This document shows positions 1 through 60,590 of a stretch of 60,590 nt of DNA, in pieces; positions within the stretch are counted from its first letter, which is position 1; each line of letters begins with the position of its first letter. The position numbers and the translations under genes are program-made. The DNA lies in the NCBI GenBank assembly GCA_029433475.1, contig JAQTIE010000002.1, positions 1 through 60,590 on the forward strand, written 5' to 3'. This stretch comes from Neisseriaceae bacterium ESL0693. GTDB lineage: Bacteria > Pseudomonadota > Gammaproteobacteria > Burkholderiales > Neisseriaceae. Below the pieces are notes generated by a model. That model had not been told where the DNA came from, ran no database searches, and saw only the letters and a program-made list of their open reading frames with translations.

Positions 1-340
1 CCGCAGATACTTGATGAATTCAGTTCTAAATCAATGAATGAGTATCCTCGAATCAGTAAATTGTGACAAGTCAGCTGGCTGAATCTCAATGCCTTGTTGG
101 ATTATTCTGAGAATATACGTAAGGCAATAGATACGGCCAATACTTTAGTGTCAGTGAACAGTGTGATTCGAAGATATGAGACAAAGAAAAGAAAAAATCT
201 CCTCTATGAATAAATCGGTGAAAACAATGGTTTGTTTGGCGATTAAGTCAGCAAGTGAAAATGGACAATACTGATCTAGAACTAGAAGACTGCCTTGAAT
301 CGCTTTAGCATGATATTTGAAGAGTGTGTGACCAGGTATC
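1..340 (+). pseudogene. IS256-family (mutator) transposase, decayed C-terminal fragment
   Basis: Reading frame 1 from base 1 gives a sequence of the IS256-family transposase C-terminus: a YPRISKL-type segment, then SWLNLNALLDYSENIRKAID and TANTLVSVNSVIRR, which correspond to the conserved 'F.YP..IRK.IYTTN..ES.N..IRK' block. It is broken by a TGA at codon 22 and a TAA near base 212; homology resumes in another frame (CLAIKSASENGQY, about 227-272) and again after stops at about 275-332 (KTALNRFSMIFEE, the usual 'W..ALNQFAIMFEGR' end). At least two stops and one or two frameshifts are visible, so it is dead. The 5' part lies outside the window. The rest of the stretch to 625 is AT-rich and holds nothing I can name. 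Confidence 0.85.
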
Positions 341-625
341 TTTAAGGGGTGATACAGAATTATTGACACCCTCTTATCTATGAATTTAAAGTCTGACTCC
401 GGTTATTTTTGTTATCTTAATTAATTCCATATTTGATTAGACATTTTTGTTGATAAGATAAAGTTTGCAAGTGTTTTATCCATAAAATACTCATGGTATT
501 TTATATTCATTTTATTGATGTAGAATTAATTAAAATAATCTAATGATTTGCGGTAATATTGATATTACAGCATATTCTTATCGATTGACGCTGAGCTATT
601 ATTTGTTTCGATTACAGGTAAAGTA

Positions 626-1036
626 ATGATAAACTTAATGATTGTTGCACATGAAGGCATTGCCCAAGCTTATACATCATTAATTAGGCATATTTTTGGT
701 CTGTTGCCAGACAATATTATGGTTGTAGAGATTGGTAGTCATGAAAGTGCTGATGGGGTGTCGAATAAGTTCGAACAGGCATTAGCCCGATTTGATGTTA
801 AGAGTGATATTCTGATTCTGACAGATATCTTTGGGGCAACACCATGCAATGTTGCGCAGAAATTTGTTTGTCATAACCGAATTTTATTGACAGGATTGAA
901 TGCACCCATGATGATTAAGGCCATTCAAAATGCACCACTTCGGAATGATGTCAATGTGTTGGCAGATGAAGTTAAAGCGTCTGCAATTACCGGAGTAATG
1001 CTCGTTTCTCATCAGAATACAGGTAACCCAATATGA
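626..1036 (+). CDS. PTS EIIA component, mannose/fructose family
   Basis: A 136-residue cytoplasmic protein of the EIIA-Man fold. His9 in the N-terminal IVAHEGIA segment is the expected phosphoryl acceptor, and LTDIFGATPCNVA (about residues 68-80) matches the conserved 'DL.GGTP.N.A' loop. It takes phosphate from HPr. In complete mannose PTS systems it passes it to IIB, but no IIB, IIC or IID gene is adjacent, so its output here may be regulatory. Its stop overlaps the HPr start by four bases (ATGA), indicating translational coupling. Such stand-alone EIIA-HPr-EI sets occur in Neisseria and other betaproteobacteria. The family call is firm; the role is inferred. Confidence 0.9.
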   Translation: MINLMIVAHEGIAQAYTSLIRHIFGLLPDNIMVVEIGSHESADGVSNKFEQALARFDVKSDILILTDIFGATPCNVAQKFVCHNRILLTGLNAPMMIKAIQNAPLRNDVNVLADEVKASAITGVMLVSHQNTGNPI

Positions 1037-1302
1037 TAAAGCGTGAAGTGGAAATTATTAATAAACTGGGCTTACATGCGCGTGCTTCCGGCAAATTCAC
1101 ACAGGTGGCCAGTCAGTTTAAAAGTGATGTATGGGTAACGCGTCAGAATAAACGTGTTAATGGCAAAAGTATTATGGGTTTGATGATGCTGGCCGCAGCA
1201 CAAGGCAGTATTATTGAATTGGAAGTTAATGGCGTGGATGAGCCTCAAGCCATGCTGGCTTTGATTGAGCTGATCAATAGTTGCTTTGGTGAAGAAGAAT
1301 AG
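1033..1302 (+). CDS. ptsH: Phosphocarrier protein HPr
   Basis: An 89-residue protein of normal HPr length. His15 in GLHARASGKF is the residue phosphorylated by Enzyme I. Most HPr proteins read GLHARPA; here Ser replaces the usual Ala-Ala stretch but the His and Arg17 are kept. Ser46 in GKSIMGLMMLAA is the site that HPr kinase/phosphatase modifies in organisms that have that enzyme; hprK is not in this window. The gene overlaps the EIIA gene by four bases and ends two bases before the ptsI start, so the three are one transcript. Confidence 0.95.
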   Translation: MIKREVEIINKLGLHARASGKFTQVASQFKSDVWVTRQNKRVNGKSIMGLMMLAAAQGSIIELEVNGVDEPQAMLALIELINSCFGEEE

Positions 1303-1304
1303 CG

Positions 1305-3065
1305 ATGAGTATCGTATTGCATGGAGTGGCTGTCGGTGCAGGTATGGCCATTGGCCGTGTGCATTTGGTTTTACGGGGAATGGACGATATTCCCCATTTA
1401 GAACTTTCTGATGAAGACGCGGTTAAAGCAGAGATCATGCGATATGAACAGGCAATCAAAGGAACGCGTCGCCAGTTGGAGCAATTGCGTATTGCCATTC
1501 CGGAAAATGCACCGACAGAGCTGGGTGCTTTTATTTCATTGCATCTGATGCTATTGAGTGATGCCACCTTATCGCGCGAACCGATAGATATTATCCAATC
1601 GCAACATGTTAATGCCGAGTGGGCGCTAAAGCAGCAGACAGATAAATTATCAGAACAGTTTGATGCCATTGAAGATGACTATCTGCGTGTGCGTAAGCAG
1701 GATATGCTGCAGGTTGTAGAGCGGATTTTTAAAAATCTGAATGGACTGACTACGGAAGTGGTTACCGAAACCGATGATTTTGGTGAAGATACCATTTTGG
1801 TGGCTCATGATTTATCGCCGGCAGATACGATTTTTTTTAAAGATAGCCGTATTGCGGCGTTTGTGACCGATGCCGGCGGTCCAACCAGTCATACTGCGAT
1901 TTTAGGGCGCGGGCTGGATATACCTTCTGTAATCTCTTTGGGTTATGCGCGTGAATTGCTTAATGAAGATGAATTAATCATTGTTGATGGCAGTAGTGGT
2001 GTATTAATTATTGCACCAAATGAAGTCATTCTGGCCGAATACCGACGCCGGATACGTAAATTTCGCAGTCACAGGCGTCAGCTGAATAAATTAAAGCATA
2101 CCTCAGCCACTACGTTAGATGGTATGAATATCGAACTGATGGCCAATATTGAATCTGTGGCTGACATTAAATCATTGCATAAATTAAGTGCCGATGGTGT
2201 GGGTTTATTTCGTAGTGAATTTTCTTATATTAATTGTGATGATTTGCCGACGGAAGAGGCGTTATTCGCATTGTACAGCGATGTGATCAAGAAACTTAAA
2301 GGTAAATTATTAACCATTCGCACAGTAGACCTGGGCGTGGATAAAAATCCTCGCTGGTTTGGCCAAAGTCAGGCTTTGAATCCGGCATTGGGTTTAACCG
2401 GTATTCGGTTGTGTCTGGCTGAACCGATTATGTTTCGCACCCAAATGCGCGCCATTTTACGGGCAGCCGCGTTGGGGCCTGTGCGTATGATGTGGCCAAT
2501 GATTGCTTCTGTGGCTGAAATTCAGCAATGCCTGATGCATTTGAATACGGCCAAACAACAATTACGCGAACGTTTTGAGGTATTTAATGAAGATATCTCA
2601 GTTGGCGCGATGATTGAAATTCCTTCAGCGGCTTTGTCAATTAATGCTATTTTAAAATGGGTCGATTTTGTCTCTATTGGTACCAATGATTTAATTCAGT
2701 ATACACTGGCGGTGGATCGCAGCGATGAAGGTGTTAGTTATCTGTATCAACCCAGTCATCCTGCGGTATTAAAATTATTACAACATATTGTACGTACAGC
2801 AACGCGCTTGAATAAATCGGTTTCTGTTTGTGGCGAAATGGCCGGTGATGAACAATATACACGGTTATTACTGGGTATGGGGCTGCGATGTCTTTCTATG
2901 AATCCGAATAATTTATTGTTGGTCAAGAACCGGATTATTCAGAGTGATACTTTAACGTTAGAAACTGAAGCTCAGAAAATACTCCGTCAGGAAGACCCGG
3001 ATAAAGTATTGAAATTAATTAAAAGGCTGAATGCCACTAATGAAGTCGTGGAAATAAATAATTAA
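1305..3065 (+). CDS. ptsI: PTS Enzyme I (phosphoenolpyruvate-protein phosphotransferase)
   Basis: A 586-residue soluble enzyme that moves phosphate from phosphoenolpyruvate to HPr; length is typical (about 570-590). The N-terminal phosphohistidine domain carries GGPTSHTAILGRG with the active His at about residue 196. The C-terminal PEP-binding TIM barrel shows GLFRSEF, GTNDLIQYTLAVDR and the catalytic Cys segment SVCGEMAGD. It is the last gene of the EIIA-HPr-EI set. No sugar-specific permease follows; the next gene, leuS, is separated by 365 bases that contain a terminator. Confidence 0.97.
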   Translation: MSIVLHGVAVGAGMAIGRVHLVLRGMDDIPHLELSDEDAVKAEIMRYEQAIKGTRRQLEQLRIAIPENAPTELGAFISLHLMLLSDATLSREPIDIIQSQHVNAEWALKQQTDKLSEQFDAIEDDYLRVRKQDMLQVVERIFKNLNGLTTEVVTETDDFGEDTILVAHDLSPADTIFFKDSRIAAFVTDAGGPTSHTAILGRGLDIPSVISLGYARELLNEDELIIVDGSSGVLIIAPNEVILAEYRRRIRKFRSHRRQLNKLKHTSATTLDGMNIELMANIESVADIKSLHKLSADGVGLFRSEFSYINCDDLPTEEALFALYSDVIKKLKGKLLTIRTVDLGVDKNPRWFGQSQALNPALGLTGIRLCLAEPIMFRTQMRAILRAAALGPVRMMWPMIASVAEIQQCLMHLNTAKQQLRERFEVFNEDISVGAMIEIPSAALSINAILKWVDFVSIGTNDLIQYTLAVDRSDEGVSYLYQPSHPAVLKLLQHIVRTATRLNKSVSVCGEMAGDEQYTRLLLGMGLRCLSMNPNNLLLVKNRIIQSDTLTLETEAQKILRQEDPDKVLKLIKRLNATNEVVEINN

Positions 3066-3120
3066 AAACATGCTTTTGTCTGACTTAGCAAATTTTAACT
3101 GTATTTAAACATTTCCTTTG

Positions 3121-3226
3121 TATAATGAAATAACTAACATTGCTTTGCCAAGCAGTCAGTAATCAGTAGCATTTTTCCCGCAACTTGGCCGCCGATATTC
3201 CCTCCCTTGATATTGGCGGTTTTTTT
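3121..3226 (+). ncRNA. Candidate small RNA with CU-rich terminator loop
   Basis: A perfect TATAAT at 3121-3126 (the -35 is poor) lies about 95 bases before a factor-independent terminator. A transcript starting near 3133 would contain a small GCTT/AAGC hairpin at about 3142-3153 and end in a GC-rich hairpin whose loop is TTCCCTCCCTTG. That pyrimidine loop is complementary to Shine-Dalgarno sequences, the design used by the Neisseria 'sibling' sRNAs. There is no open reading frame of note. It could instead be only the terminator of ptsI with a chance -10 box. Confidence 0.35.
3189..3226 (+). terminator. Rho-independent terminator after ptsI
   Basis: CCGCCGATAT (3189-3198) pairs with ATATTGGCGG (3210-3219) with one G-U wobble, followed by seven T. 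The 11-base loop is CU-rich. It could end either ptsI readthrough or the candidate small RNA. Confidence 0.8.
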
Positions 3227-3373
3227 ATGCGTTGCGTTTTCTTGTATGAGGAAGGTCTGATAGAGAGTTGCTGAATGCGCTTGTTTAAAAGTTGGGTTTA
3301 AACCGTACCATTATAAATAAAATAATATGCTGGATCAGCCAGGAAAATAAGATTATGTCTGCATGGTTTATAG

Positions 3374-6070
<2,697 letters not shown>

Positions 6071-6083
6071 ACTGCCTTAATTT

Positions 6084-6110
6084 AAAGCGTGCGATCAGCA
6101 CGCTTTTTTA
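6084..6110 (+). terminator. Rho-independent terminator of leuS
   Basis: AAAGCGTGC (6084-6092) and GCACGCTTT (6098-6106) form a perfect 9-base-pair stem with a 5-base loop, followed by a T run, 13 bases after the leuS stop. Confidence 0.9.
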
Positions 6111-6374
6111 TTGTCATGAAGCAATAGATAAAATGGTCTTGTCTGATGTTCCTCAGAATGAAGATGTCAGCCAAGGCAAACCCATGAGCTTTTGCCACTC
6201 TATCCATCAGAATAATAATGTTGATATTCAGATTTGGATAATATGAATCGTATATTTTCTAAACCGTTGATATTGTAAATCTAGTTACAGCTGACATGAT
6301 ATCATCTTCCTGCTATGGTGTATTATGCATTTTGAATTGTCTGTATCAGGAGTGTTCTCATAGAATCTATCCCT

Positions 6375-6975
6375 ATGCATTATGATCCGATGGTTGCTGA
6401 TTTGCGCCAGCATGCTGTATTGCTGGTGTAGGCAGAGATTGTATTTCGGCGTATTCCTGACATTACAGTCGTATTAGATGCTATAACCCATGCAGGGATT
6501 TTGTTAATCTATAGGGAAATACCCAGACGATATTATAAATCACTGGTCATCAGACAATGGCCGGATACCAGAATAAAGTATCCGGCAGGTGTTGTGTTAT
6601 TACAGACGATGGGGATTTATATGGGAGTATTAACAGTCAGCCTGATTCAGCAATAACTGCATCAGCAAGGTTATACTGCTTCTGAGCTTATAGCCATATT
6701 TCCCGTGATACATAACCGCAACAGCCAGTATTCATCGGCGTATTGATAGCAATAACTGACCTGACGCAACCGGCCACTACGGTTATATTAATTGTTATGG
6801 TGAGGTAGTTAATAGCCGCACTGGAGTTGCCTTAAATCCAGTTGGTATCTATCAGTTGATATTGGTAGCAGAGCCTATTGTTTTTAAAAATTTTATTTTA
6901 AAAGATAATTTATGCTGGTGGATTTTTGTTTTTATTTTTCGCTATAGCTTTGGTTTACCATATTCTGATCACAGC
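6375..6975 (+). pseudogene. Decayed coding sequence, function unknown
   Basis: Within the 1.07-kb stretch between leuS and the bacterioferritin genes, a frame starting at the ATG at 6375 runs for about 124 codons to a TGA at about 6747 with only two internal stops (a TAG after HAVLLV and a TAA after SLIQQ). A second stop-free stretch of about 70 codons at about 6760-6980 contains GHYGYINCYGEVVNSRTG and ALNPVGIYQLILVAEP, and runs out at a TAA. Composition in these parts is more codon-like than the AT-rich flanks. I do not recognise either protein. They may be two remnants or one frameshifted gene. Confidence 0.4.
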
Positions 6976-7184
6976 TAATAGCATTCGGTACATGTAATAA
7001 ATAATTATCACAATATCATGAAGGCTCAGAGTTCGGCTTATAAAACATTATTTTTGATCTAAATTGTTATGACAATAAAAAATTATTAAAGCGCATAAAT
7101 GATATTTAATCTTTATACATCCAGATAACATAGAGAAGTGAATCTGTCTGATTACATTTCTCTATATTTGGAATAAAAAATTAA

Positions 7185-7658
7185 TCAAACGGAATGCATG
7201 GATTGCTGAGCGTAATTAGCCAAACCCATCGCCTCAATCAGGCTGAGCTGGGTTCCCAGCCAGTCCAGATATTCTTCATTGATATCTTTTTGTTGCTCTA
7301 ATAACTGACGTGACACAAAATCCAGCTGGGTTTCACAAACGGCAATGGCATCTGTCAGTGCCAGATGTTTCTTGTTTTCCAGATTCTGGTCACACTGTAA
7401 GATTTCCGGAATATCTTCGCCTACTAACACTTTACCGTAATCCTGTAAATTAGGCAGGCCTTCGAGTAACAGAATACGTTCTATCAGGGCATCGGCGCTT
7501 TTCATATCGCGAATAGAGTGCTTGTATAACACGCCGCCCAGTGCATCAAAGCCCCAGTTTTTCAGTATGCGGGCGTGTAAAAAATACTGATTAATAGAGA
7601 TCAGTAATAAACCCAGATTTTTGTTTAATGCCTGAATGACTTGTCGATCACCTTTCAT
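7185..7658 (-). CDS. bfrB: Bacterioferritin, haem-ligand subunit (ferroxidase site lost)
   Basis: A 157-residue four-helix ferritin-like protein of full length, starting MKGDRQVIQALNKNLG. By position against E. coli Bfr, Met52, the axial haem ligand, is kept (RDM at 50-52), but the di-iron ligands are changed: Glu18 is Leu, Glu51 is Asp, His54 is Ser and His130 is Tyr. Glu94 is kept. It should therefore bind haem between subunits but not oxidise iron itself. Its partner, 16 bases upstream, has the opposite pattern, so the two very likely co-assemble into one 24-subunit iron-storage shell, as described for Neisseria gonorrhoeae BfrA/BfrB. The symbol follows that usage. Confidence 0.88.
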   Translation of the reverse strand: MKGDRQVIQALNKNLGLLLISINQYFLHARILKNWGFDALGGVLYKHSIRDMKSADALIERILLLEGLPNLQDYGKVLVGEDIPEILQCDQNLENKKHLALTDAIAVCETQLDFVSRQLLEQQKDINEEYLDWLGTQLSLIEAMGLANYAQQSMHSV

Positions 7659-7674
7659 GTATTGTTTCTCCTGT

Positions 7675-8139
7675 TTATAACTGACTTTGCAAATAATTGG
7701 CCAATCCCATCACTTCGATCTGATGTAATTGCTGCTCCAGCCAGTGGGCATGGTCTTCTTCAGTGTCTTTCAGTTGCTCAACCAGAAATAAACGGGTGAC
7801 ATAATCTTGTTCGGCTTCGCACAGTTTAATCGCATCTTTCAGATTCTGACGGACAGACAATTCAGTGGCAAGATCATTTTTAAGCATACTGGGTACATCT
7901 GTGCCGACATTAATACTGGCCGGCACCACAATGGGCTGACCATTCAGCATCAGAATACGCCGGATAAATTGATGAGCATGATCGGTTTCTTCCTGCATTT
8001 CATGCTGGGTGTGTTGATACAATTTATCATAGCCCATGTCTTCATACATGCGGGCATGCGCCATGTATTGATCACGTGCAGCCAGTTCGCCAGCCAATAG
8101 TTTATTTAAACAGTCCAAAACGATTTGTTTGCCTTGCAT
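7675..8139 (-). CDS. bfrA: Bacterioferritin, ferroxidase subunit (no haem ligand)
   Basis: A 154-residue bacterioferritin, first gene of the pair. The ferroxidase ligands line up with E. coli Bfr: Glu18, Glu51, His54, Glu93 (E94 equivalent after a one-residue deletion), Glu127 and His130. The haem-ligand position 52 is Thr instead of Met (QEETDH). It should oxidise Fe(II) and load the iron core but cannot bind haem through the usual Met pair. Translation starts at the ATG ending at 8139; a TTGAAT-17-TAGAAT promoter lies about 70-100 bases upstream. Confidence 0.9.
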   Translation of the reverse strand: MQGKQIVLDCLNKLLAGELAARDQYMAHARMYEDMGYDKLYQHTQHEMQEETDHAHQFIRRILMLNGQPIVVPASINVGTDVPSMLKNDLATELSVRQNLKDAIKLCEAEQDYVTRLFLVEQLKDTEEDHAHWLEQQLHQIEVMGLANYLQSQL

Positions 8140-8209
8140 GGGGTTTGATCCTTGTGTGTTATTGATGTGTTATGTCTTGGGTAGGATAGATATATTATTA
8201 AGCAGGCGG

Positions 8210-8238
8210 ATTCTAACAGCCTCTGTCCATCAATTCAA
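8210..8238 (-). promoter_or_regulatory. Probable sigma-70 promoter for bfrA-bfrB
   Basis: On the minus strand TTGAAT (8233-8238) and TAGAAT (8210-8215) are separated by exactly 17 bases and point at bfrA, whose start codon is about 70 bases downstream. Confidence 0.5.
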
Positions 8239-8847
8239 AAAAGTAATTTAAAATACAAATAATTATCATCAGTAATATACAATATTGATGTTATAATAAA
8301 TAGAAAAACATCTTAAGAACAATCAATTAGCCGATACAAAAAATTATTTCAGATTGATTATCATTTAGCTAGGGTTAATATTTACGTAAAATTACATAAG
8401 AGCAATACTTATTGATGCCAATAATCCTGTTTCGATGAAATAGGCTGCATGGATGATTAGAAATGAGTGACAGAAAGGCATGTTGTGGGGCGGAAAGTCG
8501 TTAGTAGTTTCATCTGAATGCAATAACCATTAAATAAACAGCATTATATGACATGATTTGATGTGTTGATGGTTATAGAGAGCAGCTGTTGGGATTGATT
8601 TATTAATCTGGCAGTGTTCTGACGTATCTAATGTCATCACAGTCTGTTTTAAGTAAATAGGTTTAGACCATTGATCTGCTATTACCTTTGAATTTATTTT
8701 GGCGGATAAGGATATAGAAACGAAAGGTGATTGATCAATGCTGATAAGAAATTATGGCAGTAACTGCGGCGCAACTGAAATATGACTATGGTTATGTTGT
8801 TAATCAAAGATTTATCTTTAAGATATACATTTACATCATGCCTCATA
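8239..8847. other. AT-rich intergenic stretch upstream of bfrA
   Basis: No gene is visible. It holds AT-rich palindromic bits such as AATAATTATCATCAG (about 8259-8273) and GATTGATTATCATT (about 8352-8365) that loosely resemble Fur boxes, and a 15-codon ORF near 8740 with no obvious target. Otherwise I see nothing in it. Confidence 0.4.
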
Positions 8848-8880
8848 AATAAGGCCATCAAGATGCTTGATGGCCTTATT
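8848..8880 (-). terminator. Terminator hairpin of asd
   Basis: A perfect 15-base-pair inverted repeat (arms 8848-8862 and 8866-8880, loop 3 bases) 25 bases beyond the asd stop. On the minus strand it is followed by only a broken T stretch, but its strength and place fit a terminator. Confidence 0.8.
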
Positions 8881-8904
8881 CATAAATGATAAAACACATG
8901 AATC

Positions 8905-10017
8905 TTATAGGGTCTGCAATAAAATACGTAGCATTCGGCGAATGGGTTCAGCCGCTCCCCATAATAATTGATCACCGACAGTAAAGGCGCTGATGTAGTT
9001 TTCACCCATGGCCAGTTTACGGATACGACCGACAGGTATTGTTAAGGTGCCAGAAACGGCTGCTGGTGTCAGTTCGTGTATGGAAGCTTCTTTGGTGTTG
9101 GGAATCACTTTAACCCAGTCATTGGCACCAGCCACAATGGCCTCAATTTCATCAATCGGTAAATTCTGTTTTAGTTTGAGTGTCAGTGCCTGACTATGGC
9201 AACGCATGGCGCCAATGCGTACACATAAACCATCAATAATGGTGGGGTGTTGCTGACCCAGAATTTTATTGGTTTCAACGTCACCTTTCCATTCTTCTTT
9301 GGATTGGCCGTTACCCAGATCAGCATCAATCCAGGGAATTAAACTACCTGCCAGCGGTACGCCCCATGCTGCTTTGGGATAAGCGGGACTACGTAAGAAT
9401 GCTGACACTTTAAGATCTATATCTAAAATTGCACTGGCCGGGTCAGCCAATTCTGTTTGCACCTGTTGTTCAATGGTACCCATGCTGTGAATCAGTTCAC
9501 GCATATTTCTGGCACCGGCGCCAGAGGCTGCCTGATAGGTCATGCTGGTAGCCCATTCCACCAGATTTTGTTCAAACAGACCACCTAATGCCATCAACAT
9601 CAGCGAGACAGTACAGTTACCACCGATAAAATCTTTTTTACCTTGCACCAATGCGTCATCAATGACTGCGCGGTTGACCGGATCCAGTACAATAATGGAC
9701 TGATCGTCCATGCGCAGTGTGGATGCTGCATCCAGCCAGTAGCCTTGCCAGCCTTTTTGACGTAATGGCTGATGGATTGCTTTGGTATAGTCACCACCCT
9801 GACAAGTGACGATAATATCCATATTGCTGAGTGCATCAAAATCATGGGCATCTAACAGGGTTTTATGTGTTTGACCAAATGGGGGTGCAGCCTGACCCGC
9901 AGCGGAAGTACTGAAAAAATACACATCCTGAATCAATTGAAAATCATTTTCTTCCTGCATACGGTTCATCAATACTGATCCGACCATGCCACGCCAGCCG
10001 ATAAATCCTACTTTCAC
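8905..10017 (-). CDS. asd: Aspartate-semialdehyde dehydrogenase
   Basis: A 370-residue NADPH-dependent enzyme that reduces aspartyl phosphate to the semialdehyde, the branch point to lysine/diaminopimelate, threonine and methionine. N-terminal nucleotide-binding [13 protein letters not shown] and the catalytic Cys135 in GGNCTVSLM identify the Gram-negative Asd type; the [10 protein letters not shown] segment holds the catalytic His. Length equals the family norm. The start has a good GAGGAG ribosome site about 8 bases before ATG. Single gene, with its own terminator; leuB/leuD, its common neighbours, are not here. Confidence 0.97.
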
Positions 10018-10302
10018 TATATACTCCTCAGTTAATGAATGGTTCGATCATGTTTCTTACTGGTTAGGCTGTCTTTTTAACCTGATGATTGACGGTTGTA
10101 AACAGTTTTATGATTAAAAAAGAAATTGGTGATATGTAGGTGGTATCAAACGATATCGTTAACAGGATAAATAGTCTATGTAGCCAGATTGTTTTATCCA
10201 GAACTGTAATTCAAGACAATACATCGCTGTTTTCTGGAATAAAGCCCGATTTCGGGTGTACACTCGCGCCTTTATGATGATTATCTTTATGGGTTTGTTG
10301 CC

Positions 10303-11850
10303 ATGAATTTGTTGCGCACCTTGGCTAAGGTCAGCAGTATGACCATGCTTTCACGTATTCTGGGTTTTGTGCGTGATACGATCATTGCCCGCTCATTCGG
10401 TGCCGGTCTGGCAACCGATGCGTTTTTTGTAGCTTTTAAATTACCGAATCTGTTGCGGCGTATTTTTGCCGAAGGTGCATTTTCCCAGGCGTTTGTGCCT
10501 ATTCTGGCCGAATATAAGCAAAGCCGTTCTTTGGAGGCAACCCAGACCTTTGTGCAATATGTGGCTGGTTTATTATCGTTGATTCTGCTTTTGGTAACGG
10601 CCATAGGTATGCTGGCTGCGCCGTGGGTCATTTATGTTTCTGCGCCCGGATTTGTGGAAGACGGCGATAAATTTGCTTTGTCTGTACAGCTTTTGCGGAT
10701 TACTTTTCCTTATATCTTTTTTATCTCACTGTCTTCCTTGGTTGGCAGTATTTTAAATACCTACCATCAGTTTAGTGTACCGGCATTTACGCCTACTTTT
10801 TTAAATATCTCGTTTATTGTATTCGCACTGTGGCTGGCGCCTTATTTTCATCCTCCCATTCTGGCTCTGGCCTGGGCGGTTTTTGTCGGCGGATTGCTCC
10901 AATTAGCGTATCAATTACCGTATTTATTTAAACTGGGCTTTCTGAAAGTACCTAAACTCAGTTTTCATCATGCAGCAGTTAATCGGGTATTGAAACAAAT
11001 GGCACCGGCCATACTCGGGGTTTCAGTGGCACAGATTTCATTAGTCATTAATACTATTTTTGCGTCTTTCCTGCCTTCGGGGTCGGTTTCATGGATGTAT
11101 TATGCGGATCGATTGATGGAATTACCAACGGGGGTATTAGGAGTGGCTTTGGGCACCATTTTATTACCTACGCTGTCAAAACATGCCGCCGGCGATAATA
11201 TCAGTCATTTTTCTGCTTTACTCGACTGGGGGTTAAGGTTATGCATATTACTGACTTTACCGGCAGCGGTAGGCATGGCGGTACTGTCTTTTCCTTTGGT
11301 CGCCACATTGTTTATGTACCGTGAATTCAGTCTGCATGATGCGGTGATGACACAAGGTGCTTTAATTGCTTATGCTGTTGGTCTGATTGGTCTGATCATC
11401 ATTAAAGTGCTCGCGCCCGGATTTTATGCGCGCCAGGACATTAAAACACCAGTCAAAATAGCCATATTCACTTTATGCATAACACAATTACTGAATCTGG
11501 CGCTGGTGTGGAAACTGCATCACGTGGGCTTGGCACTGGCCATCAGTCTGGGCGCATGTCTGAACGCCGCATTATTGTATTTTTTCCTGCGTCGTCATCG
11601 CTTATATCAGCCACAACCTGGCTGGTCTGGTTTTCTACTGCGCGTGGGATTAGCGTTGATTGTCATGGCATGCGGTTTATGGGGCTTGCAGCATCTTTTT
11701 GTCTTTAATTGGCAAGCGCAAGGTTTAGTCAAAGTAGGCCAGTTGAGTTTGTTGATTATTTCAGGCGTGATTTTGTATTTTGCAACATTATGGATACTGG
11801 GTTTCCGAGCCAGACATTTCCGGCGGATTGAAAATACAGGGGCAAAATAA
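10303..11850 (+). CDS. murJ: Lipid II flippase MurJ (MviN)
   Basis: A 515-residue integral membrane protein with about 14 hydrophobic segments. The N-terminus, [21 protein letters not shown] then [14 protein letters not shown] and [14 protein letters not shown], is the MurJ/MviN signature, including arginines known to be needed for transport. It moves lipid-linked peptidoglycan precursor across the inner membrane. It stands alone between asd (divergent) and nuo. The ATG fits the usual length. Confidence 0.96.
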
Positions 11851-12402
11851 AATAAGGCTCAATCAATTTTCTAAATTAATATTAATATATAATCATTGAT
11901 ATAGCCGCTATGGTAAAGTGGGATATGCTTGTAATAGTCAGTTTCTGATTAGAAATGATTGAAAAAATGTATTGTAATTATAAATAGTTATAATTATCCG
12001 GTATAAATATGTGATCAAGCATGGCCAATAATGAATTTCCGGATTCTATTTATGATTTGGCGTAAATTCATGTTAAATACAACCCAATAGCATAATGACG
12101 GGCACCGTATCATTCATTCGATTACGACAGAATGAAAAAATCATAATGACATTCGATTAGATGGTGTTGGAAAATAGGGCAGGAAAAAATGAAATTAAAA
12201 CATTAGATTAATCTTGATGATTTATTTTTATGATCAGCGAGAATGTGATTTATATAAATATAAATAATAATCAATATCATTTATTGAGTAAAAAAGCAAT
12301 AGATTTTTGCCAGTGTGAAAAAACAAGAATCTTTTAAAGCAGGCAGAAATTGGTTACAATGCATTGGTTTTTACCAATATTTGCATTAAGGTCTGGATTA
12401 CC
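11851..12402. other. AT-rich region upstream of the nuo operon
   Basis: About 550 bases with no convincing gene. TACAAT at 12355-12360 is a possible -10 box for nuoA, 43 bases before its ATG, with a poor -35. I found no clear FNR, Fur or other operator. Very AT-rich between 12180 and 12300. Confidence 0.4.
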
Positions 12403-12759
12403 ATGTTGGCAAACTATTTCCCTGTGTTGGTATTTGTCGTGATCGGCTTTGCCGCCGGCATTCTTTTTATTGCGCTGGGACGGATTCTGGGGCCTAACCG
12501 TCCTGATGCCGTTAAACAAGATTCTTTTGAGTGCGGGTTTGAAGCATTTGAAAATGCACGCATGAAATTTGATGTACGTTATTATCTGGTGGCTATTTTA
12601 TTTATCCTGTTCGATCTGGAAGTGGCCTTTATGGTTCCGTGGGCCGTGGTATTTAAAGAACTGGGTACTTATGGCTTCTGGTCAATGATGGTGTTTCTGA
12701 TGATTCTGGTCATCGGTTTTGTTTATGAATGGAAAAAAGGCGCTCTGGAATGGGAATAG
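12403..12759 (+). CDS. nuoA: NADH-quinone oxidoreductase subunit A
   Basis: A 118-residue membrane subunit of complex I with three hydrophobic helices and the conserved loop [20 protein letters not shown] between helices 1 and 2, near the quinone channel. I start at the ATG at 12403 ([10 protein letters not shown]); a TTG 39 bases upstream in frame would add a non-conserved tail. First gene of the 14-gene operon; its stop overlaps the nuoB start. Confidence 0.95.
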
Positions 12760-13229
12760 AAGGCGTTTTAAAAAAAGGTTTTGTCACCACCAGTGCTGAT
12801 GCGGTATTAAATTACGTTCGTACAGGTTCATTGTGGCCGGTGACCTTCGGTCTGGCCTGTTGCGCGGTTGAAATGATGCAGGCCGGTGCGGCACGGTATG
12901 ACCTTGACCGGTTTGGTATTATTTTCCGCCCTTCACCACGTCAGTCAGATCTGATGATTGTGGCCGGTACTTTATGTAATAAAATGGCACCGGCATTGCG
13001 ACGTGTATATGATCAGATGGCCGAGCCCCGCTGGGTATTGTCCATGGGTTCATGTGCCAACGGGGGTGGCTACTACCATTATTCCTATTCTGTAGTGCGT
13101 GGCTGTGATCGTATTGTGCCGGTAGATGTCTATGTGCCAGGTTGTCCGCCCACTGCTGAGGCGTTGATTTATGGTCTGTTGCAGTTACAGCAGAAAATCA
13201 AGCGTACTGCCACCATTGCACGTGTGTGA
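12750..13229 (+). CDS. nuoB: NADH-quinone oxidoreductase subunit B
   Basis: A 159-residue peripheral subunit holding the terminal iron-sulfur cluster N2, which hands electrons to quinone. The four ligands are visible: adjacent cysteines in [10 protein letters not shown], one in [10 protein letters not shown] and one in [10 protein letters not shown]. The start [10 protein letters not shown] at 12750 overlaps the end of nuoA by ten bases; an in-frame ATG at 12729 would add seven residues not typical of the family. Confidence 0.96.
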
Positions 13230-13236
13230 GGAAAAT

Positions 13237-13824
13237 ATGGCCGATATTTCAAAACTTCAAAAGATCTGTGAAACCGCTTTGGGCGAGCGGGCAGAGTTTA
13301 AAGCAGCTTATGGTGAATTGACTTTAACCTGTGCCGCTGCCGATTATCATGATTTTATGCAGATTCTGCGTGATCATGATCAGTTGCATTTTGAGCAGTT
13401 GGTGGATTTGTGTGGCGTAGACTATCAAACCTATAAAAATGAACCTTGGCAGGGTAAACGTTTTGCCGTTGTCAGTCATTTATTATCCATTAAACACAAT
13501 CAGCGTATCCGTGTCCGTGTCTTTGCACCCAAAGATGATTTTCCCACTGTGGATTCAGTAGTGGATATCTATAATGGTGTTGATTGGTATGAACGTGAAG
13601 CATTCGATATGTATGGCATTTTATTCAATAATCATCCAGACTTACGCCGAATTCTGACCGACTACGGCTTTATTGGTCACCCTTTCCGGAAAGACTTTCC
13701 GGTTTCCGGTTATGTAGAAATGCGTTATGACGAACAAGAAAAACGGGTGATTTACCAGCCAGTGACGATTGAACCACGTGAAATCACGCCGCGTGTTGTC
13801 AGAGAGGAGCAATACGGTGTCTAA
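13237..13824 (+). CDS. nuoC: NADH-quinone oxidoreductase subunit C
   Basis: A 195-residue hydrophilic subunit of the 30-kDa family; the signature ERE(A)FDMYGI...[13 protein letters not shown] at about residues 118-145 is clear. Starts at the ATG at 13237 after a GAGGA ribosome site. It is a separate protein rather than a NuoCD fusion as in E. coli. Its end overlaps the GTG start of nuoD. Confidence 0.96.
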
Positions 13825-15070
13825 ATTACGAAATTACACCATTAATTTTGGCCCCCAGCATCCGGCAGCACATGGTGTTTTGCGTATGATTCTGGAAATG
13901 GAAGGCGAGACCATTGTTCGCGCCGATCCACACATCGGTTTATTGCATCGCGGTACCGAAAAACTGGCCGAAAGCCGTACTTATCTTCAGACATTACCTT
14001 ATATGGATCGGTTGGATTATGTGTCCATGATGTGTAATGAACAGGCGTATTGCCTGGCTGTAGAGCGGTTATTGGGCATTGAAGTACCCTTACGTGCCCA
14101 GTATATCCGGGTGATGTTTGCTGAAATTACCCGTATCCTTAACCACCTCATGGGGGTGGGGTCACATGCGCTGGATATTGGCGCCATGACCGTATTTTTA
14201 TATGCATTCCGTGAGCGTGAAGATTTAATGGATGCCTATGAGGCGGTTTCCGGTGCGCGTATGCATGCCGCTTATTTCCGTCCGGGCGGGGTGTATCGTG
14301 ATTTGCCTGACTTCATGCCAAAATATGAATCAAGTAAATACCGTAATGCCAAGGTACTGAAAAAACTCAATGCCAATCGTGAAGGTTCGTTGCTGGATTT
14401 TATTGAAGATTTTACCAATCGGTTCCCTGGCTGCGTTGATGAATATGAAACCTTGCTGACTGACAATCGCATCTGGAAACAACGGACAGTCGGTATTGGT
14501 GTGGTAACCCCGGAGCGTGCCTTACAAAAAGGGTTTACCGGGGTTATGCTGCGCGGTTCCGGTATTGAATGGGATGTCCGCAAAAAACAACCTTATGACG
14601 CTTATGCCCAGATGGATTTTGATATTCCGGTAGGCGTCAATGGTGACTGCTATGATCGTTATTTGTGTCGTATTCATGAAATGCGCCAGTCCAACCGGAT
14701 CATTAAGCAGTGTGTGGCATGGCTGCGTGCCAATCCGGGGCCAGTGATTACTGAAGACCATAAAGTGGCACCACCGCACCGTACCGACATGAAACTCGGT
14801 ATGGAAGAATTAATCCATCACTTTAAATTATTCACTGAAGGCATGCATGTGCCTGAGGGTGAAGTTTATGCCGGTATTGAGCACCCTAAAGGTGAATTTG
14901 GTATTTATCTGATTTCAGACGGCGCCAATAAACCGTACCGCATGAAAATCCGCGCTCCCGGTTTTGCTCACCTGCAAGGCATGGACGAAATGGCGCGAGG
15001 TCATATGCTGGCTGACGTGGTGGCAATCATTGGTACACAAGATATTGTATTCGGGGAGGTGGATAGATAA
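13817..15070 (+). CDS. nuoD: NADH-quinone oxidoreductase subunit D
   Basis: A 417-residue 49-kDa-type subunit that forms the quinone pocket with Nuo[16 protein letters not shown] at the N-terminus and [12 protein letters not shown] are diagnostic; the C-terminus ends in the conserved DIVFGEVDR. The best start is GTG at 13817 ([12 protein letters not shown]), preceded by AGAGAGGA at 8-9 bases; the longer frame starts at a TTG and adds residues not found in the family. It overlaps nuoC by eight bases and nuoE by one. Confidence 0.95.
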
Positions 15071-15543
15071 TGTTGTCCGCTGATAGTTTAAAACAAATAG
15101 ATGTAGAACTGGCCAAATATCCCGCCGATCAACGCCGCAGTGCCGTGATGGCTGCCTTGCGGATTGTTCAGGTAGAGCAAGGATGGTTGAAACCGAAAAC
15201 CATTGAAGAAGTAGCGAATTATATTGGTATCCCGCCCACTCAGGCGCTGGAAGTAGCTACTTTTTACAATATGTATAATCTTGAGCCGGTGGGTAAATAC
15301 AAACTGACTGTGTGCACCAATCTGCCTTGTGCCTTGCGTGGTGGCGTCAATGCCGGCGAATACCTGAAAAAACGTCTGGGTATCAATTATGGTGAGACCA
15401 CTGCCGATGGTAAATACACATTACAGGAAGGCGAGTGTATGGGCGCATGTGGTGACGCACCGGTTATTCTGGTTAACAATCATAAAATGTGCAGCTTTAT
15501 GACCGAAGAGGCAATTGAAGCCAAACTGGCGGAGTTGAACTGA
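15070..15543 (+). CDS. nuoE: NADH-quinone oxidoreductase subunit E
   Basis: A 157-residue thioredoxin-fold subunit of the NADH-oxidising arm with the [2Fe-2S] cluster N1a. The ligand cysteines lie in [11 protein letters not shown] and [10 protein letters not shown]. Start and stop codons overlap those of nuoD (TAATG) and nuoF (TGATG), so translation is coupled. Confidence 0.96.
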
Positions 15544-16838
15544 TGGCGATATATCAAAGTGGTGTTATTTTTGATCAGGTAGATACTCAGAATCCGGATT
15601 GCTGGACTTTAGATGCCTACCTGAAACGGGGCGGTTATCAGGCACTTAAAAAAATCCTGACCGAAAAAATGTCTCAGGATGATGTTATTGCCGAAGTCAA
15701 AACTTCAGGTCTGCGCGGCCGCGGCGGTGCCGGTTTCCCGACCGGCCTGAAATGGAGCTTTATGCCGCGTTCTTTCCCGGGCACCAAATATGTGGTGTGT
15801 AATACCGATGAAGGTGAGCCAGGCACATTTAAAGACCGTGATATTATCGACTTTAACCCTCATGCCGTGATCGAAGGCATGATTATTGGTGCCTATGCCA
15901 TGGGTGCTGAAGCTGGTTATAACTATATTCATGGTGAGGTTTTTGAAAGCTATCTTCGTTTTGAAAAAGCATTACAAGAAGCACGTCATGCTGGCTTTCT
16001 GGGTAAAAATATTCTGGGCAGTGATTTCAGTTTTGAATTGTTTGCCCATCATGGTTATGGTGCTTACATCTGCGGTGAAGAAACAGCCTTACTGGAATCG
16101 CTGGAAGGCAAAAAAGGACAACCGCGCTTTAAACCGCCGTTTCCTGCCTCTTATGGTCTCTATGGTAAGCCCACGACCGTCAACAATACCGAAACTTTTG
16201 CTTCTGTACCGTTCATTATCCGTGACGGTGGCCAGGCTTTTGCCGATAAGGGCATTCCCAATAGTGGCGGAACCAAGTTGTTTTCAGTTTCCGGCCATGT
16301 AGAGCGTCCGGGAAATTATGAAATACCCTTAGGCACACCATTTAAGGATTTGCTCGCCATGTGTGGCGGAATGCGGCATGGCAAAAAATTAAAAGCAGTG
16401 ATTCCGGGCGGATCATCTGCTCCCGTATTGCCGGCCGATATCATGATGCAAACCAATATGGATTTTGATTCCATCAGTAAAGCCGGATCCATGCTGGGCT
16501 CTGGTGCAGTGATTGTGATGGATGAAGATGTCGACATGGTGAAAGCATTGGAACGTTTAAGCTATTTCTATTTTGAAGAATCATGCGGACAATGCACCCC
16601 TTGCCGTGAAGGCACTGGCTGGCTTTATCGCATTATTCATCGCATTACCAGCGGTAAAGGCAGACCCGAAGATCTGGCCTTACTTGAATCACTGGGAAAC
16701 AATATTTCTGGTCGCACCATTTGCGCTTTGGCTGATGCCGCAGTCATGCCAATACAAGGTGTTTTGAAACATTTCCGTGCCGAGTTTGAACACTATATCG
16801 AACACGGTAAGCCCATGAAAGAACATCGTTGGTGCTAA
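15543..16838 (+). CDS. nuoF: NADH-quinone oxidoreductase subunit F
   Basis: A 431-residue subunit that binds NADH, FMN and cluster N3. The glycine-rich [16 protein letters not shown] motif is the nucleotide/flavin site, and [13 protein letters not shown] plus a later Cys in GRTICALAD supply the [4Fe-4S] ligands. Overlaps nuoE by one base and precedes nuoG by 33 bases. Confidence 0.97.
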
Positions 16839-16871
16839 TGCGCCCTGTTGCTTAGTTAGGATTGCGAATCT

Positions 16872-19124
16872 ATGTTACAAATAGAAATTGATGGTAAACA
16901 GCTTTCTGTCGAGCAGGGCAGTACGGTGATTGAGGCCGCACATCAGGCGGGTACGTTTATCCCGCACTTCTGTTATCACAAAAAGTTGTCTATTGCGGCC
17001 AACTGTCGCATGTGTCTGGTTGAGGTGGAAAAATCCCGTAAACCCTTACCGGCCTGTGCAACACCAGTGACAGATGGCATGGTAGTGAAAACCGATTCCC
17101 CGCTGGCCAAACAGGCACAGCAGGGTGTGATGGAATTTTTACTGATTAACCATCCGCTGGATTGCCCTATCTGCGATCAGGGCGGTGAATGTCTGTTGCA
17201 GGACACCGCGGTTGGTTATGGTAAGGGCAGCAGTCGTTATGATGAACCCAAACATACTGTAGTCGGCAAAGACATGGGGCCTTTGGTATCGGCAGCGGAG
17301 ATGAGCCGCTGTATCCACTGTACCCGTTGTATCCGTTTTACCGAAGAAATCGCCGGCAAGCAGGAAATTGCCATGGCCAACCGGGGTGAGAATTCTGAAA
17401 TCATGCCGTTTATCGGTAAAGTGGTTGAAACTGAGTTATCGGGTAATGTTATTGATTTATGCCCTGTAGGTGCATTAACCAGTAAACCATTTCGCTATGA
17501 TGCCCGTTCTTGGGAACTGAGCCGCCGGAAAACCATTTCAGCGCATGACGCTTTGGGCAGCAATCTGATTGTGCAGACAAAAGATCATACTGTACGCCGT
17601 GTATTGCCGCTGGAAAATGAAGCCATTAATGAATGCTGGATCAGTGACCGTGATCGTTTTGCCTATGAGGGTCTGTATCAGAACCGGCTAACCCAGCCAC
17701 AGATCAAACAAGACAATCAGTGGCATACGGTAGACTGGCAGACAGCGCTGGATTATGTGGCCAAAGGCCTGCACGGTGTCAGCCATGATTTTGGTGCCGA
17801 TGGTATCGGCATGTGGGTCAATCCCGCCAATACGGTTGAAGAAATGTATCTGATCCGTAAGTTGGCCGATGCTCTGGGTATTAAAGCCGTTGATGGCCGC
17901 TTGCGTCAGCTTGACTCACGCCTAAGTGAAAACGCTACAGGCGCACAATGGCTGGGACAAACCATCGAAGCGCTGGCAGATAATCAGGCATTATTATTTG
18001 TTGGTACACAGTTACGTCAGGAACAACCTTTATTAACTGCAAGGATTCGTCAGGCGGCCAAAAAAGGTACACAGGTTTCTGTGGTTTCAGCCATGAAAGA
18101 ATCATTGCATATGCCGTTATTTGAGCAGGCAGTAGTACATCCTGCTTTATGGGCATCATGGCTGGAAAAAGCATTACAGTCTGAAATTGGTCAGAGTCTG
18201 AATACTGCTGAAAAAGCCAGTATTATTCTCGGTGCCGAAGCACAAAATCATCCTGATGCAGCGGCCATCTATGCCGCAGCCGAAGCGCTGGCCAAAGCGA
18301 CCGGAGCTACATTGGCAATCTTGCCACAAGCAGCCAACAGTGTTGGTGCTGATTTATTGGGCATTAATGCCCGATCTGGCCAACATACCATACAGGGTCA
18401 GCTTAAAGCGCCGAAAAAAGCGGTGATGCTGTTTAATGTTGAACCCGATCTGGACATGGTTCATGGTGCCCGTGCTATTGCTGCCCTGAAAGAGGCGCAA
18501 ACAGTCATGGCTTTCAGTGCCTATGACAGCGAGACCTTGCGCGAAGTCGCCGATGTGATGCTGCCCATTACGCCGTTTACCGAAACATCCGGTAGCTTTG
18601 TCAATATGGAAGGCCGTGTACAGTCATTTTACGGTGTGGTTCAGGCGTATGGCCAGGCACGACCTTTATGGAAAGTGGTGCGTGTATTGGGTAATCTGCT
18701 GTCACTGTCTGGTTTTGAATATGAAAATACCCAACAGATTCTGACTGAAGCCATTGATCAGCAAAAATTACCTGAATTATTGTCTAACCATCTGGCTATT
18801 GCGCCAAAACCGGAAACGCCAGTGAAACTGACTCGTATTGGCGGAGTAGGTATTTATGCTACTGATGCGATTGTGCGTCGATCTCTGCCGTTACAGTCAA
18901 CGGTACAGGCACAGGCGCCTTTGGCTTATCTGAATAGTATTACTCTGGCGCAACTGGGCTTAATCAAGGGTGACGTTGTGCAAGCCAGACAAGACAATAT
19001 TGCTGTACCGATAACAGTTGCTATAGACGATACCTTAGCGGATCAGGTCGTTTATTTACCGCTTCATCAAACTAACTGGCCATTGGGTGCTTTATTGACC
19101 ACTGTTGAATTGAGTAAAGGATAA
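16872..19124 (+). CDS. nuoG: NADH-quinone oxidoreductase subunit G
   Basis: A 750-residue subunit with an N-terminal ferredoxin domain (CxxC in [10 protein letters not shown]), the N4/N5 region ([24 protein letters not shown]) and a long molybdopterin-oxidoreductase-like domain that has no cofactor role in complex I. The extra N7 cluster found in E. coli NuoG seems absent: where E. coli has a CxxCxxxC motif near residue 228, this protein reads through [13 protein letters not shown] with no cysteines. That matches the mitochondrial and most betaproteobacterial forms. Confidence 0.96.
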
Positions 19125-19126
19125 TC

Positions 19127-20179
19127 ATGCAAGCGTGGTTCCAACAATTATTGGGTAATGACTTTGGTCTGGTGGTGGCGATTATTATCAAAATCGTCAT
19201 CATCATGCTGCCACTGATTATTACCGTCGCTTATCTGACTTATTTTGAACGTAAAGTCATTGGTTACATGCAGTTGCGGGTTGGCCCGAATGTTACCGGT
19301 CCTTTTGGCCTGATTCAGCCGTTTGCCGATGTGTTAAAACTGCTGTTTAAAGAAATCACACGCCCATCCAAAGCCAATAAAATGCTGTTTTTTATTGGGC
19401 CGATGTTGTCGCTGATGCCGGCATTTGCTGCCTGGGCGGTGATTCCATTCAGTGAAAACTGGTATCTGACCAGAATCAATGCCGGTGTGCTGTACATTCT
19501 GATGATTACTTCATTGTCTGTTTATGGTGTGATTATTGCCGGTTGGGCTTCCAATTCAAAATATGCCTTTTTAGGCGCCATGCGTTCTTCCGCACAAACC
19601 ATTTCTTATGAAATTGCGATGGGTTTTGCCTTGATCGGCGTGATTATGGTCTCCGGCAGCATGGATTTTCACGATATCGTGATGTCTCAGTCTAAAGGCA
19701 TTGCCGGTGGCTCAGTCTTTTCATGGAACTGGTTACCGTTGCTGCCTTTATTTGTGGTGTATCTGATTTCGGCAGTGGCTGAAACCAATCGCGCCCCCTT
19801 TGATGTGGCCGAAGGTGAATCTGAAATTGTGGCTGGTTTTCATGTGGAGTATTCCGGCTTTGCGTTCGCCATTTTCTTTCTGGCTGAATACATTTTCATG
19901 ATTCTGGTCGCGGCTTTAACGGCATTGATGTTCTTTGGTGGCTGGCTGTCGCCGTTTCCACAAAGCTGGGGTTTCATTGGTACCCCCAGTGTGGTGTGGA
20001 TGTTTATTAAAATGGCAATGGTGTTGTATTTCTACCTGTGGATCCGGGCAACCTTCCCACGGTACCGGTATGACCAGATTATGCGACTGGGCTGGAAAAT
20101 ACTCATTCCGGTAACAATTGTTGCGGTCATCGCGTTGGGTTTATGGATGATTTCACCCTTATCTTTGTGGAATAACTAG
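19127..20179 (+). CDS. nuoH: NADH-quinone oxidoreductase subunit H
   Basis: A 350-residue membrane subunit with about eight helices that joins the quinone site to the proton pumps. [18 protein letters not shown] and [19 protein letters not shown] (the acidic loop) are the family signatures. Starts two bases after nuoG. Confidence 0.97.
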
Positions 20180-20197
20180 GCGGCAAGAGGTAAAGTA

Positions 20198-20686
20198 ATG
20201 GCAAAAATGGCGAATATAGTAAATACATTTTTACTGGGTGAATTAATCAAAGGTATGGGCGTAACCTTAAAAAACTTCTTCGCCCGTAAAGAAACTATTT
20301 ATTTTCCCGAAGAGAAAACACCTCAGTCGGTACGGTTTCGCGGATTACATGCACAGCGGCGCTATCCTAATGGTGAAGAGCGTTGTATCGCCTGTAAATT
20401 GTGTGAAGCGGTCTGCCCGGCAATGGCCATCAATATTGAATCCGAACAGCGTGAAGACGGTACCCGTCGTACTACCCGCTATGATATTGATCTGACCAAA
20501 TGTATTTTTTGTGGTTTCTGTGAAGAGGCTTGTCCGGTAGACGCCATTGTAGAGACTCAGATTTTTGAATATCACGGTGAAAAACGAGGAGACTTGTATT
20601 TCACTAAACCGATGTTGCTGGCTATTGGTGATCGTTATGAAGAACAAATTGCCAAATGTAAAGCAGCAGATGCACCATATCGCTAA
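20198..20686 (+). CDS. nuoI: NADH-quinone oxidoreductase subunit I
   Basis: A 162-residue ferredoxin-like subunit carrying clusters N6a and N6b; two CxxCxxCxxxCP motifs are plain: [13 protein letters not shown] and [13 protein letters not shown]. The ATG at 20198 has AGAGG seven bases upstream; a second Met three codons on is also possible. Confidence 0.97.
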
Positions 20687-20695
20687 GAGGTGGCT

Positions 20696-21349
20696 ATGAA
20701 TTTACCCTTGATTTTGTTTTATGTGTTTGCCGCAGTCATCTTATGTGGCGCTTTATGCACAGTCACCGCTAAAAATCCTGTGCATGCTGCCTTGTTTCTG
20801 GTTTTAACATTCTGTGCCAGTGCCATGATGTGGTTATTGATGCAGGCTGAATTTCTGGGCATTGTGCTGATCGTGGTGTATGTGGGTGCGGTCATGGTAT
20901 TGTTCCTGTTTGTGGTGATGATGCTCAATATTGATATCGAAGAAATGCGCGCCGGTTTCTGGCGCCATGCGCCTGTTGCCGCGGTGGTGGGGGTATTAAC
21001 CGGTGCTTTATTGATTCTGATTCTGGCCAATCCCAAACTTGATTTGGCTGATATCGGTCAGTTTAAGAATGTACCGGCCAATTACAGTAATGTGCATGAT
21101 TTGGGTATGAAGATTTATACCACCTATTTATTGCCGTTTGAGCTGGCCGCGATTTTATTGGTATTGGGTATGGTTGCAGCCATTGCGCTGGTGCACCGTA
21201 AAAATACTAATCCGCGTCAGATTAATCCGGCAGATCAGGTTAAGGTTCAGCCTAAAGATCGCTTCCGTATCGTAAGCATGCAGGCAGAAATCATACAACC
21301 GGCAGACACGGTTGAAGAGAAGACCACACAAGAGGAGGGCAAAGCATGA
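20696..21349 (+). CDS. nuoJ: NADH-quinone oxidoreductase subunit J
   Basis: A 217-residue membrane subunit with five hydrophobic helices; [20 protein letters not shown] is the highly conserved third helix. I choose ATG 20696 with TAAGAGG before it; an in-frame GTG at 20690 sits inside the ribosome site. The hydrophilic C-terminal tail is longer than in E. coli. Overlaps nuoK by four bases. Confidence 0.94.
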
Positions 21350-21651
21350 TTACCCTGACCCATTATCTGGTACTGGGTGCCATTTTATTTGCGGTTTCAG
21401 CCATGGGTATTTTCATGAATCGCAAAAACATTCTGGTTTTGCTGATGTCGATTGAATTAATGCTGCTGGCGGTTAATTTTAATTTTGTGGCATTCTCACG
21501 CTATCTGGATGATACCGCCGGACAGATTTTTGTATTTTTCATTCTGACGGTAGCCGCGGCTGAGTCTGCCATTGGTCTGGCCATTATGGTGTTGATATTC
21601 CGTAATCGTAAGAGTATTAACGTACAGGATTTAGACAGCCTGCGTGGCTGA
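21346..21651 (+). CDS. nuoK: NADH-quinone oxidoreductase subunit K
   Basis: A 101-residue three-helix membrane subunit related to MrpC of cation antiporters. The buried glutamates needed for pumping are seen in [10 protein letters not shown] and [13 protein letters not shown]. Start overlaps nuoJ (ATGA). Confidence 0.96.
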
Positions 21652-21680
21652 TGAGTGCGAGAGATGAAAGAGAAGATCAT

Positions 21681-23702
21681 ATGAGTGTTTATTTAATCAT
21701 AGCTTTAGCTCCACTTGTTGGCTCGTTGCTGGCAGGCTTGTGTGGAAAAATAATCGGCAGAACCGGCGCCCAGACCGTGACTATTGCGGGTGTGGCGGTA
21801 TCGGCAGCACTGTCTGCATGGGTGTTGTATGGTTTTATGACGGGTAGTCGTACCCGGTTTGACGAAAACGTGTATACCTGGCTGACCATGGGCGGACTGG
21901 ATTTTGCTGTCGGCTTTCTGGTTGATACTTTAACTGCCACCATGCTGGTGATTGTGACCAGTGTATCGCTGATGGTGCACATCTATACCATCGGCTATAT
22001 GAAAGGTGAGGAAGGCTACCAGCGCTTTTTCAGCTATATTTCATTGTTTACCTTCTCCATGCTGATGCTGGTGATGAGTAACAATTTTATTCAGTTGTTC
22101 TTTGGCTGGGAAGCGGTGGGGCTGGTGTCTTATCTGTTGATCGGTTTCTATTATCAGCGACCTACCGCTATTTTTGCCAATTTAAAGGCATTTTTGGTTA
22201 ACCGTGTCGGTGACTTTGGTTTTGTGTTAGGTATTGGTCTGGTACTGGCTTATTTTGGTGGCAGCTTGCGCTACGCCGATGTATTCCAGCACATTGATCA
22301 GGTAAAACAGGCCACCATTGAATTGATCCCGGGGCATGAATGGTCTTTGATCACCGTCACTTGTATTCTGTTGTTTGTGGGTGCAATGGGTAAATCAGCA
22401 CAGTTTCCGTTACATGTGTGGTTACCGGACTCAATGGAAGGCCCTACGCCGATTTCTGCCTTAATCCATGCCGCTACCATGGTGACTGCCGGTATTTTCA
22501 TGGTGTCCCGCATGTCGCCATTATATGAATTATCCGATGTGGCTTTGGGTGTGATTATGGTGTCCGGTACGATTACCGCATTGTTCATGGGCTTTTTGGG
22601 CATGATCCAGAATGACATCAAACGTGTGATCGCCTATTCCACTTTATCGCAACTGGGGTATATGACTGTAGCTTTGGGTGCTTCTGCATATAATGTTGCT
22701 GTATTCCATGTCATGACACATGCTTTCTTTAAAGCCCTGTTGTTCCTGGCTGCGGGTAGCGTGATCATGGGTATGCATCATGATCAGGATATGCGTCACA
22801 TGGGTGGTTTGCGTAAATACATGCCAGTGACCTGGATCTGTATGCTGATTGGTTCCTTGTCTTTGATCGGTACACCGTTTTTCTCTGGTTTTTATTCAAA
22901 AGACTCAATCATTGATGCGGTAAAGGCGTCTACCTTGCCTTTCAGCAGCATCGCCTATGTGGCATTGGTAGCCAGTGTATTTGTGACTGCTTTCTATTCT
23001 TTCCGTCTGTATTTTCTGGTATTCCATGGCGAAGAGAAATGGCGCAAAGCAGCACATGATGAACATCATGGTCATGAACATCATGGTTTAAGTCCGAAAG
23101 ACAATCCGCATGAGAGCCCGCTGGTGGTAACCATTCCATTGATTTTGCTGGCTATCCCTTCTGTGTTTGTTGGTATGTGGGCAATCAAACCGATGTTGTT
23201 CAGTGATTTTTATCACAACGTGATTTTTATCAATTCAGCCGCCCATCCTGCATTAGCGCATGTACATGAAGAATTTCACGGTATTGTGGCCATGGCCTTA
23301 CACAGTGTGACTACACCGGTGTTGTGGCTGGTGATTGCCGGTGTGGTATTGTCCTGGTATTTCTATATGAAAAAACCACAGATACCGGCCAGATTGGCGG
23401 TTACTTTCAGCCCGATCTATAAATTGCTGGAAAATAAATATTATCTGGATGCGCTGTACTTTAATGTTTTTGCCAGGGGCAGCCGTATGCTGGGTACGTT
23501 CTTCTGGAAAGTCGGCGATGTATTCCTGATTGATAAATTAGTAGTCAATGGTGCGGCTCATGTCGTTGGTTCAGTGGCTGCGCTGGTACGACGAATGCAA
23601 ACCGGTTTTATCTACACTTATGCAACTGCAATGATCGCGGGGGTATTTGTGTTGGTGGTTTGGGGTTTCTGGCCATTACTGAAACCCTTGTTCGGTGGTT
23701 AA
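21681..23702 (+). CDS. nuoL: NADH-quinone oxidoreductase subunit L
   Basis: A 673-residue antiporter-like proton-pumping subunit, the most distal in the membrane arm, with a long C-terminal lateral helix. GWEAVGLVSYLLIGFYY holds the key Glu, and KSAQFPLHVWLPDSMEGPTP the conserved Lys and His region. I start at ATG 21681 (MSVYLIIALAP) after AGAGAAG. An alternative ATG at 21651 overlaps the nuoK stop (TGATG) and would add ten charged residues before the first helix; coupling makes it possible but the family does not show such a tail. Confidence 0.94.
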   Translation: MSVYLIIALAPLVGSLLAGLCGKIIGRTGAQTVTIAGVAVSAALSAWVLYGFMTGSRTRFDENVYTWLTMGGLDFAVGFLVDTLTATMLVIVTSVSLMVHIYTIGYMKGEEGYQRFFSYISLFTFSMLMLVMSNNFIQLFFGWEAVGLVSYLLIGFYYQRPTAIFANLKAFLVNRVGDFGFVLGIGLVLAYFGGSLRYADVFQHIDQVKQATIELIPGHEWSLITVTCILLFVGAMGKSAQFPLHVWLPDSMEGPTPISALIHAATMVTAGIFMVSRMSPLYELSDVALGVIMVSGTITALFMGFLGMIQNDIKRVIAYSTLSQLGYMTVALGASAYNVAVFHVMTHAFFKALLFLAAGSVIMGMHHDQDMRHMGGLRKYMPVTWICMLIGSLSLIGTPFFSGFYSKDSIIDAVKASTLPFSSIAYVALVASVFVTAFYSFRLYFLVFHGEEKWRKAAHDEHHGHEHHGLSPKDNPHESPLVVTIPLILLAIPSVFVGMWAIKPMLFSDFYHNVIFINSAAHPALAHVHEEFHGIVAMALHSVTTPVLWLVIAGVVLSWYFYMKKPQIPARLAVTFSPIYKLLENKYYLDALYFNVFARGSRMLGTFFWKVGDVFLIDKLVVNGAAHVVGSVAALVRRMQTGFIYTYATAMIAGVFVLVVWGFWPLLKPLFGG

Positions 23703-23739
23703 GTCGTGATATTCAACTTGGTATTTTTAGGCTATAAAT

Positions 23740-25236
23740 ATGTACGATAACTTACTCAGTTTGACGATTTGGCTACCCATCGTGGCCGGTATTGCGGTGC
23801 TGGCTACCGGTTCGGATAAGCATGCCGGTACAGCCAGAGTATTGGCTCTGATTGGTGCTCTGGCTTCATTTCTGATTACTTTGCCGCTTTTTTCCGAATT
23901 TGACCGCTTAAATGGGGGATTCCAGTTCACTGAATTTCATTCGTGGATTGAGGCGCTGAATCTGAATTATGCCTTAGGTGTTGATGGCTTGTCGGTACTG
24001 TTTGTCATTCTCAACAGTTTTACCACTTTATTGGTGGTACTGGCTGGCTGGCAGGTGATTCAGAAGCGGCCGGCACAATACATGGCGGCATTTCTGATCA
24101 TGTCAGGGCTGATTAATGGTGCTTTTGCCGCCATGGACGCCATTTTGTTCTATGTCTTTTTCGAAGGCATGCTGATTCCGATGTATTTGATTATCGGTAT
24201 CTGGGGCGGTCCAAGGCGTGTTTATGCCTCCATTAAATTCTTTTTGTATACCTTGATGGGTTCATTACTGATGCTGGTAGGATTTGTGTATTTGTCCTTT
24301 CAGTCTGGCGGCAGCTTTGCCATTGCCGACTGGCACAACATCAGCCATCTGGCCTTGAATGTACAGATTTTACTGTTTATCGGTTTCTTCCTTTCCTTTG
24401 CGGTGAAAGTGCCGATGTGGCCGGTACATACCTGGTTGCCTGACGCGCACGTGGAAGCGCCGACCGGTGGTTCAATGGTGCTGGCGGCCATTACTTTGAA
24501 AATCGGCGGTTATGGTTTTCTGCGGTTTGTTTTGCCGATTGTGCCTGATGCTGCCCGCTATTTTGCGCCCATGATGATTGTGCTCAGTCTGATTGCGGTG
24601 ATTTATATCGGTCTGGTGGCGTTGGTACAAACCGACATGAAAAAGCTGGTGGCGTATTCTTCCATCAGTCACATGGGCTTTGTTACCCTGGGTCTGTTTT
24701 TGTTTATCGGCAGCCATCTGAATGAGTGGGCATTAAAAGGTGCCATTATGCAGATGCTGTCACATGGTTTTGTGTCCGCAGCGATGTTTATGAGTATCGG
24801 TGTATTGTATGACCGTCTGCATACGCGTGAGATTTCTGCTTATGGTGGGGTGGTCAATACCATGCCGGTGTTTGCTTCTTTCATGTTGCTGTTTGCCATG
24901 GCCAATGCGGGTTTACCCGGTACTTCCGGTTTTGTGGGTGAATTTATGGTCATTATGGGGGCAGTGGAAACCAATTTATGGATTGGTGCTCTGGCCGCGA
25001 TTACTTTGATTCTCGGCGCCGGCTATACATTATGGATGTATAAACGGGTGATTTTCGGACCGGTAGCCAATCCTGAAGTGGCAAAACTGAAAGACATCAA
25101 CAAACGTGAATTGCTGATTGTGGTGATTTTGGCTGCGGTGATACTGGGCTTTGGCCTGTATCCACAACCGTTTATTGCAGTAGTACATCAGGCTGCTAAT
25201 GATTTGATGATCCAAGCGGCACAAAGCAAACTGTAA
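23740..25236 (+). CDS. nuoM: NADH-quinone oxidoreductase subunit M
   Basis: A 498-residue antiporter-like proton pump. FFEGMLIPMYLIIGIWGG carries the conserved Glu, and KVPMWPVHTWLPDAHVEAPT the Lys/His channel residues. Ten bases separate it from nuoN. Confidence 0.97.
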   Translation: MYDNLLSLTIWLPIVAGIAVLATGSDKHAGTARVLALIGALASFLITLPLFSEFDRLNGGFQFTEFHSWIEALNLNYALGVDGLSVLFVILNSFTTLLVVLAGWQVIQKRPAQYMAAFLIMSGLINGAFAAMDAILFYVFFEGMLIPMYLIIGIWGGPRRVYASIKFFLYTLMGSLLMLVGFVYLSFQSGGSFAIADWHNISHLALNVQILLFIGFFLSFAVKVPMWPVHTWLPDAHVEAPTGGSMVLAAITLKIGGYGFLRFVLPIVPDAARYFAPMMIVLSLIAVIYIGLVALVQTDMKKLVAYSSISHMGFVTLGLFLFIGSHLNEWALKGAIMQMLSHGFVSAAMFMSIGVLYDRLHTREISAYGGVVNTMPVFASFMLLFAMANAGLPGTSGFVGEFMVIMGAVETNLWIGALAAITLILGAGYTLWMYKRVIFGPVANPEVAKLKDINKRELLIVVILAAVILGFGLYPQPFIAVVHQAANDLMIQAAQSKL

Positions 25237-25246
25237 GGAAATGTGA

Positions 25247-26686
25247 ATGAACTGGGCAAATTTAACAATATTTCCCGCTGCGCCGGATATGGTGCTCACT
25301 GCAGTGTTATTTATTGTACTGCTGGTGGATCTGTGGTTGTGTGATAAACAGCGTTGGCTGACGTGTGCATTGTCTATTATCGGTTTGGCTATTACCGCAG
25401 TGGTACAGTGTGCGGTCTGGCATGGCCAGCCTGCCAGTGCTTTCCATGACATGTTTGTATTGGACGGCATGGCGCAATTGGCTAAGCTGTGTTTGTATGT
25501 TGCTGTGATGGTGCTGTTTATTTATAGTCAGACCTATATTAAAGACCGCGGCATTTACCAAGGTGAATTTTATACCCTGACCTTATTTGCATTGCTTGGC
25601 ATGAATGTCATGGTTTCAGCCAGTCATTTTCTGACACTGTATGTGGGGCTGGAACTGTTGTCACTGGCTTTGTATGCGCTGATTGCCTTGCGTCGCAATG
25701 ACAGTAAGGCGGCAGAAGCAGCACTGAAATATTTTGTTTTGGGTGCACTGGCGTCCGGTTTACTGCTTTATGGTATTTCCCTGATCTATGGTGCGACCGG
25801 CTCATTACAGTTGAATGAAGTGTTGACGGCTACTCAAATCGCCAATCCGTGGTTACTGAAACTGGGTCTGGTGTTTGTAGTAGTAGCCATTGTATTTAAA
25901 TTGGGTGGTGTACCGTTTCATATGTGGGTACCTGATGTTTATCAGGGTGCACCGACTGCTGTGGCGGCCTTGGTGGGTACTGCGCCGAAAATTGCGGCTA
26001 CTGTATTCGCCTTTCGTATCTTATTCAATGGTCTGGCTACCCAATATACGGCATGGCATGATATGTTACTGCTGATCGGTATGGCCTCGTTACTGGTGGG
26101 TAATCTGGCGGCTATTATGCAGACCAACATCAAGCGCATGCTGGGTTTTTCTACCGTATCTCATATGGGTTTCATTATTCTGGCTTTTGTCGGTAAAGAG
26201 GCGGGCATCATAGCCGCGTTATACTATGCCATTACCTATGCTTTGATGGCTGGCGTGGCTTTCGGAGTGTTGATGTTGCTGTCCAATAAACACATTGAAT
26301 GTGAAAACATCAGTGATTTGGCCGGCCTGAATCAGAAACATGCCTGGTATGCATTTATTATGCTGCTGGCCATGTTCTCTATGGCCGGTATTCCGCCATT
26401 GATGGGCTTTTATGCCAAGCTCGCCGTGATTAAAGCTTTGCTGGCGCAAGGTTTGGTGTGGGTTTCCGTGTATGCAGTGATTATGTCGCTGATTGGTGCG
26501 TTCTATTATTTACGGGTTGTCAAAACCATGTATTTCGATGCGCCGAAAGAGGAGCAGCACACCATTGATATGGGTGGTCTGGCCAAAGTGGTTTTATCTG
26601 TGAATGCGTTGTTATTGCTGCTCTGGGGTATTCTACCTGATGCAGTGATGAATTGGTGTGTTGCCGCGGTGCAGCAGACTTTTTAA
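25247..26686 (+). CDS. nuoN: NADH-quinone oxidoreductase subunit N
   Basis: A 479-residue antiporter-like proton pump, last gene of the operon. YVGLELLSLALYALIAL holds the conserved Glu and KLGGVPFHMWVPDVYQGAPT the Lys/His segment. A strong terminator follows 23 bases after the stop, closing the operon. Confidence 0.97.
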   Translation: MNWANLTIFPAAPDMVLTAVLFIVLLVDLWLCDKQRWLTCALSIIGLAITAVVQCAVWHGQPASAFHDMFVLDGMAQLAKLCLYVAVMVLFIYSQTYIKDRGIYQGEFYTLTLFALLGMNVMVSASHFLTLYVGLELLSLALYALIALRRNDSKAAEAALKYFVLGALASGLLLYGISLIYGATGSLQLNEVLTATQIANPWLLKLGLVFVVVAIVFKLGGVPFHMWVPDVYQGAPTAVAALVGTAPKIAATVFAFRILFNGLATQYTAWHDMLLLIGMASLLVGNLAAIMQTNIKRMLGFSTVSHMGFIILAFVGKEAGIIAALYYAITYALMAGVAFGVLMLLSNKHIECENISDLAGLNQKHAWYAFIMLLAMFSMAGIPPLMGFYAKLAVIKALLAQGLVWVSVYAVIMSLIGAFYYLRVVKTMYFDAPKEEQHTIDMGGLAKVVLSVNALLLLLWGILPDAVMNWCVAAVQQTF

Positions 26687-26709
26687 ACCATGGATTTACA
26701 TTACTGATC

Positions 26710-26741
26710 AAAATGGCAGTCATCATGACTGCCATTTTTTA
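26710..26741 (+). terminator. Rho-independent terminator of the nuo operon
   Basis: AAAATGGCAGTCA (26710-26722) and TGACTGCCATTTT (26726-26738) form a perfect 13-base-pair stem with a 3-base loop and run into T residues. Confidence 0.92.
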
Positions 26742-26961
26742 TATTCAGGCTGGGAAAACAGGCATTGATTGATATTTCGAATCATGATAAATCTTAATGC
26801 TGCAAATGGTATGACGATAATGCTCAATACTGCGATGAATTTAAAAGTCATGTTTAAATGATGTCTGGCTACCGGCCGCCATCGGTGAATAAACGTTAAT
26901 AATCTTGTATATGAATATCAATATGAATAAAACAACGGCAGTTAATTTAAAGGCAGACAAC

Positions 26962-28089
26962 ATGGCTTTACCTGATCTGCAACAGATGGAAACGATTGTC
27001 ATCAAAGTCGGCTCCAGTCTGGTCACCGCGGGTGGTCTTGGCGTAGATCAGGCAACATTAAATCACTGGGCAGAACAGATTGCCTTTTTAAAGCAGCAAG
27101 GCATTGCGGTGGTGCTGGTGTCCAGCGGCGCTATTGCAGAAGGCATGAAGCGCCTGGGCTGGTCTGTCCGTCCTAAAGCATTACATGAATTGCAGGCTGC
27201 TGCTGCGGTGGGACAGATGGGGCTGGCTCAGGCTTATGAAACGGCTTTTGAACGACAGCATATCCAGACGGCACAAATTTTACTGACTCATGATGACGTC
27301 AGTCATCGCACCCGTTATTTGAATGCCCGCACGACAATCCGTACGCTATTGAATCAAGGCGTGGTGCCGGTGATCAATGAAAACGATACCATTACCATTG
27401 ATGAAATCAAACTGGGTGATAATGATACTTTAGGGGCACTGGTCACCAATCTGATTGAAGCTGATGCGTTGATTATACTGACTGATCAGACAGGATTATA
27501 TGATGGTGACCCGCGTCAGCACCCTGATGCACAATTGATTGATCAGATTTCTGTGCATCATCCCCAATTAACCACTATGGCGGGTGGTGCCGGTAGCCGT
27601 GTGGGTACCGGAGGTATGTATACCAAAGTCATGGCAGCACAGCGAGCCGCGTTCAGTGGTGCTGTAACCTACATTACTTCCGGCCAGACTGAAAATGGAT
27701 TAAAGCGTTTATTTACGGGTGATTCGATCGGCACCTGGCTAACGGTAGAACATGGCCGCCTGAATGCCCGCCAGCAGTGGATGCTGGGACAGATTCAGTT
27801 GAGCGGACATGTGGTGGTTGATCAGGGTGCCGCTCAGGCGTTGCTAAACCGGCATTCCAGCTTGTTGCCTATCGGCTGCATTCAGGTTGCAGGTCATTTT
27901 GACCGTGGTGCCTTGATTGCTGTTTTGAATCAGAAAGGCGAGGAGATCGGGCGTGGACTGGTTAATTACAATAGTGTCGAAATAGCCAGAATCATGCGTC
28001 AGCCCTCACATCAGATTGAATATTTATTGGGTTATATTGCGGAAGAAGAATTGATTCATAAAGATAATATGGTTTTAATCGTGGATTAG
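26962..28089 (+). CDS. proB: Glutamate 5-kinase
   Basis: A 375-residue enzyme that phosphorylates glutamate in the first step of proline synthesis. The amino-acid kinase domain starts at IVIKVGSSLVTAGG, has VLVSSGAIAEGMKRLGW and INENDTITIDEIKLGDND, and is followed by a C-terminal PUA domain (about residues 280-365; IGRGLVNYNSVEIARIM). I choose ATG 26962, with AAAGG eight bases upstream, because it gives the family length; upstream in-frame ATGs at 26911 and 26923 have no ribosome site. proA is not adjacent. Confidence 0.93.
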   Translation: MALPDLQQMETIVIKVGSSLVTAGGLGVDQATLNHWAEQIAFLKQQGIAVVLVSSGAIAEGMKRLGWSVRPKALHELQAAAAVGQMGLAQAYETAFERQHIQTAQILLTHDDVSHRTRYLNARTTIRTLLNQGVVPVINENDTITIDEIKLGDNDTLGALVTNLIEADALIILTDQTGLYDGDPRQHPDAQLIDQISVHHPQLTTMAGGAGSRVGTGGMYTKVMAAQRAAFSGAVTYITSGQTENGLKRLFTGDSIGTWLTVEHGRLNARQQWMLGQIQLSGHVVVDQGAAQALLNRHSSLLPIGCIQVAGHFDRGALIAVLNQKGEEIGRGLVNYNSVEIARIMRQPSHQIEYLLGYIAEEELIHKDNMVLIVD

Positions 28090-28105
28090 TGCGAAACCGC
28101 ACTAA
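28086..28105 (+). other. Hairpin overlapping the proB stop codon
   Basis: TTAGTGCG and CGCACTAA form a perfect 8-base-pair stem with loop AAAC, with the TAG stop inside the left arm. There is no T tract, so it is not a classic terminator; it could shield the mRNA 3' end. Confidence 0.4.
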
Positions 28106-28218
28106 AGACCGGTGAAAAGACATTGGCTCATTGGCCTGGTGACATTATTTAATAATACATGTGTCCATCAGACATTGATTATCATGGATTCACTGAATAC
28201 TGAAATAGGATTGGATAA

Positions 28219-28246
28219 TTGACAAAGTATTGATACAGATTAAAAT
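28219..28246 (+). promoter_or_regulatory. Probable sigma-70 promoter for the butanediol dehydrogenase gene
   Basis: TTGACA (28219-28224) and TAAAAT (28241-28246) separated by 16 bases, about 75 bases before the start codon. Confidence 0.45.
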
Positions 28247-28321
28247 TAAAATTCACAAATACCGTATACTCAAGCAGTAGTTTTAAAATATATTGAATAA
28301 TTTTACTGTCAGGAGGTAACA

Positions 28322-29386
28322 ATGAAAGCAGCTCGTTTCTATGATCGTGGTGACATTCGTGTTGAAGATATTCCTGAACCTACTGTAGCGCCGGGTACTG
28401 TAGGTATTAATGTGGCCTGGTGTGGTATTTGTGGTACTGACCTGCATGAATTTATGGATGGCCCGATTTTTATTCCGCCTTGTGGTCATCCGCATCCGAT
28501 CTCTGGTGAATCAGCCCCTGTAACCATGGGTCATGAATTCTCTGGTGTGGTTTACGCTGTGGGCGAAGGTGTCCATGATATTAAAGTAGGCCAGCATGTG
28601 GTGGTAGAGCCTTATATTATTGCCGATGATGTTCCTACGGGTGAAAATGATGCCTATCATTTGTCTAAAGACATGAATTTTATTGGTTTAGGCGGCTGTG
28701 GTGGCGGGTTGTCGGAAAAAATCGCGGTTAAACGACGCTGGGTACATCCGATTTCTGACAAAATCCCATTGGATCAGGCTGCATTGATTGAACCCTTATC
28801 GGTAGGGCATCATGCAGTAAGGCGTAGTGGCGCCAAGGCCGGCGATGTGGCTTTGGTGGGTGGTGCCGGCCCAATTGGCCTGTTAACAGCCGCGGTGCTT
28901 AAAGCCAAGGGCATTACGGTGATCATGAGCGAATTAAGCGCCAAACGTAAGCAAAAAGCCAAAGAAGCCGGGGTTGCAGATTATATTTTTGATCCTTCCG
29001 AAGTTGACGTAGTAGCTGAAGTGAAAAAAGTCACCAATGGTCAGGGCGTTGATGTGGCGTTTGAATGTACCAGTGTGAATAAGGTTTTGGAGACGCTGAT
29101 TGAGGCGGCTAAACCCACCGGTGTGATTGTGATTGTTTCGATCTGGAGCCATCCGGCTACAGTGAATGTACACAGCATTGTGATGAAAGAGCTGGATATG
29201 CGTGGCACGATTGGTTATTGTAATGACCATAAGGAAACCATCAAACTGGTAGAAGAGGGTAAAATTAATCTGGAACCTTTCATTACCCAGCGGATCAAGC
29301 TGGATGAATTGGTTTCCAAAGGTTTTGAAACCTTGATTCACAATAATGAATCAGCCGTTAAAATTATTGTGAATCCCAATCTTTAA
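28322..29386 (+). CDS. Zinc-dependent dehydrogenase, 2,3-butanediol dehydrogenase type
   Basis: A 354-residue medium-chain alcohol dehydrogenase. Zinc ligands are seen in WCGICGTDLHEF (Cys) and TMGHEFSGVV (His-Glu); the NAD-binding Rossmann motif is GGAGPIGLLTAAV at about 180-192. The CGHPHPISGESAPV and GLGGCGGGLSE segments are typical of the (R,R)-butanediol dehydrogenase/acetoin reductase branch. It probably interconverts acetoin and 2,3-butanediol, but substrate cannot be proved from sequence and no acetolactate genes are nearby. CAGGAGG five bases before ATG is the strongest ribosome site in the window, suggesting high expression. Has its own promoter and terminator. Confidence 0.88.
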   Translation: MKAARFYDRGDIRVEDIPEPTVAPGTVGINVAWCGICGTDLHEFMDGPIFIPPCGHPHPISGESAPVTMGHEFSGVVYAVGEGVHDIKVGQHVVVEPYIIADDVPTGENDAYHLSKDMNFIGLGGCGGGLSEKIAVKRRWVHPISDKIPLDQAALIEPLSVGHHAVRRSGAKAGDVALVGGAGPIGLLTAAVLKAKGITVIMSELSAKRKQKAKEAGVADYIFDPSEVDVVAEVKKVTNGQGVDVAFECTSVNKVLETLIEAAKPTGVIVIVSIWSHPATVNVHSIVMKELDMRGTIGYCNDHKETIKLVEEGKINLEPFITQRIKLDELVSKGFETLIHNNESAVKIIVNPNL

Positions 29387-29421
29387 GTGGTTGTCTGGTA
29401 TGTAGTGATCTGTATAAAAAT

Positions 29422-29460
29422 AAACCTGTGATCAAGAAATTTTGATCACAGGTTTTTTTA
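29422..29460 (+). terminator. Rho-independent terminator
   Basis: AAACCTGTGATCAA (29422-29435) pairs perfectly with TTGATCACAGGTTT (29442-29455), 14 base pairs, followed by a T run; 35 bases after the dehydrogenase stop. Confidence 0.93.
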
Positions 29461-29751
29461 ATCCATATGATTGAGGCAGTTGCATTTTAATTAAAGTATT
29501 AAGGTTGCAGCCATGAATTATTGTTGGGCAGTAATGTTATTTTTTAAAATCAATAAGATGATTTTTAATGGTATCGCCAGCATGAATTGATTAATCATAT
29601 CAATATATCCTTATCTTGATTGGAAAAACTCTGTCAAATGATAAAGCCATGAGCCAGAATGATATTGCAAAGCATGCTGTATATTTGGAATGAGTAGCCA
29701 TGGATTTAGTTACATGTAGGCGGTTGAATTAAATCTATATAAATAAGAGCC

Positions 29752-29935
29752 AATGTATGACCTAAAGAATGCTTATGATGAATCATGTAGCAGATTGTCT
29801 GGATTAGAATAGCCTGTAGCACGGTTGAATCAGATTAATTTATCGTTCAGTAAATGTTTATTGGGTATGGGTTTACTGAGTCATGCAGATATTCGTACCA
29901 TGATTGATGTTAAAATGGCCAACGCAACAGATTAA
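29752..29935 (+). pseudogene. Decayed coding fragment, function unknown
   Basis: In the 1-kb gap before guaC, one frame reads DLKNAYDESCSRLSGLE, a TAG stop, then PVARLNQINLSFSKCLLGMG, LLSHADIRTMIDVKMANATD and a TAA. The two halves are in the same frame, so this looks like a short gene or gene end killed by one stop. I do not recognise it. Just downstream a 32-codon frame (29984-30082; MNVGHVLKDGISQIAVYPDN...) may be another piece. The remaining gap sequence is AT-rich with nothing else I can name. Confidence 0.3.
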
Positions 29936-30132
29936 ATTTTATAGTATTATTTATTATAAAAACAGCGTTACCCGCGTATCTCAATGAATGTTGGGCATGT
30001 TTTAAAAGATGGTATTAGCCAGATTGCAGTTTATCCTGATAACAAAAACTCAGCTTATAACGTGTTTGTAAAATACATTTGAATTTAATGTATTATTTAA
30101 GCGTATCACTACATTAAGATCAGGTTTTTATT

Positions 30133-30219
30133 TTGGGTTTTTCAGGTTGGTGGCTTCTTTTTATCTTGGCCTGTATCATGTTAAATAGCATTATTGTAAA
30201 ATCATTGGTATCAGAGTAA
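30133..30219 (+). CDS. Possible 28-residue single-span membrane peptide
   Basis: A TTG-started frame encodes LGFSGWWLLFILACIMLNSI then IVKSLVSE and stops at TAA. The middle is one continuous hydrophobic helix of about 17 residues with a short polar tail, the build of small bacterial membrane proteins. CAGGT stands about ten bases before the TTG. Nothing is known of it and the AT-rich setting makes chance ORFs likely; weak call. Confidence 0.22.
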   Translation: MGFSGWWLLFILACIMLNSIIVKSLVSE

Positions 30220-30358
30220 TCAAGATAGGTATTACATGGTTTTACATGACATATATGGGGTAATTACGGGTTTTATCTACTTATTTCAGCATTAAATTAT
30301 TTTTGGTTTTATAATTCTTGCTTTGTTTTTTAAATGCCGTTTTAAATAGTTGAGTTGG

Positions 30359-30386
30359 TTGATACTAATTAATACATTATTAAAAT
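30359..30386 (+). promoter_or_regulatory. Probable sigma-70 promoter for guaC
   Basis: TTGATA (30359-30364), 16 bases, TAAAAT (30381-30386), with the guaC start 37 bases further on. No purine riboswitch fold fits in so short a leader. Confidence 0.4.
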
Positions 30387-30422
30387 ATTGAATAAACAGA
30401 CACTATACCTGAGGATATGTTA

Positions 30423-31409
30423 ATGGAAATAACCACAGTTTTCGATTATGAAGATATTCAGCTGATTCCGAATAAGTGCATTATTGAACGCCGTTCAGAG
30501 GCCGATACTTCAGTGAAGCTGGGTAAGCACACATTTAAGTTACCTGTTGTACCTGCCAATATGCAAACCGTGATTGATGATGCGTTGGCCATGCAATTGG
30601 CAAAAGCCGGCTATTTTTATGTGATGCATCGTTTTAATCCTGAGACACGTTTGGATTTTGTACGTCAATTTCATGCAGCCGGACAGATTGCGTCCATATC
30701 GGTTGGGGTTAAATCAGAAGAGTATGAATTTATCAATCAATTAAAGGAAGCTGGTTTAGTTCCTGATTATATTACCATTGATATTGCCCATGGTCATGCC
30801 GATTCAGTTATTAAGATGATCCAGCATATTAAAGAGACATTGCCGGAATCGTTTGTTATTGCCGGTAATGTGGCTACACCTGAAGCAGTACGTGATCTGG
30901 AAAATGCAGGAGCAGATGCAACCAAAGTAGGTGTGGGGCCCGGTAAAGCATGTATTACAAAATTAAAAACCGGCTTTGGTACCGGTGGCTGGCAATTGGC
31001 CGCATTACGCGTATGTGCGAAGGCAGCCAAAAAGCCGATTATTGCAGATGGCGGTATTCGTTATAACGGTGATATCGCTAAATCGGTTCGTTTTGGTGCC
31101 ACCATGGTGATGATTGGTTCATTATTTGCCGGTCACGCAGAAACCCCGGGAGATATTGTAGAGATAGATGGTGCCAAATATAAAACATACTTTGGCTCAG
31201 CATCACAATATCAGAAGGGTGAATATAAAAATGTTGAAGGCAAGAAATTGCTGGTGCCTTACCGTGGTGCCATTATGGATACCCTGACAGAAATGCAACA
31301 AGATTTACAGTCGTCCATTTCTTATGCCGGCGGACGTGAATTGCGCGATTTAAAACTGGTTGATTACGTTATTGTGAAGAATTCAATTGTGAATGGTGAT
31401 TCATACTAA
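30423..31409 (+). CDS. guaC: GMP reductase (GuaC2 type)
   Basis: A 328-residue TIM-barrel enzyme of the IMPDH/GMPR family that converts GMP to IMP with NADPH, recycling guanine nucleotides. The catalytic Cys177 lies in [17 protein letters not shown], and [28 protein letters not shown] and the flap [10 protein letters not shown] are family features. Length and the absence of a CBS pair separate it from IMP dehydrogenase; it is closest to the shorter Firmicutes-like GMPR form. ATG 30423 is chosen over 30417 because the GAGGA site at 30411 is seven bases before it and would be too close to the first ATG. Confidence 0.93.
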
Positions 31410-31676
31410 CAAGATGGATAAGAAACAGCACCATAATGACAATTACATTGTGGTTTGTAATTACTGATCAAGTTTTTGCGCCATCATCATATGGCCAGAA
31501 AAAGGTAAAACCAGCCCTGAATCTGTGATTGTGCATGAGCTGAATGGGTTTCTCAAGATTTTGAAAGCTGAATTTATAAGGCCGTTGGCCTGATTGCTTA
31601 TGCCGATCTTTGTTTGGGGCCGGACTCGGATAAAACCAGAGTTTATCCGGTGTCAGTAACGATCTGTATGCTAATA
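31410..31676. other. Region between guaC and phoB
   Basis: About 270 bases without a convincing gene. The base composition of 31490-31660 is coding-like (GC richer than most gaps) but every frame is interrupted on the plus strand; a 73-codon minus-strand frame runs back into the terminator hairpin and has no recognisable features. Probably decayed sequence. Confidence 0.35.
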
Positions 31677-31715
31677 AACCTGTTATCAATACATTTTGAT
31701 GACAGGTCTTTTTTA
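31677..31715 (+). terminator. Rho-independent terminator before phoB
   Basis: AACCTGTTATCAA (31677-31689) pairs with TTGATGACAGGT (31696-31707) with one G-U wobble, followed by TCTTTTTT. It closely resembles the terminator at 29422-29460, including the preceding GATCTGTAT. Confidence 0.75.
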
Positions 31716-31725
31716 TAAGTGTTGT

Positions 31726-31754
31726 TTGATTGCTATCTGAAATACATTTATATT
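31726..31754 (+). promoter_or_regulatory. Probable promoter of phoB-phoR
   Basis: TTGATT (31726-31731), 17 bases, TATATT (31749-31754), 43 bases before the phoB ATG. I saw no clear pho box. Confidence 0.45.
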
Positions 31755-31797
31755 CTGAATTAAAGTGTTAAACGCCGATGGAACGAAAGGACGCTTC

Positions 31798-32520
31798 ATG
31801 GCAGCAATAACGGTATTGGTTGTAGAAGATGAAATAGCCATCACGACACTGATTAAATTCACTTTAGAACAGGCCGGCTTTGATACAGTGTGTGTGGAAA
31901 GCGCGGAAAAAGCCCGGCTGCTACTGGATAATCAGTTACCTGATGTGGTGTTATTAGACTGGATGCTGCCGGGTATGTCAGGTCTGGCATTGATTGAATA
32001 TATACGTCAGACGCCGCGCAGTCGTGATCTGCCATTGATCTTACTGACCGCACGCAGTGAAGAAGAAGATAAAGAGCAGGGTTTGAATCTGGGTGCAGAT
32101 GATTATGTCACCAAGCCTTTTTCACCACGGGAACTGGTGGCGCGCATTAAAGCATTATTACGGCGACGAGCGCCGCAGAAAACTGATATGCTGATTAATA
32201 TTCATGGACTGGTGTTGAATCCACAAGAAAAACACGTCAGTGTTCAAGGCCAGAAGATCTCGTTAGGACCCAGTGAATTTAAATTATTACATTTTTTCAT
32301 GACCCATCCAGGTCGGGTATACAGCCGTACTCAGCTGCTTGATTTAGTCTGGGGCGACCATGTTTTTGTTGAAGAGCGGACAGTAGATGTGCATATCCGT
32401 CGTTTACGGCGTGGGTTGGAGGCGGGGGGGCTGATGCATTTAATTCAGACTGTCCGCGGCAGTGGTTATCGGTTTGTATCAGATGAATCTGTAGCAAACG
32501 ACAAGCATTTTAAGGGGTGA
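31798..32520 (+). CDS. phoB: Response regulator, PhoB/OmpR family
   Basis: A 240-residue two-component regulator: receiver domain with acidic pocket VEDE (10-12), phospho-acceptor Asp54 in LLDWMLPGMSG and the Lys in VTKPFSP; then a winged-helix DNA-binding domain ending HIRRLRRGLEAGG...TVRGSGYRF. It probably controls phosphate-starvation genes, based on its partner's PhoR-like build. ATG 31798 follows AAAGGA; an upstream in-frame ATG at 31765 would add an unusual tail. phoR starts seven bases after its stop. Confidence 0.88.
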   Translation: MAAITVLVVEDEIAITTLIKFTLEQAGFDTVCVESAEKARLLLDNQLPDVVLLDWMLPGMSGLALIEYIRQTPRSRDLPLILLTARSEEEDKEQGLNLGADDYVTKPFSPRELVARIKALLRRRAPQKTDMLINIHGLVLNPQEKHVSVQGQKISLGPSEFKLLHFFMTHPGRVYSRTQLLDLVWGDHVFVEERTVDVHIRRLRRGLEAGGLMHLIQTVRGSGYRFVSDESVANDKHFKG

Positions 32521-32527
32521 TGGCAAG

Positions 32528-33901
32528 ATGACTGAATTATACCGGCATTATGCACTTATTCTGGCTTCAGTTATGGTGATTGCTGTCCTGGCCGGATTGA
32601 TGGGCGGCTGGTTGTGGTTTACCAGCAGTCTGTGTCTGGCATTATTGTATTGGCTGGTGGTTTACTGGTGGCATCTGGCGAAGTTGATGCGATGGTTAGA
32701 GCGTCCGAAATTACGTAATGCACCTCAGGGACTGGGTATCTGGCATACTATTTTTTCTGTTCTGATTGCCCAGGCGCGCAGCCGTAAAAAACGTAAACAG
32801 AAACTGGGCGTGGCATTGGCGCGCTTTAATCGCATTGCAGAAACCATTCCTGACGGGGTGCTGGTTTTAGGCAGTGATGGCCGGATTCAATGGCTCAATC
32901 ATTTGGCAGCGGAGCATCTGAATCTGGATCCGGTGCATGATCGTAATGCTTTATTGTCTGAGGTGATTGATCAGCATGCTTTGCAGCAGCTTGTATCATC
33001 GAATTCGTCAGAAATAAATACAGTGCAAATATCAATGACTACCCCTCAGGGTTTACCGCGGGTACTGAATATTATTCGTACTCCTTTTGAAGCGCAGGCA
33101 ACCTTATTGATCAGTGAAGACATTACCGCCGCAGAACAACTCAATGCAACACGTACGGCGTTTGTGGCCAATGTATCGCATGAATTGCGCACACCTTTAA
33201 CCGTAATTAATGGTTTTCTGGAAACCTTGGCCGAATTTACTGATCTTCCCAAAGCACAACAGCAGGAATTTATTGGTCTGATGCATAAGGAAAGTCAAAG
33301 GATGAATCAGCTATTGACTGATTTACTGACATTATCACGGCTGGAAAATCAGGCCGTGACCAAGGTGATTAGAAAGCCGGTTAATCTGTCTGAGCTGGTG
33401 TATCAGCTGGTGGCCGAAGCTGAAAATGTTTCCAAACAAAGACATCATTTTAAAATCGATATTGAGCCTGATGTCTGGATAAAAGGCATGGCAGAAGATG
33501 TTTACAGTGCATTAAGCAATCTGGTGTTTAATGCCGTACGCTACACGCCTGAAGAAGGGTGGATTTGTTTATCATTGCACAGTAAACCAGATCAGCCAGA
33601 CTGGGTGCAATTCACCGTACAGGATACAGGACCCGGTATTGCACCAGAGCATCTGCCTCATTTAACCGAGCGGTTTTATCGTGTTGATGCCGGACGATCA
33701 CGTCAGAACGGCGGAACCGGACTGGGTCTGGCAATTGCCAAACATGCCTTAGCAGAACATGGCGGTTGTTTGTCCATTGAAAGCCAGTTAGGCAAGGGCA
33801 GTATTTTTACCGCATCAATACCCAAGTGGCTGGGAGAATCAGTGATAGAAGAGACTTTTTCAGTCAAATCGCATAACGATATTGCTGTACTTGACAAATA
33901 A
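32528..33901 (+). CDS. phoR: Sensor histidine kinase, PhoR type
   Basis: A 457-residue inner-membrane kinase: two N-terminal hydrophobic segments (about 10-50) with almost no periplasmic part, as in PhoR, a PAS domain (about 100-200; AETIPDGVLVLGSDGRIQWL), H-box FVANVSHELRTPL with His218, and the ATPase domain with N-box NLVFNAVRYTP, DTGPGIAP and GGTGLGLAI. The lack of a sensor loop fits sensing through the Pst/PhoU proteins, which are not in the window. The tRNA-Lys promoter sits inside its last codons. Confidence 0.88.
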   Translation: MTELYRHYALILASVMVIAVLAGLMGGWLWFTSSLCLALLYWLVVYWWHLAKLMRWLERPKLRNAPQGLGIWHTIFSVLIAQARSRKKRKQKLGVALARFNRIAETIPDGVLVLGSDGRIQWLNHLAAEHLNLDPVHDRNALLSEVIDQHALQQLVSSNSSEINTVQISMTTPQGLPRVLNIIRTPFEAQATLLISEDITAAEQLNATRTAFVANVSHELRTPLTVINGFLETLAEFTDLPKAQQQEFIGLMHKESQRMNQLLTDLLTLSRLENQAVTKVIRKPVNLSELVYQLVAEAENVSKQRHHFKIDIEPDVWIKGMAEDVYSALSNLVFNAVRYTPEEGWICLSLHSKPDQPDWVQFTVQDTGPGIAPEHLPHLTERFYRVDAGRSRQNGGTGLGLAIAKHALAEHGGCLSIESQLGKGSIFTASIPKWLGESVIEETFSVKSHNDIAVLDK

Positions 33902-33919
33902 AAGGTACATCCCTAGAAT
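33891..33919 (+). promoter_or_regulatory. Strong promoter of tRNA-Lys
   Basis: TTGACA (33891-33896), 17 bases, TAGAAT (33914-33919), overlapping the end of phoR; the tRNA begins ten bases after the -10 box. Confidence 0.8.
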
Positions 33920-33929
33920 ACGCGCTCTT

Positions 33930-34005
33930 GGGTCGTTAGCTCAGTCGGTAGAGCAGCGGACTTTTAATCCGTTGGTCGAGCGTTCGAATCGCTCACGACC
34001 CACCA
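33930..34005 (+). tRNA. tRNA-Lys (anticodon UUU)
   Basis: A 76-base cloverleaf: acceptor GGGTCGT pairs with ACGACCC, D-loop AGCTCAGTCGGTAGAGC, anticodon loop CTTTTAA with UUU at 33963-33965, T-loop GTTCGAATC and an encoded CCA. Bases 33959-34005 are also the left part of a 64-base direct repeat whose other copy lies 9,908 bases downstream, marking it as an island insertion site in which the tRNA was kept intact. Confidence 0.97.
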
Positions 34006-34022
34006 GATTTTTAAAATCAGAT
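33959..34022 (+). repeat. Direct repeat, left copy (att site at the tRNA-Lys 3' end)
   Basis: Sixty-four bases from the anticodon stem through CCA to ATTTTTAAAATCAGAT, identical to 43867-43930. Position, orientation and length are those of an attachment site used by a tyrosine-recombinase element. Confidence 0.88.
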
Positions 34023-34049
34023 GAGTTACGTATTTCTGATTTTAATTTC

Positions 34050-34090
34050 AAAGCCACAATTCTGCTTGTGCCAGATTTGTGGCTTTGTTT
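34050..34090 (+). terminator. Terminator after tRNA-Lys
   Basis: AAAGCCACAA (34050-34059) pairs with TTGTGGCTTT (34077-34086), followed by GTTT. A diverged relative lies at 43967-44006 beyond the second repeat copy. Confidence 0.75.
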
Positions 34091-34384
34091 CATGATTGCA
34101 TCAATAATTCCGGCATATATATGTAGATGTTGATATAAATGGACTTGTCTCGGTACCATTTTTGTCAATTTTTACTGACCTATTTCATTTTAAATATTCT
34201 AAGATCAGACAGAATAGATCAGCCAGCTTTTTAAGACAAAATCGTAAATTCTGTCATGAAAAAATGCAAAATTTATCTTCTGAATTTTATTCCCTGATTT
34301 ATCGGTTGATATTTTAAACGGATGGCACTTGAGTTAACTCAATGTATGTCTGATGTTTGACTGACCAGTCAATTCATTTCTTTA

Positions 34385-34534
34385 TGACTGATCAGTGAAT
34401 GCCATATCAAATATCTGTTCCGGTTTAATACCATTGGTGTAATAAAAATTATTTTTAACCTTCTCAATATGGCTTCGCCCAAAATCTATTCAGGTATGCC
34501 TCAGGGATTGCGTTGCCAAAAATGACATTTGATA
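34385..34534 (-). pseudogene. Possible gene remnant downstream of the aldolase gene
   Basis: On the minus strand just after the aldolase stop, one frame reads NVIFGNAIPEAYLNRFWAKP then Tyr-stop, and after a frame change KVKNNFYYTNGIKPEQIFDM AFTDQS-stop follows directly. The two look like neighbouring parts of one protein broken by a frameshift. I do not recognise it; a lost fifth gene of the operon is possible. The rest of 34091-34384 is AT-rich and featureless to me. Confidence 0.25.
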
Positions 34535-35446
34535 TTATGTGTGCATGATGCCGTAGATTTGCCCGCGGGTGATAATATTTTGTGCCCATTTTCTATGCGT
34601 TGCAGGCTCACACATTGCCCCTGAAGATTTAAAGACGGCTTGTGGGCCATCAAGTATTTTCAATGCATCACTATACTGAAGCTCGGATACGGCTAAAGAA
34701 TGTTGAATCAAATCAATCTGAGTTGGATGAATCGCTGTTTTACCTACCAGCCCATTGGCTATGTCCAAGTCAAGTTCACTTTTTAAAATACGCTGATCAT
34801 CGATAAGCTCGCAGACCGGTGCTGTTAAGGCAAAACCTTTAGAAACGAAAACAGATGCTAACATTTTAATAACATATCCCAGCGGGGTGTCATATAAAGT
34901 AACGCCTGTGGGTCTGCGTAAGGAAAGTACATTCAGTAAATCATTCCCGCCAATTCGCAAAGCAATAATTCGTTGCCTGCATTCATGTTGTGCCAGGTTA
35001 TCCGCCATGTTTTGCATGGTTAAGACATCAAATGTTTCCTGAGTTTCCAAAGTGGGCATCATATACAGATGATTATTTTGCATGATTTCCCACCATGCTT
35101 CCAGGCTACTCAGGGTAAATTTAGGCAGTACCAGACCAGCAATACGCTCTAGATTAAAATTTGCTGTTAACTGTTTAGCCATTGCTATATTTCGAGGCCT
35201 TATAAACAATAATGGCCAGTCATTACTTTCTGGCTGTTTCTTATCTGCGTTTAAGTGTTGCAGAATATGAGTGAGATTATTCAGTGCTTCAGGGATATCA
35301 TCTTCACTGACTGAATCCTCAAGGCAAATAATCAATGATCGCAAACCAGCAATTTTTTTATGCTGAATAACTTCAAGAATATCTTTACGTGTGGCTGGCA
35401 TATATAAAGTTGCACCCAATTGCCACGGGGAAATTAAATGTTTCAT
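34535..35446 (-). CDS. HpcH/HpaI aldolase / citrate-lyase beta-like protein of a Ter operon
   Basis: A 303-residue protein of the CitE-like TIM-barrel family. Family marks are ICLEDSVSEDDIPEA (acidic metal-site region), LFIRPRN (substrate-binding Arg), LVLPKF, and MMPTLETQETF (metal-binding Glu). True citrate-lyase partners (alpha, gamma chains) are absent. Genes of this type sit in the biosynthetic module of Ter systems, where comparative work (Anantharaman, Iyer and Aravind) proposed that it helps make a nucleoside-like metabolite; the reaction is unknown. Its start overlaps the stop of the gene before it by four bases (ATGA). Last gene of the four-gene operon. Confidence 0.82.
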   Translation of the reverse strand: MKHLISPWQLGATLYMPATRKDILEVIQHKKIAGLRSLIICLEDSVSEDDIPEALNNLTHILQHLNADKKQPESNDWPLLFIRPRNIAMAKQLTANFNLERIAGLVLPKFTLSSLEAWWEIMQNNHLYMMPTLETQETFDVLTMQNMADNLAQHECRQRIIALRIGGNDLLNVLSLRRPTGVTLYDTPLGYVIKMLASVFVSKGFALTAPVCELIDDQRILKSELDLDIANGLVGKTAIHPTQIDLIQHSLAVSELQYSDALKILDGPQAVFKSSGAMCEPATHRKWAQNIITRGQIYGIMHT

Positions 35447-36525
35447 TTACCTACCTTTTTTATTATGGTTACTGCGCGATAGCGACCAAGGTTATGTCCT
35501 GTTTCCGTTATTGGAATATTTTTGTCTTTTGCCAATTTAACCAGTAAAGCAACATCGGGATCATCGTAAGAGCAAACCAGTACATGCTCAGGTACTCTGC
35601 GCAGAACAGCGCGGGTAGCTTCAGCGATTCCGGGTTTAATCCGATTCAGATTATTTATATGATAATCATGACTTAATTGTGTTATTATTTTCTGGCTTAA
35701 CTGCCATCGTTGCTGGTTATCCGCTGGTTTATAATGGATATCTGGTAGTAAGGTATTCTTCAACTGTTCACAATAAAGCCGAACTTTATTCACCAGCATA
35801 TTACTGCAATCATATTCTTGCAGGTGATCGCATTTCACACAGCCATGTAAACCATCGGCCGACCAGACTGAACGTGAAATCAGTCCTGAAACTGGAGCAC
35901 CCATGATACCAAACGGGATCAGCCAGTCATCATCACTGGCCGCGAGCCATGCACAACCGCAAGGATCAGTCAGTACAACTAAACGTGGTTTTTCAGGGTA
36001 GCCAGTACGGTTTTTTAATGCCTGTTCCAATTCATGACTAATCGCCCCTTTTCCTGTCCAGCCATCAACAAAAATGATACTTTCTGTGCCATGACGCGAT
36101 TCTATGTATTCCAGTGCAGTAGTATCTATGCCTCTGTCACGAATAATACTGATGCCATAATGGATAGATGCTTTTCCCATGGATTTAAGGGTTTGATGCA
36201 ACATTACCCCCAAAGGAACTCCGGCTCGCACCAGGCTAACCAGAACAATGGTTTTATCTGGAATATATTGAATCAGGGCACGTGCAATTTGCATGACTTC
36301 TGTAGCCATTCTGGCCAGATTCTGACTTAACGATTGAGAAAAAATATCCAGATGATATTGAGTCGGAATGGGCTCCTGACTCAGCATATCGGAATAATGC
36401 ATTTCCCCTGATTGGATGAGTTTTTCTTTGAGTTTTAATGGCGTAAAGGCCATCTGGATAGGTTCCAGTAAGAACTGAACATCGCCTTCATGATAGGAAC
36501 CAGAAAAAGGAATGACTTGAATCAT
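35443..36525 (-). CDS. Ter-operon phosphoribosyltransferase-like/StiP protein with C-terminal PELOTA domain
   Basis: A 360-residue protein. The N-terminal two thirds match the StiP/PRTase family: FSGSYHEGDVQFLLEPIQ at the start, VSLVRAGVPLGVML, and IIFVDGWTGKGAIS, which aligns with the PRPP-binding loop of phosphoribosyltransferases. The last 60 residues (HVLVCSYDDPDVALLVKLAK...) resemble the L7Ae/PELOTA RNA-binding domain. An older annotation calls the family a cysteine protease; the phosphoribosyltransferase reading fits the loop better. Starts at ATG 36525, overlapping the phosphatase stop by four bases; an upstream TTG at 36549 is less likely. Confidence 0.8.
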   Translation of the reverse strand: MIQVIPFSGSYHEGDVQFLLEPIQMAFTPLKLKEKLIQSGEMHYSDMLSQEPIPTQYHLDIFSQSLSQNLARMATEVMQIARALIQYIPDKTIVLVSLVRAGVPLGVMLHQTLKSMGKASIHYGISIIRDRGIDTTALEYIESRHGTESIIFVDGWTGKGAISHELEQALKNRTGYPEKPRLVVLTDPCGCAWLAASDDDWLIPFGIMGAPVSGLISRSVWSADGLHGCVKCDHLQEYDCSNMLVNKVRLYCEQLKNTLLPDIHYKPADNQQRWQLSQKIITQLSHDYHINNLNRIKPGIAEATRAVLRRVPEHVLVCSYDDPDVALLVKLAKDKNIPITETGHNLGRYRAVTIIKKVGK

Positions 36526-37307
36526 TTTATTTGAGATATTTCTTTGCAAATTTGGTTTGAGATGGTGCTGTGAAACTGGCTATGTTGTGGTAGCATCAGC
36601 CAATGGCAAAGTTTCATAAAGCGGTAATCACTCAGGCTGTCACCTATGCCGATAACGGGAAAAAGGCCGCGATCTGCTTTTAATTTTTTTAATAACCAGT
36701 CAACGGCCAATCCTTTATCTACAGGTTGGGGTAACCAGGCAATATTGTTATCATTCCGGTGAATATAAAAACCTTCACTGGAAATCTGTTGTTCAATTTC
36801 TTTATTTATCTCATATAATTCATCTATCCGACTGCTGTTACGATGCTTCATGACCAGATAAACGGGTATCTGATCGTATTCATAATTAATTCTTGCCCAT
36901 GCATCTATACCTCGATGCTGCATGATTGCAGTAATGGTTTGCTGCATATCGGTTAACCGGTCAGCATAAGGCAATAAACGTGGTAGTATGTGTTTTTTCC
37001 ATGTCTCATCGATTTGTCCTGCCGGATTGAGAATAACTGCCCCATGTGTTGTGATGACCCATGAATTAAAGGCAATCTGTACCCGGCTGATTTCTTCTGT
37101 GCCTCGTGCGGTAACCGGAATTAACTCTGCCTGTCCCAATAACCAGTCTACCCAGACTGCCTGTTCAGCCGTCATGAAACTGCGGGGCTGCATATTGCGA
37201 TCCAGTGCCCCCACTCTGACTGCTTTACTGTCTGTTATGGCGCTTATTTTTCTTTGCGTCTGAAACAACGTATCATCCAGATCACTAAATATAACAGGTT
37301 TACACAT
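36522..37307 (-). CDS. HAD-superfamily phosphatase of a Ter operon
   Basis: A 261-residue haloacid-dehalogenase-type hydrolase. Motif I is IFSDLDDTLFQT (two catalytic Asp), motif II probably the VTARGTEE region, and motif IV is GIGDSLSDYRFM. The long cap between them resembles sucrose/trehalose-phosphate phosphatases, so the substrate may be a sugar phosphate. It is coupled at both ends: its ATG lies inside the end of the upstream PRTase gene (8 bases) and its stop overlaps the next start. In Ter biosynthetic clusters this protein is thought to dephosphorylate the product of the phosphoribosyltransferases. Confidence 0.83.
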   Translation of the reverse strand: MCKPVIFSDLDDTLFQTQRKISAITDSKAVRVGALDRNMQPRSFMTAEQAVWVDWLLGQAELIPVTARGTEEISRVQIAFNSWVITTHGAVILNPAGQIDETWKKHILPRLLPYADRLTDMQQTITAIMQHRGIDAWARINYEYDQIPVYLVMKHRNSSRIDELYEINKEIEQQISSEGFYIHRNDNNIAWLPQPVDKGLAVDWLLKKLKADRGLFPVIGIGDSLSDYRFMKLCHWLMLPQHSQFHSTISNQICKEISQIK

Positions 37308-38448
37308 AACTAATAATTTCTGTCCTTGGTGCAATTTTATCTAAAGCCTTCAACAATAGCGGGTCTACACTGTCTGGTGGTGTTTCAATACATAACAGGA
37401 TTCGATCAAATTTCTGGTGAGCAATGTTGTATACAAAATTAGGTATGCCCAGACCATAGTTATCTGTAAAGGCAATGACAGATTGAATTGCCAGCCCTTT
37501 TGCTATTGGCGAACGGCTGATGGAGCTATAGCTTACCTGTGCGCCTTGTGCTTCCAGTCTTTCAGCAAGCAAAAAGGGCAGCCAGACAAATTCGCCACTG
37601 CCCAGCACCAGAATCTTTTCATCTGGCCGAACTGTCAATTCCAACCCGAGGCTGTCGGTCGATTTCATCATACCTAATCTGCCCCAAGACTGATTATTAC
37701 TTATGGGTATGGATTTTCTGGCTGTAATATTGATGTGGGGCATGGAAGGCATAGATGCCTGCAAATTGGGTAACCATTGCCATTGACCGGATATGAGTGA
37801 AACAGCATGAACCGGTAGTTCACTGTTTTGCTGTAATGCATTATTACTCCAGTCAGTGAGCGTCACGGTAATAATTTTTTGTAATTTATTCAGTATCCGG
37901 GTTTTTTGTATTGCTTGTAACAGATTCTGGAATGTTTTTCCGGTTGTTGCTTCATCATCTACCAAAACAATGGTGTGTGCATTTTCTATGTGCTGCTGCA
38001 TCAGTTTGTCGCTGGGGAAATAAATCAGATGCTCAGTAGCATGGCTGTGTTCTTCCTGAAATGAACACCACAAATGGCCATTAACAGGATGACGTGTTGA
38101 AGTAAGATAGACGGATGATTGTAATTGGGGTTGCATGACATCAAAAATACCTGCGCCTAGTCCTACTGCTGTTTCGGCCAGCCCGATAAACAGCACCGGC
38201 TCAGTGATAAGATTGTCTAATTTACCAGCCAGTTGTTGGTAAATCTGCCGCATAGCAGAAGGAGCTACGGGAATATGTCTGCCTAATACTTTACTGACAA
38301 AGAGAAATGAACGACGGGGATTACGTCTTTGCGCAATATCGAATAGCGCTGCAAATGAATGATCAGTCTGGTTACAGGTAATTTTCAGTGTACCGGCAGG
38401 TAATGTATAAGTACTGGCCTGAAATTGATGTTTAGAAGAAATATTCAT
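37300..38448 (-). CDS. Ter-operon phosphoribosyltransferase (PRTase_2) with TRSP domain
   Basis: A 382-residue protein, first gene of the minus-strand operon. About residues 50-250 form a phosphoribosyltransferase domain with the PRPP loop IVLVDDEATTGKTFQNLL; FIGLAETAVGLGAGIF and YLTSTRHPV are also typical. The C-terminal third (from about 270: EILVLGSGEFVWLPFLLAE-like, then SRSPIAKGLAI) matches the TRSP domain that follows PRTase_2 in Ter clusters. It would attach or remove a ribosyl-phosphate group on an unknown base. Transcribed away from terZ; the shared 511-base spacer presumably holds both promoters. Confidence 0.82.
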   Translation of the reverse strand: MNISSKHQFQASTYTLPAGTLKITCNQTDHSFAALFDIAQRRNPRRSFLFVSKVLGRHIPVAPSAMRQIYQQLAGKLDNLITEPVLFIGLAETAVGLGAGIFDVMQPQLQSSVYLTSTRHPVNGHLWCSFQEEHSHATEHLIYFPSDKLMQQHIENAHTIVLVDDEATTGKTFQNLLQAIQKTRILNKLQKIITVTLTDWSNNALQQNSELPVHAVSLISGQWQWLPNLQASMPSMPHINITARKSIPISNNQSWGRLGMMKSTDSLGLELTVRPDEKILVLGSGEFVWLPFLLAERLEAQGAQVSYSSISRSPIAKGLAIQSVIAFTDNYGLGIPNFVYNIAHQKFDRILLCIETPPDSVDPLLLKALDKIAPRTEIISYV

Positions 38449-38959
38449 GTACTATTTTCTAACTAATCTATAATTTTATTTAAAAATGATTCTTACCATT
38501 TGACTATATTTTCCTAATGTGATTATTTCAAGTTTAAAATATATTATTTGTTTGCAAATTTAGTTTAAAGCTATAATAAAATCATCTAAACCATTATTAA
38601 TATACAATATTTATTTTTATTAAAAAATTTTCACTTTGAAAGTGCATGGAAATTACTTGGATTACATTAAGAACTGCATATTGATTCAATAATAAATTAA
38701 TTAAAATCCCGCTTTTACCATAGTCAATATAAACAAAATAATAACACATTTAAACTTATGTTGATTAAATAAATATTTTCAGTGAAAGTAAATACTTAAA
38801 AATATAAAATCAATATCGCTATCATAAATAATAAATATTTCACTTTATTCTATTGGCAAATGTTGACAATGATGTATGAAATTATAATAATAATTTCCAG
38901 TTAGGGTCGTTTTATTGTTAATTTTTCACTCTGATTGAACCTACTTATAAGGCAATAAT
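38449..38959. other. Divergent AT-rich control region of the Ter island
   Basis: 511 bases, extremely AT-rich (visibly far above the genes on either side), between the minus-strand operon and terZ. TTGACA at 38863-38868 with an AT-rich -10 (AATAAT 38886-38891, 17-base spacer) is the likely terZ promoter. No regulator gene or clear operator palindrome is seen. Such AT-rich spacers are common targets of silencing proteins. Confidence 0.5.
38863..38891 (+). promoter_or_regulatory. Probable promoter of terZABCDE
   Basis: Consensus TTGACA (38863-38868) and AATAAT (38886-38891) with a 17-base spacer, 68 bases before the terZ start. The -10 is ambiguous because the region is full of AT runs. Confidence 0.45.
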
Positions 38960-39547
38960 ATGATTTCATTGAGCAAAAATCAAACTGTTTCACTCAGTAA
39001 ACAATCTGCTGCATTAAGCCAATTACATTTTGGTTTGGGATGGGAGCCTGCTAAGAAAAAAAAAGGATTTTTTAGTAGTCTGCTTGGAGGTAATGAGGAA
39101 ATTGATTTAGATGCAAGCTGCATTCTCATGGATCATAACGGTAAAAAAATCGATGTCATCTGGTTTGTTCAACTCATGTCCCGATGCGGTTCAGTGATTC
39201 ATAGTGGCGATAATCTGACTGGAGAAGGTGAAGGCGATGATGAAGTAATTCATGTTGATCTAAATTGCCTGCCGCCGGAAGTGGAATACTTGGTTTTTAC
39301 CGTAAATAGTTTTCGCGGCCAGACATTTAATGATGTAGAAAATGCATTTTGTCGGGTACTTGACCAGTCTGAAAAAGAGCTGGCTCATTATCAGCTGACG
39401 GAGAAAGGCTCACATACCGGCATTATTATTGCCTCATTGTGTCGTAATAACGGTAACTGGGATTTTACCGCCTTAGGTACCGTCACTCAGGGACGCACTA
39501 TTGAAGACATGTATGCGGATATTGTCCGGACGGTAATACCACGATGA
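38960..39547 (+). CDS. terZ: TerZ, TerD-family calcium-binding protein
   Basis: A 195-residue cytoplasmic TerD-fold protein. It opens with the repeated SLSKNQTVSLSKQS pattern, has the acidic calcium sites EIDLDASCILMD and [13 protein letters not shown], and the TerZ-specific Lys/Gly-rich insert KKKKGFFSSLLGGNEE after GLGWEPA. TerD-family proteins bind Ca2+ and are thought to work at the membrane with TerC and TerB in resistance to tellurite, phages and pore-forming colicins. Its stop overlaps the terA start by four bases. Confidence 0.92.
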   Translation: MISLSKNQTVSLSKQSAALSQLHFGLGWEPAKKKKGFFSSLLGGNEEIDLDASCILMDHNGKKIDVIWFVQLMSRCGSVIHSGDNLTGEGEGDDEVIHVDLNCLPPEVEYLVFTVNSFRGQTFNDVENAFCRVLDQSEKELAHYQLTEKGSHTGIIIASLCRNNGNWDFTALGTVTQGRTIEDMYADIVRTVIPR

Positions 39548-40704
39548 ATTTACCAGCCGGCGGCAATATTTTAGTGCCTAGCTCAAACCTGCATATCTGC
39601 ATTACCTCTTCTCACCCGATAGATGCTGCTGCTTTTCGCTTGTTTGAAAACAATAAAGTCGATGGTGATGATGATATGGTTTTTTACGGGCAACCTTGTG
39701 ATGCAGAAAATTCTATTTGTTTAACCCAGAATGGATCAAAGACAGCTTTTGCTGTTTCTTTAACTAAATTAAAGCCGCAAGTCCAGAAAATCGCTTTTAC
39801 CATTAATTGTGATGCTGGAAAAAAACTGTCTTCGCTAAATAATTTAACCATACAGGTTAATCACCAGAATACCAGCATAGCTGAAGGTGTGGTAGAACTA
39901 TCCGATCGACAGGAAGCTGCTTTAATTCTCGGAGAATTATACCGGTATAAAGAAGGCTGGAAATTCCGCTTTATCGCGCAAGGATTCAATGGTGGCTTAA
40001 AACCATTAGCCGAACATTTTGGTATAGAGGTTGCTGATGAAAGGAAAACAGCACCTGATGAAAATCGAATGTCTTCTTCCGCTGCTTCAGACAGGCAGGT
40101 TGTGCTGGACAAAGTATGTCTGACTAAAGACAAACCCATGATCAGTCTGGCAAAACGATCTGATTTCGGTAAGATTAATATTAATCTGAACTGGAGTCTT
40201 GGAAACCAGCCTACTAACAAATTATCGAAAATATTTAAACGTAAAAACATCGATCTGGATCTGGGTGCCTTTGTTGAACTTCAAGATGGTAGTAAAACCG
40301 TAGTACAGGCACTGGGTGAAACGTTTGGTCATTATGACGAGATGCCCTTTGTTCAACTGTCAGGCGATGATCGCAGTGGTGAAGTTGCTGATGGTGAATG
40401 GCTTTATGTTAATGGTGCACACTGGAAAAATATTCGACAGATTCTGATCTATGCTTTTATTTATGATGGTGTACCAAACTGGAATGAAACAGATGCCACT
40501 GTAACCTTGTATATTCCCAGGCATCCTCCCATTGAGACCCGTCTCATCGGCGGTGATTATAAATACCCGATGTGTGCTATAGCTCAATTGGTTAATGTGG
40601 ATGGCACCATTAAAGTGGAAAGAATTAACCGTTACTTTTATGGTCACAGTGATATGGATAATGCATTTGGTTGGGGCTTTCGCTGGCAAGCCGGTACGAA
40701 ATAA
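39544..40704 (+). CDS. terA: TerA, two-domain TerD-family protein
   Basis: A 386-residue protein of two TerD-like domains, the TerA layout. The first domain (1-165) keeps the fold-defining ALILGELYRYKEGWKFRFIA segment but lacks the GDNxxGxGEGDDE calcium loop, having ENNKVDGDDDMVFYGQ instead. The second domain (about 195-386) has KNIDLDLGAFVELQDG and the acidic SGDDRSGEVADGEW. So one domain has probably lost its canonical calcium site. Second gene of the ter operon, coupled to terZ; terB starts 15 bases later. Confidence 0.9.
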   Translation: MNLPAGGNILVPSSNLHICITSSHPIDAAAFRLFENNKVDGDDDMVFYGQPCDAENSICLTQNGSKTAFAVSLTKLKPQVQKIAFTINCDAGKKLSSLNNLTIQVNHQNTSIAEGVVELSDRQEAALILGELYRYKEGWKFRFIAQGFNGGLKPLAEHFGIEVADERKTAPDENRMSSSAASDRQVVLDKVCLTKDKPMISLAKRSDFGKININLNWSLGNQPTNKLSKIFKRKNIDLDLGAFVELQDGSKTVVQALGETFGHYDEMPFVQLSGDDRSGEVADGEWLYVNGAHWKNIRQILIYAFIYDGVPNWNETDATVTLYIPRHPPIETRLIGGDYKYPMCAIAQLVNVDGTIKVERINRYFYGHSDMDNAFGWGFRWQAGTK

Positions 40705-40719
40705 ACAATAGGATAATAA

Positions 40720-41172
40720 ATGAGTTTTTTTAATAGTATTAAAGAGACATTGACTTCGGGACATAACGAGTTGGCTCGTCAGGTAGGTCGTTTCAAAAAC
40801 AAGAAATTTATGCAGGGGACGGTGGCCGTCTGTGCTTATATTGCTGTGGCCAGTAACGGCGTCAGTACTGAAGAAAAAAAGAAGATGATGGATTTTTTAA
40901 AATCTTCAGAAGAGTTGAAAGTTTTTGAAACGGAAGAAATCATCGAATTTTTCAATAAATTATTAAGTCATTTTGAATTCGATAATGAAATCGGTAAAGG
41001 TGAAGCCATGAAATATATTCTGGGTTTACCCAGACCTGAAGCTGCTCAGCTGGCGTTAAGAGTAGGTATTGCCGTAGCCAAAAGTGATGACGATTTTGAT
41101 GTTGATGAACAAAAAGCTGTGAGTGAAATTGCGAACGCACTGGGATTTCATCCACGGGATTTTGGTATTTAG
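40720..41172 (+). CDS. terB: TerB
   Basis: A 150-residue all-helical protein of the TerB family (about 151 residues in E. coli). VAVCAYIAVASNGVSTEEKKKM and AVAKSDDDFDVDEQKAVSEI carry the acidic metal-binding residues conserved in the two helical halves. TerB binds TerC at the inner membrane in the current model. RBS: AGGATAA before ATG. Confidence 0.92.
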   Translation: MSFFNSIKETLTSGHNELARQVGRFKNKKFMQGTVAVCAYIAVASNGVSTEEKKKMMDFLKSSEELKVFETEEIIEFFNKLLSHFEFDNEIGKGEAMKYILGLPRPEAAQLALRVGIAVAKSDDDFDVDEQKAVSEIANALGFHPRDFGI

Positions 41173-41193
41173 AGCAGTAGCGGAGAAAACAGA

Positions 41194-42219
41194 ATGACTA
41201 CTACTCATATCGGGTTTCCATTTGAAACCGTCATGGTTTTTGTTGGGCTTTCAGTCATAGCACTCTTGATTGATTTGTTTGCACATCGCAACAATAAAAC
41301 AATTTCGCTGAAAAGTGCGGCCTTATGGTCTGTATTCTGGATCATGGTTGCCATGGTATTTGCCGGTTTCCTTTATATCCATCATGGAGCAGACGTAGCC
41401 AGCTTGTTTGTTACAGGCTACGTTCTGGAAAAAGTACTCTCAGTAGATAATCTTTTTGTCATGATGGCTATCTTTTCCTGGTTTGGCATCCCTGATGGTT
41501 ATCGACATAGGGTTTTATACTGGGGCATCATTGGTGCTATTGTGTTCAGAGGCATATTTGTTGTTATTGGTACAGGTCTTTTGAGTCTTGGGCCTTATAT
41601 TGAAGCTCTGTTCGCTGTGATTGTGTGTTGGACAGCCATCATGATGCTTAAAAATGATGATAACAATGAAGAAATCGAAGATTATTCTCAACACCTTGCC
41701 TATCGGCTGGTTAAACGCTTTTTTCCTATCTGGCCAAAACTTGCGGGTCAGTCATTTTTCTTAACGAACAAAGAAGTAGATAGCGCACTGGTTTTGCCGG
41801 AAAACAAAAATATTACTGTTGGACGAAGCACTAAAGCTGTGCTCTATGCCACTCCGCTTTTATTGTGTACTGCGGTTATTGAATTGTCAGATGTGATGTT
41901 TGCTTTTGATTCCGTACCGGCCGTCATTGCAGTCAGTCGTGAGCCGCTCATTGTTTATAGTGCCATGATGTTTGCCATTCTTGGGTTACGTACCCTTTAT
42001 TTCGTACTTGAGGCATTAAAACAATACCTGGTTCATCTGGAAAAAGCGGTAACCGTTTTGCTGTTTTTTATTGCATTCAAACTGGGTCTTAATGCCTCCG
42101 AACATTTTTTCCATCACGGTTATTACATTTCCGATACAGTCAGTTTAAGTATTATTCTGCTAGTGTTGGCGGCTGGTATTCTGGCCAGTTTCATTTTTCC
42201 TGAAAAATCAGAACAGTAA
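41194..42219 (+). CDS. terC: TerC family integral membrane protein
   Basis: A 341-residue inner-membrane protein with about eight or nine helices. The family signatures are EKVLSVDNLFVMMAIFSWFG and AVIELSDVMFAFDSVPAVIA with buried acidic residues that suggest metal-ion transport or sensing (relatives Alx/MeeF export manganese). In Ter systems it is the membrane anchor for TerB and TerD proteins. Fourth gene of terZABCDE. Confidence 0.94.
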   Translation: MTTTHIGFPFETVMVFVGLSVIALLIDLFAHRNNKTISLKSAALWSVFWIMVAMVFAGFLYIHHGADVASLFVTGYVLEKVLSVDNLFVMMAIFSWFGIPDGYRHRVLYWGIIGAIVFRGIFVVIGTGLLSLGPYIEALFAVIVCWTAIMMLKNDDNNEEIEDYSQHLAYRLVKRFFPIWPKLAGQSFFLTNKEVDSALVLPENKNITVGRSTKAVLYATPLLLCTAVIELSDVMFAFDSVPAVIAVSREPLIVYSAMMFAILGLRTLYFVLEALKQYLVHLEKAVTVLLFFIAFKLGLNASEHFFHHGYYISDTVSLSIILLVLAAGILASFIFPEKSEQ

Positions 42220-42277
42220 ATCGTAGTAGACCATATTGATATTTTAATCAGTTCACTTTTTATGATGGGAGTAAAAA

Positions 42278-42856
42278 ATGAGTGTTTCTCTTTCTAAAGG
42301 CGGTAATGTTTCTCTAAGCAAAACAGCGCCAAGTATGAAAAATGTCCTGGTCGGTTTAGGCTGGGATGCACGCTCAACTGATGGGCAAGACTTTGACCTT
42401 GATGCTTCGGCATTTTTACTGGCGGCCAATGGACAAGTCAGAAATGAACGAGATTTTATTTTCTACAACAATCTGCAAGCAGTTGATGGGTCTATCGTTC
42501 ATACTGGGGACAATCGTACAGGGGACGGGGAGGGAGATGATGAAGCACTGATCATCAAACTCGATGCTGTTGCAGCAGACATTAATAAAATTATTTTTGT
42601 TGTTACTATTCATGAGGCTCAACAGCGAAGACAGAATTTTGGCCAGGTTTCAGGCGCATTTATTCGAATAGTTAATAATGATAATCAAGCAGAAATAGTC
42701 CGTTATGATTTAACTGAAGATGCCTCTACAGAAACAGCTATGCTGTTTGGAGAACTTTATCGTTATAACAACGAATGGAAATTCCGTGCTCTTGGGCAGG
42801 GATACAGTGGTGGACTGGCTTCGGTGTGCGCGCAATATGGCATTAACGCAGCCTGA
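42278..42856 (+). CDS. terD: TerD
   Basis: A 192-residue TerD-family protein, the usual length. Calcium-binding acidic clusters are [13 protein letters not shown] and [36 protein letters not shown] is the C-terminal signature. Very similar to terE downstream, probably an old tandem duplication. Confidence 0.94.
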
Positions 42857-42919
42857 TTACCACGTAGATAATTATATTATCATGTAATTGTCTATTTATA
42901 TATTCATTACAAAAAGGAG

Positions 42920-43501
42920 TTGGCTATGGCCGTTTCACTGACCAAAGGAAGTAATGTTTCTTTAAGCAAAGAAGCACCGGGTATGAACATGGTGTTGGTT
43001 GGACTTGGCTGGGATCCGCGTGTCACTGATGGACAAAAATTTGATTTGGACGCTTCGGTATTTTTAGTAAATGAAGACAATAAGGTTTTATCCGATCAGC
43101 ATTTTATATTCTATAATAATATGAAGAGTCCGGATAATGCCGTGCAACATCAGGGCGATAATCAGGATGGTGAAGGAGAAGGAGATGATGAGCAAGTCAT
43201 CATTGACTTGTCTAAAGTAGATACCGCTGTAAAAAAACTGGTTTTTGCTGTGACTATTCATGAAGCGGATAGTCGTAAACAAAACTTTGGTATGGTTAGC
43301 AATAGTTTTATTCGTGTTGTTAATAATGATACCCAGACTGAAATAGCCCGCTACGATTTATCTGAAGATGCCTCAACAGAAACGGCAATGATTTTTGGTG
43401 AACTGTATCGTCATAATAATGAATGGAAATTCAAGGCTATTGGCCAAGGGTTTGCCGGTGGTCTGGCTGCTTTAGCCCGACAACATGGAATTAATATTTA
43501 A
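42920..43501 (+). CDS. terE: TerE, TerD-family protein
   Basis: A 193-residue TerD-family protein; [14 protein letters not shown] and [16 protein letters not shown] are the calcium sites. The N-terminus may be [11 protein letters not shown] at the second Met (42926), preceded by AAAAAGGAG, which would give 191 residues, the E. coli length. Last gene of the ter operon; a strong terminator follows. terF and terW of the enterobacterial cluster are absent. Confidence 0.93.
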
Positions 43502-43508
43502 GCCTATC

Positions 43509-43541
43509 AAATACAAACCTGATACTCAGGTTTGTATTTTT
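43509..43541 (+). terminator. Rho-independent terminator of the ter operon
   Basis: AAATACAAACCTGA (43509-43522) and TCAGGTTTGTATTT (43526-43539), perfect 14-base-pair stem with a 3-base loop and T run. Confidence 0.92.
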
Positions 43542-43866
43542 ATCATGAAATATAATTTCATTTCAATAAAATGAAAACCATAAAATAATTATTCTGAAAA
43601 TGGTTCATATATTCTTTAATTTTGCATAATAATATCTATACAATCTTATTGATGTAAACCATTTTATTATTATGCAGATTATGATTGTTTTAAGTAAATA
43701 AAATTTTCAGCTCAATAAGAATTATAACTGCCTATATATTTTCATTCATAAAAAACGATGATTTGCTGTGGAAAATGGGTATTGTTTGCAGTATGTTATC
43801 TTATTAAATATGATTGAATGTATAAACATAATATTTACTAGAATCATATGACTATGTTTTTTGACA

Positions 43867-43930
43867 GACTTTTAATCCGTTGGTCGAGCGTTCGAATCGC
43901 TCACGACCCACCAGATTTTTAAAATCAGAT
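43867..43930 (+). repeat. Direct repeat, right copy (orphan 3' part of tRNA-Lys)
   Basis: Identical over 64 bases to 33959-34022: the last 47 bases of tRNA-Lys including the anticodon loop and CCA, plus 17 bases. The 5' half of the tRNA is missing, so it is not a working gene. It marks the far end of the island. Confidence 0.9.
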
Positions 43931-44477
43931 TATCGGGTTAATATATATATTCCTGATGTTAAGACTTAAACCACAATTCTGCCTGTTTCAGAGTTGTGGT
44001 TTTATTCTATGGTTTGGCATGATAAATACATTTTTATGTAGGTATGCGACTGATGGTTGGGCAATTTCTGTATTCGTACCGTGGATTTTCAACCGTTTAT
44101 TTACTTCAGTACAATCAATATGCGCTACTTTATGATAGTCAGTTTGTCTCAAATCATGCGGCTATTCAATGGTGGGTGATTAAATGCCGATTAATATTTA
44201 TGTTTTCCTATGCATGTAATTAACCCTATGGTTAAAGAAGAGGGATTCTTGCCGGTTGATATTATCATTTACCATGCATGGTCTGAATGATCAGTCCATA
44301 TGCAATGACACTGAGTTTGGCCACCGAAAAGGATTGAGCACAGACTCATGGCCAGCAGATGCCAAAGTGTGGAATTTGCCTTAAAATAATGGTTTGATGT
44401 TTTTATTGTATCATTGCATGATAGCATATGATTTTTAGGTCAGATAAATCAGATCTGAAAACGGTTTAAGGATCCTT
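43931..44477. other. Spacer between island end and lysS
   Basis: Contains the displaced terminator at 43967-44006. A 59-codon frame at 44044-44223 (MRLMVGQFLYSYRGFSTVYL...) has an ATG but no ribosome site and no family I know. 43542-43866 on the island side is AT-rich with nothing visible. Confidence 0.35.
43967..44006 (+). terminator. Terminator following the orphan tRNA fragment
   Basis: AAACCACAA (43968-43976) pairs with TTGTGGTTT (43994-44002), then TATT. Same layout and loop type as the terminator after the intact tRNA (34050-34090), but diverged; probably the host's original tRNA-Lys terminator. Confidence 0.65.
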
Positions 44478-45998
44478 ATGAGCGAGCAGCATAATCAACA
44501 GGCTGAGGCCACAGCAGAACAACTTGATGAAAATCAAATTATGGCGAATCGCCGTGAAAAATTAACCGCAATTCGTGCAGAGCGGATGGCATTTCCCAAT
44601 GATTTTCGCCGCGATGCGTTTGCCGGTGATTTACATCAGCAATATGAGTCATTGGATAAAGAAGCATTGGCCGATAAAGCCATTCAAGTAAAGGTAGCTG
44701 GTCGAATGATGCTGAAGCGGCATATGGGAAAAGCCAGTTTTGCCACCATTCAGGATATGACTGGCCGGATTCAGCTCTATATCAATAACCAAGGTGTCGG
44801 TGCTGATGTACATGATGATTTCAAGCACTGGGATTTAGGGGACATCGTTGCTGCCGAAGGCGAATTGATGAAAACCAATCATGGTGAATTGACGGTACGG
44901 GTAGCCAATATCCGTTTATTGACTAAATCATTACGGCCATTACCGGATAAATTCCATGGCCTGGCTGATCAGGAATTGAAATACCGCCAGCGTTATGTTG
45001 ATCTGATCACCAATGAACAGACGCGCGAAACATTCATCAAACGCAGCCGGATTATTCAGGCCATTCGCAATGTGATGGTTAGTGAACGTTATCTGGAAGT
45101 GGAAACACCCATGATGCACCCCATTCCGGGAGGAGCTACGGCCAAGCCATTTGTCACGCATCACAATGCATTGGACATGGATTTATATCTGCGTGTGGCA
45201 CCGGAATTGTATTTAAAACGTCTGGTAGTAGGCGGTCTGGAGCGGGTATTTGAAATCAACCGTAATTTCCGTAATGAAGGCATGAGTACCCGCCATAATC
45301 CTGAATTCACCATGATGGAATTTTATGAAGCATTTGGTGATTATCAGCGCATGATGGACATGACTGAAAAAGTCATTCGTGCGGCGGCCATTGAGGCTAC
45401 TGGGAGTGCCGTGCTAAGTTACAATGGTAAGGAAGTGGATCTGAGTCAGCCATTTGTACGCATGACGATTCTGGAAGCGATTAAACATTTTAATCCGCAT
45501 TATCAGGATGAACAGTTAGCCGATGAAGCATGGCTAAAAGCTGAAATTGTTAAGCGTGGCGGATCGCTGCCTGCGGCGCCGGGTATAGGCAGTCTGCAGC
45601 TGGCATTATTTGAAGAGTGTGCCGAAAGTAAATTATGGCAGCCTACATTTATTATTGATTATCCGGTAGAAGTATCACCGCTGGCGCGTGCTTCGGATAC
45701 TAAGCCTGGTTTAACGGAACGCTTTGAATTATTTGTGGTTGGGCGCGAATTGGCCAACGGTTATTCTGAGTTGAATGATCCAGAAGACCAGTCAGCCCGC
45801 TTTAAGGCACAGGTAGCGCAATTGGATGCCGGCGACGATGAAGCCATGCATTATGATGCTGATTACATCCGCGCGATGGAATATGGCTTACCGCCTACTG
45901 GTGGTTGTGGTATTGGTATGGATCGGCTGGTGATGTTGTTAACTGATGCCCAGACCATCCGGGATGTGATTCTGTTTCCACAAATGCGCATAGTTTAA
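44478..45998 (+). CDS. lysS: Lysyl-tRNA synthetase, class II
   Basis: A 506-residue class II synthetase. The N-terminal OB-fold anticodon-binding domain (about 55-175) includes [20 protein letters not shown]; motif 2 is [20 protein letters not shown] and motif 3 is [13 protein letters not shown]. It charges tRNA-Lys, whose gene lay directly upstream before the island split them, assuming the orphan fragment marks the old site. AAGGA ribosome site before ATG; own terminator. Confidence 0.98.
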
Positions 45999-46023
45999 TC
46001 AATCAGATTCATGGATTATTGTT

Positions 46024-46059
46024 AAAACCATTTCCGGTTTGCCGGAAATGGTTTTTTAT
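46024..46059 (+). terminator. Rho-independent terminator of lysS
   Basis: AAAACCATTTCCGG (46024-46037) and CCGGAAATGGTTTT (46042-46055), perfect 14-base-pair stem, tetraloop TTTG, T run. Confidence 0.93.
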
Positions 46060-46187
46060 TGACGAGATTCATTTTTTCTTTGACAGATGGTAATTTTTAA
46101 CTGCACTAATGCACTGAATGTGATGCATCAATGAATAATCAGCCATAAGAAAATCGAATATCCTTATTCTTTGGTTCAGAATGATCA

Positions 46188-46628
46188 TTATTCAGGTAAT
46201 CGGGGTGTGGTCGTTGAGTCAGGTTGTTTAGGATGATTTGACTGAACAGTATATTCGCCTTCGATGATATCGCTGTTACGGCTATCTTGTGCAGTTGACG
46301 CTGGCTTATGAGTACCTGCAATCGGAAGTAATAAAATCAACGCAATAATGTCTGAAAAAAATCCCGGGCTCATCAGCATCAATGCCGAAATCATATAACG
46401 AATCGGCCACAGTAACTGATATAAAGACATGTTCTGCCTGCTGCGTAAACCGGCGCCAGCCAAGAGTACCGCTGAAAAACCAATGTGACGCAGCATCATG
46501 ATACCGCTGATGAATGAAATCAGAATCAGTAATAGTGTCCAGCCGCCGCCAATCCAGTCAGTCACCAGAATAATGGATAAACATTCCAATCCCAGTAAGC
46601 CCAATAATATCCAGCTTAAATAACGCAT
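46188..46628 (-). CDS. fxsA: FxsA family membrane protein
   Basis: A 146-residue inner-membrane protein with four hydrophobic helices; MRYLSWILLGLLGLECLSII and LMLMSPGFFSDIIALILLLP are the FxsA signatures. In E. coli it relieves exclusion of phage T7 by the F plasmid when overproduced; its normal role is not known. Single gene facing lysS. Confidence 0.9.
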   Translation of the reverse strand: MRYLSWILLGLLGLECLSIILVTDWIGGGWTLLLILISFISGIMMLRHIGFSAVLLAGAGLRSRQNMSLYQLLWPIRYMISALMLMSPGFFSDIIALILLLPIAGTHKPASTAQDSRNSDIIEGEYTVQSNHPKQPDSTTTPRLPE

Positions 46629-46858
46629 CAGATTTTCTCCCTACAATAAGAGTGTACAGATAGGCGCAGGTAATAAAAAATCAATCCGCCTGGTGGTCAA
46701 AGCGAGTAAAAAAAAGCAGATTATCGGTATAATAACTGTTGTATTTGCTAAAATAAATCGTCATTATCAGAAATAAAATAATGTGATTCAGAGATTAGGC
46801 TTCAATTTTCACGATTACACTGATGATATTTTTAAGTTTTTTAGATAGCTGTGGGATT

Positions 46859-47629
46859 ATGAAATTACTGTTTTCTTTTTTTCGGTGTAAAAAAATAAAT
46901 TGGACACCATGGTTTGCCATGGTGGTAATGGGCATACTGAGCGGTTGTGCGAATCAGTCTGTCACACCAGCCACGGTTACTACAGCGACAACAGCGCCTG
47001 CCGGCGATGGTTATTATCGTGTGCAGCGCGGCGATAATTTATATCGTATTGGTTTAAAGTATGGCCAGAATGTTAATACATTGATGCGCTGGAATCATTT
47101 AAAAAATGCCGATGCTATTGAAGTCGGGCAGTTGATTCGGGTGAAACGTCCAGAAAATCAGGCAGCCATGGCTGCACCATCACGTCATTCTGCTACGGCT
47201 AAAAAACGCAACACTACACCATCCACATCCACATCTACGGTTGCCCGTACCGGTGGTACACCCAACGTGTCTATGATCTGGCCGGTAAAAGGGCAGGTTG
47301 TGACACGGTTTAATGGCCAGACACAAAAGGGCATTGATATTGCCGGTACCCGCGGTACGCCGGTTAAAGCCGCAGCCGCAGGTACAGTACAATATGCCGG
47401 TGAAGAATTACGGGGTTATGGTAAGCTCATTCTGATTAAACACAGTGCTTCAACCATGACTGCCTATGCGTATAATGAACGGTTACTGGTGCGCAATGGG
47501 CAGCATGTCTCTGCCGGACAGCAGATTGCTACCATGGGGGATAGTGGCAGTGCCAGCGGCGTGCGATTGCATTTTGAAATACGGGTAAATAGTCAGGCTG
47601 TTGACCCATTACGCTATTTACCCCGTTAA
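46859..47629 (+). CDS. nlpD: NlpD-like lipoprotein: LysM plus degenerate LytM domain
   Basis: A 256-residue outer-membrane lipoprotein precursor. A signal sequence ends in lipobox LSGC (Cys about residue 30), a LysM domain follows (about 52-96; YYRVQRGDNLYRIGLKYGQN), then a Thr/Ser-rich linker and an M23/LytM domain ending LHFEIRVNSQAVDPLRYLP. The LytM zinc ligands are lost: QKGIDIAG lacks the first His, and AYAYNE has Tyr where active enzymes have His, exactly as in E. coli NlpD, which activates amidase AmiC at division rather than cutting itself. I start at ATG 46859; an in-frame ATG at 46823 gives an awkward signal. Confidence 0.88.
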   Translation: MKLLFSFFRCKKINWTPWFAMVVMGILSGCANQSVTPATVTTATTAPAGDGYYRVQRGDNLYRIGLKYGQNVNTLMRWNHLKNADAIEVGQLIRVKRPENQAAMAAPSRHSATAKKRNTTPSTSTSTVARTGGTPNVSMIWPVKGQVVTRFNGQTQKGIDIAGTRGTPVKAAAAGTVQYAGEELRGYGKLILIKHSASTMTAYAYNERLLVRNGQHVSAGQQIATMGDSGSASGVRLHFEIRVNSQAVDPLRYLPR

Positions 47630-47881
47630 TGATCGACCAGACAGCAGAAAATGCATGTGCTGCGGGCATGGAATAACCATTAAGTCATGTTGGTTAAGCA
47701 GTAGTATGCCAGGTAAACATTTGATTCAGCATTAAAACGATAGAAAGCACATATCTTATGGTGATAATCTTGAGTAACGGTAACCACAGATTTTTTATGT
47801 TTAACTGCCATAACCGGGCTTAGGTGGATATAGCCACTGACTGCTTTATCGCACATCAATCATATATTATAGAGACGGTAC

Positions 47882-48661
47882 ATGAAAGAACATCAGGCGC
47901 GTAAGCGATTCGGACAAAATTTTTTACAAGACAAAAGCATTATTAATGATATTGTACGTGCAGTACGGCCAGAGGCCAACGATGTTGTGATTGAAATCGG
48001 TCCGGGTCTGGCTGCCATTACCGCTCCGTTGGCCGCTGCTGTAAAAAATCTGCATGTAATTGAAATTGATCGTGATATTGTTACCTATTTAAAAACCTTA
48101 CCATTTGCCGACCGTTTGCACATCCATGAAGGTGATGTTTTAAAATTTGATTTTAATAGCATCCCCGGCCGTAAGAAAATAGTAGGAAATTTACCCTATA
48201 ATATCTCTACGCCATTGTTGTTTCGTTTTGGTGAGTATGTCGATGATATTATTGACATGCATTTCATGTTACAAAAAGAAGTTGTTGAACGCATGGTTGC
48301 ACGCCCGAAAACAGCCGATTATGGCCGCCTGAGTGTGATGCTACAGTATTTTTTTGATATGGAGAGCCTGATTGATGTTCCGCCGCAGTCCTTTAAACCG
48401 GCACCCAAAGTAGACTCTGCTGTCATTCGTATGATTCCGGTGCCGGGAAGAATTGGTCTGGCTGATGATTTTAATCATTTTGCGGCATTGGTCAAACAGG
48501 CTTTTCAACAGCGGCGTAAAACCATCCACAATAATCTGAAAGACATGGCCAGGGATGAAGCTTTATTGTCTGTCGGCATTAATCCGGCAGCCAGGCCAGA
48601 GCAGATTGAGCCAGAACTTTATGTGGCATTAAGCAATTATCTATTGCACAATAACGATTGA
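47882..48661 (+). CDS. rsmA: 16S rRNA dimethyladenosine transferase
   Basis: A 259-residue SAM-dependent enzyme that dimethylates two adjacent adenines near the 3' end of 16S r[16 protein letters not shown] at the N-terminus, [12 protein letters not shown] (SAM site) and the catalytic [13 protein letters not shown] are diagnostic. Preceded by 250 bases without visible features; the ABC gene follows 47 bases after. Confidence 0.97.
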
Positions 48662-48708
48662 TCTGATTAAGTTAAGCGCATCACGCCGTTGGCGATATTG
48701 GGATATAC

Positions 48709-49437
48709 ATGATTGAATTTAAAAATGTTCATAAATGGTTTAAAGATTTACACGTTATTAATGGTGTGAATCTGAAGGTTGAGCAAGGTGAAGTGGTGGT
48801 GGTGTGCGGCCCTTCCGGCAGCGGTAAATCAACATTAATCCGTACAGTAAACCAACTGGAAACCATTCAGCAAGGTGAAATCTGGGTTGATGGCATGAAC
48901 GTAGCCGATACGCATGCAGATCTGAATAAAATTCGTACTGAAGTGGGTTTTGTGTTTCAGCATTTCAATCTTTATCCACATCTGAGGGTATTACAGAATA
49001 TTATTCTGTCCCCCATGAAAGTTAAAAAACAAAGTCGGGCGCAGGCTGAAGAAAAGGCCATGCAATTATTGAACCGGGTGGGGCTGGCACATAAGCGCGA
49101 TGCATATCCACAGCAATTATCCGGCGGTCAGCAGCAGCGCGTGGCCATTGCGCGCGGGCTGGCGATGGAACCACGAGTAATGTTGTTTGATGAACCTACT
49201 TCAGCATTGGATCCAGAAATGATCGGTGAAGTACTGAAGGTAATGAAAGATCTGGCACTAAGTGGCATGACCATGATGTGTGTCACTCATGAAATGGGCT
49301 TTGCCCGAGAGGTGGCTGATCGGGTTGTCTTTGTCGATCAAGGGCAGATTGTGGAAGAAGCACCGCCGGAAGAATTTTTTAGTCAGCCCAAACACGAACG
49401 GGCTCAGCAATTTTTGAAACAATTGCTGACCCATTAA
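48709..49437 (+). CDS. Polar amino acid ABC transporter ATP-binding protein (GlnQ type)
   Basis: A 242-residue ABC ATPase. Walker A is GPSGSGKST, the signature is [17 protein letters not shown], Walker B is [15 protein letters not shown], with the H-loop in [14 protein letters not shown]. Sequence type is that of glutamine/glutamate/polar amino acid importers. No permease or binding-protein gene is next to it, so the partner must be encoded elsewhere, and the exact substrate is open. Followed by a strong terminator. Confidence 0.9.
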
Positions 49438-49468
49438 ATCCATGCCGGTAATGATTGAATGTATATTA

Positions 49469-49504
49469 AAAATAACCTGCTATTAAACAGCAGGTTATTT
49501 TTAA
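49469..49504. terminator. Bidirectional terminator between the ABC gene and metF
   Basis: AAAATAACCTGCT (49469-49481) and AGCAGGTTATTTT (49489-49501), perfect 13-base-pair stem with T runs on both strands; it can serve both converging genes. Confidence 0.92.
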
Positions 49505-49524
49505 TGATGCTTGGGTGGGCAATA

Positions 49525-50358
49525 TTAATAACCCAGCCGCTGGCAGATGGTGGATACCAGGCCTGCCTGATTCAATGTATAAAAATGTAAGCTGGGGGCA
49601 CCTTGTTGTAGCAGGCGGTCACACATTTCTGTAACCACATCCAGACCGAGTGCTTTAATGGAAGCAGTATCATCAGCATAAGACTGTAACTTCAATCGCA
49701 ACCAGCGCGGAATTTCTGCACCGCAGGTTTCTGAAAACCGGGATAATTTAGAGGAGCTGGCAATCGGCATAATGCCCGGGATAATGGGAATATCAACACC
49801 GCGCTGCTGTACTTCATCTACAAACCAGAAATAGCTGTCAGCATTGAAAAAATATTGGGTGATGGCAGAATCGGCGCCAGCCTGACATTTGCGCACAAAA
49901 TGATTCAGATCATCTTCGGCACTGCGTGCCTGAGGGTGAAATTCCGGATAAGCCGCGACTTCAATATGAAACCATGAACCAAAATGTTCACGAATCAAGG
50001 CCACCAGTTCATTGGCATAACGTAAACCTTGCTGCCCTGAACCCACACCCGAAGGAATATCACCGCGCAAAGCGATGATGTGGGTAATGCCCATATTTTT
50101 ATAGGTTTGCAGCAGTGAAATCATTTCTTCAGCACTGGCGCCGACACAGGCCAGATGAGGTGCTGCGGCAATGCCGTCAGCCAGAATATCATTGATGGTT
50201 TGCAAAGTACCACTGCGGGTAGTGCCTCCGGCGCCATAGGTACAGGAAAAATATTCAGGCTGGTATTGGCTAAGCTGTTTACGGGTGATGGCCAGCTTGC
50301 GTCTGCCTTCTTCGGTACGTGGTGGAAAAAATTCAAAACTGAGCTGGGTAAGACTCAT
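49525..50358 (-). CDS. metF: 5,10-methylenetetrahydrofolate reductase
   Basis: A 277-residue FAD-dependent TIM-barrel enzyme that makes 5-methyl-THF for methionine synthesis. SFEFFPPRTEEG at the N-terminus (catalytic Glu), SCTYGAGGTTRSGT and IIALRGDIPSG are the family landmarks. Single gene; no metE or metH nearby. Confidence 0.96.
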   Translation of the reverse strand: MSLTQLSFEFFPPRTEEGRRKLAITRKQLSQYQPEYFSCTYGAGGTTRSGTLQTINDILADGIAAAPHLACVGASAEEMISLLQTYKNMGITHIIALRGDIPSGVGSGQQGLRYANELVALIREHFGSWFHIEVAAYPEFHPQARSAEDDLNHFVRKCQAGADSAITQYFFNADSYFWFVDEVQQRGVDIPIIPGIMPIASSSKLSRFSETCGAEIPRWLRLKLQSYADDTASIKALGLDVVTEMCDRLLQQGAPSLHFYTLNQAGLVSTICQRLGY

Positions 50359-50524
50359 GGTGGTATACCTATATCACATTATGACTAAATATGTTTAACC
50401 ATAACGTGATAAACCCGTTGAATCAATTATTTATTGTTAATTTTGCTTGAAAAATATGTATTTTAGTATGAATGATTTTAATGAATATCCTGATACCTAA
50501 ATCTTTATCAGCAACAAGCAGCTA

Positions 50525-51796
50525 TCACTTTTCACTTTGGCGGCGTGAAAACTGAATGCCCAGTTGTTTCAGTTTACGGTATAAATGAGTCCGCTCTAAA
50601 CCTACTTTCTGGGCTACTTTACTCATATTATGCCCTTCCTGATTAATATGATATTCAAAATAACGTCTTTCCAGTTCTTCGCGCAGTTCACGTAAAGGCA
50701 GATCAAAATTAAAGCCGCCGATGTTTTCCTGTGACTGGGTATGGATAAATTGGCTCAGAATGGCATTGACCGCAGCCACATCAATATCATGATTGTCTGC
50801 TGTTAATAACAGACTTTTGACCACACTGCGTAATTGTTCAAGATTGCCGGGCCAGTTGTATTGACGCAATTCATTAAGCGCAGCTGTGGTAAATTTGACT
50901 ACCGGTGTTTTCTGACTTTCGGCCAGCTCGGTGGTGATTTGTTCAACCAGAAATACCATATCGTCCAGCTGATTGCGTAATGGCGGCAGGGTAATCATGA
51001 GTGAAGACAGATTATTCAGTAGTTTGGTATCATGCAGCGGATCTTTAAGTAGTTCCTGGATGGGGCGGCTGCATACACAAATCACACGGACATTATGCCG
51101 GTCGGCCTTACTGAGAATAAAATTGATTGCTTGCTGAGTGGTTTTGCCGTATTGGGCGATATCGCCTAAAAACAATATGCCCCCTGCTGCTTTCTGTAGT
51201 AATTCTATGGGCGCATCATTGATCTGTTCCAGCTTGGACGGTTCTGCCCAGGGGGTATTGCTTTTATGAAAAGACCGGGCAACCAGTTCAAAGGGCGAAC
51301 CCGGTTCTCCGGTAAGTAAAACGGGAGCGGCTACTTTAATCGCGCGTTCCAATTGTTGATTCAATTCTTTAATGGCCGGACTATGCCCCAGTTTATTTAA
51401 GGAGAGATTGGACGCCGCCTGCATCTGTCCGTATTTTAATGCCCGGTCAACTGTACTGAGTAGTTTTTGTAATGAAATGGGTTTTTCCAGAAAATCCAGT
51501 GCCCCGATTTTGGTGGCTTCAACCGCGGTATCGATACTGGCATGGCCACTCATCATCACCACAGGCATGGTTAACTGGCCGGATTTAGCCCATTCTTTCA
51601 ATAGGGTAATACCGTCGCAGTCTGGCATCCAGATATCCAGTAATACCATCGCAGGTCGGGTTTGGGAACGTAATTGGCGCGCAGTATCAGCATCTTCTGC
51701 CGTGGTGACAGTGTAGCCTTCATCTTGAAGAATTTCCGACAATAAATCGCGAATGCCCACTTCATCATCAACAATTAAAATATCACTGCTTCGCAT
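50525..51796 (-). CDS. ntrX: Response regulator NtrX with a degenerate AAA+ domain
   Basis: A 423-residue NtrC-family regulator: receiver domain (DD at 10-11, Asp54 in LLDIWMPDCDG), a central AAA+ domain and a Fis-type helix-turn-helix (NMSKVAQKVGLERTHLYRKL). The AAA+ part is broken as an ATPase: Walker A reads GEPGSPFE instead of GExGxGKE, Walker B reads ILFLGDI instead of the usual LFLDEI, and there is no GAFTGA loop for sigma-54 contact. It probably acts as an ordinary DNA-binding regulator with sigma-70. NtrYX in Neisseria controls respiratory genes. Overlaps ntrY by 14 bases. Confidence 0.9.
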   Translation of the reverse strand: MRSSDILIVDDEVGIRDLLSEILQDEGYTVTTAEDADTARQLRSQTRPAMVLLDIWMPDCDGITLLKEWAKSGQLTMPVVMMSGHASIDTAVEATKIGALDFLEKPISLQKLLSTVDRALKYGQMQAASNLSLNKLGHSPAIKELNQQLERAIKVAAPVLLTGEPGSPFELVARSFHKSNTPWAEPSKLEQINDAPIELLQKAAGGILFLGDIAQYGKTTQQAINFILSKADRHNVRVICVCSRPIQELLKDPLHDTKLLNNLSSLMITLPPLRNQLDDMVFLVEQITTELAESQKTPVVKFTTAALNELRQYNWPGNLEQLRSVVKSLLLTADNHDIDVAAVNAILSQFIHTQSQENIGGFNFDLPLRELREELERRYFEYHINQEGHNMSKVAQKVGLERTHLYRKLKQLGIQFSRRQSEK

Positions 51797-53888
51797 TTGT
51801 ATCCACCAATAAGGGTAAAGTAATTTTCACACAGGCCATATTCACTTCCTGGTTACTGATTTGCACACGCCCACCGTGTTCTTCAATAATCTTTTTGACG
51901 ACAGGTAAACCAAGTCCGGTTCCGCCAGCCTTATCAGTGACATAGGGGTCAAGGGCATGGAGCAACATATTTTTGCTGAAAACCTTGCCGTTATTACATG
52001 TTGTAAAACAGGCATGATCTTGCTGTATATCCGTTGTTATTTTGATGAGGGGGGCAGAATCAGCCATTGCCGCTTCCACTGCATTTTTAAAAACATTGTG
52101 AATCACCTGACGTAAAGCACCACTATCAGCATTAAGTACCAGAGGTATATTACTTAAATTAACGCTGAATGTACAATTACTGCTCTCGTATAGCGCCAGT
52201 ACTTCACGAATAAGTTCATTCAAATCAAGCTTAATCAACTTTAATGACGGCGAGCGGGCATAGTTGCGGAATGCCTCAACCATGTCTTTCATGGCCGCTA
52301 CCTGCCGGATAATGGTAGTGGTGGCACGAGTGAGCATGGCGCTGTCGGCAGAATCCAGTTTGTTGGCCAGTTTCCAGGCCAGCCGTTCTGCCGATAATTG
52401 AATCGGTGTTAACGGATTACGGATCTCATGAGCCAGGCGTTGTGCTACTTCGCCCCATGCTGCCTCTTTTTGCGCCCGCACCAATGCAGTCACATCATCA
52501 AATACCAATACGGTTCCTGAGCCGCTGTCGGCCGGTAAAGGCGTTGCCTTGCCCAGCAAGATCAGCGTTTCATCTTTATGATTATAAGTGATTTGTGCCG
52601 GTTTGCGTTGAGATTCTGTATCCATCAGTGCAGTCATTACCTCTGCCAGCATTTCTGTTTGCGGATCATCAGTGGCAAACTGGCGGATATCCCGATTCAG
52701 CCAGACTGTCAGGTCTTGTCCCAGAATCGATGCAGCCATATGATTGAATGTTTTTAAATGCCCTTCAGGATCCAGAGTCATCACACCTGTGGTCAGATTG
52801 TTGAGAATATATTCCAGATAATGACGTGCCGCTTCTTCTTTTTCCCGCGAATAGCGCAATTGTACCGTCATGTGATTGAATAATTCAGTCAGTTTACCCA
52901 GCTCATCATGCCGGTAAATGGTTTGCTGGGCGCTCAAATCGCCTTTGGCTACTGCGCGCGCGCCCTTAGCCAATGATAAAATGGGTGCAACAAACAAACG
53001 AGCAAAATACAAAGCCACCAGCATGGCCAGTACCACAGCCAGTAAAGTGGCCATCAATAAAGTGGCCAGAAAAAAGATTTGTAAACCCTGTTTGGCATAA
53101 TTGAGTTCGGCGTATTTGGTACGCGCCGCTTCAATCAGATTGGCATCCTGTGCTACTTTTTCAGGAATCGGCTGTCGGAAAAACAGAAACTGAGGGCTGT
53201 CCTGATAACCAGGTAATAACAACCAGCCTTGGGCATACAGCACATTATTGATGTTTTCCAGTTCCCGTACCGAACCGGCATGATTTAACTGCTGACGTTC
53301 TTCTGCACTCAATGGCGGCACCAGCAAGTGTTGTGGATTGTAATCGGCCAATATCTGCTTATGCTGATCATCGTATACCTGCAATTGAGTAAATGCTTCT
53401 TTAGTTGCCTCTTCATGCAATATCGGTGTTAACGGTGCTTTCAGGCTATTGGCCGCTACCAGTGCAATCTGAATGCTATTGGCGTGACGTACACTGTTGT
53501 CCAATGCATAATCCAGTGCCGATTTACTCAGATTAATGCTGCGGTTTAAGGCTTCTTCCGTATCATTGCCAAACCAGGAATGAATACTGTGAGAAATAAA
53601 CTGCGCAGAAATACCAAATAAAAATAAACCCGGTAAAACCGCTACTAAGGTAAACATAGTGGCCAACCGTAACGCAATTTTAGAACCAAATTCCTGCTTA
53701 CGCCTGCTTTGCAACAGCTTATACCAGTAAGAGGCGGCTAACGTAGCCAGAATCAGTAGCAGCAATGAACCAAAACCAAAGACGATCCAGAAATATCTGG
53801 CCATAATGCCTGTATTACCGGTAGCGACTGTCAGGACATATAAAGTCACCACACACAGCACAACCATTAATAACATGATGCGACGCAT
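51783..53888 (-). CDS. ntrY: Sensor histidine kinase NtrY
   Basis: A 701-residue membrane kinase. Hydrophobic segments near the N-terminus (about 4-25, 38-58, 85-105) and at about 275-305, then a HAMP linker, a PAS domain (about 360-470), the H-box RLAHEIRNPLTPIQLSAERL and ATPase domain with N-box VFKNAVEA and GGTGLGLPVVKKI. The first glycine box is unusual: CNNGKVFSKN where most kinases have DxGxG. NtrX is its partner gene. It likely senses a periplasmic or membrane signal linked to respiration or nitrogen status; which is not shown by sequence. Confidence 0.9.
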   Translation of the reverse strand: MRRIMLLMVVLCVVTLYVLTVATGNTGIMARYFWIVFGFGSLLLLILATLAASYWYKLLQSRRKQEFGSKIALRLATMFTLVAVLPGLFLFGISAQFISHSIHSWFGNDTEEALNRSINLSKSALDYALDNSVRHANSIQIALVAANSLKAPLTPILHEEATKEAFTQLQVYDDQHKQILADYNPQHLLVPPLSAEERQQLNHAGSVRELENINNVLYAQGWLLLPGYQDSPQFLFFRQPIPEKVAQDANLIEAARTKYAELNYAKQGLQIFFLATLLMATLLAVVLAMLVALYFARLFVAPILSLAKGARAVAKGDLSAQQTIYRHDELGKLTELFNHMTVQLRYSREKEEAARHYLEYILNNLTTGVMTLDPEGHLKTFNHMAASILGQDLTVWLNRDIRQFATDDPQTEMLAEVMTALMDTESQRKPAQITYNHKDETLILLGKATPLPADSGSGTVLVFDDVTALVRAQKEAAWGEVAQRLAHEIRNPLTPIQLSAERLAWKLANKLDSADSAMLTRATTTIIRQVAAMKDMVEAFRNYARSPSLKLIKLDLNELIREVLALYESSNCTFSVNLSNIPLVLNADSGALRQVIHNVFKNAVEAAMADSAPLIKITTDIQQDHACFTTCNNGKVFSKNMLLHALDPYVTDKAGGTGLGLPVVKKIIEEHGGRVQISNQEVNMACVKITLPLLVDTNAKQ

Positions 53889-53896
53889 AGATGACC

Positions 53897-54493
53897 TTAA
53901 TTACTGTTGATTGTCACACGCTGCCAGCCTGAATCCAATTGCCAGTGATGTGATGTCAGTGCATTGATCTGAAAAGGTTTGGGCAGTTGGCTGATGCTCA
54001 GACTCAGCCGTACATCAGCGCGAACCATTTCTGCGGTCGTATTATTCAGCATACCCTTACTCAATACGCGCCAGTTAGCCACCGCACCAATGGCTTTCAG
54101 TGCTGTCTCCAACGTATTATATTCAGTTGAAAATGTTGAGCCCATGCTGACACGATAACGGTTTGTCAGTGGATGAAACGCCAGTTTATATTGAATCAGA
54201 TTATCCCCGTTAATCAGATTATCAATGCGGTTACGATAAGAAGCCAGTGTGGGTGCCGTCAACTGATAATTCAGATCAAAATTAAGCGGTACACCTTGTC
54301 GTACCGCCTCTTTTAACTGATCGGGCAATTGAGTATTAAAGCGGGTATTAATCGACAATTGGCCATTGGTAGTGACAATGGCCTGAGCACGGGTGGCATA
54401 AATACCTTCGGCCCGTATCATTGTGCTCAAGAAGCACAAGGTACAGGCGAGAATGAGGCTAGATTTTATCGATAATCGCGTAAAAAAAGCCAT
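53897..54493 (-). CDS. DUF4390 family exported protein
   Basis: A protein of about 198 residues with an N-terminal signal peptide (KSSLILACTLCFLSTMIRAE) and a beta-rich rest, matching DUF4390, a family found almost only next to ntrYX and rsmB in betaproteobacteria. Function is unknown; the constant linkage suggests it modulates NtrY. The start is uncertain: ATG 54493 gives a good signal peptide and overlaps rsmB by 35 bases; ATGs at 54520 and 54541 are alternatives, none with a strong ribosome site. Confidence 0.78.
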   Translation of the reverse strand: MAFFTRLSIKSSLILACTLCFLSTMIRAEGIYATRAQAIVTTNGQLSINTRFNTQLPDQLKEAVRQGVPLNFDLNYQLTAPTLASYRNRIDNLINGDNLIQYKLAFHPLTNRYRVSMGSTFSTEYNTLETALKAIGAVANWRVLSKGMLNNTTAEMVRADVRLSLSISQLPKPFQINALTSHHWQLDSGWQRVTINSN

Positions 54494-55712
54494 CTTGTTT
54501 ATTATTCGGTAACAAAACATGCGATTGACGCGAGCGTGCATCCGCATGTCGGTTTAAAAAATGAGTGAGCTGTTGCTGATTTTCTTCAGTGAAGATCGAA
54601 CAGGTCGCCAAAAGCATCCGGCCGCCAGGTTTCAGTACTTGCCATAAACTGTCTAATAATGCTTCCTGCTGCCTGGCAGTATTACGCCCATCCTGAGGCT
54701 GACGTAGCCAGCGGATATCCGGATGACGTTTAAGAATGCCCGAAGCAGTACAGGGCACATCAGCTAAAACGGCGTCAAACGGCTTATTATCATACCATGA
54801 GTCAAGAACTTGTGCGTCAGCACAACATAATTGTGCTGATAAATTTAACCGGTCCAGATTCTCTTTTACGCGTGTTAGCCGCCGCTCATCAATATCCAAA
54901 GCCGTGACATGACAATCTGCCCACTCCAGTATGTGTCCGGTTTTGCCACCAGGCGCAGCGCAGGCATCGAGAATACGTTCTCCGTCTTGCGGATTTAATA
55001 GCGGAATGGCTTTCTGAGCACCATAATCCTGTATAGATACCCAGCCCGAATCAAACCCCGGTAATACATTGACTGGCACCGGCTTAGTCAGCATAACACT
55101 GTATGTATCCAGAATCTGACCAGTTAAGCCCGCTGCCTGTAATTGTTCCAGGTATTGTGCTGCATCGGTATGACGACGATTAATCCGCAAGGTCATGGGC
55201 GGGTGTTGATTGAATGCCTTGAGTATATTGTGCCAATACTGTGGATAATGCTGCTTCAGATAATTGATCCACCACAAAGGCAAATTATAACGAACCTCAT
55301 CTTGTTTAGAGATCGTCTGTGTCAGTTTATCGCGTTCACGCTGAAATCGCCGCAGTAAAGCATTAACCAGCTTCTGGTAACGTCCCTGATGCAATTGACC
55401 CGCATAATTCACCGCTTCATACACCACTGCATGCGCAGCATTGCGCGTAAACTGTAATTGATACAAAGCCACCAGCAGTAGATATTCAATATCTGCTGCG
55501 GGTCGCTGATTAACCATTTGTTGCAAAACAGCACGTAAATAGTTTAATTGACGCAAGGTACCATGGCTCAGATCCAGTAGAGCCCCTTTGTCTGCACCTG
55601 ATAAGGTTGGGTGCTGTATGGTGATCTGATTCAACACATCACTTAAATTACGCCCGCACAATACTTCGCCAATACTTATACTGGCCAGTTTCTGGGTTTC
55701 TGCCATACTCAT
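54459..55712 (-). CDS. rsmB: 16S rRNA (cytosine-967) methyltransferase RsmB
   Basis: A 417-residue SAM-dependent m5C methyltransferase with an N-terminal NusB-like RNA-binding domain (about 1-140). SAM motif is LDACAAPGGKTGHILE, the catalytic cysteines are in ADVPCTASGILKRHPD and LATCSIFTEEN. Its ATG overlaps the fmt stop (TGATG), so the two are translated together, the usual def-fmt-rsmB order. Confidence 0.96.
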   Translation of the reverse strand: MSMAETQKLASISIGEVLCGRNLSDVLNQITIQHPTLSGADKGALLDLSHGTLRQLNYLRAVLQQMVNQRPAADIEYLLLVALYQLQFTRNAAHAVVYEAVNYAGQLHQGRYQKLVNALLRRFQRERDKLTQTISKQDEVRYNLPLWWINYLKQHYPQYWHNILKAFNQHPPMTLRINRRHTDAAQYLEQLQAAGLTGQILDTYSVMLTKPVPVNVLPGFDSGWVSIQDYGAQKAIPLLNPQDGERILDACAAPGGKTGHILEWADCHVTALDIDERRLTRVKENLDRLNLSAQLCCADAQVLDSWYDNKPFDAVLADVPCTASGILKRHPDIRWLRQPQDGRNTARQQEALLDSLWQVLKPGGRMLLATCSIFTEENQQQLTHFLNRHADARSRQSHVLLPNNKQDGFFYAIIDKI

Positions 55713-56650
55713 CAGTTTGATTCCATGTCGCTAAAAAGGCTATGTTCCAAAAGCGTGTTACCTGCCAAAAATGCTGTAATCGGCATGGGTTTACTGCCTG
55801 CAGGTTGCAGTTTTTGAATATTCAAGGCACCTGAACCGGTGGCTACCCATAATTCTTTGCCATTATTTTTAATGATGGTGTTTGGCTTACCGCTTGCCGC
55901 AACCTCAGTTGCCTGCCAGATTTTGAGAGGCTGACCCTGCCATAGGGTCCATGCGCCTGGTGTCGGATTAAATGCACGAATCTGCCGCACCAAGACCTCA
56001 GCCGGCTGATGCCATTGAATACGCGCTTCTGCTTTGGTTAATTTTGCGGCATAAGTAGCTCCGGAATCCGGTTGTGGTACCGGTTTGAGCTGATCCAATT
56101 GTTGTAAATCAGCAACAATCGCCTCTGCACCCAAAGCCATTAATGCATTATGGACATCCATGGCAGTATCCGTGGCTGAAATAGCATAGCTATGCCGGCT
56201 TAACACCGCACCAGTATCCAGCCCCGGATCCATCTGCATAATACACACTCCGGTTTCATGATCACCTGCTTCTATCGCGCGCTGAATTGGTGCCGCACCA
56301 CGCCAGCGAGGTAATAAGGAAGCATGGATATTCAAGCAGCCGTACCGCGGAATAGAAAGAATATTTTCCGGTAAAATCAAGCCATAAGCCGCAACAACCA
56401 TAACATCTGCCTGTTGGGCACGGATCAGTTTTTCTGCTTCAGTATTCTTAAGACTGGTTGGCTGGGCAATGGTTAATTTCATGGCTTCGGCAGCCTGTTT
56501 CACTGCACTGGATTGCAGCTTCATACCACGCCCTTTCGGACGGTCAGGTTGCGTCAGCACCAAAGGAATTTCAAAGCCCGCTTTGGCAATGGCTATTAAG
56601 GCCGCGGCAGCAAAATCGGGCGTACCCGCAAAAATAACAGAAGGTTTCAT
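55712..56650 (-). CDS. fmt: Methionyl-tRNA formyltransferase
   Basis: A 312-residue enzyme that formylates initiator Met-tRNA with 10-formyl-THF. NIHASLLPRWRGAAPIQRAI (catalytic Asn and His region) and PDRPKGRGMKLQ are diagnostic; the C-terminal OB-like domain is complete. 64 bases after def. Confidence 0.97.
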   Translation of the reverse strand: MKPSVIFAGTPDFAAAALIAIAKAGFEIPLVLTQPDRPKGRGMKLQSSAVKQAAEAMKLTIAQPTSLKNTEAEKLIRAQQADVMVVAAYGLILPENILSIPRYGCLNIHASLLPRWRGAAPIQRAIEAGDHETGVCIMQMDPGLDTGAVLSRHSYAISATDTAMDVHNALMALGAEAIVADLQQLDQLKPVPQPDSGATYAAKLTKAEARIQWHQPAEVLVRQIRAFNPTPGAWTLWQGQPLKIWQATEVAASGKPNTIIKNNGKELWVATGSGALNIQKLQPAGSKPMPITAFLAGNTLLEHSLFSDMESN

Positions 56651-56714
56651 TAAAATTCTCGTTAAAATCTCTATGATTTATTTCATGAAATGAAATAGAA
56701 TATCAAAGAGAAAG

Positions 56715-57218
56715 TTATGGATTTTCGCGAATACGTTTTTTTAGTTTAGTTTTGATACGATTTTGTTTTAAAGGTGACAGATATTCTACGAAAACTTTAC
56801 CGGCCAGGTGATCCAGTTCATGCTGAATACAAATGGCCAGCAGGCCGTCAGCATCCAGTTCAAACGGCTCGCCGTGCTCGTTCAAAGCCTGTACGTGGAT
56901 GCGTTCTGCCCGATGGACTGTTTCATAAATGCCCGGTACAGATAAGCAGCCTTCCTCGTAGGTAACATCACCCTCCTTGAAAGTAATAACCGGATTGATA
57001 AAAACCTGTAACTGATTACGTTCTTCCGAAAGATCCATAACCACGATACGCTGGTGAACATTTACTTGTGTTGCGGCTAAGCCAATACCTCGTGCTTCGT
57101 ACATGGTTTCTGCCATATCTCGTACTAAGGTCTTGATATGGTCATCAAATTCTGTTACAGATTGCGCGATGGTATGTAAACGCTCATCAGGATATTGTAA
57201 AATATTTAGTAGAGCCAT
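56715..57218 (-). CDS. def: Peptide deformylase
   Basis: A 167-residue metalloenzyme that removes the N-formyl group from new proteins. All three motifs are present: [19 protein letters not shown] (metal-binding Cys) and [13 protein letters not shown] (HExxH). First gene of the minus-strand operon that runs to ntrX; the LysM gene diverges from it. Confidence 0.98.
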
Positions 57219-57370
57219 TGTGTGTTGGATTCCTCATACCGTAGTAGTGCGATATATGATGGCAATACGGCTGTTTTAAAGGTTGTTATTTGAGAATGTG
57301 TACAACCTGATGACAGAACAGTGTACTGCTGGCAGCAATTTTAAATAACAATTTAGCTAAGGATACTTTC

Positions 57371-58552
57371 ATGCATAAACGTATTATAACCCTGCTCTGT
57401 GCGGCAAGTGTGGTCTTGTCTGCGCCAGTCATGGCAAAAATGCACTTGCGTCCCGATGCCCCGGCGCGTTACGAAGTACAAAAGGGCGATACATTGTGGC
57501 ATATCTCAGGTAAATATCTTTATAGTCCTTGGCAATGGCCACAATTATGGAATGCCAATCGCAACCAGATACGTAATCCGCAACAGATTTACCCCGGACA
57601 AGTATTGATTCTGGGCAACGTCAATGGCCAGCCACGACTGCAAATAGATACAACGTCCATTCCAACCATTAAATTACAGCCCCGGATTCATAATCTGTCT
57701 TCCGGTTATGGTATCAGTACCATCAATGTTGATTTCTATAGACTATTTATGCAGTCACCTCAGGTAATGACCAAAGACCAGCTAAGAAAGGCACCGAAAC
57801 TGGTTTCAGGTCCGGATAACCGCATGATGTATGGTGCTGGTGACCGGGTTTATGCAGACCGTTCATTAGAACCCGGCCGTTATCTGGTCTTCCGTCTGGA
57901 TCAGGAGATTCGCGATCCCGATACTCATAAATCATTGGGTCAGCTGGTGCGCTTTAACGGACAAGTAGTGACATTACCGGTTCAGAATTCAGCATTGAAA
58001 GAGCGTGATGAACAGGATAAAAAAGCATTACCTGATGATGAATACTATACCCGTAAAAATGCTTTTATTAAATTGCCCACCCAGACAGCACAACCATTAA
58101 CTGTTACATCGGCAGTCTCTGAAATCAGCGATGGCGATTATCTTCTTAAAATGACTGATGAAGATAAACCATTCCAGATCATGCCCCATGCCCCAGACAC
58201 GCAAATTAAAGCCAAAATAGTGGGCATTCTGGATGGAATTGTCGAGGCCGGCCCTTTTCAGACCGTGGTTCTGAACGCAGGTACAGCTCAAGGTATTGAT
58301 AAAGGTACTGTGCTGAGTCTGTATAAAAAAAGCCGTCAATTGAAAAAAGGTTTGCGTCCTGACAAAAGCAGTGATCATGGTGTTCTTCGCTATCTGAGTA
58401 TCCCTGCTGAAGAAGTTGGCATGGCACTGGTTTATCGTGTCAGTGATAACCTCTCCTCTGCCATTATCCTGGATGCCCGCACCAATATTAACGTGGGCGA
58501 TCTGGCCATGAACCCGGGGCATGATTTAGATGACGTAACGGTTAACCGCTAA
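57371..58552 (+). CDS. LysM domain exported protein
   Basis: A 393-residue protein with a clean signal peptide (cut after about residue 22, SAPVMA-KM), then one LysM peptidoglycan-binding domain (about 33-82; YEVQKGDTLWHISGKYLYSP ... IYPGQVLIL) and a long C-terminal part without a family I can name. It has no peptidase motif. The same gene next to def-fmt is common in Neisseriaceae and other betaproteobacteria, where dprA often follows; dprA is not here. Confidence 0.85.
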   Translation: MHKRIITLLCAASVVLSAPVMAKMHLRPDAPARYEVQKGDTLWHISGKYLYSPWQWPQLWNANRNQIRNPQQIYPGQVLILGNVNGQPRLQIDTTSIPTIKLQPRIHNLSSGYGISTINVDFYRLFMQSPQVMTKDQLRKAPKLVSGPDNRMMYGAGDRVYADRSLEPGRYLVFRLDQEIRDPDTHKSLGQLVRFNGQVVTLPVQNSALKERDEQDKKALPDDEYYTRKNAFIKLPTQTAQPLTVTSAVSEISDGDYLLKMTDEDKPFQIMPHAPDTQIKAKIVGILDGIVEAGPFQTVVLNAGTAQGIDKGTVLSLYKKSRQLKKGLRPDKSSDHGVLRYLSIPAEEVGMALVYRVSDNLSSAIILDARTNINVGDLAMNPGHDLDDVTVNR

Positions 58553-58621
58553 ACTGGATAATCGGGCGTTTGCATCATTCATTTATTGATGCCCTAAACC
58601 CCATCTAAAGAAATAAAAAAG

Positions 58622-58657
58622 ACCAGTAAAACAATTTAGGTTTGTTTTGCTGGTTTT
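58622..58657. terminator. Terminator between the LysM gene and rsmE
   Basis: ACCAGTAAAACAA (58623-58635) pairs with TTGTTTTGCTGGT with one wobble. T residues on the right and an A run on the left suggest it serves both converging genes. Confidence 0.75.
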
Positions 58658-58699
58658 CCAATCATGCCCACAATACAGGAATAAATGACTCCGCCTTAA

Positions 58700-59428
58700 T
58701 TAGGCTATCTTAAAATCTCCCCACAGCATCTGCATTGCAGCCAATGCAGCCAAAGATGCCGTTTCAGTACGTAAAACACGCTTCCCCAGACTAATCGCCT
58801 GAAAACCATACTGTATGGCCAGATCTTCTTCATCATTACTCAAGCCACCTTCAGGTCCAATCAAAAGACAAACAGATTCAGGCGGCGGTAACTGATTCAA
58901 AGCCTGGGTGCGATTCAAGCTCATTAAAAGTTTTAAATCAGCCGGAGACTGCGCCAATAAAGCCGCATCAAAAGGCCTCACTGGATAAATCTTTGGGACA
59001 ACCGTACGGCCACTTTGCTCACAAGCCGCAACAGCAATTTCCTGCCAGCGTGCCTGTTTTTTCTCAGCACGTTCTGCATTCAAACGTTGACTACTGCGTT
59101 CAGTTAAAACCGGCTGTATGGCGGTTACACCCAATTCAACACTTTTCTGAATCGTCAGATCCATGCGATCACTACTGGATACCGACTGCCATAAAGTAAT
59201 GCTTAAAGGAGACTCTACCGAGGTTTCCAAACGCTGTCGTATTAATACATCAACGTTTTTTTTACCCATGGCCATAATTTCAGCAAGATAAACCATACCC
59301 AGACCATCAAATAATTCGATCATATCACCCGGCTGGCTACGTAAAACCTGAACATGTCTGGCAGTGGCTTCAGGTAAAGAAAAGGTATATAACTGATTCA
59401 AAGCAGAAGGAACATAAAAGCGTGGCAT
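58700..59428 (-). CDS. rsmE: 16S rRNA (uracil-1498) methyltransferase RsmE
   Basis: A 242-residue SPOUT-class methyltransferase with an N-terminal PUA-like domain (MPRFYVPSAL...; HVQVLRSQPGDMIELFDG) and the knotted SAM site near the C-terminus: LLIGPEGGLSNDEEDLA and ISLGKRVLRTETASLAALA. Length is normal. Single gene. Confidence 0.96.
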   Translation of the reverse strand: MPRFYVPSALNQLYTFSLPEATARHVQVLRSQPGDMIELFDGLGMVYLAEIMAMGKKNVDVLIRQRLETSVESPLSITLWQSVSSSDRMDLTIQKSVELGVTAIQPVLTERSSQRLNAERAEKKQARWQEIAVAACEQSGRTVVPKIYPVRPFDAALLAQSPADLKLLMSLNRTQALNQLPPPESVCLLIGPEGGLSNDEEDLAIQYGFQAISLGKRVLRTETASLAALAAMQMLWGDFKIA

Positions 59429-59510
59429 AACTGATTAAGTATTTCGTTTAAATTATAAAAAAGCTAATATTGCAGCTCATAACCATAAATAGCAAGCTGG
59501 AGGACATGAA

Positions 59511-60314
59511 GTGTCAGTTTCATTATTAGATCAGCTTATTACATTAATGCGTCACGTTGCTGCCACCGAGATCATGCCTTATTTTCTGAATGTCGGCACC
59601 AGTAGAAAACAAGACGGCTCCATGCTGACCCAGGCCGATACCGGTACACAGGTGCGACTCATACATGAACTCGTTCAGCTCATCAATTGCCCTGTTCTCG
59701 GGGAAGAAATGACTAACGCGCAACAACTTAATCTATGGCAGCAAGGGCAAAAGCAAGGACTTTGGGTTATCGACCCCATTGATGGTACCAATAATTTTAT
59801 CAATGGTATTCCTTATTTCACCCTATCCATCGCATATCTTGAACAAGGCCGCCCCTTATTGGGCGCCATACTGAATCCGATTTCCCAAGAATGCTTTTAT
59901 GCAGCACAAGGACAAGGCGCTTTTCTTAATGGCCAACCCTTGCCACTATATAGAGCAGATAAAACCCTACAAACGGCCATAGCAGGTGTAGAGCTCAAAT
60001 ATCTCAGATCAGGTAAATTATCAGATCGTATGTATCGTTTTCCGCCCATCAACAGCATTCGCGTTATGGGATGTAGTACCTTGGATTGGTGTTATCTGGC
60101 GTCCGGGCGATATGACGTCTATCTGCATGGTGGACAAAAATTATGGGATTATGCGGCCGGAGCCCTGATTTATACCGAAGCAGGTGGTCAGTTGGCTACT
60201 TTAGAGAAAGACGAATTCTGGAGCGGGCAGCATGTATTCAATCGCTCAGCCATTGCTGCTTTACAACCAAAGTTATTCGAAGAGTGGCTCAATTGGATCA
60301 GGCATAACCAATAA
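59511..60314 (+). CDS. Inositol monophosphatase family protein
   Basis: A 267-residue Mg-dependent phosphatase. Metal-binding motifs are GEE at about 64-66, WVIDPIDGTNNFINGIPYF at about 84-102, and LWDYAAGALIYTEAGG at about 211-226. It could act on inositol phosphate, fructose-1,6-bisphosphate or PAP; in many proteobacteria such a protein (SuhB) also helps rRNA transcription, and it is notable that an rRNA-type promoter follows. Starts at GTG 59511, preceded by GGAGGA at six bases; the ATG at 59506 is out of frame. Confidence 0.88.
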   Translation: MSVSLLDQLITLMRHVAATEIMPYFLNVGTSRKQDGSMLTQADTGTQVRLIHELVQLINCPVLGEEMTNAQQLNLWQQGQKQGLWVIDPIDGTNNFINGIPYFTLSIAYLEQGRPLLGAILNPISQECFYAAQGQGAFLNGQPLPLYRADKTLQTAIAGVELKYLRSGKLSDRMYRFPPINSIRVMGCSTLDWCYLASGRYDVYLHGGQKLWDYAAGALIYTEAGGQLATLEKDEFWSGQHVFNRSAIAALQPKLFEEWLNWIRHNQ

Positions 60315-60494
60315 TTGTGTTGGATTAGACAATAACCGGAATTGAAATATTGAATTCAGCATAAGTTGAGAGGGAATGGAGCGGATTGCAGATGCGAAGA
60401 GCTGTTAAGCTAGGGAGAGGAAATTTCTCTCTAAAATATTTCAAGAAGAAACATTGGGTTGTTAAATTCTTTGGTAAATAGGGCAAGAAAGCGG

Positions 60495-60523
60495 TTGACT
60501 GGTATGAGGTAGGGGGGTATAGT
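60495..60523 (+). promoter_or_regulatory. Strong stable-RNA promoter, probably of an rRNA operon
   Basis: TTGACT (60495-60500), exactly 17 bases, TATAGT (60518-60523), followed by the start of a leader. Upstream (60420-60490) are A/T tracts such as AAATATTTCAAGAAGAAAC that could act as an UP element. The sequence resembles the pre-16S region of Neisseriaceae rRNA operons. No ORF begins in the remaining 67 bases; the RNA gene itself would lie outside the window. Confidence 0.6.
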
Positions 60524-60590
60524 TCGCCTTCTTCGCTGAAGACACAAACGAAACGAAAGGCCGCAAGGCTGATTTTAAAGTAGAATGGGT

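Follow-up and report, generated by a model that had tools for sequence, protein, structure and literature searches.

The locus lies in a window of 60,590 nucleotides, the whole stretch of DNA that was analysed (contig JAQTIE010000002.1 of Neisseriaceae bacterium ESL0693, positions 1 to 60,590 of the forward strand), and comprises ten open reading frames (ORFs) that form two divergent operons between direct repeats of a tRNA-Lys 3' end. The features are as follows.

33930..34005, plus strand: tRNA-Lys (anticodon UUU), the integration target, gene still complete
33959..34022, plus strand: left direct repeat, att-like, consisting of 47 tRNA 3' bases and 17 further bases
34023..34534, minus strand: integrase pseudogene, a decayed remnant of a tyrosine integrase (3' half), oriented towards the tRNA and abutting it
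34535..35446, minus strand: CitE-like C-C bond lyase (PF15617, C-C_Bond_Lyase, 1e-106)
35443..36549, minus strand: StiP domain (predicted phosphoribosyltransferase) and PELOTA_1 (PF11202, 2e-89; PF15608, 7e-26)
36522..37334, minus strand: HAD phosphatase (PF08282, Hydrolase_3, 2e-6)
37300..38448, minus strand: PRTase_2 and TRSP, opening the biosynthetic operon in this locus (PF15609, 9e-61; PF12500, 6e-21)
38449..38959, no strand: region between the divergent operons, 511 bp, 20% G+C, the position of the ATP-grasp gene in most Enterobacterales relatives
38960..39547, plus strand: TerZ-like protein, TerD domain (Pfam; orthology from gene order and score)
39544..40704, plus strand: TerA-like protein, TerD domain (Pfam; orthology from gene order and score)
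40720..41172, plus strand: TerB (PF05099, 3e-18)
41194..42219, plus strand: TerC membrane protein (PF03741, 5e-41; TIGR03718 above cut-off)
42278..42856, plus strand: TerD-like protein, TerD domain (Pfam)
42920..43501, plus strand: TerE-like protein, TerD domain (Pfam)
43867..43930, plus strand: right direct repeat, att-like, 64/64 identical to 33959-34022
43931..44477, minus strand: second integrase scar, more decayed and with weaker evidence, outside the right repeat and extending up to lysS

The ORF map and the Pfam searches agree with the original prediction of terZABCDE facing a divergent four-gene module, and each of the ten proteins, not only those of the minus strand, fell into the family expected. 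The minus-strand frames overlap by 4, 28 and 35 bp, given mechanical start calls, in keeping with the tight overlap that had been described. Four plus-strand proteins carry the TerD domain, and their occurrence next to TerB and TerC, like the linkage of PRTase_2/TRSP, HAD, StiP/PELOTA and C-C_Bond_Lyase genes, is that of a Ter locus. Judged by its gene content, this is a Ter-dependent stress response locus of an already known kind.

The enzymes retain every residue that is invariant among their relatives, namely 42/42 in the lyase (24 relatives), 49/49 in StiP (41 relatives), 21/21 in HAD (26 relatives) and 40/40 in PRTase_2 (40 relatives); StiP and PRTase_2 each deviate twice at columns conserved in at least 95%. 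In the Ter proteins, 4 of 347 invariant columns are changed, always conservatively; of 137 columns with at least 95% conservation, 9 are changed, and some of these changes are not conservative. In PRTase_2 the PRPP-binding loop is present, with D164, D165, E166, G170 and T172 invariant, and 23 of the 25 matches to solved structures (E up to 10) were PRTases or PRPP synthetases matched at this loop, the best E-value being only 0.008. No PRTase occurred among the 36 matches of the StiP sequence profile. The Pfam name of StiP, a ‘cysteine protease’, does not suit the protein: no cysteine is found among the invariant columns, and each cysteine of the window protein is present in at most 35 of the 41 relatives.

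The predicted insertion at tRNA-Lys is substantiated by the tRNA call and by a 64-bp direct repeat, identical in its two copies, that contains the tRNA 3' end and flanks the island on either side, with a spacing of 9,908 bp. The island had also been described as cleanly bounded by att repeats; the repeats are there, but the seemingly empty left end (34023-34534) holds part of a decayed element. In alignment with the intact integrase G000:C23:201563-202585 it is identical at 318 of 458 positions (z 17.5, local alignment with 300 dinucleotide shuffles), reaching 79% over 127 bp, and the part beyond 34130 alone gave z 10.6. Control comparisons (n=64; 32 window stretches on both strands) scored at most 264, against 612 for the scar. 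No significant similarity to the more distant G006 integrase was detected. The scar outside the right repeat gave z 7.6, and only z 4.1 beyond 44011; its 44-bp core scored 48 compared with at most 31 in 200 shuffles, and it did not match the G006 integrase. A hairpin repeated behind the tRNA was considered as a tRNA terminator, but this reading was dropped, since at several tRNA-Lys sites the hairpin belongs to sequence alignable with the 3' end of the integrase; transcription termination may be an additional role.

The left end being an integrase pseudogene, the island is a relic without an integrase of its own, and a search of the window's contig gave no integrase match, such as the intact gene of a self-mobile integrative element would provide. 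With its integrase decayed, the island is therefore probably immobile now and retained, if at all, because its genes pay. It is somewhat unlikely that the ter block entered an older integrase scar by homologous recombination and was not brought by that integrase. In favour of such an entry, the 5' half of the integrase is absent, the lyase gene begins directly at the scar and the island's right end (43502-43866) yielded nothing integrase-like; ordinary integration, however, fits both the orientation of the scar and the two identical 64-bp repeats.

An intact integrase of the same family stands at tRNA-Lys in congener G006, and matches to the 3' end of that integrase, without an integrase gene there, occur in 4 of the 6 other congeners having this tRNA (G009, G011, G002 and G003), while the flanks of G008 and G013 gave no clear match. 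These comparisons used 400-bp tRNA flanks and stricter scores, since a permissive 1.1-kb alignment was too noisy except for G002. Of 101 genomes, only that of the window gave a StiP match, the 100 relatives giving none; judged by StiP, the presence of the island is thus patchy, as in genomic islands, and the block is not common to all relatives. A strict empty site was not seen, however, in the congeners that could be read across: G006, G008 and G011 carry other DNA between the tRNA and lysS, while the phoR-lysS interval of G012 gave no tRNA.

In one quick tree, the window enzymes fall inside an Enterobacterales clade (SH-aLRT 99), and in a second quick tree they group with Buttiauxella, Lelliottia and Superficieibacter (SH-aLRT 98). 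In the first, the window branch is long (0.71), which relaxed constraint could produce, and its position inside the Enterobacterales clade is an open fork. From this placement, the Ter locus was apparently acquired from Enterobacterales (gut-type bacteria). A clade of the window with Xenorhabdus, sharing one common loss of the ATP-grasp gene, was disfavoured (p-AU 0.022; long branches are involved).

Profile searches of the window found no ATP-grasp, TerF, TerW or TerY, as had been predicted. No remnant of the ATP-grasp gene was detected in 38449-38959 by tblastn with seven ATP-grasp proteins (E up to 10), the Ter-specific ATP-grasp was not found elsewhere in the genome by profile, and neither was TerW, for which the search had no positive control. 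The description of the system as ‘minimal’ holds for the missing genes but not as something special to this genome, since the loci of 16 of 80 named relatives lack ATP-grasp, and TerW, TerF and TerY are patchy across relatives' loci. ATP-grasp, counted with a clean profile free of PRTase_2 proteins, is thus a usual companion and not a defining component. Its absence extends to the whole genome in 11 of 11 ATP-grasp-less genomes searched, the window's included, and its presence or absence changes 8-12 times on the tree. Plasmids nearly always carry it, with 2,489 records at 1e-20 against 2,568 with StiP at 1e-5. In ATP-grasp-less Xenorhabdus the four enzymes are under purifying selection (dN/dS 0.06-0.17), the values for HAD (0.13-0.17) being higher than in most ATP-grasp-bearing pairs. 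In five ATP-grasp-less loci (L041, L052, L054, L056 and L059) other ter genes are also missing or split, so that general decay may lie behind part of the pattern. Nevertheless, its repeated absence, the kept invariant residues and the purifying selection in Xenorhabdus make ATP-grasp look like an optional step of the Ter pathway. Ter loci without ATP-grasp are not mentioned in titles or abstract openings among the literature matches listed.

We consider it probable that tRNA-Lys(UUU) in the window is the site of a relic integrative island carrying a core Ter locus from Enterobacterales, whose enzymes make a stress metabolite with ATP-grasp dispensable. The two predicted phosphoribosyltransferases, the HAD phosphatase and the CitE-like lyase would produce a nucleoside-like small molecule under stress; the TerD-domain proteins, TerB and the membrane protein TerC would together sense this molecule or metal ions and could protect the envelope. 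ATP-grasp would then act in a dispensable step, for example a late decoration of the product. The metabolite-sensor model for Ter goes back to Anantharaman et al. 2012, as retold in an excerpt of PMC7824862; in the literature passages covered, no product is named for the metabolite proposed in 2012. More tentatively, the four-enzyme core (PRTase_2/TRSP, StiP/PELOTA, HAD and lyase) might by itself make the finished active molecule, ATP-grasp adding an optional, lineage-specific decoration, and ATP-grasp-less loci such as that of the window would be the shortest working version. That such a locus occurs in nature with ten genes, ATP-grasp, TerF, TerW and TerY not among them, narrows the set of enzymes that must suffice, and the island offers a compact set for reconstitution. 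The Ter system would also have spread from Enterobacterales into a small-genome host, probably betaproteobacterial. Counting DNA-uptake sequences did not help to place this host, since only one of eight patterns occurred, and that once.

It is unlikely that the ATP-grasp step is still required and is supplied in trans by a housekeeping enzyme of the host. The genome does contain two generic ATP-grasp matches, in open frames of 1,074 and 392 aa which, from their length, we take to be CarB and PurT/PurK. Neither frame is hit by the Ter-specific profile at E 1e-5, and generic matches occur in 14 of 14 control genomes, so that they would not account for the retention of a separate ATP-grasp gene in most loci. 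An island serving chiefly as an anti-phage or anti-colicin defence module is similarly improbable. Genes of plasmid R478 have been reported, to go by the title of Whelan 1995 in the reference list of PMC9933665, to confer phage inhibition and colicin resistance, and a TerB-like domain is present in the Shango defence system (PMC10250203, in the passage covered); on the other hand, PADLOC gave no match for nine of the ten proteins and only weak PRTase-loop (PRTase_III-A) matches for PRTase_2, and none of its system models matched the ten proteins as a catalogued anti-phage system. That the locus is a functionless leftover, carried in by chance, deprived of ATP-grasp and regulator and now drifting, appears quite improbable, for although the decayed integrase, the failure to find ATP-grasp and TerW and the long window branch speak for it, all ten ORFs are open and the four enzymes keep all their invariant residues, in contrast to the adjoining integrase, which is riddled with changes.

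The closest known counterparts of the locus include chromosomal ter loci of Enterobacterales. Those of Buttiauxella (L006) and Xenorhabdus bovienii (L009) have the same divergent terZABCDE / PRTase_2-HAD-StiP-lyase order, with StiP identities to the window of 67% and 65%, respectively. The Buttiauxella locus additionally carries ATP-grasp, TerF, TerW and TerY, whereas that of X. bovienii has TerW but, like the window, none of the other three. The same ten genes, likewise without ATP-grasp, TerF, TerW and TerY, occur on a 13.3-kb contig of an uncultured Photobacterium (L030), which branches deeper than the window. According to the passages covered of PMC8193136, E. coli elements of ter-types 1, 3 and 4, which are prophage-like and carry Ter genes, are likewise integrated at tRNA genes, but these are tRNA-Ser, -Met and -Phe, and the elements measure 52-256 kb and carry many other genes. 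The window island, by contrast, is 9.9 kb long, contains only ter genes and an integrase scar and lies at tRNA-Lys. Finally, Acinetobacter phage vB_AbaM_ME3 encodes a StiP relative (35% identity, annotated as phosphoribosyl transferase and haloacid dehalogenase), its Ter genes lying, unlike those of the island, inside a 235-kb phage.

The left end of the Ter island, a block of about 9.9 kb, lies at a tRNA gene:

33930-34005, tRNA-Lys(UUU)

The last 47 bases of this gene and the following 17 bases (33959-34022) have a perfect second copy 9,908 bp downstream (43867-43930). Between the repeats are ten genes arranged as two divergent operons. According to Pfam, the plus-strand operon encodes four TerD-domain proteins, TerB and TerC, and the minus-strand operon encodes PRTase_2/TRSP, HAD, StiP/PELOTA_1 and C-C_Bond_Lyase (CitE-like lyase) proteins. 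The G+C content of the island is 38.8% versus 44.1% in the remaining window, and falls to 20% in the 511-bp inter-operon stretch. The original prediction was confirmed as to the tRNA-Lys, the repeat pair and the ten genes in the expected Pfam families. Its interpretation was borne out in part: the relic island carries an ordinary example of a known system, and the proposed clean borders did not hold.

Alignment with an intact integrase of the same genome revealed that 34023-34534 is occupied by a decayed integrase instead. The intact 340-aa tyrosine integrase (G000:C23:201563-202585, on contig C23 of the window's own genome) adjoins with its 3' end an apparent tRNA-Lys, whose CTT anticodon was judged by eye from the sequence. 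Over 493 bp of its 3' half, this gene is co-linear with the island left end (identity 318/458; z 17.5 relative to 300 dinucleotide shuffles, and 10.6 past 34130, outside the best-conserved block), and the alignment score of 612 compares with 264 for the top of 64 controls (32 window stretches, both strands). No significant match of the left end was found with the more distant integrase of congener G006, which is 60% identical to the C23 integrase. Island integrases are usually oriented so as to read into the tRNA 3' end; the left-end scar has this orientation, as does the intact 375-aa integrase abutting the tRNA in G006. A weaker scar occupies 43931-44477, outside the right repeat (z 7.6, only 4.1 past the best block). 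Contig C21 of the same genome carries a third scar downstream of 99348, where about 0.9 kb derived from this integrase family, again decayed (z 17.8), comes after a second tRNA-Lys(UUU) that is in tandem with tRNA-Asn. We read these alignments as suggesting that one integrase family integrated repeatedly at tRNA-Lys genes and that the ter island is what remains of one such event. That the C23 integrase could act in trans on the window's repeats is speculation.

A full-length lysS match was present in 13 of the 14 genus genomes, namely the window's own and 12 of the 13 others (86-90% identity). PhoR (window 32528-33901) is only about 60% identical to its congener matches, found in eight of the 13, though the nearby LysS reaches 86-90%. 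The same tRNA-Lys follows phoR in seven of these eight; in G012 no tRNA was found between phoR and lysS, which are adjacent on its contig C11. Both genes share a contig in 5/14 genomes, in which the gap between them measures about 0.24 kb (G012), 10.6 kb (own genome), 11.2 kb (G011), 47.8 kb (G008) and 62.6 kb (G006). Ten proteins from the gap were examined. In G006 those between tRNA-Lys and lysS include a tail sheath protein and IcmF of type VI secretion; G008 has one gp25-like baseplate protein of this system, and autotransporters occur in G008 and G011. Both G006 and G008 are single-contig genomes. In four of six further congeners (G002, G003, G009 and G011) the tRNA is followed by sequence matching the 3' end of the G006 integrase, with no integrase gene listed at that place; G008 and G013 showed no such match. 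StiP was matched in one of 101 genomes, the window's own. The ter block was thus not found in the relatives examined, and the differing gap contents and integrase matches show that the tRNA-Lys site is variable and reused; no strict empty site was found among the four congeners in which the gap is readable across, G006, G008 and G011 having other DNA there and G012 showing no tRNA.

The origin of the locus was analysed using the best 80 of at least 584 confirmed StiP places. The concatenated tree of the four minus-strand enzymes comprised 60 rows. All four genes were present in 77 of 81 loci (window plus 76), the other four being dropped, and 17 near-duplicates were thinned out. This quick tree places the window within an Enterobacterales clade of 21 rows (SH-aLRT 99), on a long branch and with its fork open; the betaproteobacterial Burkholderia loci instead sit with Pseudomonas. 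A quick 23-row tree, also with a long window branch, groups it with Superficieibacter, Buttiauxella and Lelliottia (support 98). The host itself is probably betaproteobacterial, since its LysS is closest to PDB 4ex5, which we take to be a Burkholderia protein. Of 72,556 plasmid records, 2,568 carry a StiP relative (E 1e-5), and 1,684 of these were called conjugative; plasmids could therefore have carried the Ter locus.

In the model of 2012, as summarised in PMC7824862, the signal would consist of nucleoside or nucleotide derivatives made by the PRTases and HAD and bound by TerB and TerD, with TerC acting in the membrane. The window's sequence fits this model. In PRTase_2 the DDE...G.T loop is invariant among 40 aligned relatives, and 23 of 25 solved-structure matches are PRTases or PRPP synthetases (best E 0.008). 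The lyase resembles citrate-lyase beta subunits (E 3e-15), and the StiP C-terminus gives a weak L7Ae match consistent with PELOTA. StiP is labelled a cysteine protease by Pfam (PF11202) and database records; no invariant cysteine was found in 42 aligned sequences, in which the stretch VDGWTGKGAI is invariant, and we infer that this is its PRPP loop. A sequence-profile search gave no PRTase for the StiP N-terminal domain among 36 hits (best E 0.013).

According to PMC12054061, Te, Zn and Mn each elicit a response of the Klebsiella ter genes, and TerW is said to regulate the operon; TerC-TerD is reported there as the minimal unit, and TerZCD or TerACD as giving full tellurite resistance in E. 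coli. TerW was not found by profile searches of the window's locus or genome (the latter without a positive control), so control of this operon must, on gene content, differ from that of TerW-regulated ter.

The four enzymes retain the residues invariant among relatives picked for diversity from the 80: 49/49 in StiP (41 relatives), 40/40 in PRTase_2 (40), 42/42 in the lyase (24) and 21/21 in HAD (26), with two deviations each in StiP and PRTase_2 at columns at least 95% conserved. The Ter proteins, counted without rows scoring <75% of the best, differ at 4 of the 347 invariant columns, always conservatively, and at 9 of 137 columns at least 95% conserved, some non-conservatively.

The biosynthetic operon of most Enterobacterales relatives starts with an ATP-grasp gene (PF15632 in the two tested). 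Among the best 80 of the at least 584 StiP loci, a clean ATP-grasp profile matched 64, including the broken copies of L023, L037 and L058, and none was found in 16; for six of these (L036, L047, L061, L062, L074, L084) the contig is short or further core genes are missing. Of the broken forms, the one in an Erwinia MAG is an N-terminal stub of 62 positions, and those in a Burkholderia and a Desulfovibrio MAG are split pieces. Whole-genome searches covered the window's genome, those of the 10 copy-less loci outside this group of six, two of the three broken loci (L037, L023) and three positive controls. The first 11 genomes gave no Ter ATP-grasp match, L037 and L023 gave only fragments, and full copies came up in 3/3 controls. 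The fragments show loss of the gene. On the tree, presence and absence require 10 changes (12 if broken copies are scored as missing, 8 once the truncated L036 and L061 are set aside), a count from which direction is not readable. A history in which the window and Xenorhabdus share one loss was disfavoured (p-AU 0.022).

Absence calls for caution in L041, L052, L054, L056 and L059, because other ter genes are also missing or split. The window, Xenorhabdus bovienii L009, Photobacterium L030 and Crocinitomicaceae L031 are otherwise complete; L013 and L015 are also short of one TerD/TerE copy. In three ATP-grasp-less Xenorhabdus loci, dN/dS of the four enzymes was 0.06-0.17, highest in HAD (0.13-0.17), and in six ATP-grasp-bearing pairs 0.03-0.13, both rough values with dS often >1. 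The low values argue that the four enzymes can work without ATP-grasp, in Xenorhabdus at least. Plasmids nearly always keep it (2,489 records at E 1e-20, compared with 2,568 for StiP at 1e-5 and 2,550 for PRTase_2 at 1e-20, as totals not matched per record). The ATP-grasp looks dispensable, and this apparent dispensability is the point worth keeping from the Ter island.

Elsewhere in the window, the GMP reductase (30417-31409) is strongly of the TIGR01306 type (606 bits) and weakly of the TIGR01305 type (181 bits), which is perhaps unusual for the host.
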